Shown here: one piece after another, positions 1 through 39,555 of the stretch | Numbering within the stretch: position 1 is the stretch's first letter | Layout: each line of letters opens with the position of its first letter | Origin: a virus | Length of the DNA: 39,555 nucleotides | Virus record (IMG/VR): IMGVR_UViG_3300022751_000029 | Coordinates: 1-39,555 of that record | Reading direction: 5' to 3' (one strand) | Made by a program: the position numbers and the translations under genes | The notes under the pieces: model-generated | Told to the model about the DNA's origin: nothing | Seen by the model: the letters and a program-made list of their open reading frames with translations, nothing else | Database searches by the model: none

Positions 1-123
1 TGAGGGCCAAATCCACGAGTACTTACAGCAGATGAGAGCCGATGGAGGGCGGGAGTGGTTCACCCTGACACCAGAACAGGCAATCGCTCTGGCTATACTT
101 ATTAACAAGATTCCTAGTGTTGA
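1..123. repeat. Left copy of the 123-bp terminal overlap
   Basis: These bases recur at the right end of the window with a single difference (T at 115, A at 39547). The difference changes a proline codon from CCT to CCA and is therefore silent. The reading frame of the GIY-YIG/FtsK-gamma gene is continuous across the join. This is what a circular or circularly permuted genome gives when an assembly is cut open with a residual overlap. A genuine 123-bp direct terminal repeat is possible but less likely, because it would lie inside a gene. Confidence 0.9.
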
Positions 124-520
124 TTTAACCCAGCAGATTACGCTCAGGTCGATACTCTCAAAGCAGGATAAACAGCAGGCAATGATAGTCAGCAAGCTCG
201 ACATAGTAGCTGGAAAACTTAAGAACGTTCCGCTTGATAGAGAATCCATGGAGATAATTAGGAAGTCTAAACAACCTGAACCAGAGAGCCCTTTTGCCAA
301 TGACGATACGGTATATCAGGACGCCAAGTTAGTCGTCATGCAAGCAGGAAAAGCATCGACTTCATTGCTTCAGCGTAAGCTTAAAATAGGATATGGCAGA
401 GCATCACGTACGATAGAACAGCTCGAAGAGGAGGGAATTATCGGCCCAGCTGATGGCGCTAGAGCACGAGTAGTGTACACTGAAGCTATAATTAAACAGG
501 AACAAACCAATGCCCTTTAG
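2..520 (+). CDS. GIY-YIG (MUG113/T5orf172)-FtsK-gamma fusion, 3' part
   Basis: This is the C-terminal 172 codons of a 223-residue protein whose first 51 codons lie at 39281 onward. The first part finishes the MUG113/T5orf172-type GIY-YIG domain (conserved GREWF near residue 67 of the full protein). A linker follows, rich in K/Q and then P/E. Residues of about 152-210 closely resemble the FtsK gamma winged helix: an acidic start, then KASTSLLQRKLKIGYGRA, IEQLEEEGIIGPADG and a basic end. In FtsK that domain reads oriented chromosomal KOPS sites. Here there is no FtsK motor, so the domain presumably only targets DNA. It overlaps the next gene by 11 bp. The domain calls come from motif recognition and are strong for gamma, good for GIY-YIG; the combined role is unknown. 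Confidence 0.85.
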   Translation, partial: EGQIHEYLQQMRADGGREWFTLTPEQAIALAILINKIPSVDLTQQITLRSILSKQDKQQAMIVSKLDIVAGKLKNVPLDRESMEIIRKSKQPEPESPFANDDTVYQDAKLVVMQAGKASTSLLQRKLKIGYGRASRTIEQLEEEGIIGPADGARARVVYTEAIIKQEQTNAL

Positions 521-692
521 CTTATTCGTTTTGGCGGTCTGGGTCTTCTTACAAAGTGCGAACGTATACGGATGGATTGAAAGCGCTCCGAAGCTCACAG
601 CATTCATCGGCATCGTATTCGTCGTAACAGTCGTCATCGACGCTGTCCTATGGGCACGTACAAGTCATCCATTCTGGAAGCGCAACGCCTAG
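510..692 (+). CDS. Small two-helix membrane protein
   Basis: A 60-residue product with two hydrophobic segments (about residues 3-20 and 29-48) and a short basic tail (WKRNA). The start lies 11 bp inside the end of the GIY-YIG/FtsK-gamma gene, so it is probably translated by coupling. It converges with a leftward gene whose stop begins at the next base. Its family is not recognised; a holin-like or membrane-anchored accessory role is possible because lysis-type genes lie just to the right on the other strand. Confidence 0.55.
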   Translation: MPFSLFVLAVWVFLQSANVYGWIESAPKLTAFIGIVFVVTVVIDAVLWARTSHPFWKRNA

Positions 693-854
693 TTATTCCC
701 GGAAATACCAAGCCTTAAATCGGTTCCATAGACGCGTCCGAAGCTTATCGCCAGGACGCGTTTTTGGTGCCCGTGGTGCTGTTACAAAATCGTTATAAAC
801 CAAAGCTAACACGACTAATCCGCACGCTCCGATTACAAACCAGTTGAAGCTCAT
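693..854 (-). CDS. Small membrane-anchored protein (53 aa)
   Basis: ATG at 854 overlaps the stop of the preceding gene (ATGA), a strong sign of a real coupled gene. The product begins MSFNWFVIGACG, has one hydrophobic helix (about residues 5-20) and then a basic, arginine-rich tail (APKTRPGDKLRTRLWNRF). It ends exactly against the stop of the convergent rightward gene. The inverted repeat that looks like the terminator of that rightward gene (732-765) lies inside this coding region. It follows the M23 peptidase and another membrane protein, so a part in lysis is plausible but not proved. Confidence 0.6.
   Translation of the reverse strand: MSFNWFVIGACGLVVLALVYNDFVTAPRAPKTRPGDKLRTRLWNRFKAWYFRE
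732..765 (+). terminator. Rho-independent terminator of the rightward GIY-YIG unit
   Basis: An 8-bp perfect stem (ACGCGTCC at 732-739, GGACGCGT at 754-761) with a 14-nt loop is followed by five T residues (761-765). It is correctly oriented for the rightward transcript ending at 692. It lies within the leftward 53-residue gene. Confidence 0.75.
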
Positions 855-1105
855 GATTCGCATTTCTCATTCACGATGGTTAATAAAATGTGGTACTTCC
901 CGATACGTATATCGCGGTCATCCGAACATGACTCGGCGCTATCTACGATGCCGATTTCCCGTATCGTGATCGCGGTAACTATCAGCAGGATGACGACGAA
1001 TAGAACAGCCAGCCATTTATAAATGTTGCTCCAAATTAGCCATCCAAATGTCGGGGCGGAATTAGTCTTACTGATGGCTTTATTTCTTTCCGCTGAGTGC
1101 CGCAA
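851..1105 (-). CDS. Single-TM protein, possible holin or spanin component
   Basis: An open frame whose C-terminal 60 residues look real: a strong transmembrane helix (WSNIYKWLAVLFVVILLIVTAI) followed by an exported-looking tail with two cysteines. The start is uncertain. An ATG at 1207 would put most of the N-terminus in a second frame of the M23 gene, so I prefer a TTG near 1105 (84 aa) that overlaps the M23 end slightly. The ATGA overlap with the next gene at 851-854 supports translation. Its position after an M23 peptidase suggests lysis, by context only. Confidence 0.55.
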   Translation of the reverse strand: MRHSAERNKAISKTNSAPTFGWLIWSNIYKWLAVLFVVILLIVTAITIREIGIVDSAESCSDDRDIRIGKYHILLTIVNEKCES

Positions 1106-1868
1106 CAAGCTTAACGAACCAATTAGATTTGGTAGCTGATGGAGCAGTGGCTTTGGCTTTTTCGATACTAGTTGTCGCGTTAGCAATGGACTGGGATAGC
1201 GCTTCATTTTTCATTTCCAACTGTGTCGCAAGGTCAAGAATCTGCATGTCACGTTTCGCAAGTTCCGTATTCAGTCGCTCGATCGCGGTGCCTTGGCCGA
1301 GCCGTATGTCGTTCATCATAGGCACGAGTCCACGCCAGAACTCATCATCGTTCGGGTCTTCATAGCGGTTCTGTAGGTTCGGGCTGTCAGCAGGCAAGTT
1401 GATACCTGCGTAATTCTGATAGTGTTCCCGTACTGTTTCTGGTGGTATTAGTCTGCGTGGCATGTCTTCCTCCGTAATTAGTTGTCCGATATAAGCTGTT
1501 TGTGAATTGAGATGTAGGTATACCCATCGTACGCCATCTGCGTCATTGATGGTCACATACTTGCCGTTAGTGGGGTCTTCAAATACGCCGGTGATTTTGG
1601 CAGGTACTTTGAGGTTGAAGCCTTGGCCTTGTGGGTGTGTGGCTTGTCCATTGACGAACTTTCCGATGTGCAAATGTGGGGCAGAACTCGCGCCGGTATT
1701 TCCTGAGAAGCCGATGGTCGTATTCCCGTTGATGATGATAGGTGTGTTCTTTGGCATGGCTCTATCTTCGCCACGATGTGTTGGTCCGATAGAACCACCT
1801 TTGCCGTAGAAGCCGTCATCTACAGCACCGAAGCCGAACGTGACAGGGAACTGAGATGCATCTTTCAT
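1080..1868 (-). CDS. M23-family peptidoglycan endopeptidase (endolysin candidate)
   Basis: This is a 262-residue protein when started at ATG 1868. The zinc-site motifs of M23 (LytM/lysostaphin-type) metallopeptidases are present: HRGED (H31, D35) and HLH (H65, H67), with the typical GFSGNTG before the second motif. A beta-rich second part and a coiled-coil C-terminus ending in a short amphipathic FVKLVAALSGKK segment follow. There is no signal peptide. I chose ATG 1868 over GTG 1886 because an extended -10 (TGG-TATTAT, 1877-1885) lies only 8 nt upstream of it, so transcription would begin almost on the ATG. Family function: cleavage of peptide cross-bridges, here probably for lysis. Confidence 0.85.
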   Translation of the reverse strand: MKDASQFPVTFGFGAVDDGFYGKGGSIGPTHRGEDRAMPKNTPIIINGNTTIGFSGNTGASSAPHLHIGKFVNGQATHPQGQGFNLKVPAKITGVFEDPTNGKYVTINDADGVRWVYLHLNSQTAYIGQLITEEDMPRRLIPPETVREHYQNYAGINLPADSPNLQNRYEDPNDDEFWRGLVPMMNDIRLGQGTAIERLNTELAKRDMQILDLATQLEMKNEALSQSIANATTSIEKAKATAPSATKSNWFVKLVAALSGKK

Positions 1869-1876
1869 ATGACTAG

Positions 1877-1885
1877 ATAATACCA
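1877..1885 (-). promoter_or_regulatory. Extended -10 promoter of the lysis cassette, near-leaderless
   Basis: Reading leftward, TGG-TATTAT ends 8 nt before the ATG at 1868. No clear -35 is visible. The predicted start of transcription is within 0-2 nt of the ATG. Confidence 0.5.
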
Positions 1886-1920
1886 CAGTGAGCTATATCA
1901 CATTCTTGCTTTTTCCGCCG

Positions 1921-1929
1921 TGTTATAAT
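1921..1929 (+). promoter_or_regulatory. Extended -10 promoter (TGT-TATAAT) for a leaderless small gene
   Basis: A perfect TATAAT at 1924-1929 is preceded by a TG-type extension. The ATG at 1936 is 6 nt downstream, where transcription should start. No convincing -35 is visible. Confidence 0.55.
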
Positions 1930-1935
1930 TACATC

Positions 1936-2034
1936 ATGAACTACGTAATAAACATCAGTCCAATACAAACAAAGCCCCGAGTCATTCATTGTATCGACGA
2001 CATCTTAGCTAAGCATCCAGACCCTTGGCACTAA
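1936..2034 (+). CDS. Leaderless 32-residue small protein
   Basis: An open frame from ATG 1936 to TAA 2032, directly behind a consensus -10, encoding MNYVINISPIQ..., with one Cys and two His. It lies in the gap between two leftward transcription units and is the only rightward frame there. No Shine-Dalgarno site is possible if transcription starts at 1936. No homologue is recognised. The support is positional only. Confidence 0.4.
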   Translation: MNYVINISPIQTKPRVIHCIDDILAKHPDPWH

Positions 2035-2035
2035 T

Positions 2036-2500
2036 CTATTGCTTCCAGCGACTATTACGTTTGATGTGAGCTATAGTTGAGTACTTAACTCCAAAGTCTT
2101 TTGCCAGAGCTTCATGAGTTTTTGTCCCGATTAACGTACGAATCTTATCAACCTGTTTTTGAGTAAGCTTCCTATTGCCTAAAGGCTTTGGCCTTATACC
2201 AATTCTTATTGAATGCAGTAAATTCTCTGAACGAGTGCACCACTCTAGGTTAGAGACATCGTTATTCAGTTTATTACCATCAATATGATTTACCTCAGCT
2301 TTATTCAGAGGGTTGTCGATGAAGTGTTGCGCCACCAGTCTACTAATACTCCTAGGGTAGGACTTGTTATTTTTCCAGAGTGTAGTAACTTCATAACCTC
2401 GCGCCACAGATGTCTTACGGTATTCCCCATTTGCTCTAATTATTTTTCCAGAACTAGTTATCAAATAATTCTCAAACCCTTCAATAGGTTTCTTTTCCAT
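2036..2500 (-). CDS. NUMOD4/HNH free-standing homing endonuclease
   Basis: About 154 residues from ATG 2500; an alternative ATG is at 2521. A NUMOD4-like start (PIEGFENYLITSSGKII) is followed by an HNH_3-type core with NHIDGNKLNNDVSNLEWCTRSEN. A C-terminal helix-turn-helix (LTQKQVDKIRTLI, EALAKDFGVKYSTIAHI) resembles NUMOD1-like DNA-binding tails. This architecture is typical of selfish free-standing nucleases in phages. Its first codons overlap the end of the upstream HNH gene by 20 bp, so it is embedded at the operon's end without breaking a gene. Confidence 0.85.
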   Translation of the reverse strand: MEKKPIEGFENYLITSSGKIIRANGEYRKTSVARGYEVTTLWKNNKSYPRSISRLVAQHFIDNPLNKAEVNHIDGNKLNNDVSNLEWCTRSENLLHSIRIGIRPKPLGNRKLTQKQVDKIRTLIGTKTHEALAKDFGVKYSTIAHIKRNSRWKQ

Positions 2501-2834
2501 GCCTGCTACCCTTTTTACCATTACAAGTATAACATGCTGGCTCTAGATTAGCATCATCATGTCGCTTGCTGTAGTTGGCGGCATTGCTCTTCGGAATGAC
2601 ATGATCGAGCGTCAAAGCGGTTACATCCATCTGAACACCGCATAGGTAGCATATGTAATAGGGGGCAGGGTGGTTCTTAATCCATTCTGCCCGTATCTCT
2701 TGCCATTTATAAAATTGCTTACCACGCTGTTTGGGGCGTTTCTTAGTCGTAATAGCTGTACGGGGCTTATGCATTAAGCAGAACTCCCCGTAACAGCCCC
2801 GATCACAGCCGTCACGGGAGCAGGTTTTAGCCAT
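2481..2834 (-). CDS. HNH endonuclease
   Basis: 117 residues. An N-terminal zinc-binding-like cluster (CSRDGCDRGCYGEFCLMH) is followed by a basic linker and an HNH core with CYLCG, DHVIPKS, NLEPACYTCNGKKGSR. Two CxxC pairs bind the structural zinc in this family. Such small HNH proteins often accompany phage packaging genes or act as nicking nucleases; here the terminase genes are far away on the other strand. It overlaps genes on both sides. Confidence 0.85.
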   Translation of the reverse strand: MAKTCSRDGCDRGCYGEFCLMHKPRTAITTKKRPKQRGKQFYKWQEIRAEWIKNHPAPYYICYLCGVQMDVTALTLDHVIPKSNAANYSKRHDDANLEPACYTCNGKKGSRHGKETY

Positions 2835-2922
2835 GATAGGTATACACCAGCAATGCTAGGGAACACAGGGCAGCCACAATCAGTATCCCGATTACCATCG
2901 CACCCCTTGATGACTCAATCAT
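2827..2922 (-). CDS. Tiny single-TM protein (31 aa)
   Basis: ATG 2922 forms an ATGA overlap with the previous gene's stop, and its own stop overlaps the HNH start by 8 bp. The product (MIESSRGAMVIGILIVAALCSLALLVYTYHG) is essentially one transmembrane helix. Function unknown; the overlapped chain on both sides supports it being real. Confidence 0.6.
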   Translation of the reverse strand: MIESSRGAMVIGILIVAALCSLALLVYTYHG

Positions 2923-3044
2923 ACTTTCCACTCCTTGAATATCCGTCGCTTCTTAGCTGGCTTGTCTTGGTCGTATGTCCTTACCTTATAGAGGATGAAG
3001 ATACAGATACTAGACATGACCACTGCGCAAAATATGGCTAACAT
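2919..3044 (-). CDS. Small single-TM protein (41 aa)
   Basis: The start ATG 3044 shares one base with the upstream stop (TAATG) and its stop overlaps the next start (ATGA). An N-terminal helix (MLAIFCAVVMSSICIFILYKV) is followed by a basic cytoplasmic-like tail (KPAKKRRIFKEWKV). Unrecognised. Confidence 0.6.
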   Translation of the reverse strand: MLAIFCAVVMSSICIFILYKVRTYDQDKPAKKRRIFKEWKV

Positions 3045-3139
3045 TATTTATCACCCCCAAAGAGTTCTTTGAGCCCACCCCTAACTTTGACAGCTGTGGG
3101 TTTCTTGATTTTCTTAATTTCGTAGCCGAGTAGTTTCAT
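3044..3139 (-). CDS. Small basic protein (31 aa)
   Basis: ATG 3139 follows a strong Shine-Dalgarno sequence (AAGGAGATGAT). The product MKLLGYEIKKIKKP... is lysine-rich and ends GLKELFGGDK. The TAATG overlap to the next gene supports translation. Unrecognised. Confidence 0.6.
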   Translation of the reverse strand: MKLLGYEIKKIKKPTAVKVRGGLKELFGGDK

Positions 3140-3151
3140 ATCATCTCCTTG

Positions 3152-3550
3152 TTATCTTAATTCGTCTCTAGCCCTAAATACCACGATTGCGCTCGGAAAT
3201 GGTGCAGGATTTTCTTGGTCATCAAACTTTAACCGCCCCTTAATGAATCGTATCTCAGTAGCTTTCATGCAGTAATCGTGCCACCACCTTGTATCAGTAC
3301 GGCTAGGAATTAAAAATACCACCGTCTTGCCTTTCTGCCATTCACCAAAACCCTTAGCGATCCAATCGCCAATCTTGCGACCGTAAGGCGGATTAACATA
3401 GTTTGACCCCCCCCATTCGGATGTCAGGCCATCTACGGAATAGTTGGGAGGGCATGGGTCATGGTCAAAGGTAAACTCAGCGTCTAATGTCTGGTATACA
3501 GCCTTGGGTGTTTTCCAATCTAAACGTTCTGACATGAAGTGTGGTTTCAT
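3152..3550 (-). CDS. Phage Dam-like DNA N6-adenine methyltransferase
   Basis: 132 residues, compact for the family. It matches the phage N-6-adenine methyltransferase group (PF05869-like): a DWKTPKAVYQTLDAEF start, a VNPPYG catalytic motif of the [DNS]PPY type, then SRTDTRWWHDY, EIRFIKGRLKF and a final SAIVVF strand. It probably methylates adenine in phage DNA to evade host restriction. The coding strand carries a run of eight G residues (complement of 3407-3414) just before the catalytic motif, a possible slippage site. Confidence 0.85.
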   Translation of the reverse strand: MKPHFMSERLDWKTPKAVYQTLDAEFTFDHDPCPPNYSVDGLTSEWGGSNYVNPPYGRKIGDWIAKGFGEWQKGKTVVFLIPSRTDTRWWHDYCMKATEIRFIKGRLKFDDQENPAPFPSAIVVFRARDELR

Positions 3551-3831
3551 TTGCTCACCTTGGCTCTAAGCTCGGCGATTCTGTCGTTAAACCCTTTAGC
3601 AATAGAGCTAGGCCACTCCATGCAAGACTTACAAGCGTCGTCACTGACTCGTCTGTAATTAACGGTACATTCTTCCAGCATCACCTCTAGCATGAGTTGG
3701 GACAGGGCGGATTTGGCTTCATCTTTACATTCTTGCCAGCGGCCATTGGCTGTATACTTTCGCTCTTGATACCAGTAATTTGCTAATTCATTAGACAGCT
3801 CGTCCAGCCTCTCTGATATAGAGGGGGTCAT
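3547..3831 (-). CDS. Hypothetical protein (94 aa)
   Basis: Starts at ATG 3831 with an ATGA overlap to the preceding gene and ends overlapping the methylase start. Predominantly helical and acidic, with three cysteines, two of them in a CKSC arrangement. Not recognised. Confidence 0.7.
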   Translation of the reverse strand: MTPSISERLDELSNELANYWYQERKYTANGRWQECKDEAKSALSQLMLEVMLEECTVNYRRVSDDACKSCMEWPSSIAKGFNDRIAELRAKVSK

Positions 3832-4019
3832 AGCTCGGCCTCCCGTTCGATGTGGCTTAGAACAAACGATATTGCCCGTGCTGCATACTCTTTGGGGTCT
3901 GCTGTGACAGGGTGTTGTGAATAGTTGGTTATTAGGTCGGCTATATCAAGCAACACTAGATGGTACTCATTATCTTCTTTGAGGTATTCAGCTTCGCCTT
4001 TTTTAAGCCATTTACTCAT
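3828..4019 (-). CDS. Hypothetical protein (63 aa)
   Basis: A helical product (MSKWLKKGEAEYLKEDNEYHLVLLDIADLI...) in the early operon, overlapping both neighbours by 4 bp. Not recognised. Confidence 0.7.
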   Translation of the reverse strand: MSKWLKKGEAEYLKEDNEYHLVLLDIADLITNYSQHPVTADPKEYAARAISFVLSHIEREAEL

Positions 4020-4690
4020 TGCTTCTCCGTTTCTTCACGATTAAGGTTGTGGTTTGCTGTGTACCGCCACGAATCAACTTGTCCGCTTAGAAATACATCA
4101 AAATCTTTAATATCACGATTGACCTTGAACCACTTCCATTTATCAAAAGCTGCCTCTGCCTGAATCCGCCTGCCATCTATCCGTGCTGCTGATATAAGGC
4201 TCTGAACTTCTTTCATGATGTCCTCTACTGCGTAAATCTCAGCTGACCTATCGTGGGCTAGAGCGGCTTCACGATACTTTTGCCCCAGCTTAGCTATGGA
4301 CGGGTACCACTGTTTTAGCTCCCCACTAGCTATGTCCTTTGGGGGAGGGGTGGCTAGCTTTGTAGGTTCAAATTCATCTACACGCTTAAGCCCGAAATCG
4401 CTATCGTCAGTAACATCAAGCTCTATGTCGGCTTGTTCCGTCTCACTAGGACGCTTCTGCTCTGACGCTACGGTATAAACATTCTTGCGATAAGAAGTCA
4501 TATCTGTCGCGCCTAAATCCCATTCGTGGGGCTGCTCAGAGGGTGTAGCCTCCACGTCGCCATGGTGCGTATGGCACCATCTACTAAATAGTAAAGCTCG
4601 GTTCTTACAGCCTACGCGAATACATAAGCCGTCTAGGATTTTCTGGTCGCGGTTCGGTTCGCTTGCTGTGGGGTCATGGGGTTGGCTCAT
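4016..4690 (-). CDS. Hypothetical protein with possible zinc knuckle (224 aa)
   Basis: The N-terminus has a Cys/His cluster (CIRVGCKNRALLFSRWCHTHHG, about residues 22-43) that could bind one zinc. A disordered acidic middle and a helical C-terminal half (about residues 115-215) with charged coiled-coil character follow. It overlaps its neighbours by 4 bp. No family is recognised. Confidence 0.75.
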   Translation of the reverse strand: MSQPHDPTASEPNRDQKILDGLCIRVGCKNRALLFSRWCHTHHGDVEATPSEQPHEWDLGATDMTSYRKNVYTVASEQKRPSETEQADIELDVTDDSDFGLKRVDEFEPTKLATPPPKDIASGELKQWYPSIAKLGQKYREAALAHDRSAEIYAVEDIMKEVQSLISAARIDGRRIQAEAAFDKWKWFKVNRDIKDFDVFLSGQVDSWRYTANHNLNREETEKQ

Positions 4691-5046
4691 GATGTTTGCT
4701 CCAGTAGATCAGGATTTTCGTAGATGTTGCCGATAACTTCAGTATACTTTTCGGCATATTTCATATCACCGTAGATGTCTTCTGTCGGGTGCTTATAAAC
4801 GAAGCAACCATTATGGAATGAGATACTATCTATAGTCTTTCCAATACGCCTGACTATGTCGCCCTCATAAATCTCAACACCGTTCTTATCTTTGAGGCCT
4901 GTGTATTCACGTCTAGCGACTATGCGTCCCATAGTTCGGGCAGTCTCAAGTTTCGTAGTTTCTTCTAGCTGATTTAGACTATACGGCGTGTGGTAGAGTA
5001 CATTTCCCTCACCGCGTATAATGTAATCAAATTTAATCTCACGCAT
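4687..5046 (-). CDS. YopX-family phage protein
   Basis: 119 residues with the hallmarks of the YopX family (PF09643): MREIKFDYI start, TGLKDKNGVEIYEGDIV in the middle and EVIGNIYENPDLL at the end. The family is widespread in phages and prophages; its molecular role is not established. It overlaps genes on both sides in the leftward operon. Confidence 0.9.
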   Translation of the reverse strand: MREIKFDYIIRGEGNVLYHTPYSLNQLEETTKLETARTMGRIVARREYTGLKDKNGVEIYEGDIVRRIGKTIDSISFHNGCFVYKHPTEDIYGDMKYAEKYTEVIGNIYENPDLLEQTS

Positions 5047-5173
5047 CCTGTTCCCCCTCTGCCAGCATCACTAAAGCCTGGCCTAGATTAGTTCTTACTG
5101 TTTCCTTATGTTCTTCAGGGGCTGTATCTAGGAGTGCCCACTGATAGGCTATGTACGATTCAATTTCCTTCAT
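5039..5173 (-). CDS. Small acidic helical protein (44 aa)
   Basis: The open frame from ATG 5173 (MKEIESYIAYQWALLDTAPEE...) to a TGA that overlaps the YopX-like start. The upstream gene's end provides AAGGA-type spacing. Not recognised. Confidence 0.55.
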   Translation of the reverse strand: MKEIESYIAYQWALLDTAPEEHKETVRTNLGQALVMLAEGEQDA

Positions 5174-5339
5174 AGTTCTCCATATCTTGTTCACACAACT
5201 TATCCATATAATCAGCTAACTTGATTATTGACTGCTTACTAAGTACTGCCATGGCTATCCATTCACCCTCGGCTTGAATCTCAGCCTTGTAGAATTGACC
5301 GTCAAATGCTGTTGGTTTGATCTTATCTAGTTTGCTCAT
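5160..5339 (-). CDS. Hypothetical protein (59 aa)
   Basis: I place the start at ATG 5339, which makes an ATGA overlap with the upstream stop, rather than the in-frame ATG at 5363. The product starts MSKLDKIKPTAFDGQFYKAEIQAEGEW. Not recognised. Confidence 0.65.
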   Translation of the reverse strand: MSKLDKIKPTAFDGQFYKAEIQAEGEWIAMAVLSKQSIIKLADYMDKLCEQDMENYEGN

Positions 5340-5548
5340 ATCGTTGTTCCTTTGTCTTTCCATACGTCCATCCAGACTTTGTTAGCGGTTTTTACGGTTG
5401 CCCACATCTGTCGTTGTCCTTCTTCTTCTACCTCGATCTCGAACCGCCAGCGGGGAAGCACTGGTTTACCTTGAGAGAGCATGTCGGATGCGTACTTCTG
5501 GTAGAGGGCGTTCATCTGCTTGCGGTATTCGGTTTCAGGGTCGGTCAT
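5336..5548 (-). CDS. Hypothetical protein (70 aa)
   Basis: A mixed helical and strand product rich in Trp and Glu (MTDPETEYRKQMNALYQKYASDML...). ATGA overlaps at both ends. Not recognised. Confidence 0.65.
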   Translation of the reverse strand: MTDPETEYRKQMNALYQKYASDMLSQGKPVLPRWRFEIEVEEEGQRQMWATVKTANKVWMDVWKDKGTTI

Positions 5549-5742
5549 GACTTCTTACCTCGTAAGTACCGCTCCTCTAAGAACAGTGTCATCGGGTAGT
5601 GGTCTTTGTTGCGTATCTCAGCGACCTTCAAGCGTTCTTGTTCCCACTTGTCCCGAAGCTGGGTAGGGACGCGCACCATCATGGTATCGCCACGTTTCTT
5701 TACTGGTTCAGCCTTATCCTTTGAAATTTGCTCTGTTGCCAT
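5545..5742 (-). CDS. Small basic protein, possible ribbon-helix-helix
   Basis: 65 residues. The segment DTMMVRVPTQLRDKWEQERLKVAEIRN resembles a short strand plus helices as in ribbon-helix-helix DNA-binding proteins, preceded by a disordered basic N-terminus. A role as an early regulator is possible. The family call is tentative. Confidence 0.6.
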   Translation of the reverse strand: MATEQISKDKAEPVKKRGDTMMVRVPTQLRDKWEQERLKVAEIRNKDHYPMTLFLEERYLRGKKS

Positions 5743-5836
5743 ATCCGCTCTCCTTATCTACGTTGCCATAATATTCACGATGTAATTGCTCCCATGTCGG
5801 GGACTTCTTCGGCTTCTTGATTTTCTTTACAGCCAT
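5714..5836 (-). CDS. Small lysine-rich protein (40 aa)
   Basis: ATG 5836 shares one base with the upstream stop (TAATG). The frame MAVKKIKKPKKSPTWEQLHREYYGN... ends 29 bp inside the next gene. The basic KKIKKPKK start is close to that of the 31-residue gene at 3139 (KKIKKP), a possible shared motif. Confidence 0.5.
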   Translation of the reverse strand: MAVKKIKKPKKSPTWEQLHREYYGNVDKESGYGNRANFKG

Positions 5837-6075
5837 TACAGTTCCTCTACTTTCTGACGTAAATCGTTCCGCAGGTAATTTCTGCCTTGTTTATATTTGG
5901 ATGGGTACTTGTGACCTGATTCAACCGTTGTATCTTCGTTTTCGCCTATCAGTTCCAGAAAGAGGGCTTTGATACCTGCCTTAAGCTTAGCTTTTAGTTC
6001 TTCAACCTCACTGGAACTAATCATCTCCTGTTCTATGCTGTTAAATTCATTTATTGGGTCATCTAGCCTGCTCAT
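5836..6075 (-). CDS. Hypothetical protein (79 aa)
   Basis: A helical, acidic product with a probable coiled coil in the middle (EVEELKAKLKAGIKALFLELI). Overlaps its neighbours by 4 and 1 bases. Not recognised. Confidence 0.65.
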   Translation of the reverse strand: MSRLDDPINEFNSIEQEMISSSEVEELKAKLKAGIKALFLELIGENEDTTVESGHKYPSKYKQGRNYLRNDLRQKVEEL

Positions 6076-6281
6076 AAGTAACTCTCCTTTGCGAACTCGG
6101 CTGTCTCTATCGCACCTTTTAAGGTTTTGCGGAGGGTAGTCGTGCGCTTCTTATACTGCTTATCCCACATCTTCAGGTGGAAGGCACCGCGATCACGGCG
6201 GACAGTGATGCGACCATTCGGGTTATCTACTAATACGACGGTTCGGTGCTCCGTTACGAGCTGACGGTGTAGGTGATTCAT
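6072..6281 (-). CDS. Hypothetical basic protein (69 aa)
   Basis: Very basic, beta-rich then helical (MNHLHRQLVTEHRTVVLVDNPNGRITVRRDRG...). It abuts the upstream gene's stop. A nucleic-acid-binding role is possible but unsupported. Confidence 0.65.
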   Translation of the reverse strand: MNHLHRQLVTEHRTVVLVDNPNGRITVRRDRGAFHLKMWDKQYKKRTTTLRKTLKGAIETAEFAKESYL

Positions 6282-6539
6282 CTAAAGCTCCAGTTCTGCG
6301 ATTAAGTCTTTGATGTCCTGTATCTTGTCGCGTAATTCATCGGCTGCATTGGCTCGTTCTTCTGTAGTGCCTGAGTTGTCACCGTCCCATTCACCACTGA
6401 TACTCTCAGCTATAGCGTTCAGGACATCCAGCTCACGGCGTACAGCATCGATAGGGTCGACGTATGGCTTAATCTTCAAGCCTGCGTTAGTCACTATCTT
6501 GCTGAACTCGGCTTCAGGGTCGTAGTCGTTACCAAACAT
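6282..6539 (-). CDS. Hypothetical acidic protein (85 aa)
   Basis: I place the start at ATG 6539, one base after the upstream stop, because the longer frame (to 6644) overlaps the previous gene by 100 bp. The product MFGNDYDPEAEFSKIV... is acidic, ending in a coiled-coil-like helix (ADELRDKIQDIKDLIAELEL). Confidence 0.7.
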   Translation of the reverse strand: MFGNDYDPEAEFSKIVTNAGLKIKPYVDPIDAVRRELDVLNAIAESISGEWDGDNSGTTEERANAADELRDKIQDIKDLIAELEL

Positions 6540-6540
6540 G

Positions 6541-6723
6541 TTATTTGTCCTCCACTTCATTATCGGGGTAGCATCCGTCGCAGAACTGTCCTTGACTTGT
6601 GATGAATTCGACATCATTGACGCTACAGCTATCACACTTGTCATATCCTGAATCGACTTCGGTGGTATCTTCTACTTCCCATAGTGTTGATTCGTAATTG
6701 CTGTCTGTTGGATGATTGCTCAT
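6541..6723 (-). CDS. Small zinc-ribbon protein, first gene of the left early operon
   Basis: 60 residues with two cysteine pairs (CDSC and CDGC, 20 residues apart) in a highly acidic chain. This suggests a minimal zinc ribbon. It is promoter-proximal, in a position often used for host-directed early proteins. Family unknown. Confidence 0.65.
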   Translation of the reverse strand: MSNHPTDSNYESTLWEVEDTTEVDSGYDKCDSCSVNDVEFITSQGQFCDGCYPDNEVEDK

Positions 6724-6757
6724 GTCGTTATCCCCGTAGTTAATTTGTTATACCTAC

Positions 6758-6785
6758 ATGATAGCATGCTGATAGCAGAATGCAA
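6758..6785 (-). promoter_or_regulatory. Leftward early promoter with direct-repeat operator
   Basis: Reading leftward: -35 TTGCAT (6780-6785), 16-bp spacer, -10 TATCAT (6758-6763), about 35 bp before the first gene. The 8-bp direct repeats TGATAGCA (6759-6766 and 6770-6777), with a GCATGC palindrome between them, overlie the -10 and could be an operator. Confidence 0.55.
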
Positions 6786-6802
6786 GCATAATATGTATAA
6801 TC

Positions 6803-6811
6803 TTATCCACA
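6803..6811 (+). promoter_or_regulatory. Perfect DnaA box
   Basis: TTATCCACA, the consensus DnaA-binding 9-mer, lies 5 bp upstream of the -35 of the rightward promoter and between the divergent promoters. It may serve replication initiation, promoter control, or both. Confidence 0.55.
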
Positions 6812-6816
6812 GGGTA

Positions 6817-6845
6817 TTGACATAACACAATAAGTTTGCTATTAT
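6817..6845 (+). promoter_or_regulatory. Consensus sigma70 promoter for a leaderless gene
   Basis: TTGACA (6817-6822), a 17-bp spacer and TATTAT (6840-6845). The expected transcription start (about 6852) coincides with the ATG at 6853. Confidence 0.75.
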
Positions 6846-6852
6846 TACAAAC

Positions 6853-7065
6853 ATGACCTACAACAAAAATACACTCACATTTACGAACAGCAAGCTAGAC
6901 AACTTCGTCATCCGTGACGGTGAACACTACGTCCAGAGCGACTACAAGGCCGTGGAACGGGCGATGCGCTTGGAAGCGATTAGATACATCACTCGTAAGT
7001 CATTAAGACACCTCGCGGCTTCATTTGAGTCCACAAAGACCAAGCTCGACCAGTACGGCCTGTAG
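6853..7065 (+). CDS. Leaderless 70-residue protein of unknown function
   Basis: The first rightward gene after the divergent promoter region. The product starts MTYNKNTLTFTNSKLDNFVIRDG, then a basic helical half (ERAMRLEAIRYITRKSLRHLAASF). The promoter leaves no room for a ribosome-binding site. Position suggests an early or regulatory protein; no recognised domain. Confidence 0.7.
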   Translation: MTYNKNTLTFTNSKLDNFVIRDGEHYVQSDYKAVERAMRLEAIRYITRKSLRHLAASFESTKTKLDQYGL

Positions 7066-7071
7066 TACTAT

Positions 7072-7146
7072 ATGGGTATGCAAACCGACATCACTTGGGA
7101 AGTAGAGGGCTGTACCTGCTGCGGTATAATAACCAGCGGAACTTAA
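7072..7146 (+). CDS. Possible 24-residue microprotein
   Basis: A short frame MGMQTDITWEVEGCTCCGIITSGT directly after the leaderless gene, with a CTCC metal-site-like cluster. There is no Shine-Dalgarno site. It may simply be part of the following structured region. Confidence 0.25.
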   Translation: MGMQTDITWEVEGCTCCGIITSGT

Positions 7147-7480
7147 TATGTGCTACGCGCGACCGGCCCGGATTTATCCGTGACTCATCGGGATTCAGCG
7201 ACCCTATCGCAAGGAATCCCTCAGCGCAGTCGGCTATTTCATCGTCATTCTTGGTGAACCCTGTCGATATCATTAGTCGGCGTTCCACCCCAGCCGTCAT
7301 GGGTAGCCGAGATCAGGTTGATACCTCTCTCCCCACGTAGGCAGTAAAACCGAACGTATGTAGGTGAACCTCATGCCACCGAGACGTGTGACAGCTGGGA
7401 CTATGTTAGAATCAAATTAGTCGCTTGCCATGTGTAGGATGACTTCTTAACCCGTCACCCACCTGGCGGGTTTTGTATTT
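7125..7480 (+). ncRNA. Candidate structured RNA of about 0.3-0.35 kb
   Basis: A TATAAT at 7125-7130 (no clear -35) precedes a stretch without convincing genes. It has strong helices: GGGATTC/GAATCCC (7190-7196 with 7214-7220) enclosing GCGA/TCGC; TCGGCTA/TAGCCGA (7230-7236 with 7304-7310); and GACTA/TAGTC (7399-7403 with 7418-7422). A proper intrinsic terminator closes it at 7449-7480. It does not show the conserved cores of RNase P RNA or tmRNA. It could instead be the 3' region of the leaderless gene's mRNA. Confidence 0.35.
7449..7480 (+). terminator. Intrinsic terminator
   Basis: A 9-bp stem AACCCGTCA (7449-7457) / TGGCGGGTT (7464-7472), containing one T-G pair, with a 6-nt loop, followed by a T-rich tail. 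It ends the rightward unit from the 6817 promoter. Confidence 0.8.
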
Positions 7481-7523
7481 ATCCACAACCATTTTCATGA
7501 TGTCAGAGATATGGTTATCCCCA
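7479..7523 (+). promoter_or_regulatory. DnaA box pair, possible origin
   Basis: A perfect TTATCCACA at 7479-7487 and a near match TTATCCCCA at 7515-7523, just after a terminator and before a strong promoter. Together with the box at 6803 they suggest a DnaA-dependent replication origin near 6.8-7.6 kb. Confidence 0.4.
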
Positions 7524-7550
7524 GTTCCATACACAGGCTGAAAACTCAGG

Positions 7551-7591
7551 TTGATGCTGATTTATAACTGACGTATACTACTTATAACTGA
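7551..7591 (+). promoter_or_regulatory. Strong promoter of the giant RNA with flanking direct repeats
   Basis: TTGATG (7551-7556), 17-bp spacer, TATACT (7574-7579); start expected near 7586. Two identical TTATAACTGA repeats (7562-7571 and 7582-7591), 20 bp apart, bracket the -10 on the same helix face, as expected of a regulator-binding site. Confidence 0.65.
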
Positions 7592-7654
7592 AAGGTCTCT
7601 CAACGCTGATAGTCCGAGTAGGGGGTATAAGAATCTTTTAAGGGTATTAGAAAA

Positions 7655-7670
7655 CCCCCATTTCTGGGGG
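7655..7670 (+). other. GC hairpin near the 5' end of the giant RNA
   Basis: CCCCCA-TTTC-TGGGGG, a perfect 6-bp tetraloop hairpin. The GGGGG at 7621-7625 could pair with the same CCCCC, so two alternative folds exist. There is no T-run on this strand; on the opposite strand it would be followed by TTTT. Confidence 0.5.
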
Positions 7671-8136
7671 CTGGTCTCTTAACGCTACTCATATTTTAGC
7701 ACATTTATTTCTTATGCAAATAGTACATTACTTTTCGAGACTACCTTTTGTGGGTATAACCCTGGCTCTGATAATACGACCCCTAAGTGTAGATTACGTT
7801 TTTAGATAATCCGTAACCTACTGTACGTCAACCAGGTCAGTTGCTGAGGAGATAACGGGAATCGGATTCCTTGAGCTCGGGTTGGCCACCCTCTGTCTTC
7901 TCAGCAATGCTCATAAAGATGCCACCTCAATCGTATGTAGGCCTTAATCAATTGTTACTTGTCTGCTTCATAAACCAAGCAAGGCAAAGGGGGTCTAATG
8001 GTCTCTGAACACAGAAATAGGTGTGCAAAACATACGCAGATTGCAGTTGATATAAACGTACACTGCGCGTACACTATAAGCAGAGTTAACTGATACCTGA
8101 CAGATGACTACGGTCACAGGCGAGCTACTCTAAATC

Positions 8137-8240
8137 GGGAAGTTGGCGGAGTGGCTAAACGCTAGTCTTAGTTAGTCTCTCGAGTGGGCTAAGATACCAA
8201 TACTCGGGCGACCATCAGTTCGAATCTGATACTTTCCACC
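8137..8240 (+). tRNA. tRNA-like element (class II shape), non-canonical anticodon arm
   Basis: A clear tRNA frame. Acceptor GGGAAGT (8137-8143) pairs with ACTTTCC (8231-8237). D arm GCG/CGC has an 11-nt GG-containing loop (8146-8162). T arm ATCAG-TTCGAAT-CTGAT (8214-8230) directly abuts the acceptor, and the end is A-CC. Between the D and T arms there are 51 nt, too many for a normal Leu/Ser tRNA. TCTTAG/CTAAGA (8166-8171, 8189-8194) closes a 17-nt loop instead of 7, or CTCGAGT/ACTCGGG (8179-8185, 8202-8208) forms an alternative arm. No confident anticodon can be given. It may be a decayed tRNA, an interrupted tRNA or a tRNA-mimic domain of the giant RNA. Confidence 0.55.
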
Positions 8241-9096
8241 GTGTAGTAGTGAGACGGTAAATTAATCAGCGAACAGTTCGACAGGTAATGCTGGGACTGC
8301 ACTACTGTCGTTTCACTCTACCAATGAACATTTACAACTCGTATCGGAATAGCTGGTAGTAATTACCGTAATAAGTGGCTGGTCGTCCTCCTAGGAGTGA
8401 TAAACGCCTTATTACGTAAAGTAAGTCTTTGGATAAGCGTTTGCTACTGGCTACCCCGATACGAGCACCACTTGGAGTGCAGCTGTGACAATCAGGTACG
8501 TCCGTACAATAGGTGTCGTTAAATGCCAGATTGACATCCTGGGTGGATGGTAACGAAGCATCCCTGATTGTCTACCTGCACTTCATAGCACCTTTAGAGC
8601 GTAGTAGTGCTGGTAGTAAGTGTCTCGCATTGGGCGACCTCTCAAAAAGGTAAGTTCTCCTGAGCATGAGAGTCAGAAACTGCTAACTAGTCCTAACGGG
8701 AATGACGTCAGTAAATGAAACCACTGAGAAGACAGGTGGTGGATACCGTAAAGAGAGACTGCTTCATTGCTACTAGCACCATACGCTTTAACGCACCTTT
8801 ATCAGTCAAAGAGATTAGAGCGCATTGTGGACGGCTAGTTGCAATGGAGAGGCCAAAACCCAGGGCTTACGTCACGCAAGTGGCAACAAGTACAGGTGGA
8901 GGGTCGGTAGGGAGTAATTCTCCCCAAAAAGGTTTACTCGAGAGGTAGATTACCACGCACAAAGGGGCAACCACGGAGAGAGAGCAAAGCTCTCCACTAC
9001 GCGCTTTAATCCATTAGAGCCACACCGATCGGACTAGCTCGCTTTTAAATCGGTGGTTCGTAAGTAAGTTAATATCAGGAAAGGGGAGCACTCAGC

Positions 9097-9771
9097 ATGA
9101 AAATTCTAAACCTCTATGCTGGCATCGGCGGCAACCGCAAACTATGGGGTGATGAGCATGAAGTGTGGGCTGTTGAAAACGATTACGATATAGCGATGGC
9201 ATATAAAAAGCTGTACCCAAATGACGTTATCCTTATTGAAGATGCACATCAGTATCTATTGGACTTCTACCATAACTTCGACTTTATTTGGAGCAGCCCA
9301 CCATGCCCATCGCATTCACGCATGAGAACATCGCTGATTAAGAGTAAGCCTATGTACCCCGATATGAATCTATATGAGGAGATTATATTTCTAAATGAGT
9401 TCTTTAAGGGTAATTGGGTAGTGGAGAACGTCATACCATACTATAAACCACTGATCACACCCATAGCAGAATTAGACCGTCATCTATTTTGGAGCAACAG
9501 ACATATCGGTAAGTTTGATGGCGGCAGGAATTATAAAGGGCGAGTAACTGACCAAACTAAAGAAGCGCTCGCGGAATCACATGGCATTCAATTACCAGAG
9601 GGTACGAAGAACCAGCGTAAGCTACTAAGAAACGCAGTAGACCCATTACTTGGCTTGCATGTCTTAGAAGCTGTCGGGCAAGTAAATAGTGGTACGGTTC
9701 GGGCGAACACTGAGCTATTTGGCGAGCTAGCCAAGAGCCCAACCAACAACATAAGGGGGGAGATAAGATGA
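9097..9771 (+). CDS. C5 cytosine-specific DNA methyltransferase
   Basis: 224 residues, short for the family. Motif I is NLYAGIGGN (SAM binding), the catalytic PPC lies in SSPPCPSHSRMR (motif IV) and ENV (motif VI) is in GNWVVENVIPYY. The family's target-recognition domain is much reduced, and a motif X-like GLHVLEAVGQ lies near the end. It should methylate cytosine at C5, probably to protect phage DNA. It has a good ribosome site (GGAAAGGGGAG) and directly follows the structured RNA region. Together with the adenine methylase at 3152 the phage carries two kinds of modification. Confidence 0.85.
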   Translation: MKILNLYAGIGGNRKLWGDEHEVWAVENDYDIAMAYKKLYPNDVILIEDAHQYLLDFYHNFDFIWSSPPCPSHSRMRTSLIKSKPMYPDMNLYEEIIFLNEFFKGNWVVENVIPYYKPLITPIAELDRHLFWSNRHIGKFDGGRNYKGRVTDQTKEALAESHGIQLPEGTKNQRKLLRNAVDPLLGLHVLEAVGQVNSGTVRANTELFGELAKSPTNNIRGEIR

Positions 9772-9914
9772 GTAAGATGAACTGGAAACCATTTAACGAT
9801 GCGTTTGAAGCCGAGATAGATGCCCAGGAGTTTATGATAGATGAAGCTGAATGGATGGCAGTTATACGTGCCCTTAAAGTAGCTCAAGAAACCATGGAGT
9901 CTGTAGATGCCTAA
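9768..9914 (+). CDS. Small acidic helical protein (48 aa)
   Basis: Starts with an ATGA overlap at the end of the methyltransferase. The product MSKMNWKPFNDAFEAEIDAQ... is acidic and helical. Overlaps the next gene by 8 bp. Not recognised. Confidence 0.6.
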   Translation: MSKMNWKPFNDAFEAEIDAQEFMIDEAEWMAVIRALKVAQETMESVDA

Positions 9915-10050
9915 ACGTAGAGGTCAAAGATTCAGCGGAGAAGTATACCCCGAAAACATAGCCAAATGGGCTACCCTACCTGAGAAGGGACGGAATCGGT
10001 GGTTTAACAGGCAAGTGGAGAAGATCAAGATAGTAAAGGAGGAGTCATGA
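9907..10050 (+). CDS. Small basic protein (47 aa)
   Basis: MPKRRGQRFSGEVYPENIAKWATLPEKGRNRWFNRQVEK..., basic and Trp-rich; its last codons carry the next gene's AAGGAGGAG ribosome site and the stop overlaps the next start (ATGA). Unrecognised. Confidence 0.6.
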   Translation: MPKRRGQRFSGEVYPENIAKWATLPEKGRNRWFNRQVEKIKIVKEES

Positions 10051-10211
10051 AAGTATTACAAGTAGTTATTCAAGGTTCAAGCATTCTAGGTTTAGCAGAT
10101 GACAATAACATGTACCAGTGGCTATCAAGAGATGGCGTGTGGGAGTTCCTAGGACCTGTCGAGGAGGCTGCCCCTGTTGCTGTGGAGCTAGTAAAGGAAG
10201 AAGATGTTTAA
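10047..10211 (+). CDS. Small protein (54 aa)
   Basis: Preceded by an excellent AAGGAGGAG site. The first 37 residues (MKVLQVVIQGSSILGLADDNNMYQWLSRDGVWEFLGP) look like a small beta barrel; an acidic tail follows. Overlaps the next gene by 8 bp. Unrecognised. Confidence 0.65.
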   Translation: MKVLQVVIQGSSILGLADDNNMYQWLSRDGVWEFLGPVEEAAPVAVELVKEEDV

Positions 10212-10449
10212 ATTATTCAAGCGCAAGAAAGCATTACGAGTAGAGACAGCATATGAACTTAAACGCGGTGCTACATATCTTGTTGAGTACGATGAGCATC
10301 AGGTATCACATAAGGATATGGCAGACTTAAGTGATTTTCTGATGAACGTATACGACATTATGGCCATAGTAATTCCCACCAAGAACGGCAAGGCTATTCG
10401 CATAGTCCCAACAGAGGTGGAGCTAGTAAAGGATAACAAGAATGTTTAA
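10204..10449 (+). CDS. Hypothetical protein (81 aa)
   Basis: A basic start (MFKLFKRKKALRVETAYELKRG) followed by a strand/helix domain. Both this and the next gene begin MFKL, and this gene and the one before end with a similar VELVK(E/D) segment, hinting at local duplication of gene ends. Confidence 0.65.
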   Translation: MFKLFKRKKALRVETAYELKRGATYLVEYDEHQVSHKDMADLSDFLMNVYDIMAIVIPTKNGKAIRIVPTEVELVKDNKNV

Positions 10450-10726
10450 GCTTGCTAAATGGTTATGGACTATGGCGGAAAATAGAGCTAGAGAACGTAT
10501 CTTGGCAGACATACATGCTCGACGTAGCTATCACATCGCCCAGAGCGAAATCGTTTACCTAAAGGAGCGATACGAGCCTGAAACTAAGGATGACGAGGAT
10601 ATGCTGATGCGAGATTTAATGTTGCCAAGATTTACACCCAAAGAACACGGCGCAATCATACGAGTTTTAGATGAGATATTAGCACAAAACCGTCGCGTGA
10701 CAGGAGTAAAGGAACAAGATGAGTAA
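10442..10726 (+). CDS. Hypothetical helical protein (94 aa)
   Basis: An arginine- and glutamate-rich helical product (MFKLAKWLWTMAENRARERILADIHARR...). Overlaps both neighbours by 8 bp. Unrecognised. Confidence 0.65.
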   Translation: MFKLAKWLWTMAENRARERILADIHARRSYHIAQSEIVYLKERYEPETKDDEDMLMRDLMLPRFTPKEHGAIIRVLDEILAQNRRVTGVKEQDE

Positions 10727-10928
10727 GCAGGATAGTCCCCACTACAAACACCTTGTAAGAGTTAGAGGTGGCTGGAAAGCCATGACAAAACGTGAACTAG
10801 AGGGTCGTGACCCATATCAAATTAAAGATCCACAACGAGCATACAGGAACCGTATAAATCGTATGCTCCGTAAAACCGTATCAGCATTGGATTATTTAGA
10901 GACAATACGATTAACAAGACATATTTGA
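10719..10928 (+). CDS. Hypothetical basic protein (69 aa)
   Basis: MSKQDSPHYKHLVRVRGGWKAMTKRELEGRD..., strongly basic with an arginine-rich helix (RAYRNRINRMLRKT). A nucleic-acid-binding role is possible. Confidence 0.6.
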   Translation: MSKQDSPHYKHLVRVRGGWKAMTKRELEGRDPYQIKDPQRAYRNRINRMLRKTVSALDYLETIRLTRHI

Positions 10929-10938
10929 GAGGCAATAT

Positions 10939-11034
10939 ATGACGATAACAAAATATTCTATGGACAGCTGGGAAGTCACAATTTATGCAGGCTTAACAGA
11001 GGTAGCCCCATCAGTAGGGGAGGAGAGAGAATGA
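10939..11034 (+). CDS. Tiny protein (31 aa)
   Basis: MTITKYSMDSWEVTIYAGLTEVAPSVGEERE; its end contains the GGGGAGGAG ribosome site of the next gene and overlaps its start (ATGA). Unrecognised. Confidence 0.5.
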   Translation: MTITKYSMDSWEVTIYAGLTEVAPSVGEERE

Positions 11035-11342
11035 TACATTTAGGAATTGATATAACGACATGGGGCAAGTTTGATGATGATACTTACAAACGTCTAACAG
11101 AGTATTGTTACGATATGTTACGTGAGGGGTACAGGTCTTATCCAGAAATACTATTCGTTACTCGTGACCAGTACAGTGACATATTGGCCTATGTAGATGC
11201 GAATAAACTACCGTTAGCCCAGAGTGTCAACTACAATCCACAGGCAATGCTTCCAGAATCACTTAAACGTCATCCAGATAATATTCGAGAGTTTACCCTG
11301 CATACGCCGATGAATGTTATGTGGGTAAGGGTTTCAGCATGA
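11031..11342 (+). CDS. Hypothetical protein (103 aa)
   Basis: An alpha/beta product (MIHLGIDITTWGKFDDDTYKRLTEYCYDML...) with a well-formed upstream ribosome site. Not recognised. Confidence 0.7.
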   Translation: MIHLGIDITTWGKFDDDTYKRLTEYCYDMLREGYRSYPEILFVTRDQYSDILAYVDANKLPLAQSVNYNPQAMLPESLKRHPDNIREFTLHTPMNVMWVRVSA

Positions 11343-11632
11343 CCGACCCCTCTATACATAAGGCCTTAGACCCGATACGCGGTTACATCAAGCGGCTTAT
11401 CGAACATGTTGAGAAAGACCATCCTGATGCTGATATGACCCAAGAGTGTAGCTGGCCTGATGATATTATGCAAGAATTTGAAGCCCTCCTCTCTAGGGAG
11501 ATAACAAAAGCCCGTTTAGATGAAGCTTACCTTGCATCAGGTGGTGAGTTCTTTATGCATAACGGCAAGTACTACAAGGACAGGGAAATCCTCCGTGAGC
11601 GTCTCAAGGACTTACAAGAAGGGAAGGAATAA
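11339..11632 (+). CDS. Hypothetical acidic protein (97 aa)
   Basis: I start it at ATG 11339, which makes an ATGA overlap with the upstream stop, instead of 11321. Mostly helical (ALDPIRGYIKRLIEHVEKDHPDADM...). Not recognised. Confidence 0.7.
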   Translation: MTDPSIHKALDPIRGYIKRLIEHVEKDHPDADMTQECSWPDDIMQEFEALLSREITKARLDEAYLASGGEFFMHNGKYYKDREILRERLKDLQEGKE

Positions 11633-11633
11633 C

Positions 11634-11912
11634 ATGTCAGGTAATCGAGTCGGTGGTGTAAAGACCGCCCGAACCAATCTAAACAGAGACCCGTTGTTTT
11701 ACCACAAGATCGGAGCTATCGGCGGCAAAGCCACAGGCATGAAAGGTTTCGCAACGAACAGGAAGCTTGCCTCATTCGCCGGACGCGCTGGAGGGCTCGC
11801 AAGCAGACGGGGAAAGAAGCGCTCACCCCTGAACGAGAAGCTGTATCAGGAGGCAATCAGGCGATTGTCGGAACTTAAGGAGCGGGCGGAGAGGGAACGG
11901 TATCAGGTATGA
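11634..11912 (+). CDS. Small basic glycine-rich protein with KGG/YciG-like motifs
   Basis: Started at ATG 11634 behind GGGAAGGAAT rather than at an upstream ATG that would overlap the previous gene. The 92 residues contain repeated IGGKATG, GFATNRKLASFAGRAGGLAS and RRGKKR segments, resembling the stress-protein KGG repeats found in small phage and bacterial proteins. Its basic, flexible character suggests nucleic-acid binding. Confidence 0.65.
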   Translation: MSGNRVGGVKTARTNLNRDPLFYHKIGAIGGKATGMKGFATNRKLASFAGRAGGLASRRGKKRSPLNEKLYQEAIRRLSELKERAERERYQV

Positions 11913-12007
11913 GTAGCAGAGAAAGATTGGCGGTGATATTATCATTAATCGGTGTTGTTGTATCAATTACTAGCGTAGGTATAGTGATTTTCAAGGATAA
12001 CATCTGA
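11909..12007 (+). CDS. Tiny single-TM protein (32 aa)
   Basis: ATGA overlap upstream and TGATG overlap downstream. One membrane helix (LAVILSLIGVVVSITSVGIVIF) with a charged head and short tail. Unrecognised. Confidence 0.65.
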   Translation: MSSRERLAVILSLIGVVVSITSVGIVIFKDNI

Positions 12008-12381
12008 TGCCGATAGTTAAACCCATCTATCAACAGAATGGTAAGGTAGAACTGGATATGCGTGTAAGCCCCCTCACAGGCCAAGAGCTGTATGAAGAGA
12101 TCGTAAAGAGCGTATGGGCCACACAGCGCCCTATCATGTTGACACTACCGGATGTACTCCGTGTCACCCAGCGCCAATTCGCCAGTCTGAACAGCTATAC
12201 AAAGAAGATGCTTGAGACAGAAGATAGATACATGGTCACTCCGCATAACGCTATGGACATAGTCATAGATCGTGACTACCAGCAAGTGCAAGAAATCGAA
12301 CAAACGATGCAGTTAACAGATGATATACTTTCACAACGTAATCAGGAGAATACAGATGGACAACAAAGACTACAGCAGTAA
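12007..12381 (+). CDS. Hypothetical protein (124 aa)
   Basis: MPIVKPIYQQNGKVELDMRVSPLTGQELYEEIVKSVW..., alpha/beta, with a glutamine-rich tail. Not recognised; part of the pre-terminase gene block. Confidence 0.7.
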   Translation: MPIVKPIYQQNGKVELDMRVSPLTGQELYEEIVKSVWATQRPIMLTLPDVLRVTQRQFASLNSYTKKMLETEDRYMVTPHNAMDIVIDRDYQQVQEIEQTMQLTDDILSQRNQENTDGQQRLQQ

Positions 12382-12652
12382 ATACAATGTGACCAAAGAC
12401 GGAGACAAGTTCAAGATGACCGCTACCCGTTACTTTGATACTCAAGAGGAAGCAACTGAATATGCCGACAGTATGCCGAACACAGAACGTGATAACGCCC
12501 TGGATGAAGTCAGAGAAGATGCCAAGCATGACGTATTCGAGCAGGCCAGTCATATCAACGATGTCGATGCTACAGAGCCACCACAGGAAGCAGAGCAGAT
12601 TGAGCGTGTGGATAACAAGCAAGCTAAGGATAAGGAAACCGCAAAGAAATGA
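12356..12652 (+). CDS. Hypothetical acidic protein (98 aa)
   Basis: Started at ATG 12356 behind AGGAG; overlaps the previous gene by 26 bp and the next by 4. Highly charged and probably partly disordered (MDNKDYSSKYNVTKDGDKFK...KETAKK). Confidence 0.65.
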   Translation: MDNKDYSSKYNVTKDGDKFKMTATRYFDTQEEATEYADSMPNTERDNALDEVREDAKHDVFEQASHINDVDATEPPQEAEQIERVDNKQAKDKETAKK

Positions 12653-12912
12653 GCAACGAGAAGAAACTATTCCAGCTAGATGGTGAAGCACACGGTATGA
12701 AGAAGATCAAAGAGCTACGTGCTAAAGCTAAGGATAATCCTATGGCCAAGGCGGAATGGTATCTCTGTAACATCAGTGCTGAACTTATGAACAAGAGTCA
12801 TGGAGTAAACTCAGCCTGGCCAGACCATACGGATGATAGCTGGATGGTACTTACCAAAGACCAGCATGGATACAAGAACTCTATAGAGCAGATTCCACTT
12901 GTAGAAGCATAG
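12649..12912 (+). CDS. Hypothetical protein (87 aa)
   Basis: A helical product with several Trp residues (MSNEKKLFQLDGEAHGMKKIKELRAKAKDN...). Overlaps the previous gene by 4 bp. Not recognised. Confidence 0.65.
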   Translation: MSNEKKLFQLDGEAHGMKKIKELRAKAKDNPMAKAEWYLCNISAELMNKSHGVNSAWPDHTDDSWMVLTKDQHGYKNSIEQIPLVEA

Positions 12913-12975
12913 CCGGTACGCTACACTGAGAGCACTACTAATCATTAACCTATCAAGGTCGGATTACTAATCTCT

Positions 12976-13182
12976 ATGGGGCAATCAAAGGTTACTTACG
13001 CAATCAACTATGAGACGCGTCAGGGTGCTATTAGAACCGTCAATCAAACATTTGAGTTGGATGGAGAACATGCTCACAAACTAAAGACATCGCTCGATAT
13101 GTATAATGCTGTCATTGTGGAACTTGATAGCGAGGGTAGGTTGAAGTCTATATCACTACCCAAGAAAACGAGTGGATTCTAA
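12976..13182 (+). CDS. Small protein with LDxxGRL tail (68 aa)
   Basis: Beta-rich (KVTYAINYETRQGAIRTVNQTFEL). The C-terminal VIVELDSEGRLKSISLPKK resembles VITKLDNKGRLIALKVRPS in the gene at 15160, so the two may be distant paralogues flanking the terminase genes. TAATG overlap to the next gene. Confidence 0.6.
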   Translation: MGQSKVTYAINYETRQGAIRTVNQTFELDGEHAHKLKTSLDMYNAVIVELDSEGRLKSISLPKKTSGF

Positions 13183-13616
13183 TGGCAACTAAACCGAAAT
13201 TAACACCTACACAGGCTAAGGTTGTTAAAGCTAAAATCAAGTCTGAATTACATGATATACCACAAAGAGTAACATCACAGGAAGTATGGCCTAATGCCAA
13301 GCCAGAAACAGCTGCGATGATGATGTCTCGTGAGATAAGGAAAGATAACGTACAAGATGCCATACAGCAAGCTCTGTACAATCATGGACTTACAACAGAT
13401 GCATTAGCCGAGACAGTAGGTGACGCAATGGTAGCAACCAAGCTGATTCAGGTAGGCACTGAGTTCATAGAATCGGACAAGCCAGATCACTCCATTCGTC
13501 TCAAAGCAGCAGGCATGGCAGCACAATGGATGGGTATCAGTAAAGGTGAGAACGGTGGGGATAGCCTGACATTCATCAAGGTTATCAATGAAGACAAGGG
13601 TAACTATGCCCTATGA
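13182..13616 (+). CDS. terS: Putative small terminase subunit
   Basis: 144 residues directly upstream of the large terminase. The helical N-terminal part (LTPTQAKVVKAKIKSEL ... SQEVWPNAKPETAAMMMSREIRKDNVQDAI) has a helix-turn-helix look, and the centre (DALAETVGDAMVATKLIQVGTEFIESDKPDHSIRLKAAGMAAQWMGI) matches the layout of phage TerS oligomerisation regions. The assignment rests on position and general character. It would recognise phage DNA for packaging. Confidence 0.7.
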   Translation: MATKPKLTPTQAKVVKAKIKSELHDIPQRVTSQEVWPNAKPETAAMMMSREIRKDNVQDAIQQALYNHGLTTDALAETVGDAMVATKLIQVGTEFIESDKPDHSIRLKAAGMAAQWMGISKGENGGDSLTFIKVINEDKGNYAL

Positions 13617-14490
13617 GCCGTTCAAGGGATTAAAGTCCTTACAGAACAGCGACACACCATCTGATACAGGATTCAACTATGAGGGCTATACCCGATTCAT
13701 GGCTGATAGATTCACGATTGTAGATAAGAACAAAACAGAAGTCCCTTTCAGGCAGCAACCTGCACAGAGGGACTTTCTTTATTGGATGTCCCAGTATTAT
13801 CAGATCATTATCCTCAAAGCCCGTAAGATGGGATTCAGTTCAACTGCCCTAGGAGTAGGAGCTACGAAGTTCCTAACAGGTAAGAATGAGAACTGTGTAT
13901 CCATGTCATTCGATGCCGATGCATCTGTTAAGCAGTTAGCTAGAGCCAAGCACTATATCAAGAGTTATGAGCGCAGTACTGGAGTAAAGGTTCCCCTCAA
14001 GTACAACAGACAGAACGCTATGGTATTCGAGGGACATGATAAGGAAACTGGTGAGACCTGGACGAATACATTACGTGTCGGTACAGCCAAGAGCACATCA
14101 TTCGGTCGTGGTGATGACATTACATATCTACACCTTACGGAGGTGTCACTCGTGGATGATATAGAGGTATTACTATCTGGTGTCGGTGAGGCGTTAGTAC
14201 GAGGCGCTCATACGGTACTAGAGACTACGGCTAATGGATTCAACAGCTACAAGCAGTTCTGGGATAAGACCATGCTGAACAATACGGGCTTCGCTGCACT
14301 GTTCTATACACCTGACTGGGAATACGATGAGGATTATCTGGAGATACGACGCAAGCGCTTGGGTAGACTGTACGATCAGGAATACCCCGAGAACCCCGAG
14401 ATGGCATTCCTTACCTCTGGCCTACCATACTTCGATGCATTCGCGATGCGTGACCTGCTACAACGTACACAGGAGACTATATCCGTATGA
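13606..14490 (+). CDS. terL: Large terminase, ATPase part
   Basis: 295 residues from ATG 13606. The motor signatures of TerL are present: a variant Walker A in ILKARKMGFSSTALG, a Walker B-like DITYLHLTEV with the catalytic Glu, and a coupling-type TTANG motif in VLETTANGFNSY. It ends at the normal linker to the nuclease domain. The next gene overlaps by ATGA and carries that nuclease domain. So the large terminase is encoded as two polypeptides, or joined by recoding. It should power DNA translocation through the portal at 15778. Confidence 0.85.
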   Translation: MPYEPFKGLKSLQNSDTPSDTGFNYEGYTRFMADRFTIVDKNKTEVPFRQQPAQRDFLYWMSQYYQIIILKARKMGFSSTALGVGATKFLTGKNENCVSMSFDADASVKQLARAKHYIKSYERSTGVKVPLKYNRQNAMVFEGHDKETGETWTNTLRVGTAKSTSFGRGDDITYLHLTEVSLVDDIEVLLSGVGEALVRGAHTVLETTANGFNSYKQFWDKTMLNNTGFAALFYTPDWEYDEDYLEIRRKRLGRLYDQEYPENPEMAFLTSGLPYFDAFAMRDLLQRTQETISV

Positions 14491-15152
14491 TAGAGCTACT
14501 GAACAAGGATATGTTTCGTTTTTACCGACAGCCTATCAAGGGCGAGTTCTTTCTCGTATTCGTTGATACATCTGGTGAGGGTTCGGATTATAATGCTGGA
14601 CAATTTCTGAGTAAATCACGATTAGATGTTCCGATAGTCATGCACTATGAGGGTTCAATCGTGGATGTCACACCACAGCTTAAAGTCATACTTGAATGGT
14701 TATATGACCAAACGGGTGTACGGCCGGTCGTGTGCTATGAGACGAATAACGGTGGTGGCTATGAGCTTGAACGATTAAGTAGGCTCAACAGATTACAGAA
14801 GTACACCATGTACTACCAATACAAGCTGGATAACGAGGGGCGACTGATGCAGACTGATAAGCTTGGATGGAACACTAACAGTGCTACCCGTCCCGCTATG
14901 TTGACAGGGGTAGAAGATTTAGTGAACAACATGCTCGTGACCATATACGATAAGCCTACCGTTACGGAGATGTTTAGTTTCGTGAAGCATAAGACACCGA
15001 GTGGATGGAAAGCTGAGGCAGAAATGGGGTCACATGACGATCTTATTATGTCCTTAGCTGGTGCGTGGCAGTTATATCAGACAGAGAACCCACCTGTTGT
15101 GCGTCATGAACGTCCTGAACCAAAGCGATTAAAGTTTCACATAGGAGGGTAA
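14487..15152 (+). CDS. terL: Large terminase, nuclease part
   Basis: 221 residues forming an RNase H-like terminase nuclease: a first Asp in FLVFVDTSGEGSDYNAG, an acidic site in VVCYETNNGGGYEL and a final GSHDDLIMSLAGAW. In most tailed phages this is fused to the ATPase in one chain. The start overlaps the ATPase stop as ATGA, favouring termination-reinitiation; the two frames differ by -1. Confidence 0.85.
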   Translation: MIELLNKDMFRFYRQPIKGEFFLVFVDTSGEGSDYNAGQFLSKSRLDVPIVMHYEGSIVDVTPQLKVILEWLYDQTGVRPVVCYETNNGGGYELERLSRLNRLQKYTMYYQYKLDNEGRLMQTDKLGWNTNSATRPAMLTGVEDLVNNMLVTIYDKPTVTEMFSFVKHKTPSGWKAEAEMGSHDDLIMSLAGAWQLYQTENPPVVRHERPEPKRLKFHIGG

Positions 15153-15159
15153 ATATATC

Positions 15160-15417
15160 ATGAGTAAAAGTATAATCCCGCGATTATCGGCACTTGAGTT
15201 AATAAAGATGCTAAAAGGTGAAGATTCTATACCACACACGGTATCAAAACCTGACTTCCAACTCATCACTGAGGATAGGCATGGCAGCCCTACCACCACT
15301 CATGTAGAACAAGGACAAGTAGATAACCTCATGGTCGGTAAGGAGATGGTCACTGTCATCACGAAGCTGGATAACAAGGGACGGTTGATCGCACTCAAGG
15401 TAAGGCCAAGCCGATGA
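15160..15417 (+). CDS. Hypothetical protein with LDxxGRL tail (85 aa)
   Basis: Behind a strong AGGAGGGT site. Its C-terminus resembles that of the 68-residue gene at 12976. Unrecognised; overlaps the next gene by 4 bp. Confidence 0.65.
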   Translation: MSKSIIPRLSALELIKMLKGEDSIPHTVSKPDFQLITEDRHGSPTTTHVEQGQVDNLMVGKEMVTVITKLDNKGRLIALKVRPSR

Positions 15418-15689
15418 AGTACGCTAAGGTCACGACATCAGTACCAAAGTCTGACGGCACTACTGCTATTCAACACAAGTCCTACCATGAGGAGCTGAGT
15501 AGTATAAAGGAAGAGACACAGCAAAGCATCATGTCTAGTCGCATGACACTACTCACTGACATTATCAAGTGCCTGGATGTCATCACCAAGGACATCAGCC
15601 CTGAGCTGGATATCCACATCATCACAGAGAATGACAAGGTGCGTATCGTTAAGACATGGACGGTCAAGAAAGAGATTTACGGTCGGTAA
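15414..15689 (+). CDS. Hypothetical protein (91 aa)
   Basis: MKYAKVTTSVPKSDGTTAIQHKSYHEELSSIKEETQQ..., a strand followed by a long helix and a strand-rich end. Last gene before the portal operon. Not recognised. Confidence 0.65.
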   Translation: MKYAKVTTSVPKSDGTTAIQHKSYHEELSSIKEETQQSIMSSRMTLLTDIIKCLDVITKDISPELDIHIITENDKVRIVKTWTVKKEIYGR

Positions 15690-15690
15690 T

Positions 15691-15718
15691 TTACAACGGT
15701 TGTAATTTACGTTACAAT
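15691..15718 (+). promoter_or_regulatory. TTACAA inverted-repeat cluster before the portal
   Basis: TTACAAC-G-GTTGTAA (15691-15705) is a perfect 7-bp palindrome, and a third half-site TTACAA follows at 15712-15717. TTACAA (15691-15696) and TACAAT (15713-15718) with a 16-bp spacer could also be weak -35 and -10 elements of a late promoter. Operator function is inferred. Confidence 0.4.
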
Positions 15719-15777
15719 CACCACTAACAAGCAAGTCATCTTATCACGGACGCTTAGCTAATAACACCAAGGGGCAT

Positions 15778-17838
15778 ATGGCGTTTTTATCTAAATCAGA
15801 AGTGTACGATGCTTATAAGGATGCAGTAAAAGAGGCTGACATCTGGCGTGAGGACTACTCACAATACGAAAGACTGATGGACAACGGCCTGATGGACGGG
15901 CTCGATGAGAACCTACCCGAGGTCAACGACGGTTCACTAGCGGCTTCCCTGTTCAAGCTCGCTAAGCGTGTGATTCGTAAGAAACTAGGTGGCCGGGCCA
16001 ATGCTGAGGATTCTGACGAGCCATGGGTGACCGAACTTGCCAATATTGAGTGGGAAAAGAATATCCTCAAGAACGCGAATAGTATGTCTACTCCACGCCG
16101 AAAGTGGAAAGACGCAGTACGTAAGGCGGCAGGTTACGGAAGCCAACCTATCATCACCTTGTTCGTCGAGCGAGGACGCTACACTGGCGCTGATTTCATC
16201 GTTCCTTATGCACAGGACGTAAAGCTCGAAGCTGGTAAGTGTTCCGACATGGATAGCGACATCATCTTCTGGGATGTCTATTATACGAAACTCCAAGTCA
16301 AGAACATGATCGAGCAAGCCAAGAACGAGAACAAAGAGGCCAAGGCTGAGCGTGAATCATGGGAACTGCGCAAGGCTGAAAAGATAGCGATGGGTGAAGA
16401 GTTCGATGAAGACGAACCTGCACCGTATAACAAATGGAACATCGCTGAACTTGAGAAGATAGTCGAGACAAATGCCGAAGAAGACCGCCCTGGTAACGAA
16501 GAAGCCCGTGAGAAGCAAGAAAAGGGTGCCAAGAAGTCGGGTATTCATTTCTATATAGCGTTCCAGCGTGGTGTCAACGCACCGTTCTACATGTGTCACA
16601 ACAAGAAGACGGTACGTGAGTGGAGCAACCCCGACCCAAGTGGTGATATCCCTGTCCATTATCTGTATTGTTACCAAGACTTCGTGAATCCTTATGGCAT
16701 TGGCATCGTCAAGCTAGCTGGTGGTACACAGAACGTCATCGATTACCTGACTCAGGCTGATATCCTAGCGACTCAAATCGGTATATCCCCACCAAAGATG
16801 ATTAAGGGCGATGAGTCGAGTGTAGACCTGACATCCATGACCATGACACCTGATGCCAACTGGTTCATAGGCCAGACACAGGTAGAACCGTGGAACATGG
16901 CTAACGGTATCTACAACGAACTACCAGGACGCATGAGCATGTACCAGACACGACTTCAGAAGATGATGCCGATGGGCGATACCAGCGCCAGCGCACAGGA
17001 TAGCGGTGACCCGACGCAAAGCAAGACTCCTGCTGGTGTGAAGCTACAAGCTGCCAACCTGTCTATAGATGATGAGGACTTCTCAGAGAATGTCGATGAA
17101 TGTTATGCGATGGTAGCCCAGTCGATGATTAACACGCACTTCGCCAACATGCAGGGTTCTGACCTGCGCAAGTTGACTGATGATGAGCGACAAATGCTGA
17201 TACAAGCTGGACTTGAGTGGAACCTAGATGAAGTCGGTCAACCTATTGGCAATGAACTTGATGTGCTATGGGACAACGCCCGTGCTACGTTCACCTTTGA
17301 GATAGACCCAGAAGCTGACAAGACCCAAGACGAAGAGAAGCGACTTGAAGGACTGCTCAAGGTGGCTGAGTTCGCTAATGCTGACCCGAACTTTGACTTA
17401 TATATGGCTGAGGATGGTAAGAAGTTGAACCGTGGCGAGTTATACAGTGAGATAGTCGGCCTGACTTCTGATAACGACAAGATCATTCAAGACATCACAC
17501 CTGAGGAACAGAATCAGATGCAGATGCAGATGGACGCAGCTATGCAGCCTCAAATCGACCCTGAAACTGGTATGCCGATGGAGCAACCTATGGAAGAGCC
17601 GATGATGGAAGAAGAAATGCCACAGGAAGCACTTGAGGGTGAAGTCATGCAACCGGAGATGCCACCGAGTCCTGAAGAGGAAGCAATGGCTAATGTAGAG
17701 GCTGTCATGCAAGAGTTCGGTGTAGATGAGATGACCGCACTGGCTATGTTAGAAGCTGAATCACAAGGCTTCTCTCCAGAGGAAATACAGGAAGCACTCC
17801 TCCGTAACCAGCCACAACCTGAGGAGGCAATGCTATGA
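15778..17838 (+). CDS. Portal protein
   Basis: 686 residues. Size, position right after the terminase and the mixed helical and strand make-up fit a podovirus-type portal (dodecameric vertex through which DNA enters). Recognisable parts are the N-terminal helical stem (EADIWREDYSQYERLMDNGL), GNADSM-like NANSMSTPRRKWKDAVRKAAGYGSQPI, and a central FVNPYGIGIVKLAGGTQNVIDYLTQADILATQIG segment. The last 110 residues are extremely Met/Gln/Glu/Pro-rich and end in a UBA-like helix pair (VEAVMQEFGVDEMTALAMLEAESQGFS). The ribosome site is weak (AAGGGGCAT). Confidence 0.8.
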   Translation: MAFLSKSEVYDAYKDAVKEADIWREDYSQYERLMDNGLMDGLDENLPEVNDGSLAASLFKLAKRVIRKKLGGRANAEDSDEPWVTELANIEWEKNILKNANSMSTPRRKWKDAVRKAAGYGSQPIITLFVERGRYTGADFIVPYAQDVKLEAGKCSDMDSDIIFWDVYYTKLQVKNMIEQAKNENKEAKAERESWELRKAEKIAMGEEFDEDEPAPYNKWNIAELEKIVETNAEEDRPGNEEAREKQEKGAKKSGIHFYIAFQRGVNAPFYMCHNKKTVREWSNPDPSGDIPVHYLYCYQDFVNPYGIGIVKLAGGTQNVIDYLTQADILATQIGISPPKMIKGDESSVDLTSMTMTPDANWFIGQTQVEPWNMANGIYNELPGRMSMYQTRLQKMMPMGDTSASAQDSGDPTQSKTPAGVKLQAANLSIDDEDFSENVDECYAMVAQSMINTHFANMQGSDLRKLTDDERQMLIQAGLEWNLDEVGQPIGNELDVLWDNARATFTFEIDPEADKTQDEEKRLEGLLKVAEFANADPNFDLYMAEDGKKLNRGELYSEIVGLTSDNDKIIQDITPEEQNQMQMQMDAAMQPQIDPETGMPMEQPMEEPMMEEEMPQEALEGEVMQPEMPPSPEEEAMANVEAVMQEFGVDEMTALAMLEAESQGFSPEEIQEALLRNQPQPEEAML

Positions 17839-18158
17839 GCCGTGACGACAGTGCCCTATTCACAGGACTCAGCAGTGCATCTTTCCGCAAGCAGGAAGCC
17901 CAGCGCACACTTGAGTTACAGAAGCGCAAGGCTGTTAAGGCCGTACTCAAGCCGACTGAGGAGTTCATAACCGATGAGATAGCCAAGCAAGAACAACGTG
18001 TCAAGGATACACTGGCTAACTTGCCTGTCACGTTCGAGACAAAACAGGAGGATATCAAGTCGTTCCTACTGGCGCAACAGATGAACCTTGCATTCATACA
18101 TGATTTCAAGACTGCCCTATTGAATCGCTTGCGTATGCCGGAGGAATCGAATGAGTAA
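17835..18158 (+). CDS. Hypothetical helical protein (107 aa)
   Basis: ATGA overlap with the portal gene. Strongly helical with coiled-coil potential (RKQEAQRTLELQKRKAVKAVLKPTEEFITDEIAKQEQRV). Possibly an assembly or internal head protein by position. Confidence 0.65.
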   Translation: MSRDDSALFTGLSSASFRKQEAQRTLELQKRKAVKAVLKPTEEFITDEIAKQEQRVKDTLANLPVTFETKQEDIKSFLLAQQMNLAFIHDFKTALLNRLRMPEESNE

Positions 18159-18387
18159 GCAATGGTACGAGGAATATCAGGAGAAGCTGCATGATGAGCA
18201 GGATGGCAAGTCACGCGAGGAAATCGCTGAGGATTTACAACAGCATACCGAGCATGTCTTCGACCCTGATAACGCACCCAAGCAAGGCCACAAATGGGTA
18301 GATCGTGGCCTCAAGATGTCATGTGAACACGCTGGTCATGCGATGCATCAGGCATGGAAAGTCGGAGGTAAGCATGTAACAAACTAA
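18151..18387 (+). CDS. Hypothetical histidine-rich protein (78 aa)
   Basis: Helical and His-rich toward the end (CEHAGHAMHQAWKVGGKH). Overlaps the previous gene by 8 bp. Unrecognised. Confidence 0.65.
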   Translation: MSKQWYEEYQEKLHDEQDGKSREEIAEDLQQHTEHVFDPDNAPKQGHKWVDRGLKMSCEHAGHAMHQAWKVGGKHVTN

Positions 18388-18402
18388 AGGTACGCGGTAC
18401 TT

Positions 18403-18425
18403 GTAGCCACACTGGTTATGGCTAC
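18403..18425 (+). other. Hairpin between the portal block and the scaffold gene
   Basis: GTAGCCA/TGGCTAC, a perfect 7-bp stem with a 9-nt loop, not followed by a T-run. TAGCCACA also recurs just downstream. It may be an mRNA processing or stability element in the 130-bp gap. Confidence 0.45.
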
Positions 18426-18517
18426 AGATACGGCTTCCCTTTAGCCACAGATTCACCGACTTAAACGGTAGAGGCTCGTCACCTATTCAACGACAGAATA
18501 AGTAAAGGAGAACATAA

Positions 18518-19318
18518 ATGGCAGATGAAGAATCTACCGACGTAACATCGGTTACGGATACATCAACTAACGAGGACGCTCAAGACACAGATGCCGCCTT
18601 TGAGGAACTGGATTCAGATGATACCGGTTTCGAGGACGGCGAAGAAACAGAAGAGTCCAGTGAATCAGAATCAGAGGATGATAGCGCAGAATCCGATGAT
18701 GAAGAGGAACAGGAAGAATCCGCAGAAGATGGCGAGGACGTAGAGCAATCTACCGAACCGCAGGAGAAGGCAACAAAACCCGAGGAATCAACTGATACCA
18801 AGGAACAGGCTCGAAAAGCTTACGAAGCCAGACAGGCCGAGAAGCAGGCTCGCGACCAGGCCAAGCGCGATGCACAGTTCGAGTACATCAAGGCAGCAGA
18901 GGATGACAAGGACTTAGCACTCCGCCAACTCCAAATAGATGCCTATAACAACAAGATCGAGAACAACACCCAACGGCTTACCAACGCACTGGACAAAGCA
19001 GTCGGTAGCATAGAACTGTTCAAGACCGGCAGCCCCGCCGTAAAGGAACGCTTGCTCCGCGCCGTAGACCAGTACGAAGCGATGCATATCAAGAAAGACC
19101 AGAACGGTGACCCGATTGAAGTTACAGGCGACGTGTTTGAATTTTTACAACAAGAAGCAAACTCTATACAGGAATTGCTTGGGGATGGTGCCCGCAAACA
19201 GAGTAAGGATAAGTCAGGCCAAAAGGCCCGGACACTTACCGCTCCGGTGAAGACACCGAAGAAAGCGAAGGTAGATCCCGACCTTGCCGCATTCGACGAG
19301 GAAGCCGCTTCCTGGTAG
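18518..19318 (+). CDS. Scaffolding protein
   Basis: 266 residues immediately before the capsid gene, with an AAAGGAG ribosome site. The first 90 residues are almost entirely D/E/S/T, the middle (about 95-215) is a charged long helix region, and the tail is basic (PVKTPKKAKVDPDLAAFDEEAASW). This acidic-helical-basic order and the position are typical of podovirus scaffolds that guide procapsid assembly. Confidence 0.75.
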   Translation: MADEESTDVTSVTDTSTNEDAQDTDAAFEELDSDDTGFEDGEETEESSESESEDDSAESDDEEEQEESAEDGEDVEQSTEPQEKATKPEESTDTKEQARKAYEARQAEKQARDQAKRDAQFEYIKAAEDDKDLALRQLQIDAYNNKIENNTQRLTNALDKAVGSIELFKTGSPAVKERLLRAVDQYEAMHIKKDQNGDPIEVTGDVFEFLQQEANSIQELLGDGARKQSKDKSGQKARTLTAPVKTPKKAKVDPDLAAFDEEAASW

Positions 19319-19340
19319 ACATAAACAAAGGAATAAAACT

Positions 19341-20225
19341 GTGGCTATAAATTTAGCAAGTAAGTTCGAGAGCAAAACTTCCGACTTACTCAAAGTGGCT
19401 CGCAAGACCAAAGACATGGTCAACAACGACTGGTCATGGGACGGCGTGAACGCGATTAACGTGTACACCCTTACCGACCCAGTCATGGGTAACTATAACC
19501 CGAATGGTACTGGTAACCGTTATGGTAACCCTACCGAAGTAGAAGACACTATCCAGACATGGACACTGTCACGTGACCGCGCATGGACGAAAATCATCGA
19601 CAAGAAGAACTACCAAGACCAGCTGATGGTCAAGAAGCCAGGTAAGTACCTTGCACAAGCGACTAAGAACGTATTGATTCCTGAAATGGATGCATATATT
19701 CTCCAGACTATCGCGACTGCTGGTGCTAACTCAGCTACATTGACTGCCGCTGCTGGTATCACGACTGTTCCCGACCGCGATGACATCGTAACTGACGCTG
19801 CTACAACTAGTGGGAACGCATATACTAACTTCTTAACAATCAACGCTGACATCAGTGACCGTGAAGCACCTACCGAAGGCCGCATCGCTGGTATGACTGC
19901 TACGTACTACAACTTCCTGAAACAAGGTGGTTTCGTACTTGACAGTGATTCAGCTTACCGTGACCGTAAGAGTGGTAACTTGGGCGAAGTTGACGGCGTA
20001 AAAGTCGTTCTCATCCCAAGCTCACGTATGCCTGTCACATCCGGCGCAATCGACCTGCTCATCACTCACCCAAGTGTGACCGTCTCACCTGAGAAGCTTG
20101 TGGACTATACACTTCACAACAACCCTCCTGGTGTTTCAGGTGACTTGCTTGAGTACCGACACCGATACGATGCATTCGCTGATGTCAATAAGCTTCAGTC
20201 AATCGGTATGCACGCCGTCGCGTAA
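19341..20225 (+). CDS. Major capsid protein
   Basis: 294 residues. I choose the GTG at 19341 because AAAGGAATAAAACT precedes it at good spacing; the upstream in-frame ATG lies inside the scaffold gene. The sequence has HK97-like major capsid character: N-terminal arm, DRAWTKIIDKKNYQDQLMVKKPGKYLAQATKNVLIPEMDAYILQTI spine-like helix, and a later EVDGVKVVLIPSSRMP strand region. Codon use is very regular, as in a highly expressed gene. Confidence 0.8.
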   Translation: MAINLASKFESKTSDLLKVARKTKDMVNNDWSWDGVNAINVYTLTDPVMGNYNPNGTGNRYGNPTEVEDTIQTWTLSRDRAWTKIIDKKNYQDQLMVKKPGKYLAQATKNVLIPEMDAYILQTIATAGANSATLTAAAGITTVPDRDDIVTDAATTSGNAYTNFLTINADISDREAPTEGRIAGMTATYYNFLKQGGFVLDSDSAYRDRKSGNLGEVDGVKVVLIPSSRMPVTSGAIDLLITHPSVTVSPEKLVDYTLHNNPPGVSGDLLEYRHRYDAFADVNKLQSIGMHAVA

Positions 20226-20239
20226 AGAAAGGAACTCTA

Positions 20240-20455
20240 ATGTCCGAAACAACAGAATCAACTCCGAAGAAGGTACTTAACTGGCGTGAGAAGCTCGATA
20301 AGGGCTTACCACTCACCCAGATACAGGAAGCCCAAGCCGACGCTGAGTTCAACTTCCTACGCCGCCAAGAAGAAGAGCGTGTGAAGCGTGAGTTCGAGAA
20401 GCGCAAGCAAGGGCAAGTCCAACCATCTGACGATATAAGTAAGAAAGGTAAATAA
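20240..20455 (+). CDS. Small charged protein (71 aa)
   Basis: Helical and charged (LNWREKLDKGLPLTQIQEAQADAEFNFLRRQEEERVKREFEKRKQ), with a GAAAGGAACTCT ribosome site. It follows the capsid gene. Unrecognised. Confidence 0.7.
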   Translation: MSETTESTPKKVLNWREKLDKGLPLTQIQEAQADAEFNFLRRQEEERVKREFEKRKQGQVQPSDDISKKGK

Positions 20456-20460
20456 AAACT

Positions 20461-20817
20461 ATGCCATCTATTGAAGTAGGCGCATCAGGCCACCGCGAGT
20501 TCGTAGCCGTAACAGGCGCGAAATCACTGGTCGTCGCAGATCAGGGCATCGTACAGAACGTAACAGCTAGCGCAGTAGTAACCCTACCTGCCGCAGCTGC
20601 TGGCCAGACGTTCACCCTACGTGTTGGTAAGGAAGGTATTACAACCTCTCTTGTACCAGTAGGTTCTGACACCATGACTGGTAACGGGTTCACTCCAACC
20701 GCTCTTAAGGGTGCAGTGTTCACGAACCAGCCAGCTGGTAGCTATATCCAAGTAGTCGCAGGTGCTGCCACATGGCACATCTCACAACTTCTCGGTACTG
20801 CTACACGTACGGTCTAG
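20461..20817 (+). CDS. Head decoration or fibre-type beta protein (118 aa)
   Basis: Beta-rich with VTLPAAAAGQTFTLRV, GSDTMTGNG and GAATWHISQL. The same order of elements (VTLP ... F ... GSDTVEG ... NGTAAWSVI) forms the end of the fibre at 21238, so both likely share a small trimeric fibre-type fold. Its place next to the capsid gene suggests a capsid decoration or fibre. Confidence 0.65.
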   Translation: MPSIEVGASGHREFVAVTGAKSLVVADQGIVQNVTASAVVTLPAAAAGQTFTLRVGKEGITTSLVPVGSDTMTGNGFTPTALKGAVFTNQPAGSYIQVVAGAATWHISQLLGTATRTV

Positions 20818-20824
20818 TTCTATA

Positions 20825-20847
20825 GGGGCGGTACCTCACACCGCCCC
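20825..20847 (+). terminator. GC-rich hairpin after the capsid block
   Basis: GGGGCGGT/ACCGCCCC, a perfect 8-bp stem with a 7-nt loop, but no T-run follows. Perhaps a partial terminator or a 3' stability element that raises capsid mRNA relative to the genes beyond. Confidence 0.5.
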
Positions 20848-20875
20848 ACCATTTAACAGCTAAGAAAGGAATATC

Positions 20876-21238
20876 ATGGCTGGAAGTTCAATCTATCGGG
20901 GAGACTCCGACACATGGACACTGAGTGTTCCCCTTACACTGTGGTCGGCCAGTGGTACGTTTTTCTTTGCGGTTAAAAGCAAGGGTGATATTGCTACAGC
21001 TGACCTGACCGATGCAAATGCAGTACTCAAGAAAGAGTACAACGATACGTTTATCACTGATACGACAGCGACGGATAAGGTGTATACACTGAGCCTCTCA
21101 CATGCTGATACGGTCAATGTCACTCCTGGTAAGTACGTCGCTGAGTTCCAGTGGGTGAACGCTGGCGGTACAGTCGTTAAGACCTTTGACCAGTTCAAGT
21201 ACCAGATCAAGGCAGATATAAATCAGCGAGTAAGTTAA
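20876..21238 (+). CDS. Structural beta-sandwich protein (120 aa)
   Basis: An Ig-like chain (GDSDTWTLSVPLTLWSASGTFFFAVKSKG ... YTLSLSHADTVNVTPGKYVAEFQWVNAGG). It resembles the N-terminal domain of baseplate/fibre BppU-type proteins in general layout. Good ribosome site (AAGAAAGGAATATC). One-base overlap with the next gene. Confidence 0.6.
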   Translation: MAGSSIYRGDSDTWTLSVPLTLWSASGTFFFAVKSKGDIATADLTDANAVLKKEYNDTFITDTTATDKVYTLSLSHADTVNVTPGKYVAEFQWVNAGGTVVKTFDQFKYQIKADINQRVS

Positions 21239-22188
21239 TGGCGGATATCGTACTTGAAGATACAGACGGAAACAGTATCGTCATAACAGACGATGATGCT
21301 GCTAACATCTCGCTTCAAGATACGGATACACCACCGATAGAACTAGAGACCGTTGGTACTCCAGGCCGCGACGGTACGGACGGTACCAATGGTGTTGGTG
21401 TGCCTGTCGGGGGTACTACGGGTCAAGTTCTCTCAAAGATAAATAGTACTGATTATAATACGCAATGGATAACCCCAGCTAGCGGTGGTGGGACAGGCAC
21501 GGTTACGAGCGTATCTGTAACTACGGCTAACGGCGTATCTGGTTCTGTAGCTACGGCAACGACGACGCCCGCAATCTCTCTAACATTAGGTGCTATTACC
21601 CCTACATCTGTTACGGCATCAGGTGCTCTATCAGGCTCCAATCTCTCTGGTACCAACACAGGCGACCAGACTACTGTTACGGGTAATGCTGGCACAGCCA
21701 CGGCATTGCAGACAGCACGTACGATAGGCACACTCACGGGTGACGTCACTACGGCTGGTAGTTCATTTAACGGTACAGCCAATAACACCAATGCGGCTAT
21801 ACTTGCAACGGTCAACTCGAATGTCGGGTCATTTACTAACGCCAATATTACCGTCAACGCAAAAGGTCTTGTCACTGCCGCTTCCAACGGGGCAGGTGGT
21901 GGAGGCTCAGGAATAACCCGCACAGTGACGGTGACATCAGGTAGTTTTACTCCAGGCTCTACGGCTACGACGGATTATGTCTACCTGATTGCTGGAGCGC
22001 ATGCAGTCACTCTTCCGACAGCCTCAGGTAACAGCAACCGTTATACGTTCAAGAACAACCACACGGCAGCCGTGACGATTACCCGAGCAGGTTCTGATAC
22101 GGTTGAAGGAGCGATAAGTATTTCAGTAAACCCAAGTAACTCAGTTGATTTAATAAGTAACGGCACAGCCGCATGGAGTGTAATTTAA
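21238..22188 (+). CDS. Tail or head fibre with short collagen-like segment
   Basis: 316 residues. A short acidic strand domain leads to GTPGRDGTDGTNG collagen-like triplets, VGGTTGQVLSKINSTDYNTQW (a common fibre hinge motif) and long Ser/Thr/Gly-rich repeats. It ends in a small beta head (HAVTLPTASGNSNRYTFKNNHTAAVTITRAGSDTVEG). This is a typical trimeric fibre likely to take part in host contact. Confidence 0.75.
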   Translation: MADIVLEDTDGNSIVITDDDAANISLQDTDTPPIELETVGTPGRDGTDGTNGVGVPVGGTTGQVLSKINSTDYNTQWITPASGGGTGTVTSVSVTTANGVSGSVATATTTPAISLTLGAITPTSVTASGALSGSNLSGTNTGDQTTVTGNAGTATALQTARTIGTLTGDVTTAGSSFNGTANNTNAAILATVNSNVGSFTNANITVNAKGLVTAASNGAGGGGSGITRTVTVTSGSFTPGSTATTDYVYLIAGAHAVTLPTASGNSNRYTFKNNHTAAVTITRAGSDTVEGAISISVNPSNSVDLISNGTAAWSVI

Positions 22189-22189
22189 A

Positions 22190-23113
22190 ATGGCTTACGG
22201 ACAAGTACCAGTACGAACAATAAACAGCACTGATGTAGTGCCGATGATTAACGCCTCACCGCAGGCTATGACCACAGGTTCTATCACCACCTCGTCATCC
22301 GTAGTCACTGCGACCGATTTGACAGGTGTTGGCTCAGCCACAATCAGTATTTACGGTACATTCGCAGGTGTTAACGCGACATTCGAGGGTTTTGATGGAA
22401 CGAACTGGTTTGCAGTGGTTGCCAAAAATGTCGGTACTGTAACGGCCGATGCATCGACTACTACAGGTGTTATCGCTACAGCCCAGTACTACAACGTCTC
22501 ACCACTACTCGGTGTCCAACAATTACGTGTGCGCGCTACAGCTTACACATCAGGTACAGCCAATGTTATCATCGAACCATCTACGCAGTTTATAAACAAC
22601 CTGCAACAAGTCGTTGGTGCTGTTACGGCTACTGTTTCGTCGACCACCCTTACATCTGTTGTACCGGGTGTTGCAGCAACGTCACTTGGTAAGGCGGAAG
22701 ATGCCGTACATGCCACAGGTGATACAGGTGTGGCTGTATGGGGAGTAGCGAACACGGGAGCTGGTACGGCGTTTTCTGCGACAGGCGACTATACGCCGTT
22801 TTCAGTCGATATAAACGGTGTTCAGTTCACTCGCACATCTCCAGCTAATACACCGACTCTAGCGAACGTCACAGCTTCCGCGACATCACAAACTGCACTC
22901 GCGGCTAATACTAGCAGGCGTACGGCTATCTTCTATAACGACTCGACTTCCGACTGTTACCTCAAGTATGGAGCGACAGCGAGTAACACCTCGTTCACCT
23001 ACTACCTGCCCTCTTTCGGAACGTTATCTATCGATGGTGCGGAATATGCGGGACTCATCGCGGTTATACATGCATCCGCCACGGGTTCGCTAAGAGTTAC
23101 GGAGATAATCTGA
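22190..23113 (+). CDS. Fibre-type structural protein (307 aa)
   Basis: Beta-rich, Thr/Val/Ala-rich, with jelly-roll-like repeats (ATISIYGTFAGVNATFEGFDGTNWFAVVAKN) and a C-terminal domain with SRRTAIFYNDSTSDCYLKYGATASNTSFTYYLP. It overlaps the next gene by one base. Likely exposed on the virion. Confidence 0.6.
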   Translation: MAYGQVPVRTINSTDVVPMINASPQAMTTGSITTSSSVVTATDLTGVGSATISIYGTFAGVNATFEGFDGTNWFAVVAKNVGTVTADASTTTGVIATAQYYNVSPLLGVQQLRVRATAYTSGTANVIIEPSTQFINNLQQVVGAVTATVSSTTLTSVVPGVAATSLGKAEDAVHATGDTGVAVWGVANTGAGTAFSATGDYTPFSVDINGVQFTRTSPANTPTLANVTASATSQTALAANTSRRTAIFYNDSTSDCYLKYGATASNTSFTYYLPSFGTLSIDGAEYAGLIAVIHASATGSLRVTEII

Positions 23114-23637
23114 TGGGTAACTTATCTTCTCCGACTCCTGATGCAACCACCCTGACTAAGGGTAAGATACAGCTCGCCAATCATCTAGGGGGAACAGCCG
23201 CACTCCCCACAGTTTCAACTACAGGTATTGCGGCGATATTAGCTATAGCCTATCCAGTCGGTTCTATATACATGAATAAGACCGTTTCAACCAACCCAGC
23301 CACATTATTCGGCTTTGGCACGTGGGTGGCTTTAGAGGGACGTGTTGTTGTTGGTAAGGCCGCAAGTGGTACATTTGTTACAGCGGGTGCAACAGGCGGT
23401 GCTGAAACTCATACATTGAGTACCACTGAAATGCCCGCGCATAACCATACGTGGAGAGGTGGTAATACTTCTAGCGGTGGTCTTGTCGGTTCTAACCAGA
23501 TGTATCAAGTAGGGCTAGGTGCCTCTGACTTCGTCGGTAACACAGGTAGTACTTTGATGAATAACACTGGTGGCGGTGGTGCACATAATAACTTACAGCC
23601 TTACGTAGTGGCGTATATGTGGGAAAGGACGGCATAA
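23113..23637 (+). CDS. Fibre with tail-collar-like domain
   Basis: 174 residues. It begins with a fibre connector (TKGKIQLANHLGGTAALPTV), then PVGSIYMNKTVSTNPATLFGFGTWVALEGRVVVG and TEMPAHNHTW, the conserved core of phage-collar/baseplate tip domains, ending NNLQPYVVAYMWERT. The family forms receptor-contacting tips. Confidence 0.8.
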   Translation: MGNLSSPTPDATTLTKGKIQLANHLGGTAALPTVSTTGIAAILAIAYPVGSIYMNKTVSTNPATLFGFGTWVALEGRVVVGKAASGTFVTAGATGGAETHTLSTTEMPAHNHTWRGGNTSSGGLVGSNQMYQVGLGASDFVGNTGSTLMNNTGGGGAHNNLQPYVVAYMWERTA

Positions 23638-24158
23638 TGGGACAACTTACAGGCTCGAATGAATCAGATAAGATACCGTTAAGTGCTATGTCAGATAGTG
23701 TACCGATGCTTGATGACGTGAATAAGTTACCTACTTCACATGCTGTGTTTACCGTGGAATCTGCACTTATCTCCCTCATCAATTCCAAGCCCGATGCACA
23801 AAGCCAATCATCGGTTGTCAGGACGCTTAATAGCGTATTTCAAGTATCAACAGCTAGGGCAGCTAATGTACGTTATAGTGTGACGATATCCAATACGGTG
23901 AGCCTTACGGGTGGTGCAGCAGGACTTGTGATTCTTGAGATCGCAACCAACACGGGATTCACGACAGGCGTACAGGAATTAGGCCGTATATCCAATAGCA
24001 ACACTGGTAGCCTTGTTGTCGGACTAGTGCTTACCGATGCAGTCACATTACAATTGAATGGCCATATACCTATCGGCTGTTACGTACGTTTGCGTACAAG
24101 TAACACGACAGGTACACCCGTTTACACGTTCCAGACAGGCCAAGAGATATTAGTCTAG
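23637..24158 (+). CDS. Structural beta protein (173 aa)
   Basis: Started at ATG 23637 (TAATG overlap). A short fibre-type connector is followed by a beta domain (ARAANVRYSVTISNTVSLTGGAAGLVILEI ... YVRLRTSNTTGTPVYTFQTGQEIL) like those of fibre-associated head domains. Last gene before the promoter at 24162. Confidence 0.6.
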   Translation: MGQLTGSNESDKIPLSAMSDSVPMLDDVNKLPTSHAVFTVESALISLINSKPDAQSQSSVVRTLNSVFQVSTARAANVRYSVTISNTVSLTGGAAGLVILEIATNTGFTTGVQELGRISNSNTGSLVVGLVLTDAVTLQLNGHIPIGCYVRLRTSNTTGTPVYTFQTGQEILV

Positions 24159-24161
24159 TGG

Positions 24162-24190
24162 TTGACATTTTCTTATGCTTATGCTATCTT
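24162..24190 (+). promoter_or_regulatory. Consensus promoter inside the late operon (moron promoter)
   Basis: TTGACA (24162-24167), 17-bp spacer, TATCTT (24185-24190); start near 24197. It allows the CAP-domain gene to be expressed apart from the late genes. Confidence 0.75.
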
Positions 24191-24199
24191 CTGAATTAA

Positions 24200-24254
24200 G
24201 AGTTCAAAAAAAGAACTCCCCAGTCACCGTCTAAAGCAACAACAAGGAGTTCTT
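24200..24254 (+). promoter_or_regulatory. Candidate RNA switch over the CAP-gene ribosome site
   Basis: Three segments compete. GAGTTC (24200-24205) pairs with GAACTC (24213-24218) across seven A residues. AAGAACTCC (24211-24219) pairs over 9 bp with GGAGTTCTT (24246-24254), which contains the Shine-Dalgarno GGAG four bases before the ATG. In the first fold the ribosome site is free; in the second it is hidden. Confidence 0.6.
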
Positions 24255-24257
24255 ACC

Positions 24258-24806
24258 ATGAGTATACTACGTAAATCTATTATTGGCATTGCCATCGTCA
24301 CATCTTTCGCTGTAGGCGGAGTAGCTGTACATGTAATCCAAAGTGACGATACACCACCTACCCTGCCAGCCGCATATGTCGAGGTTCCGAAAGAGCCAAG
24401 CATCGACGATATCAACAAGGCTGAACTAGCCACACTTATCAATGCCGAGCGTATCAAGGCTGGATTACCTGAGCTGGTAGTTGATTCACGACTTGAGATG
24501 TCCGCACAGGATAAGTGTAACGATATGGTTGCCCGTAATTACTGGAGCCATAATGACCCAGATGGCAATGAACCATGGGGATTCATACGCAACCATGTGT
24601 CTTATTACCGACAAGCTGGAGAGAACATCGCGTATGGTCAAGAAAGCCCAAGTGTACTTGTAACAGATTGGATGAATAGTCCTACCCACAAAGAAAACAT
24701 ACTAGATGTCGACTTTGATCATGTTGGCTATGGTGTCTGTGAAAGCAAAAACTACGTCATGGATGGTCATCAAATCGTCATAGTTCAGCATTTTGCTGCA
24801 CTGTAG
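24258..24806 (+). CDS. Secreted CAP/SCP-domain protein
   Basis: 182 residues. An N-terminal signal or membrane anchor (RKSIIGIAIVTSFAVGGVAVHVI, residues 5-27) precedes a linker and a CAP domain (about 55-180): LINAERIKAGLPELVVDSRLEMSAQDKCNDMV, YWSHNDPDG, AGENIAYG, DWMNSPTHKENIL, HVGYGVC. Typical CAP His/Glu site residues are present. It has its own promoter and a structured leader, so it behaves as a moron within the structural operon. CAP proteins are extracytoplasmic; possible roles are altering the infected cell's surface or a part in the virion. The exact function is unknown. Confidence 0.85.
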   Translation: MSILRKSIIGIAIVTSFAVGGVAVHVIQSDDTPPTLPAAYVEVPKEPSIDDINKAELATLINAERIKAGLPELVVDSRLEMSAQDKCNDMVARNYWSHNDPDGNEPWGFIRNHVSYYRQAGENIAYGQESPSVLVTDWMNSPTHKENILDVDFDHVGYGVCESKNYVMDGHQIVIVQHFAAL

Positions 24807-24906
24807 TATACTTGCGGGTATAAGTGCGAAGAAGCCTACCACGGCACCGCCCATCTTATCAAGGACAGCGGCTCACTCACATATTTAATATTTGAGGAGT
24901 TTCTGT

Positions 24907-26019
24907 ATGGTCAAGTTACCGGGTCGGTTCAGTCCAATAAATGCAATCAAGCAGACGGGTAGTGTACTAAATCCGGCAGGTGGTGTCAGCGATTACGATA
25001 TATTCGGTACACTCGGTCAAACAACATCGGATATTGATACGAGTTTTCCATCGCAACAGTCTGGTACTACGAGTCTTAGCGTAGGCGTTGCAAAACCCGA
25101 CACACTATCTAATTTGAAGCCAACATCGGGTGTGGGTGGCGGGGGCTATGTAATGGGAGCAAATACCCCTTATAGCGAAGCTGGTAGTTACGGTGGTGGC
25201 GGGGGTGGTTCAGCTGTAGACCTTGCGGCCTATGATGAACAGGCCAATTTATTAAGGAATCTACTTGGCTCTACCCAAACGCGTCTCGGCCAAGGACTTA
25301 CACAGCTTGGTGATGACTTCAACCGTGAAACAAGCAACGCTAACGAACAGCGCTCCCGCGCATTAGAAGACTATGCAGTACGACGTGAAGATACCACCCG
25401 TGGTAAAGACCAAGCTATCGGTCAAGTCGATACCAATGCGCGTACCCTAGCTAATTCGCTTCGTCAGCGTATCGGTATGGCGAGTGGTTCGGGTTCAAGT
25501 GCTTATCAGATAACAGCTCCGGGTGCTGTCGCTCGTGACGCATCCATCGAACGTCAGGGTGTACAGGAAGACTTTGGTGCTAACTTCCGCGATCTAGCAA
25601 CCAAAGAAAAGCGTGCTACCAGTGACTTCGACAGCCTACTTAGCGACCTCCAATCTCAGCGTCAACAGAAAGAATCAGGACTTCGTGAAGGTGTACTCGG
25701 CCAAGAGCAAAGTATTTACGGCCAGCTCGCAGATGTCGCACGCAAGAAGGCCGCAGCAGCAGGCGGTGGTTACGATGCCATCCGTTCAGCAGGTGCAGCA
25801 GATACCGGCCAATACCAACAGCGCCAGAGTCAGATAGACGGCCTGTTCAACCAGTTCCGTACTCCATACAGCGTGAAGCCAGTGCAGGTGGAAGCACCAA
25901 CCCTTAAGGACTACACCGTAGACCGTGCAGCTATCGGTGGTGGTCAAGGCCAGACAGATACATATAGCCCGTACAGCAACCTGTTACGCAAACAGCTCGA
26001 AGAAGAAAAACTAGTTTAG
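24907..26019 (+). CDS. Internal or tail-associated virion protein (370 aa)
   Basis: Started at ATG 24907 behind TTTGAGGAG. The glycine-rich disordered N-terminal third (GVGGGGYVMG, GGGGGGSAV) is followed by a long charged coiled coil (about residues 115-290) rich in Q/R/E, then a Pro/Gln tail ending YSNLLRKQLEEEKLV. Position before the giant ejection protein and its make-up fit a podovirus internal virion protein. Identity is inferred. Confidence 0.6.
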   Translation: MVKLPGRFSPINAIKQTGSVLNPAGGVSDYDIFGTLGQTTSDIDTSFPSQQSGTTSLSVGVAKPDTLSNLKPTSGVGGGGYVMGANTPYSEAGSYGGGGGGSAVDLAAYDEQANLLRNLLGSTQTRLGQGLTQLGDDFNRETSNANEQRSRALEDYAVRREDTTRGKDQAIGQVDTNARTLANSLRQRIGMASGSGSSAYQITAPGAVARDASIERQGVQEDFGANFRDLATKEKRATSDFDSLLSDLQSQRQQKESGLREGVLGQEQSIYGQLADVARKKAAAAGGGYDAIRSAGAADTGQYQQRQSQIDGLFNQFRTPYSVKPVQVEAPTLKDYTVDRAAIGGGQGQTDTYSPYSNLLRKQLEEEKLV

Positions 26020-26027
26020 GGGATTCA

Positions 26028-26399
26028 ATGGGGCCACTAAGAGATTTCGTTCAGAGTGCATTCGGTACCGCGAGGGCTGTTGCTGGCATAGATGACCAGC
26101 AGCGTATAAACCTGAACGATTACCGCCCGAAGAAGATGGCTCAAGGCCCGACCGTTCCACGACGGCTTCCTCAAAACCGTTTGCCACAGGTAGCTATTGG
26201 TGATTTACGGCAACAACCTGGTAATGTACGTCAAAATGATGAAGTCATAACTTATGATAATGTTCCCTACTATGCTCCCAAAAAGAATACGCCAAACGAT
26301 ATGGCATTCTCAAAAAGTAAATATCAAGCACTACCGCTCTATATGCCCGAAAAACAATTCATGAAGAAACAGCTTATGGAGAAGATGAATGGCCTTTAG
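26028..26399 (+). CDS. Hypothetical basic protein (123 aa)
   Basis: Starts MGPLRDFVQSAFGTARAVAGIDDQQRINLNDYRP; basic and Pro/Gln-rich. It overlaps the ejection-protein gene by 11 bp. Possibly a small injected or internal protein. Confidence 0.65.
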   Translation: MGPLRDFVQSAFGTARAVAGIDDQQRINLNDYRPKKMAQGPTVPRRLPQNRLPQVAIGDLRQQPGNVRQNDEVITYDNVPYYAPKKNTPNDMAFSKSKYQALPLYMPEKQFMKKQLMEKMNGL

Positions 26400-29300
26400 T
26401 CTAAAGAACAAGCTCAAAGAGTTCGGTGCGCAGGTAAACGTATTCGATGGTGGCAAGACAGCCGCTACAGTAAGAGCTGCCCGTCCTGCTCCTGCACCTG
26501 TACCAACTGTTACTCGTAGACCTGAAGCTCCTAACACAGGCAACATAGCATCACGTGTATACGACCAATTAAACGTATTCGATAACAACCGTACATTCAA
26601 ACAGCGTGAGGCGACACAGAACAAATCAAATTTCCAACAGCTTGGTCAAGTCGGTGCACAGACTGTCCGCACCACCGTGCCAGCCACGATACGAGCAGTT
26701 AATACCATTGATGCACAACGTCGTCAGCTGAATGCAACTGGTCGTCAGTTCCTAGCTACCGCGACGAAGAACCCTGATGCGTACAGAAACGCTATGGCCG
26801 ACTATGAGAAAGCTACAGACCGCTTCGGTAAAAGAGGCGGTATCATGGATGTCGGTACGTTTTATAACGCAGATGAAGCACGTCGTGGTGACCTGAAAAC
26901 AGGCATTAAACGCATCGGTGGTGGCATCGCTGAGTCAGCATTAGAGGTGGGGAGCCTATATGCTGGCGGGGGAGCTGGTAAGCAAGTCGCTACCCAAGGT
27001 GCTAAAGCAGGTCTTATAAAAGCTGCCCCGACTATCGCGAAGAACATAGCCCTGAACGCTGGTCAAGGGGCAGTATCCGCATATAACCAAGATGCAACAG
27101 GTGGCCAGATTATAAAGAATGCAGCGGTATCGGCTGGTCTTGGCACGGTCGGTGATATCGGCATGGGTGTTGGTGGTGCGCTAGTACCAAAGGTTGCGCG
27201 GGCAACAACTGGGCTCGTCAAGCAACAAGCAAGCACAGGTATATTGAATCCTAGTGTCGTCGCGGATGCACTGACTCCGAAATATGCAGGACTCAAGAAG
27301 AACCAGATAATCATGGACCCTGCTAAGCTGAACGCACTGAACGAGGCACGTGATGTTTTGTCAACGATGTACGCACCGGGCATGAAGCCTACGACACAGC
27401 AGGCACAACGTGTCGCCGATGGCCTACGCCAGATTTATGACGAGAACGGGCTTGAATTCATCAATGGCAATAACGCGGAACGGGTACAGAGAATCACACA
27501 ATACCTTGAGAAGAACGGTGAAGCGATACCGAAGTTCCAAAAGAGTTTAGCAGGTCAAGAGGGTGGCTATGTACAGGTACCAGGTCGGTCTAAATCAGAC
27601 GCGCCAGACTTACCAGCGCCAAAGACATCAAAAGCCCAAGCACCACTAAAGGTAGGACAAAATCGTGCTGTTTCATCTGACCTTAGTGTAGCACCGACTA
27701 AGACTGGTGGAACAACACCTTATGCCAAAGATGAATACGTAGCACTTGCTCTACCTGAAAAAGCTCCTACCCGTACTGAGTTCCCCGATGAAAACAAGCT
27801 CAATACAGGGCGACTCAATATTGACGACACCCAGCGTAAGGCATTAGCTGATGAGACTATAGAAGTAGTAGACCGTCTATCCAACAAAGAGATAGAGGAA
27901 GCTGCTAAGGGTGCTGGTCTTGATTTTAAGAGCTACGGCATAGAGGGTACGAAGAAGCGAATCGCTGAACAGTTGAACGTGCGTAAGGATGTCGTACGTC
28001 TAATGAATGAGACGAAGCTAGCACGTGAGGCTGGTGACTTAGGTCGTGCCGAGAAGCTCATTTTAGAAGCATCCGAAAAGGGTCGTATTAGCAAAGCCCA
28101 GGGTTCCGATGTCGCCCGCCAGTTGCAGGCTCGTCGTATCATTGCCAACGAACTCGACACGCCTGAGATGCGTATATACAAGCTACTCGATAGTGCAGGC
28201 GTATCACCTGAGACATATGCGAAGAAATTAGCTCCACTTGATCTTGACGGTTCAGGTGTAAAAGCTCTACAAGAACAGGCCATAGCTGCTAAGAACGCTG
28301 GTGACCGACAGGAATTTATACGTCTGACCGACATGGCTGATGACCTCGCCAAGAAGAATAGCAACGAGATAGTTAAGGTATACCGCGAGATGGTGCCGGG
28401 TAAAGCCCGTGAATGGCTCGATACCGTCCGTTATAACTCAATGCTATCCAGCCCGCTTACTCAGGCCACAAACGTCTTTGGTAACGCCCAGAACGTCGCA
28501 TTGATTGCCCCTATCGAAAAGACACTGCGTGGTGCCGTCGATGCTGTCGGTAGTGCAGTCAGCGGACGTGAGCGTAAGTATGCAGCTACTGAGGGCGGCG
28601 CATATGCCAAGGGTGTCGTAACTAATCTCAAGAACGCTACCACGAACTTCGGTGATGCGATGCGAGGTGTCGGTAAATACTCTAACGCTGACCTACGAGA
28701 TGACTTCAATATTCCACTCGCTAAAGGTGGTGTTAAAGGCGGTGCTTACTCTGCTTTGTCCGCCCCGATGCGTGTACTGGATGGCATGGATAAGTTCTTT
28801 AGAACACTGGCCGAGGGTGGCGAGGAAGCTGCATTAACAGCTCGTGAAAAGGCTGGTATCAAGGTGCGGGGTAACAGGACTGCATTAAAAGAAGCGGATG
28901 CCGCCTACCGTGTCTACCAGACTCCATTGGGTGAATCAGGTCAAGGTGTCATAAATGAAGCATTTGATGCGTTCGCGGGCTTAGCTATGAAAGCCCGGAA
29001 CAGCAAGAACCCTGTAGCCAGTACCGTCGCCAAGTTCACCATCCCTTTCGTGAAGACCGTCAACAACATCAACAAGCAAGGTATCGTCGACTACAGCCCA
29101 CTTGGGTTTGTGAACCTCAAAGGCAATGCCGACAAGACTACTGCTATTACCCGTGCCATCATGGGTAGTGCTGTATTCGGTACATCCGCTGCGCTATTAC
29201 AAACAGGTGATATGACATGGGCTGAACCACGCGACCCAGATGAACGGGCACGATTCCGTGCCGAAGGTAAACAACCATACTCTATTAAGATAGGTGACAA

Positions 29301-30552
29301 GTGGGTAGGTTTCTCCAAAGTGACCCCGACTGTCGCGTTCCCGATGGCAATGACCGCCGCTATTGATGACGCGATCAAGAACAAGAAGCTCGATGATAGT
29401 GACCGCGACTCCATCCTAGAAGCCGTAGCCAAGTACGGTAACTTCCTGAGTGACCAATCATATGCGAAGAGTGTCGGTGATACACTGGCCGCAATCGGTG
29501 GTGATAAGGAGGCAGTGGCTAGTGCTGCATCTAACAACATTCAACAACTTGTACCCGCCCGTGCATTAACTGGCTGGTTCGCTCGTATCGGTGATGACAA
29601 GGAACGCAAGGTAGATACATCCCAAAGCTACTGGAACCAACAAGTAGAATCGCTGATGCAACAGTACCCTGGACTCCGTGAGAAGACTGCCACTCGTGAT
29701 TACAAGGGTGAGCCTATTGCTGCGAACAATCAGGTATTCAACGGATTCTCACCTGTAAGGGTTACAAAAGACAGAGGTGTTGACCCTGTCGATGCCGAGA
29801 AAGACAGACTCAAAGCTGGTGATGTCGCAAGCGTCAAACTCGACAAGGGACAGACGGCTGAGCTATCTAAGATTACCGGCCCTGAGATTAGACGTGAACA
29901 GGAGAAGCTTATCAACAGTCCTGAGTATAAGACTCTGACACCTGATGAGAAACAGAGTGCGATGGCCAAGGTATCAAAAGATATCACCGCTGCACGTAAA
30001 GCTGAGTATATGACCGCTAATGGCATAGAGGGTTCGGCTAAGCTGACTGGCGACCAGAAGAATATCGTAGGCGGTAAGGTCGCAGGTGCAAGTACTAAGA
30101 AAACCTACGCAGATAAATATGACACTGCCGTCAAGACGTATGAGCGTGAGAAGTCCAAGATGTCCCGTCTTGACCAACAGGATGCTGAGAAGAACATAGC
30201 ATCCCTCAAGATCAAGAAAGATTACGACGATGACATTATCAGCCTCTACGGCAGGGGTAAGGGTGAAGCCTACAAGTTCCTGAACACTGACGAGAATGGT
30301 AAGGCGATGGCCGATAAGCTCATAGCCTACGGTGATGCATTGGTAGACGCTGGACTTGCCACAACTAACAAGTTCCGTGACAAGTATGGCAAGGTGGATA
30401 TCAGGCCGAAAGAGACTTCCAAGGGTACGGGTAAGACCGGTCGTGGCGTAACTGATTTCAGTCTATTCACTGGCGCACTAGCTAGCGGAAGCGTCAACAA
30501 GTCCCTGCGCTCCATACTTGAAAGTTCTCGATTGAAGTCGAGGAAAGCATGA
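26389..30552 (+). CDS. Very large ejection-type (polyvalent-like) virion protein
   Basis: 1387 residues, the largest gene. A basic disordered start is followed by an alanine/glycine-rich helical region with membrane-like segments (about 180-280), a central charged helical domain and, around 690-960, a block resembling the helical LPD-type domains of large polyvalent phage proteins (NSMLSSPLTQATNVFGN, FTIPFVKTVNNINKQGIVDYSPLGF, AIMGSAVFGTSAALLQTG). A long charged C-terminal part follows. Such proteins are packed in the head and injected with the DNA. I see no lytic transglycosylase or polymerase motif. Confidence 0.65.
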   Translation: MAFSLKNKLKEFGAQVNVFDGGKTAATVRAARPAPAPVPTVTRRPEAPNTGNIASRVYDQLNVFDNNRTFKQREATQNKSNFQQLGQVGAQTVRTTVPATIRAVNTIDAQRRQLNATGRQFLATATKNPDAYRNAMADYEKATDRFGKRGGIMDVGTFYNADEARRGDLKTGIKRIGGGIAESALEVGSLYAGGGAGKQVATQGAKAGLIKAAPTIAKNIALNAGQGAVSAYNQDATGGQIIKNAAVSAGLGTVGDIGMGVGGALVPKVARATTGLVKQQASTGILNPSVVADALTPKYAGLKKNQIIMDPAKLNALNEARDVLSTMYAPGMKPTTQQAQRVADGLRQIYDENGLEFINGNNAERVQRITQYLEKNGEAIPKFQKSLAGQEGGYVQVPGRSKSDAPDLPAPKTSKAQAPLKVGQNRAVSSDLSVAPTKTGGTTPYAKDEYVALALPEKAPTRTEFPDENKLNTGRLNIDDTQRKALADETIEVVDRLSNKEIEEAAKGAGLDFKSYGIEGTKKRIAEQLNVRKDVVRLMNETKLAREAGDLGRAEKLILEASEKGRISKAQGSDVARQLQARRIIANELDTPEMRIYKLLDSAGVSPETYAKKLAPLDLDGSGVKALQEQAIAAKNAGDRQEFIRLTDMADDLAKKNSNEIVKVYREMVPGKAREWLDTVRYNSMLSSPLTQATNVFGNAQNVALIAPIEKTLRGAVDAVGSAVSGRERKYAATEGGAYAKGVVTNLKNATTNFGDAMRGVGKYSNADLRDDFNIPLAKGGVKGGAYSALSAPMRVLDGMDKFFRTLAEGGEEAALTAREKAGIKVRGNRTALKEADAAYRVYQTPLGESGQGVINEAFDAFAGLAMKARNSKNPVASTVAKFTIPFVKTVNNINKQGIVDYSPLGFVNLKGNADKTTAITRAIMGSAVFGTSAALLQTGDMTWAEPRDPDERARFRAEGKQPYSIKIGDKWVGFSKVTPTVAFPMAMTAAIDDAIKNKKLDDSDRDSILEAVAKYGNFLSDQSYAKSVGDTLAAIGGDKEAVASAASNNIQQLVPARALTGWFARIGDDKERKVDTSQSYWNQQVESLMQQYPGLREKTATRDYKGEPIAANNQVFNGFSPVRVTKDRGVDPVDAEKDRLKAGDVASVKLDKGQTAELSKITGPEIRREQEKLINSPEYKTLTPDEKQSAMAKVSKDITAARKAEYMTANGIEGSAKLTGDQKNIVGGKVAGASTKKTYADKYDTAVKTYEREKSKMSRLDQQDAEKNIASLKIKKDYDDDIISLYGRGKGEAYKFLNTDENGKAMADKLIAYGDALVDAGLATTNKFRDKYGKVDIRPKETSKGTGKTGRGVTDFSLFTGALASGSVNKSLRSILESSRLKSRKA

Positions 30553-30635
30553 GCTATACTGTAGAAAACATCGCTTATCGTATCAACGACGGCAGTAACC
30601 ATGGAAGTGCGCGACTTACGCCTGACTACCTATGA
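30549..30635 (+). CDS. Tiny protein between virion genes (28 aa)
   Basis: ATGA overlaps at both ends. The product MSYTVENIAYRINDGSNHGSARLTPDYL is short and polar. It may exist mainly to carry translation from one gene to the next. Confidence 0.5.
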   Translation: MSYTVENIAYRINDGSNHGSARLTPDYL

Positions 30636-31306
30636 CTACCACCGAATTTATACAGAATGTAAACGATAGCCTCAGGGCACTAGATGATGATGTACCGACT
30701 ACCGGTACTGACGAGTGGAACTATTGGCTCCGTGTCGCCCATCGTCTCAAGAACAAGATGTACCGCGATACTAAGCACGTATGGACTAGTAGCTATGCAG
30801 TCGCTGAACTCGGCTCCGTATCGGCTTCTAGTGAACCTGCTTTTGAATTAGAAGATGAATACCTTGCATCTGCCAATTACGCCTATGTATTAGATGGAGA
30901 TGGACATCGCACAGACTTTAGGATTATCAAGCCAGAGGAAAAGAACTTTCATCATCAAGAGGTATTCATCGCAGGCCAAGACCCACAGACGCTGTACTTC
31001 TCGAACGAGATTACGACAGGCCAAGGAATCATCGGCGGAACACTATACCTGCCCGGCTACTTCATGCCAGATGATTTCTACGGTGACAATGACACGATTC
31101 CTGTAGATGATGCCTACTGGTTAGTAATGGCGACCGCTGCCGAAATTGCCTTCAACGACCTTACCTACGAAGACAAGTTCGCTGACCTGAACGCCAAAGC
31201 TAATGAACTCTGGACACAGATGGTTTCCAACAACCGCCGTGGTACATATGACAATTCCCGTATCACTCCTACTAATGTCCGTCGTATACGCGACACGAGG
31301 CGATAG
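30632..31306 (+). CDS. Head-tail adaptor-like protein
   Basis: 224 residues: an N-terminal helical part (FIQNVNDSLRALDDD ... WLRVAHRLKNKMYRDTKHVW), a beta-barrel-like middle and a C-terminal helix pair (AYWLVMATAAEIAFNDLTYEDKFADLNAKANELWTQM). That arrangement resembles podovirus tail adaptors, and it precedes the nozzle-like gene. Inferred from layout and context. Confidence 0.6.
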   Translation: MTTTEFIQNVNDSLRALDDDVPTTGTDEWNYWLRVAHRLKNKMYRDTKHVWTSSYAVAELGSVSASSEPAFELEDEYLASANYAYVLDGDGHRTDFRIIKPEEKNFHHQEVFIAGQDPQTLYFSNEITTGQGIIGGTLYLPGYFMPDDFYGDNDTIPVDDAYWLVMATAAEIAFNDLTYEDKFADLNAKANELWTQMVSNNRRGTYDNSRITPTNVRRIRDTRR

Positions 31307-31308
31307 TC

Positions 31309-33306
31309 ATGCCGATACAAGCTACTCAGCGTCGGAACAAACGCAAGACCCGAAAAGTCATCAACATCATACAGGATGAGTTCTCTGGTGCGTATCAGTC
31401 CACGATAGATAACTCACGCCGTAAAATTAACTCTCTATCCAGCATGACCAACATGGAGCTGGTACAGGACAATGTCGTGCGTCCCCGTCCTCCGTTGGTA
31501 CGCTACGGTGCTCAGCCTGATTTGCCTGTCGTTGGTCGTGGTAATTATTACTACAATGGTGAACGTGGCTTACTTTGGATGTTCAATGACGGCGGAGTCG
31601 GTAAGGTATATAAGCAGGTAGATGGTGGTGCCTTTGACCTCATCGGCGGTAACTATACTGTGGATAAATGGAGCAAGTTCTGTCAATCCAAAGGGAAAGC
31701 CTATGTGTACAACAAGGTGGATAAGCTTAGTTACGTAGACCTGAACCTTGATACGATTGTTACCTATACTGCGCTTACTACCCCTGCTGCCCCGAGTGGT
31801 ACAGCCAGCGCTAACCTTATCTCAGGTACGAAACCATATAACTATTACTACCGCGTATCCGCCAATAATGCCGTCGGCGAAAGTATCGCCAGCCCTGTCA
31901 GCGGTGCCGTGAACGTGAACACAGTACGCGAGGGATGGTCATCTGAAACAGCTATCGCTAAGACAGTCGTCATTACGTGGTCAGCTGTCGTAGGTGCAAC
32001 CTCTTATACTTTGTATGTCGGCAACAGCACCAATACTCTGAACGAGCTTGTCAGTGTCAACGCCCTGTCGTATACCGATGATGGTAGCCTAGCCGTCAAC
32101 ACATTCAAGCTCGCACCTGAGGGTAACAGCACAGAGGGATTCATAGCCGACTGGTTATACAACGATAGTAAGAACTCACAGATATTCGGTGTCAGTGGCA
32201 TAGACAACAAACTGTATTACTCGGCGGCTGGTACAGGTGACTTCAGTCCATATAACGGTGGTGGCTGGGTGGCGATAGATGAGAACGGTGACACCAAACT
32301 GAACTTCGTTGACGGCTTCCGTAACGGTAAGGGTGACCCTGTGATTACGACTTCCAGCCGTGGCGCTGCTGGTAAGGGCGCGCTGAACCATGTGACCTTT
32401 GAATCATTGACCGTCGGTGACCAGATAATCATTTACCCGAACGTCTATCCAGCCAGCGGACAGTCTGGCACCTATGCCCCGCGTGCGACATTCAAGATAC
32501 GCGACAGCCTGATTTACCATACAGGACTGGATATCAAGAGTACGGGTACTTCGCAGAACATCGTCAACATCATTACGACTAACTCAGTCAGCCAAGTCAT
32601 CGAACCTGATCTCGACAAGATAAACCTGCAAGCCCTTGAGAACGCCTGCGGTATGGAATATAAAGACCGTGGCTACTTCGCCTTGCCGGTCAACTCCATG
32701 ACCAATAACGAGATATGGTACATAGACTTCTCACGTAAGAATGCATGGATACTTCGATGGCCTATCTCCGCCGATGACCTCTGGCTGTATGAAGACAATG
32801 AGGGTAACACCCATTTCTGCGCACTAGTAGGCAATATCATACTAGAGTTCAGTCGTAAGGGTAGTCAGACACATCAGGATGACGGGGTGGCATGGACATC
32901 TAATGCAGGCTTCTCCGCTCTTGTGTGGGATAAGAGTGGTATCTGCCTCGGACAGGTACGCAACCAGTATTTCAAGTTGTTACAGCCTAAGGGGAACATT
33001 ACGGCTAATGCGACAGGTATTACACGTAGAGGCGTACAGACAGCGGCTGGTTCTGATACGTTCACGGTCACTACAAGCTTCACTGGTTACGATAATTTTG
33101 TGTACGACGAGCATGTTTATGATGAAGACCCTGGTCAGATTAACAGTTATGGTAAGAGCGTCGCAGTATTACGTATCAAGCCAAAAGGACTACTAAACCA
33201 GATATCGTGGGACGTCGGGGCAGCTACAGCGGGCAGTGATTACACGCTCAGTACAGTCACATCGCGTGGATGGTATTCGGAAGAATTAATTATGAAGACA
33301 CTTTAA
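31309..33306 (+). CDS. Tail nozzle-like protein with fibronectin-III-type insert
   Basis: 665 residues, basic at the start (QATQRRNKRKTRKV), then beta-propeller-like repeats (GLLWMFNDGGVGKVYKQVDGG, KAYVYNKVDKLSYVDL). An FnIII-like domain lies near residues 160-265 (TPAAPSGTASANLISGTKPYNYYYRVSANNAVGES). More propeller blades follow. This matches tail nozzle or stabilisation proteins of short-tailed phages. Family call by pattern. Confidence 0.65.
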   Translation: MPIQATQRRNKRKTRKVINIIQDEFSGAYQSTIDNSRRKINSLSSMTNMELVQDNVVRPRPPLVRYGAQPDLPVVGRGNYYYNGERGLLWMFNDGGVGKVYKQVDGGAFDLIGGNYTVDKWSKFCQSKGKAYVYNKVDKLSYVDLNLDTIVTYTALTTPAAPSGTASANLISGTKPYNYYYRVSANNAVGESIASPVSGAVNVNTVREGWSSETAIAKTVVITWSAVVGATSYTLYVGNSTNTLNELVSVNALSYTDDGSLAVNTFKLAPEGNSTEGFIADWLYNDSKNSQIFGVSGIDNKLYYSAAGTGDFSPYNGGGWVAIDENGDTKLNFVDGFRNGKGDPVITTSSRGAAGKGALNHVTFESLTVGDQIIIYPNVYPASGQSGTYAPRATFKIRDSLIYHTGLDIKSTGTSQNIVNIITTNSVSQVIEPDLDKINLQALENACGMEYKDRGYFALPVNSMTNNEIWYIDFSRKNAWILRWPISADDLWLYEDNEGNTHFCALVGNIILEFSRKGSQTHQDDGVAWTSNAGFSALVWDKSGICLGQVRNQYFKLLQPKGNITANATGITRRGVQTAAGSDTFTVTTSFTGYDNFVYDEHVYDEDPGQINSYGKSVAVLRIKPKGLLNQISWDVGAATAGSDYTLSTVTSRGWYSEELIMKTL

Positions 33307-33315
33307 GGAGATTAT

Positions 33316-34350
33316 ATGGCCGCCAATGCAAACGATTTTTTCATACAGGTAGGTAGTCCAGGAACAGCCACGAATTTGGCGGGCTCTGGTTACACCATTG
33401 GTGCGCCTAGTATCACCGTTGACACCACAACAAACTGGCCGACGCTTACGGGTGTCATCTTCGGCATAGATGTCATCGAAACTGATTCCAACGGTAATGA
33501 AGTTCGCGTAGATGGTTCCTACTGTATCTTTGAGGGTGTCGTGACCAGTGGTACGACTATCGGCTCCGTAGACAGGATATTCGGAACACCCCAGAATTAT
33601 TCAGCAGGTGCGACAACTCGTGTCTATATCACTATTTCGACAGAGATAACTAACCGACTTGTACAGGGATTGCTGGTAGAACATAACCAACTTGGTCAGC
33701 ACACATTGACTTCCAACTCTACCCTAACATCCCCGAAAGTCATCACCAGTCTGAATGATACGAACGGTAATGAACTGTTCAAGGTTACCCCGACTGCATC
33801 TGCTGTGAATGAATTTACTATAACTAACGGTGCTACTGGTAATGCACCGATCCTGTCAGCTACAGGTAGTGACACAAACATAGATGTAAATATCGCACCA
33901 AAGGGTACCGGTGTCCTAAGAGTGGGTGGAGCAGCAGTAAATATAGGTGCCTGGACAACCTGGACTCCTACGTTTAGCGCGTTTACTTTGGGTAATGGGG
34001 TTATAAACTATGCTAAATATACCCAAATAGGTAAGACTGTACATCTAAAGTTACGTGTTACGCTCGGAACCACGAGTGTCGTGAGTGGCGCAGTCGGGTT
34101 TTCTCCACCCGTAAATCTAACCTCAGATTACACAAATGAGGACTTCATCCTATCTACAGTTGTCTTACGTGACGCAACAGGACAAGAAAACAACGGTGTA
34201 CTTATATGGAGTTCAGCAACAAGACTGAATCTCGGCGTAATGGATACTGCCGGAACGGCCGCCCAGAACGGTACCGTTGGTGCTAGTACGCCGTTTACAT
34301 GGGCAACAAATGACTTCTTTCAGGTTAATGCCACATACGAGGGAATCTAA
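33316..34350 (+). CDS. Tail fibre / receptor-binding protein
   Basis: 344 residues behind AAGGAGATTAT. A nozzle-attachment-like N-terminus precedes a repeat region (TNRLVQGLLVEHNQLGQHTLTSNSTLTSPKVITSL, GSDTNIDVNIAPKGTGVLRVGG), then a separate C-terminal beta domain (WTTWTPTFSAFTLGNGVINYAKYTQIGKTVHLKLRVTL) of the type found at fibre tips. Probably binds the host surface. Confidence 0.75.
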   Translation: MAANANDFFIQVGSPGTATNLAGSGYTIGAPSITVDTTTNWPTLTGVIFGIDVIETDSNGNEVRVDGSYCIFEGVVTSGTTIGSVDRIFGTPQNYSAGATTRVYITISTEITNRLVQGLLVEHNQLGQHTLTSNSTLTSPKVITSLNDTNGNELFKVTPTASAVNEFTITNGATGNAPILSATGSDTNIDVNIAPKGTGVLRVGGAAVNIGAWTTWTPTFSAFTLGNGVINYAKYTQIGKTVHLKLRVTLGTTSVVSGAVGFSPPVNLTSDYTNEDFILSTVVLRDATGQENNGVLIWSSATRLNLGVMDTAGTAAQNGTVGASTPFTWATNDFFQVNATYEGI

Positions 34351-34354
34351 TAAC

Positions 34355-35410
34355 GTGTCCAGTAAATGGCTAGATAAGCAACAAGAAAGGGAGCAACAGG
34401 AGCATATGGGTCAACCTATCACGGAGGTCTCACAGGAAGAGTTCGTCGAGACGCGAGAGAAGCCGTATACCGTACAGTCTGGTGAAACGCTGTGGGGCAT
34501 CGCCGCACGTTTCAAGATAGATGCAGAAGAGCTCTTGTTCTATAATAGTCTCCCCGACGCGAGTGCTATCCAGCCTGGTCTTGAGATACATCTGCCTATC
34601 ATCGGTGAGAACAAACCAGATGAGCGTGCGATATGGTACGAACTCCAAACCAAACAGATGCACATCATCAACAAAGGCGGTGCCTACAAGTGGTCATTCG
34701 GTAACGCTAAGAAGCTATCACAGATAGAAAAGTCTGGGCCGACATGGGCATGGAACGCCGCCGTCGAAGTAGTAGCGACTGCGCACGTCCCACTAGAAGA
34801 GGGTGTCGCCAGTTACTACATGACCGCCACTGACCTTGGCACCTACATAGAGACTGGACGCGTGAACTACAACATCGGTTTCAATCATACGCATCTTGCA
34901 GAGGGCGCACCTGTGGAGGTTCCTGCTACAGTCGTGGAGCCTATCGTGACTCCTGAGAAGACTATAGAGGATGTGAAGTTCATCAGTCGTATGGATGACC
35001 CGAACATGTATAAGGTAAGCTATCATAAGTTCCGTGAGACGGGCATGTACCGAGTTGTCCGCGACGTATGGGTAAAAGAATACGATGGTCGACAACAAGA
35101 CCACTTCCTCAGCGAGGGTGAAAAGGTAGAACTCATCGGTACGTTCATGCGTGGTGAGATGATATATGGCCGACCATGGAGCGATACCAATAACTTCTGG
35201 TTCGGTATACCGATGCACTGCCTAGAGGCTATCAACGAAGACCCTGACATAGATGAACTGGGTGAATTACCTGTAGCTGACAGGATCGCTGCAAAAAAAG
35301 CACTCAGTCCATCCGAGAAAGTTTGGGACGTATTCAGCCGTAATGTCGGTCGTGGTGTAAGATTATCTGAGAATATGAAGAAACAAATAAAACGAAAGGT
35401 CATCAAATGA
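34355..35410 (+). CDS. LysM-domain virion or lysis protein
   Basis: Started at GTG 34355 (351 aa); ATG 34406 is an alternative. A LysM peptidoglycan-binding domain occupies about residues 35-80 (YTVQSGETLWGIAARFKIDAEELLFYNSLP ... IQPGLEIHLP). A long mixed region and a second small beta domain (SRMDDPNMYKVSYHKFRETGMYRVVRDVWVKEYDG) follow. No catalytic peptidase or muramidase motif is evident. It may anchor the particle or a lysin to the wall. Overlaps the holin-like gene (ATGA). Confidence 0.75.
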   Translation: MSSKWLDKQQEREQQEHMGQPITEVSQEEFVETREKPYTVQSGETLWGIAARFKIDAEELLFYNSLPDASAIQPGLEIHLPIIGENKPDERAIWYELQTKQMHIINKGGAYKWSFGNAKKLSQIEKSGPTWAWNAAVEVVATAHVPLEEGVASYYMTATDLGTYIETGRVNYNIGFNHTHLAEGAPVEVPATVVEPIVTPEKTIEDVKFISRMDDPNMYKVSYHKFRETGMYRVVRDVWVKEYDGRQQDHFLSEGEKVELIGTFMRGEMIYGRPWSDTNNFWFGIPMHCLEAINEDPDIDELGELPVADRIAAKKALSPSEKVWDVFSRNVGRGVRLSENMKKQIKRKVIK

Positions 35411-35874
35411 ACATCATCAACTTCCTAAACGACGTGGCTACCAATGTGCCGTGGGCTACCATCGGCGAGGTCGTGGCAGCGTCTGGGCTACTATCATTCA
35501 TACTGGTTCCGCTGAAGAAGCCTGTCGCTAACTGGTTCAAACACAACGAGCAAATGATGATTACCTTAGTAGGTGTCGGTGGTGTCCTGATTGCAGCTGC
35601 TAATTACCTGTTGACTACCCCGACACAGAATCCGAGCATCATAGCCATGCAGGGCTTTGTCGTGGCCTTTGGTTCACAGCCGTTCTACTTCATCATCGTT
35701 AAGCCGCTTCTCCGTTGGATTACTAAACAGATTGCTAAAGGTATCGCACTGAGCAATGATGTGCAGTCTGCACTCTTACCTGTCGCAGAAATAAAAGAAG
35801 AAACGACCCCTGTTGTAGAGGTCGCCCCTGTGGTACCTGTCGCAGATACTGACGTGCATTCTTTCGATAGCTAG
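35407..35874 (+). CDS. Holin-like membrane protein
   Basis: 155 residues with three or so hydrophobic segments (about residues 15-37, 50-70 and 80-100) and a Val/Pro/Glu-rich soluble tail. Size, topology and position at the end of the late operon suit a holin that would release the lysin. Its stop overlaps the stop of the convergent gene at 35871. Confidence 0.65.
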   Translation: MNIINFLNDVATNVPWATIGEVVAASGLLSFILVPLKKPVANWFKHNEQMMITLVGVGGVLIAAANYLLTTPTQNPSIIAMQGFVVAFGSQPFYFIIVKPLLRWITKQIAKGIALSNDVQSALLPVAEIKEETTPVVEVAPVVPVADTDVHSFDS

Positions 35875-36089
35875 AGCGTAGCGCAGTTCCCATCAGAACA
35901 GTTCAGGATGTTATCGCTGGTATGTCCCTGCCCTTTCGCCCACGACATCCAGTGTTGCCAGATGGTCATGTTACGGGTTGATTCTTTGGTGACTAATTTA
36001 ACAGTTTTCTCAGCTATCCAGTGGCCGACGATCATCTTGAGACCGACTGTGAATATTAAGAACTCTAGTATATTTTTTAATACGTTCAT
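35871..36089 (-). CDS. Small membrane protein (72 aa)
   Basis: MNVLKNILEFLIFTVGLKMIVGHWIAEKTV... has an N-terminal hydrophobic helix and a soluble tail with two cysteines (NCSDGNC). Last gene of the leftward right-end operon; convergent with the holin-like gene. The upstream AAAGGTTTAAAAGAA serves as a loose ribosome site. Confidence 0.6.
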   Translation of the reverse strand: MNVLKNILEFLIFTVGLKMIVGHWIAEKTVKLVTKESTRNMTIWQHWMSWAKGQGHTSDNILNCSDGNCATL

Positions 36090-36151
36090 TTCTTTTAAAC
36101 CTTTTTTTGTTTTTGTTTACTTGTTTGTCAGCGTATTTTTCGCTGTTGATG

Positions 36152-36445
36152 TTATCGAGTGATGACTGGGCCGCAGACAGGTTGTGCAGTCTTTGCCTTA
36201 ACCACAGCAGTGAGTAGACCATAACTAGCTAGTCCTTTTTCACAGTTTAGTCTCTGTGCCTCGTACTTAACGACGAGATCAGCACGGTCTGCCTTAAGAC
36301 TTGCTATTTCCTTAGCCTTGGCATCTTCGACTACTTGCCTCTTCTGGGCTTCTTGTTTTTGATATTTGTCATAGTGCTGCACAGATAGTGCAGTAGCGCC
36401 AACCACAAGGGCTATGACAGCGGCTATTAAAGCTGTTCTTTTCAT
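36152..36445 (-). CDS. Spanin-like (Rz-type) single-TM coiled-coil protein
   Basis: 97 residues from ATG 36445: an N-terminal TM helix (ALIAAVIALVVGATALSV), then a Lys/Glu/Gln coiled coil (KYQKQEAQKRQVVEDAKAKEIASLKADRADLVVKYEAQ) and a Cys-containing end. The shape is that of an inner-membrane spanin, but such small TM/coiled-coil proteins also occur in hosts without an outer membrane. It has its own extended -10 directly upstream. Confidence 0.6.
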   Translation of the reverse strand: MKRTALIAAVIALVVGATALSVQHYDKYQKQEAQKRQVVEDAKAKEIASLKADRADLVVKYEAQRLNCEKGLASYGLLTAVVKAKTAQPVCGPVITR

Positions 36446-36451
36446 ACTTGG

Positions 36452-36460
36452 ATTGTAGCA
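36452..36460 (-). promoter_or_regulatory. Extended -10 (TGC-TACAAT), near-leaderless
   Basis: Reading leftward, TACAAT (36452-36457) with a TG extension lies 6 nt before ATG 36445. The TGTGCTA context equals that of the promoter at 39184. Confidence 0.45.
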
Positions 36461-36462
36461 CA

Positions 36463-36678
36463 CTACTTCTTATCGGATTCCATCTTGGTCTTGAGGTGCT
36501 GATAACTGATTACCCATGGTGCTAAATCATCGAAATACCACAGGCTTTCGCAATTGCAACGGATGCACTTATACAGCACCCCATCATCTGCATCGGTTTT
36601 AAAACTCCCAGATGCTACAAGTTCAAGTTTGCATATTGGACAATAACAAAAGGTAGTCTGTTTTTTAAACAATTTCAT
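36463..36678 (-). CDS. Zinc-ribbon protein (71 aa)
   Basis: Started at ATG 36678 (MKLFKKQTTFCYCPICKLELV...). Two pairs, CPIC and CIRC-N-C, about 30 residues apart make a zinc ribbon. Overlaps the previous gene by 14 bp. Function unknown. Confidence 0.65.
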   Translation of the reverse strand: MKLFKKQTTFCYCPICKLELVASGSFKTDADDGVLYKCIRCNCESLWYFDDLAPWVISYQHLKTKMESDKK

Positions 36679-36862
36679 TTCTACCCCAAACATCGGGTTC
36701 ATCTTCCCAGCGTGATGCGTGTACACAGGGTGGACTATCCTTATCTAGCTTTATGGCTGTCTTACAACCTCTACACAGGTTTAATTGCCAACCTCTTAGG
36801 ACGACACCACACCATGCACATCGTCTCCTGAAGCCAAATCGCAACGGTGATTCTTCCATCAT
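36665..36862 (-). CDS. Zinc-finger-like basic protein (65 aa)
   Basis: Started at ATG 36862 (ATGA overlap). RRRCAWCGVVLRGWQLNLCRGCKTAIKL holds a CxxC...CxxC site in a basic context. Possibly nucleic-acid binding. Paired with a second zinc ribbon immediately downstream. Confidence 0.65.
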   Translation of the reverse strand: MMEESPLRFGFRRRCAWCGVVLRGWQLNLCRGCKTAIKLDKDSPPCVHASRWEDEPDVWGRNEIV

Positions 36863-37110
36863 TTCTCCGCCAAATCCTTTCCAATCTGCCACTCAGTATC
36901 TATTACAAGCGTAGCCTCAAATACAGCCCGTGCCACATCATCATAATTGTATGATTGTTTCATCACGTCGTAACCAGCCTGTCTTATCTCAGCCAATAGT
37001 TCGAGGTGCTTTTCTTTGAGAAGATCATATATCTTGGGTTCAATTTCACTCCTTAGGTAAAACGCATCCTTACCAGCTGGCTTGTCAAAGATATTATCCA
37101 TTAACATCAA
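36859..37110 (-). CDS. Hypothetical helical protein (83 aa)
   Basis: MMLMDNIFDKPAGKDAFYLRSEIEPKIYDLLKEKHLELLAEIRQAGYD...; overlaps both neighbours by 4 bp. Unrecognised, in the recombination operon. Confidence 0.65.
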   Translation of the reverse strand: MMLMDNIFDKPAGKDAFYLRSEIEPKIYDLLKEKHLELLAEIRQAGYDVMKQSYNYDDVARAVFEATLVIDTEWQIGKDLAEK

Positions 37111-37328
37111 TAACTCTCCTTTAATTCATCATACTTAGATTTCCAATTTGCAATCGTCTTCGCATTCTTCGTCCGATAAATACTCATCAGTGCACTTGTA
37201 GACACAGGCGGAATAGATGTCACGCAGTCCCTGAAGAAACTATACCCGACTTCCAGCCCCTTTGTCTGCTTGTGCCACTCGATAGTCGCTTCAAGGTCTG
37301 CAAGGGAGTTAATGCGACGTGGCTTCAT
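37107..37328 (-). CDS. Hypothetical basic protein (73 aa)
   Basis: MKPRRINSLADLEATIEWHKQTKGLEVGYSFFRDCV..., alpha/beta, 4-bp overlaps. Ends with a helix IANWKSKYDELKESY. Unrecognised. Confidence 0.65.
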   Translation of the reverse strand: MKPRRINSLADLEATIEWHKQTKGLEVGYSFFRDCVTSIPPVSTSALMSIYRTKNAKTIANWKSKYDELKESY

Positions 37329-37738
37329 AGGTAGTACTTCGCTTGTTCTATAGCGTTATCTATTTGTATGAGCCAATCCTGATCGGTAGCAAGCGGTAGT
37401 TCATATCCGTTATTGGCAGATGTTTCCCTGAACTTATCGACGGACTTGGCCATCTCTTCCACGGTAAGGTCAGATGAACTACGGTAGAATGTCCGGCCGT
37501 TCTTCTCGTACGCATAGATGTCCTTATTGAGCATCTTATAGACTTGCTTGCCCTCTTCTAGTGTATAACCGAAATGGACTGAGAACGCCCCTATTATGAG
37601 ATGGAGGTATCGGTTCTGGGGATTACTCCGCTTGGCGCTAACCTTTTTAATCTCGACAAGCGCTTCTTCCCCCACGAGCTTAGTGGCATACTCGAATAAC
37701 CCATCTGCGCCTCCTTTAGTCTTGGTGTTGAACTTCAT
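37325..37738 (-). CDS. NinB-like recombination-associated protein (tentative)
   Basis: 137 residues from ATG 37738 behind GGAGTAAG. The core SAKRSNPQNRYLHLIIGAFSVHFGYTLEEGKQVYKML and RSSSDLTVEEMAKSVDKFRE ... ANNGYELPLA resembles the NinB/Orf-type recombination mediators often found beside ERF or RecT genes. The position right after the ERF gene supports this; the assignment remains tentative. Confidence 0.6.
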   Translation of the reverse strand: MKFNTKTKGGADGLFEYATKLVGEEALVEIKKVSAKRSNPQNRYLHLIIGAFSVHFGYTLEEGKQVYKMLNKDIYAYEKNGRTFYRSSSDLTVEEMAKSVDKFRETSANNGYELPLATDQDWLIQIDNAIEQAKYYL

Positions 37739-38342
37739 CACTTACTCCTGGGTCAAATGCGCGGATAGTTTCCAGTACGTTCTGGTGGTCTTTCGCCATT
37801 ACCTTAGTCGGGTGTGTGCCATAAGTCTCAGTCATGAATTTCATAAAGTCATTCATGGTCGGGTTAGCCTCTGGCGTGATTTTCTTCATGACGATAGTAA
37901 ATGCCCGTACCCATTCCTTTTTCATCTCCCCGTCTGCAAGGCGCTGTGTGCTTGCATCGTTGTCATCGTCCGTGACCAGTCCGAACATAGCAGTCAGCAT
38001 ATAACGACGTGCGTAGGTTATCGCGCCACCAACACCCTGTGGGTCTTGGCGTGTGATGACAAGGTTCATAGTCTCGCTGATGTACTCACCCGATTCATGG
38101 TAGATAGTCGTACTAAGCATATCACCCGACATGTTGCCATTGCCGTTAGTTGGTGACTGGATGATGGTTAGACCATTCGTTTTCAGCTGGCCTTTAATGG
38201 CGTTCCAAATCGTCGTCATGTCAGCATACTTGTACGAGTACTTGCCTACTTCGGCCTTGCTCGTCTTGCTAATGGACTCCACTGCCTGCTGGACATTATG
38301 GATAGCTGGAATAATCTTTGTGATTGTTTCGCTGGTTTTCAT
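37716..38342 (-). CDS. erf: ERF-family single-strand annealing protein
   Basis: 208 residues with the ERF signature: an N-terminal VESISKTSKAEVGKYSYKYADMTTIWNAIKGQLKTNGLTIIQSP, a beta core (MLSTTIYHESGEYIS) and GGAITYARRYMLTAMFGLVTDDDNDAS. ERF proteins anneal complementary single strands and let phages recircularise or repair terminally redundant DNA, which fits the terminal overlap seen here. Good ribosome site (GGAGAGGG). Confidence 0.9.
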   Translation of the reverse strand: MKTSETITKIIPAIHNVQQAVESISKTSKAEVGKYSYKYADMTTIWNAIKGQLKTNGLTIIQSPTNGNGNMSGDMLSTTIYHESGEYISETMNLVITRQDPQGVGGAITYARRYMLTAMFGLVTDDDNDASTQRLADGEMKKEWVRAFTIVMKKITPEANPTMNDFMKFMTETYGTHPTKVMAKDHQNVLETIRAFDPGVSDEVQHQD

Positions 38343-38372
38343 AACTTGCCCTCTCCAAATAAATCTAATACT

Positions 38373-38549
38373 TCACGAGTTTCCGTACGGACGCATGTCC
38401 AGCAATCGCAGAGAAAATTCTTCCTGCAAGGTTCCTGTTTCAATAGTCTTTCTAATATCTTTGTCAACATTCTCTGAATCCTCAAAGTCCGCAGAAAACC
38501 CACCAAGGTCAACATGCAGACGCTTTATGTAAGTGCGTGCTTTTTTCAA
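38373..38549 (-). CDS. First gene of the recombination operon (58 aa)
   Basis: The frame opens at GTG 38558, but TTG 38549 has ideal spacing from GGAGG, so I prefer it. The product is helical and acidic (KKARTYIKRLHVDLGGFSADFEDSENVDKDIRKTIE...). Unrecognised. Confidence 0.55.
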   Translation of the reverse strand: MKKARTYIKRLHVDLGGFSADFEDSENVDKDIRKTIETGTLQEEFSLRLLDMRPYGNS

Positions 38550-38576
38550 ATCGTACACCTCCTCAGGTATGTCTAT

Positions 38577-38605
38577 ATACTACCAAAATACATGGTGCTC
38601 TGCAA
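38577..38605 (-). promoter_or_regulatory. Leftward promoter of the recombination operon
   Basis: TTGCAG (38600-38605), 17-bp spacer, TAGTAT (38577-38582) reading leftward. It is divergent from the rightward -10 at 38636. AGGTATGTC occurs at 38565-38573 and again at 38644-38652, once near each start point, and may bind one regulator. Confidence 0.55.
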
Positions 38606-38635
38606 TACGTTAGTGCATGAAATGTCAGCAGGATT

Positions 38636-38641
38636 TATACT
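38636..38641 (+). promoter_or_regulatory. -10 element of a leaderless rightward gene
   Basis: TATACT, 6 nt before ATG 38648; only a weak -35 is visible. Confidence 0.5.
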
Positions 38642-38647
38642 ATAGGT

Positions 38648-38803
38648 ATGTCATATGAAATCGGGACTTCTGTCTCACTAACACATCTAAATAAACCAAA
38701 GGCGGTCGCTAAAACGCGGCGTAAATTTCCACCTATTTCGCAAGCGGAAATCAAAGAACTGATGGCGTATCTTCAGTCCGTTTATCCACAGGCCACAGCC
38801 TAA
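38648..38803 (+). CDS. Leaderless small basic protein (51 aa)
   Basis: MSYEIGTSVSLTHLNKPKAVAKTRRKFPPISQAEIKELMAYLQSVYPQATA. The basic middle and helical end suggest nucleic-acid or protein binding. The -10 lies so close that the transcript should begin at the ATG. A perfect DnaA box (TTATCCACA, 38782-38790) lies inside its coding sequence. Divergent from the ERF operon, so it could be an early regulator. Confidence 0.55.
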   Translation: MSYEIGTSVSLTHLNKPKAVAKTRRKFPPISQAEIKELMAYLQSVYPQATA

Positions 38804-38806
38804 AAC

Positions 38807-38834
38807 TTGCAATATAAAAATGGTGTTGTATACT
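38807..38834 (+). promoter_or_regulatory. Promoter of a small RNA
   Basis: TTGCAA (38807-38812), 16-bp spacer, TATACT (38829-38834). TTGTATAC (38826-38833), a sequence repeated twice further on, overlaps the -10. Confidence 0.6.
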
Positions 38835-38840
38835 GCTTCG

Positions 38841-38966
38841 CTTTGGATTATAGTTCCTAGTAAGGTCAAGCTTGCCCGACAAAAACACAAACGGGTTATA
38901 CCACAAAACAAAAATACACCTCCTCCATTAAACGGAACCCACGCTCTCGCAAAGGTTCCGTTTTTG
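38841..38966 (+). ncRNA. Candidate small RNA with anti-Shine-Dalgarno stretch
   Basis: About 125 nt between a promoter and a strong terminator, with no frame of note. An A-rich unpaired region contains CACCTCCT (38917-38924), identical to the conserved 3' tail of bacterial 16S rRNA and able to pair with ribosome-binding sites. It sits just 5' of the terminator hairpin, where sRNA seed regions are often found. Function is inferred. Confidence 0.5.
38931..38966 (+). terminator. Intrinsic terminator of the small RNA
   Basis: AACGGAACC/GGTTCCGTT, a perfect 9-bp stem (38931-38939 and 38954-38962) with a run of five T residues. Confidence 0.85.
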
Positions 38967-39039
38967 GTTATTGAATACATTTTGTATACGGGCAATATTG
39001 TGTCGAAATATGCTTAATATTTAGGCTTTAGAAACCTTA

Positions 39040-39113
39040 CAGGGGTGGACCTCTGTTAACCGTAGTCCCCTGCCCCAGCCATAAGCGGGTTGCCATCAGG
39101 GGTCAGATTTTTT
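39040..39113 (+). terminator. Terminator-like element with alternative anti-terminator pairing
   Basis: CCCCTG (39067-39072) can pair either with the upstream CAGGGG (39040-39045) or with the downstream CAGGGG (39097-39102); the latter helix is followed by six T residues (39108-39113). Inside it CAGCC/GGGTTG adds stability. The arrangement permits attenuation, but no upstream promoter is certain. Confidence 0.5.
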
Positions 39114-39180
39114 CTTGGCGACTTCCATGCTAAAGAGGGTAGCTACATAATAAGTAGAACAACTAAGCAAATTAGTAGTG

Positions 39181-39249
39181 TGCTATACTTGTATTATCGG
39201 TTGGAGACGATATACAATTTGTATATAAATATGGGTCACTAGCTCCAAC
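39181..39249 (+). promoter_or_regulatory. Promoter, operator-like palindrome and leader stem of the GIY-YIG gene
   Basis: Extended -10 TGC-TATACT (39181-39189). A perfect palindrome TATACAA-T-TTGTATA (39211-39225) lies about 15 nt after the expected start and would suit a dimeric repressor. GTTGGAG (39200-39206) pairs with CTCCAAC (39243-39249), closing the palindrome in one leader stem. The ribosome site TTGGAG lies at 39266-39271. Confidence 0.55.
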
Positions 39250-39280
39250 TGGTGGCCTTTATTTATTGGAGAACAACATC

Positions 39281-39555
39281 ATGAGATACGTATACATGTT
39301 GAAAGTCGGAGAGAGTCATTACAAGGTCGGTATAGCCAAAGAGGTTGTACAACGAGTCAAAGAACTACAGACTTCTAACCCAAATGTGATTGAGATTGTT
39401 ACTACGAAAATCGTAGAAGACGAGTATAAAACTGAGGGCCAAATCCACGAGTACTTACAGCAGATGAGAGCCGATGGAGGGCGGGAGTGGTTCACCCTGA
39501 CACCAGAACAGGCAATCGCTCTGGCTATACTTATTAACAAGATTCCAAGTGTTGA
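39281..39555 (+). CDS. GIY-YIG (MUG113/T5orf172)-FtsK-gamma fusion, 5' part
   Basis: The first 91 codons in this copy, continuing at base 2 of the window. MRYVYMLKVGESHYKVGIAKEVVQRVKELQTSNPNVIEI shows the paired YVYML and YKVGIA strands of the GIY-YIG-like T5orf172/MUG113 family. The motif is not canonical (YVYMLKVG instead of GIY), and a Glu in YKTEGQIHEYL is the candidate metal ligand, so catalytic activity is uncertain. Ribosome site TTGGAG upstream. Confidence 0.85.
   Translation, partial: MRYVYMLKVGESHYKVGIAKEVVQRVKELQTSNPNVIEIVTTKIVEDEYKTEGQIHEYLQQMRADGGREWFTLTPEQAIALAILINKIPSV
39433..39555. repeat. Right copy of the 123-bp terminal overlap
   Basis: Identical to bases 1-123 except A at 39547 against T at 115. 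Indicates a circular or permuted genome; the mismatch is a silent population variant or an error. Confidence 0.9.

Follow-up and report, generated by a model that had tools for sequence, protein, structure and literature searches.

A viral RNA array of stem-closed units built around a recurrent covarying motif with exchangeable inserts

The window analysed here, 39,555 bases long, is a virus record from IMG/VR and carries, at about 8083–9060, a modular structured RNA of approximately 1,000 bases in which tandem units, each closed by a stem, are separated by short linkers. Transcription of this region is predicted from the sequence. One of the units, U3, is an instance of an RNA motif (motif 1) for which no known family gave a match and which was identified in some 35 contigs of viruses or prophages, counting the window and a prophage-bearing MAG (L091). 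The stems are kept and their contents are not, and the region is therefore better described as an array of clamps with inserts than as a single fixed fold. The array runs from a tRNA-like element through U1, U2, U3 and U4 to a last hairpin, with the following features:

8047–8075, plus strand: sigma-70-type promoter pattern TTGATA-17-TACACT; the transcript would start near 8083
8137–8238, plus strand: tRNA-like element with a 7-bp acceptor (GGGAAGU/ACUUUCC) and a Leu/Ser-type D arm
8248–8317, plus strand: 12-bp stem 8248–8259/8306–8317, 3' of the tRNA-like element, seen in a single sequence only
8338–8465, plus strand: U1, with outer stem 8338–8347/8456–8465, inner stem 8350–8362/8441–8453 and insert 8363–8440
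8473–8585, plus strand: U2, with outer stem 8473–8482/8576–8585 and a 10-bp stem (8487–8496/8563–8572) inside
8594–8791, plus strand: U3, motif 1, with outer stem 8594–8603/8782–8791; strongly covarying
8604–8606 and 8780–8781, plus strand: asymmetric internal loop of U3, GUA/CA
8607–8619/8767–8779, plus strand: inner stem of U3, 13 bp, GUGCUGGUAGUAA/UUGCUACUAGCAC
8620–8766, plus strand: insert of U3
8813–9011, plus strand: U4, with outer stem 8813–8823/9001–9011 (GATTAGAGCGC/GCGCTTTAATC) and a non-coding insert
9023–9055, plus strand: closing hairpin 9023–9029/9049–9055, with a conserved left flank

A preliminary description of this DNA had proposed a giant structured RNA of about 1.5 kb (7586–9060), led into by a strong promoter and free of credible genes. 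The structure is real, but its size is nearer 1 kb. Against dinucleotide shuffles, folding of 8240–9060 gave z = −5.4, while the stretch 7586–8080 was not exceptional (−1.8), compared with −1.1 for 7066–7585 and −0.6 to +1.9 for five coding controls. Since the structured, conserved part begins near 8081, the earlier estimate was about 0.5 kb too long. Folding by part gave z = −4.0 for 8081–8590 and −1.9 for 8591–9060, so that the 3' half is unexceptional by energy alone and its evidence is covariation. A promoter pattern does exist at 7551–7579; promoter-like matches in the region are, however, not above chance (5 vs 3.3 expected). Among them, only the pattern at 8047–8075 has a counterpart in L023, the contig whose RNA is most closely related to that of the window; L023 reads TTGACT-17-TATTCT at the equivalent place, and homology between the two regions begins at 8074. 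The absence of credible genes holds, as no ORF of at least 60 aa was found in 7341–8714. A protein-coding reading of 8715–8948 (a 77-aa ORF) was rejected, with no Pfam match and no counterpart in L023. A canonical U-run terminator was not found at the closing hairpin, 9023–9055. Upstream, 7066–8046 is a stretch of about 1 kb with low coding potential and ordinary folding; three similar words, GGTCTCTNAAC, lie near 7594, 7673 and 8001, and a hairpin resembling a terminator occupies 7449–7472.

Motif 1 was reached through the adjacent methyltransferase gene, for which a protein search returned eight contigs. In two of these, short collinear blocks are identical or nearly identical to window positions 8594–8620 and 8767–8791, which are the two strands of one stem. 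Scanning viral contigs with GTAGTGCTGGTAGTAA yielded 76 stretches, about 30 of them with both strands, and scanning with the second strand of the stem yielded further ones. A covariance model built from the arms (R1) failed to bridge the long inserts, and paired position weight matrices with shuffled controls were therefore used. This paired-profile scan across all loci gave zero matches in shuffled sequence and identified 8594–8791 of the window as a motif 1 member and a top-scoring instance (82.5). A few contigs (L013, L052, L105) hold two copies. A wider inner-stem pattern revealed no new full motif and one divergent copy in an already known motif contig. Among genomes, nine matched the motif pattern, with both arms present only in L091; two further matches in the phylum of L091 are attributable to chance. 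At the sensitivity of these scans, motif 1 was absent from the collections of annotated phages and plasmids, and it has no Rfam match. Outside the human-microbiome catalogue of PMC8040213, which lists thousands of RNA candidates, the literature searched contained nothing describing the motif.

The structure of motif 1 is supported by covariation. Its outer stem of about 10 bp varies between AAGCG/CGCTT, GACTG/CAGTC, GAGCC/GGCTC, GATGG/CCATT and other pairings, while the inner stem is nearly invariant and includes two conserved G.U wobbles. Standard pairs fill 99.0% of the pair cells in an alignment of 31 sequences (90.7 in shuffles), double-sided changes occur in 60 cells (13.9 ± 4.5 in shuffles) and nine pairs change on both sides. 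None of 500 shuffles attained the observed values, and slid structures were only 20–58% paired. Most of this signal comes from the outer stem. Six of the 13 inner-stem pairs never vary and are thus uninformative either way; inner-stem changes, compensated or pair-preserving, were observed in L102, L115 and L100, outside the alignment. The two conserved wobbles together with the asymmetric internal loop argue for an RNA rather than a DNA palindrome.

The preliminary description proposed testing for covariation in related contigs, and between related phages the helices that close the units do change in a compensated way. In U1, the inner stem of U3 recurs as a second, divergent copy, with a paired-profile score of 24.0, where five shuffled windows reached no more than 13.9. 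In L023 its outer stem is identical, while four pairs of the inner stem are changed and all four still pair. Similarly, 4 of the 10 outer pairs of U2 are changed in L023, all still pairing, around different content. The long arms listed earlier (8338–8359/8444–8465 and 8487–8496/8563–8572) are complementary as claimed, and the 10-bp stem within U2 lies in content that differs in L023. A proposed pseudoknot, 8402–8407 with 8437–8442, is likewise complementary and sits in an insert that differs in L023. The suggested long-range pairing 8682–8690/8835–8842 is bulged and would connect the U3 insert with that of a different unit, U4; neither this pairing nor the pseudoknot found support. Between the same U4 flanks, L023 carries a 95-aa ORF instead of the non-coding insert, and a 34-nt block (9006–9039) is conserved with that contig. 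Overall, the two RNAs have in common the linkers, the outer stems of U1–U3 and the flank of the last hairpin; their inserts are different, and 8133–8314, including the tRNA-like unit, is absent from L023.

Across contigs, the inner stem of motif 1 encloses inserts of 29–227 nt with no common sequence, which are non-coding, tRNA-like (as in L042) or a small ORF. Their folding is barely beyond that of shuffles (mean z = −0.6, n = 37). Motif 1 occurs alone or in varying unit orders and numbers (L007/L020, L073, L100, L013). In L013, L096 and L105, most flanking blocks are 93–97% identical and several inserts are unalignable, while L025 and L035 have one insert in common between different outer stems. 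This wholesale replacement of inserts within conserved stems suggests strong selection for diversity, which would add something new to what is known of RNA-based biology in phages. Self-targeting antisense inserts were considered and rejected, since the longest complementary stretches (9.55) equal the shuffled expectation (9.57). As separate observations, comparison of L013 with L096 revealed entire inserts swapped at several successive units within surrounding DNA that is 93–95% identical, and in two contigs (L069:7655–7938 and L091:1588–1890) the clamp encloses a small ORF of about 63–64 aa with its own ribosome-binding site, an arrangement that would place an mRNA segment in a closed loop.

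The tRNA-like element noticed in the preliminary description is recognised by the Rfam tRNA model (RF00005, acceptor, D and T arms) at 34.8 bits, above the cut-off of 29, but ARAGORN calls no tRNA at 8137–8238. The match was obtained with permissive filters; fast filters missed it. Its T arm is ordinary and perfect and it has no CCA. At the anticodon position, a 17-nt loop, whose CUCGAGU can pair with ACUCGGG, occurs in place of a 7-nt loop with a callable anticodon. We also observed a second, apparently undescribed RNA module, with a tRNA-Leu-like D arm, a variable stretch replacing the anticodon arm, no CCA, and an inserted hairpin that splits the T loop (GGGUGACUAUACGAGU...CUCGKCAAAUCCC). 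This module was found in 59 stretches of viral contigs (e.g., L051:2065–2325 and L146:6425–6700), sometimes followed by a U-run, and its acceptor stem covaries fully over 36 modules. It had no match in known phages, gave two weak chance-level matches in plasmids and was not found in the phylum of L091. The window carries only the version of the tRNA-like unit with a plain T loop. Beside motif 1, tRNA-Leu-like modules with covarying acceptor stems are present in L051, L061, L074, L096 and L105. Furthermore, in L042, L051 and L141 the tRNA-like core is set directly on a motif-1-type inner stem, which serves as its acceptor, so that motif 1 and the second module are part of one modular repertoire. 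In L105 (contig 2877079323_000003), the clamp motif and the split-T-loop module both lie in a segment that is duplicated in tandem, the period being about 2.75 kb.

To our knowledge, very few large structured phage RNAs have been described, none with an established function. Parallels may be drawn with several known systems. In RNase III substrates such as rRNA stalks and the T7 R sites, a long stem with an internal loop joins the ends of an arbitrary product, and the clamp described here is also a long stem with an internal loop around arbitrary content; RNase III, however, does not need a nearly invariant primary sequence such as that of the motif 1 inner stem. YrlA RNAs, which are Y RNA-like, combine a protein-binding stem with an internal loop and a tRNA-like module, a combination also observed here, but no such Rfam match was obtained and only some units are tRNA-like. 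The preliminary description had raised a large ornate RNA of the GOLLD or ROOL kind, or a new class. A large multi-domain structured RNA is supported; by the covariance-model test it is neither GOLLD nor ROOL, as Rfam searches of 7060–9100, both at the gathering threshold and at E up to 10, returned neither family. Among all other Rfam families, only the tRNA-like element and sub-threshold chance matches were obtained, and microRNA matches reflect chance similarity of perfect hairpins. GOLLD shares with the present RNA a phage or prophage origin, large size, extensive structure, tRNAs near or inside it (sometimes phage tRNAs in a linker region) and a variable beside a conserved part (PMC12286853). 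In GOLLD, conservation lies in one 3' domain, whereas here it lies in a portable clamp. A homo-oligomeric RNA nanocage is a further mark of GOLLD. ROOL is likewise a large phage-associated RNA with long nested helices (PMC12286853), but no sign of a single multi-stem core was seen here.

Our best guess for function, offered tentatively, is that a protein may recognise motif 1 as a clamp through which exchangeable cargo is bound or processed. The internal loop of U3 and the near-invariant inner stem would be what a dedicated nuclease or RNA-binding protein recognises. The clamp would join both ends of an arbitrary insert, and the unit would be kept as a closed domain within a long phage transcript, or cut out of it and stabilised. 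Inserts, whether non-coding, tRNA-like or a small ORF, would represent the exchangeable cargo, and tRNA-like units could let some of it engage tRNA-binding host factors. Conservation of the clamp around arbitrary cargo makes most sense if it is the clamp that functions and is recognised by protein, holding the cargo or releasing it. This reading is favoured by the covarying clamp, the unconserved and weakly structured inserts, the ORF or tRNA-like cargo and a strand shared with most of the genes that follow (56.4 of 64.5 kb of downstream ORF). Against it, no gene is common to most motif contigs (loci of up to about 14 kb), and strong primary-sequence conservation is equally expected of a cis-acting leader. 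Also against it, processing sites are usually near the ends of their product, whereas the stem here extends outward into a second covarying stem.

Such a leader, read by polymerase or ribosome during transcription (antitermination like that of HK022 put, or a 5'-end protector), is a rather unlikely alternative. It would account for the orientation shared with downstream genes and for several contigs in which an RBS-bearing ORF starts 14–60 nt past motif 1 and a promoter pattern lies 150–600 nt before it. The motif is nevertheless often found mid-operon, with upstream ORFs on the same strand (46.8 of 61.8 kb), and ORFs enclosed by the clamp and long multi-unit arrays are ill-suited to a minimal signal. 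A trans-acting ornate RNA in the manner of GOLLD or ROOL, with a fixed stem core that self-assembles or scaffolds, a variable periphery and a tRNA in a linker, appears unlikely; phage origin, a size of about 1 kb, strong folding and the tRNA-like element (recalling the linker tRNAs of GOLLD, PMC12286853) agree with it, but a fixed assembly would hardly tolerate varying unit order and number and inserts swapped wholesale, and neither family was matched. The tRNA-like element, the tRNA-Leu-like modules beside motif 1 and the inner stems that act as acceptors would also fit an array of tRNA mimics serving as a decoy for host enzymes that bind tRNA or for defence nucleases that cut it. We consider this improbable, since most motif 1 inserts are without a D or T arm and the window has one tRNA-like unit, which L023 lacks at that place. 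Least probable by far is that the stems are only the inverted repeats of a mobile or invertible DNA cassette, with no RNA involved. Conserved inverted repeats around unrelated contents do resemble cassette ends, and one insert recurs in L025 and L035 within outer stems that differ, but the consistent orientation, asymmetric arms and loop, conserved G.U pairs and outer-stem covariation speak against a DNA element, and no recombinase near the motif is common to most motif contigs.

Extending the clamp reading, it is conceivable, and on balance doubtful, that a portable RNA clamp, recognised by a specific protein, serves phages as a universal holder of RNA or mRNA cargo that is exchanged rapidly. 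Strings of units would then form kilobase-scale RNAs, and the contents of these would diversify much faster than other parts of the genome. If so, the units would resemble interchangeable cartridges in a fixed rack. The motif is compact and recognisable by sequence in about 35 contigs, and can thus be searched for, deleted or used as bait for a protein partner.

Regarding hosts and neighbouring genes, motif 1 in L091 adjoins an RsmD-like host gene; the genome concerned measures 1.1 Mb and is labelled Chloroflexi, and the sample of that phylum consists mostly of 0.5–1.5 Mb genomes. These features suggest a Patescibacteria-type host for the L091 prophage and say nothing fixed on the host of the window. 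In the window, a short (224 aa) C5 cytosine methyltransferase-like gene lies directly 3' of the RNA (9097–9771) and has 56% identical relatives in Gordonia phages. Four other contigs (L002, L048, L052, L073) have in common a small membrane-protein gene 3' of the motif; about 500 nt beyond this gene, several contigs carry a lytic transglycosylase-like ORF.

Follow-up and report, generated by a model that had tools for sequence, protein, structure and literature searches.

A phage protein joining a GIY-YIG domain to an FtsK gamma domain: a candidate KOPS-reading nuclease in probable phages of Patescibacteria

The closest described relatives of the protein studied here are Odn (Gp88 of the Vibrio phage ICP1) and the T5orf172-RepA_N proteins, in which a phage T5orf172 domain is joined to a DNA-binding domain from another replicon, as described in PMC8263062 and PMC10448857. 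The captured domain of Odn, an N-terminal RepA_N from a satellite, makes the T5orf172 nuclease a weapon against a competing replicon, whose origin it cuts; Odn retains the catalytic Arg and Glu, is without the His/Tyr of the first helix and loses its activity upon the E180A change (PMC8263062). Address-domain swapping among T5orf172 nucleases has been described in its own right (PMC10448857). I-TevI, the homing endonuclease of T4, likewise consists of a GIY-YIG domain, a linker and a separate DNA-binding domain, and it binds without cutting at an operator 5' of its own gene (PMC2988022). Motor-less FtsK gamma domains are widespread in phages; the gamma-small terminase of Sam46/Sam112 carries a host-like one, for which KOPS-type sites are the proposed target, and according to the same source gamma genes that occur singly have no known role (PMC8190038).

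We analysed a 39,555-nucleotide stretch of viral DNA (IMGVR_UViG_3300022751_000029, hereafter the window), which encodes a 223-residue protein combining a GIY-YIG domain of the T5orf172 kind with an FtsK gamma domain. Like Odn, it retains the catalytic Arg and Glu and apparently lacks the first-helix His/Tyr, but its DNA-binding domain is a C-terminal gamma, probably taken from a bacterial FtsK. With I-TevI it shares the layout and a (candidate) binding site 5' of its own gene, whereas the DNA-binding module differs and, in contrast to the intron-encoded I-TevI (PMC2988022), no intron was seen for the window gene. The Sam46/Sam112 protein functions in packaging and is without a GIY-YIG-type nuclease domain, which the window protein has. 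The gamma is also common to the FtsK/SpoIIIE translocase, but the ATPase motor is absent: Pfam found neither a RecA-like motor domain (FtsK/SpoIIIE translocase) nor RepA_N in the 223 residues. The first-pass annotation knew of no described system with this pairing, and a literature search (reaching few subscription journals) found no publication on it; the general design is, however, known from Odn and the other proteins above (PMC8263062, PMC10448857 and PMC8190038). The reader module is new and the kind already known, a T5orf172 nuclease with a captured DNA-binding domain.

A 123-nt terminal direct repeat (39433..39555 equals 1-123 save one base, the mismatch being silent in the protein) marks the window as a circular phage contig. 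Because the ends share this repeat, the frame 39281..39432 plus 1..520 encodes a single 223-aa protein. The 5' part of the gene (39281..39555, plus strand) begins with an ATG at 39281 and holds the GIY-YIG domain (T5orf172/MUG113, residues 3-82 by Pfam and the predicted model). The 3' part, past the contig junction (1..520, plus strand; stop codon at 518-520 in the junction translation), encodes a linker of residues about 92-150 (122..298, plus strand), weakly conserved in the alignment and modelled with a long helix at 94-125, and the FtsK gamma winged helix of residues 151-211 (299..481, plus strand; PF09397, 86.3 bits in a DNA search). Pfam and the junction translation thus bear out the earlier proposal of a fusion crossing the sequence ends, and the gamma that it placed at about 300-480 matches PF09397 at 299-481; the interval given for the whole feature, 39281-39555, does contain the GIY-YIG half and leaves the gamma half outside. 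In two homologs described below (L188 and L189) the two-domain protein is a single unbroken ORF, so joining the contig ends did not create the architecture.

In the N-terminal half, Pfam matched MUG113 (E 8.9e-14, residues 14-82) and T5orf172 (E 3.1e-10, residues 3-81), both above the curated cut-offs; these are two profiles (PF10544 and PF13455) of one GIY-YIG subgroup. The predicted model of the isolated half (pLDDT 90) was submitted to a structural aligner against Foldseek's top-ranked chains, and the GIY-YIG enzymes Slx1 (Z 5.6, rmsd 3.0, 87 aligned), HIGLE (Z 5.3) and I-TevI (Z 4.1, rmsd 3.5, 68 aligned) ranked near the top; a plain Foldseek search with the same model gave zero matches at E<=0.001. 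As modelled, the N-terminal half has the GIY-YIG fold, at modest Z-scores of 4.1-5.6. Y5, Y14, G17, R25, E52, H56 and the EWF at 69-71 are identical in all three homologs, and R25 and E52 line up with an Arg and a Glu in L333, which aligned best among the T5orf172 domains of phage ICP1, in a comparison that used the other T5orf172 genes of ICP1_2004_A and not Odn. We take R25 and E52 to be the counterparts of I-TevI R27 and E75, in line with the text of PMC8263062. The catalytic His of many GIY-YIG enzymes is not apparent in the window protein, as in Odn. On this half PADLOC returned only a weak candidate family, PDC-S57.

The C-terminal half is FtsK gamma, as the first reading had it, and no other winged-helix family: Pfam FtsK_gamma covers residues 151-211 (E 6.3e-24, over the curated cut-off), and in the full model (mean pLDDT 70 for this part) the gamma overlays 2ve9, a structure of FtsK gamma on KOPS, at 1.0 A over 55 alignment columns. 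By count along the alignment, the counterpart of E. coli FtsK N1296 is presumably Gly183 of the window protein, a point against the nuclease reading favoured below. A triple change of R1300, E1303 and E1306 makes E. coli FtsK KOPS-blind (PMC2680272); in the alignment, with the numbering placed by count, these residues are R187, E190 and E193 here. L188 retains all three, and in L189, the most distant member, E190 is replaced by Asp. The main XerD contact of E. coli FtsK, R1289 (PMC5052618), corresponds by count to R176, the same in all three homologs. Such invariance would suit a gamma directed at host FtsK or XerD and not at phage DNA, for instance to block division or to use host Xer recombination. 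However, the equivalent Arg is identical in all 12 aligned rows and so has no discriminating value for this reading, a search of the window for dif-like sites, allowing up to 3 mismatches to the E. coli core, found none, and a FtsK or XerD target would leave the fused nuclease unexplained. We regard such a target as very improbable.

A gamma-profile scan of IMG/VR gave full-length homologs in two further phage records, IMGVR_UViG_3300037418_002710 (L188/L201; 44% identity, ORF 2501-3175) and IMGVR_UViG_3300005617_000294 (L189/L202; 38% identity, ORF 1371-2048). Both domains were matched by Pfam in all three members, with the cut-off shown for the window protein. The remaining IMG/VR matches start no earlier than residue 83 and so cover the gamma with or without the linker, at 64 of 64, 18 of 20 and 35 of 37 loci in three overlapping sets; another set of 18 loci was queried with the gamma alone. 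The homolog contigs, compared over 18.6 kb and 11 kb, otherwise share with the window only a LysM-type protein and an HNH plus a methyltransferase-like protein, respectively. Among the best-scoring matches listed for Patescibacteria (285, 153 and 117 genomes in overlapping sets), which were all FtsK, the two-domain protein was not found.

Other gamma fusions were observed along the way. Two phage-collection contigs, L002 and L018, resemble the window in joining a nuclease domain to gamma (Mrr_cat plus FtsK_gamma), and L009 (1741-3459) has Mrr_cat, FtsK_SpoIIIE ATPase and FtsK_gamma in one protein (Pfam); in all of these the nuclease is of the Mrr type and the domain order is different, whereas that of the window is GIY-YIG. 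L193 (2246-3481) is a small terminase of the Sam46/Sam112 kind, in which Pfam places the FtsK gamma after the helix-turn-helix and before Terminase_2, and L191 and L196 look alike by eye. L216 (3671-4288), on the Patescibacteria-phylum chromosome G411, appears by eye to join a response-regulator receiver domain to FtsK gamma, of which Pfam supports the gamma only.

The nearest bacterial gammas belong to FtsK of Patescibacteria (60-80% identical), the group that also provides the best named matches, and within this phylum the class centred on G324 gives the best scores. The window gamma is 65% identical over 58 residues to the FtsK of a Patescibacteria-phylum genome (L206), and the gammas of both homologs reach 81% with Patescibacteria FtsK over 48-53 columns. 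In a gamma tree the Patescibacteria FtsK rows were closest, but the branch there was without support. From this resemblance we infer that the three phages probably infect Patescibacteria. For the major capsid protein, the nearest matches (about 35%) were in Streptococcus and Geobacillus phages; the portal had no relatives in the collections searched, nor did these yield a close phage lacking the gene for a presence/absence comparison at a homing site. Short gamma ORFs in Paceibacteria genomes turned out to be cut or broken FtsK genes. In the class of G324, 16 of 117 genomes had a very divergent gamma only (best E 1e-8 to 1e-4).

We examined the strand distribution of the E. coli type KOPS, GGGNAGGG, in four genomes of this class, scoring polarity with two fitted switch points against strand shuffles. 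The motif was strand-polarised in all four: 67 of 74 sites agreed in G505 (0/1000 shuffles reaching this value), 23 of 26 in G539 (3/1000), 69 of 90 in G532 (0/300) and 56 of 62 in G544 (0/300). A reversed control word, scored in two genomes, was less polarised, with some polarity in G544 (43/56, reached by 10/300 shuffles; 33/46 in G532, by 59/300), and when the arms were taken from GC skew alone the GGGNAGGG bias was weaker (56:34 and 41:21). Our reading of these motif counts is that the class probably uses KOPS of the E. coli type. The fitted switch points divide the chromosomes of G544, G532 and G505 unequally, and in G544 and G532 they lie off the GC-skew maximum (in G544, near 127 kb and 1040 kb vs near 360 kb). 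Another word, AGGGGTGG, part of a 12-mer shared by two of the phages (see below), was tried as the class KOPS and rejected: it made a good start on the GC-skew leading strand (25:6 in G532 and 18:0 in G544, rank 1 of 26,554 words) and failed in further genomes, with 22/27 in G539 (74/1000 shuffles reaching it), 26/36 in G505 (420/1000) and just 11 sites in G358 and 9 in G525. That the protein is aimed at KOPS, as the first-pass annotation supposed, is plausible, since its KOPS-reading residues are kept and the class with the nearest gammas has polarised GGGNAGGG in each of the genomes examined.

The phage itself carries such sites. GGGNAGGG occurs in the window at 2663..2670, 4342..4349 and 5661..5668 on the plus strand and at 35926..35933 on the minus strand, and a further KOPS, GGGCAGGG at 39068-39075, lies within a minus-strand 10-mer (39066..39075) in common with L201. 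These five sites compare with 2.35 expected, a total that 7 of 100 shuffles attained, and KOPS depletion was not seen in the phage; GAGAAGGG is present once vs 0.92 expected. The counts bear on the idea that the protein is a host-takeover enzyme cutting the host chromosome at its numerous KOPS. Its gamma is host-like, and the class whose gammas match best has polarised KOPS in 4/4 genomes examined, as such an enzyme would call for, but a phage with five undepleted KOPS of its own argues against an unrestricted KOPS cutter, and shielding by the phage methyltransferase-like genes would be conjecture. We therefore consider a host-takeover role improbable, and the earlier suggestion that the protein attacks or marks the host chromosome was not borne out.

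The gene is preceded by a candidate control region of 722 nt (38559..39280), which separates it from a divergent small ORF and the ERF/NinB genes (PHROGs). The KOPS in this region lies 210 nt 5' of the window gene, and a KOPS lies 62 nt 5' of the L201 gene, the flanking DNA being partly common to both. A 12-mer, ACAGGGGTGGAC, on the plus strand at 39039..39050 recurs 5' of the L201 homolog gene on the other strand, and in both phages the 12-mer and the 10-mer are at most 60 bp apart, a closeness matched by 51 of 5000 dinucleotide shuffles. L202 had no upstream element in common with the other phages, and a scan of the viral collection for the window-type element gave 11 chance-like matches, none with a homolog of the protein. 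The upstream region gave no sign of an RNA element: Rfam returned nothing up to E 1, and the fold z was 0.30.

Per record, GGGNAGGG was found five times in the window, seven in L201 and twice in L202. All 14 of these sites are oriented away from the gene (6.5e-5 under a uniform null) and 12 of the 14 lie within 6.5 kb of it (5e-5 under a uniform null). Against this, 50 of 100 sites of same-composition G-rich words in the window were also near the gene and 66 of 100 pointed away, and a pooled orientation control gave 12/12 GGGNAGGG away vs a baseline of 72%. Four of the five window KOPS are on the template strand of neighbouring genes or ORFs, the fifth being intergenic, so gene direction may account for the polarity. 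Clustering and outward polarity of KOPS around the gene are thus suggestive. Other gamma-encoding phages follow no general rule: KOPS is absent (0 sites) from the Vibrio phage MG592546, whereas in the Pseudomonas phage JX403939 one strand holds 11 of the 12 GGGNAGGG.

This arrangement is what a DNA-binding regulator or replication factor might show, with gamma sitting on KOPS-like sites by the gene, the T5orf172 domain accessory and cutting irrelevant. In all three phages the gene is a solitary one, preceded by an upstream region of 600-720 nt, and in the window the ERF/NinB recombination genes diverge from it; among phage proteins, annotations of T5orf172-like domains extend to helicases, a DnaD-like loader, a replication initiation protein and a Cro/C1-type regulator; and the nearness and outward orientation of the sites would fit. 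However, R25 and E52 are unchanged despite 37-44% overall identity, which tells against an accessory domain, and both clustering and polarity are weak beside the G-rich control words and the template-strand placement. On balance we think a purely regulatory or replicative role rather unlikely.

The reading that we favour, and to which we would give an even chance, is that of a T5orf172-type GIY-YIG nuclease directed to specific sites, which would read DNA by a gamma from a Patescibacteria-like host FtsK. It joins the two domains observed in one protein, their recurrence in a trio of phages, the Arg and Glu conserved there, the KOPS-reading residues and the nearness of the gamma to Patescibacteria FtsK. 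The address module of a T5orf172 nuclease would have been swapped for a host FtsK gamma; the gamma would bind KOPS-type DNA (GGGNAGGG), the helical linker would fix the distance between it and the catalytic domain, and cutting would occur only where a suitable cut sequence sits at that linker-set distance. At its own promoter region, with its KOPS, the protein may bind without cutting and so repress itself; the upstream KOPS fits such self-control, and I-TevI represses itself in this way at its operator. As the cut target, the first candidate would be a site for homing into related phages, and the second a KOPS-using replicon, which could be the chromosome of the host or a competing element. 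More broadly, we put forward as tentative, and as possible rather than probable, that phages of Patescibacteria use the polarity code of their host as an address, with a KOPS-reading GIY-YIG nuclease acting on KOPS-bearing DNA and controlling itself via the KOPS of its promoter region. A gamma joined to a predicted nuclease, with intact reading residues and a probable host class whose examined genomes have polarised KOPS, offers a testable case of what such motor-less readers are for, and it would extend the address modules of T5orf172 nucleases to a host segregation signal.

Further features of the contigs were observed. The window is ORF-poor at 7300-9090, where the longest plus-strand ORF between 7341 and 9090 is 77 aa and neither a tRNA nor an Rfam match was detected. 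Its terminase large subunit is seemingly in two ORFs with a four-base overlap (13588-14490 and 14487-15152; PHROGs). Directly 3' of the homolog gene in L202, an ORF at 2205-2810 appears ParB-like by eye, with no NCBIfam match. A YkwD/CAP-domain protein is encoded at 24258-24806 of the window, amid the structural genes.
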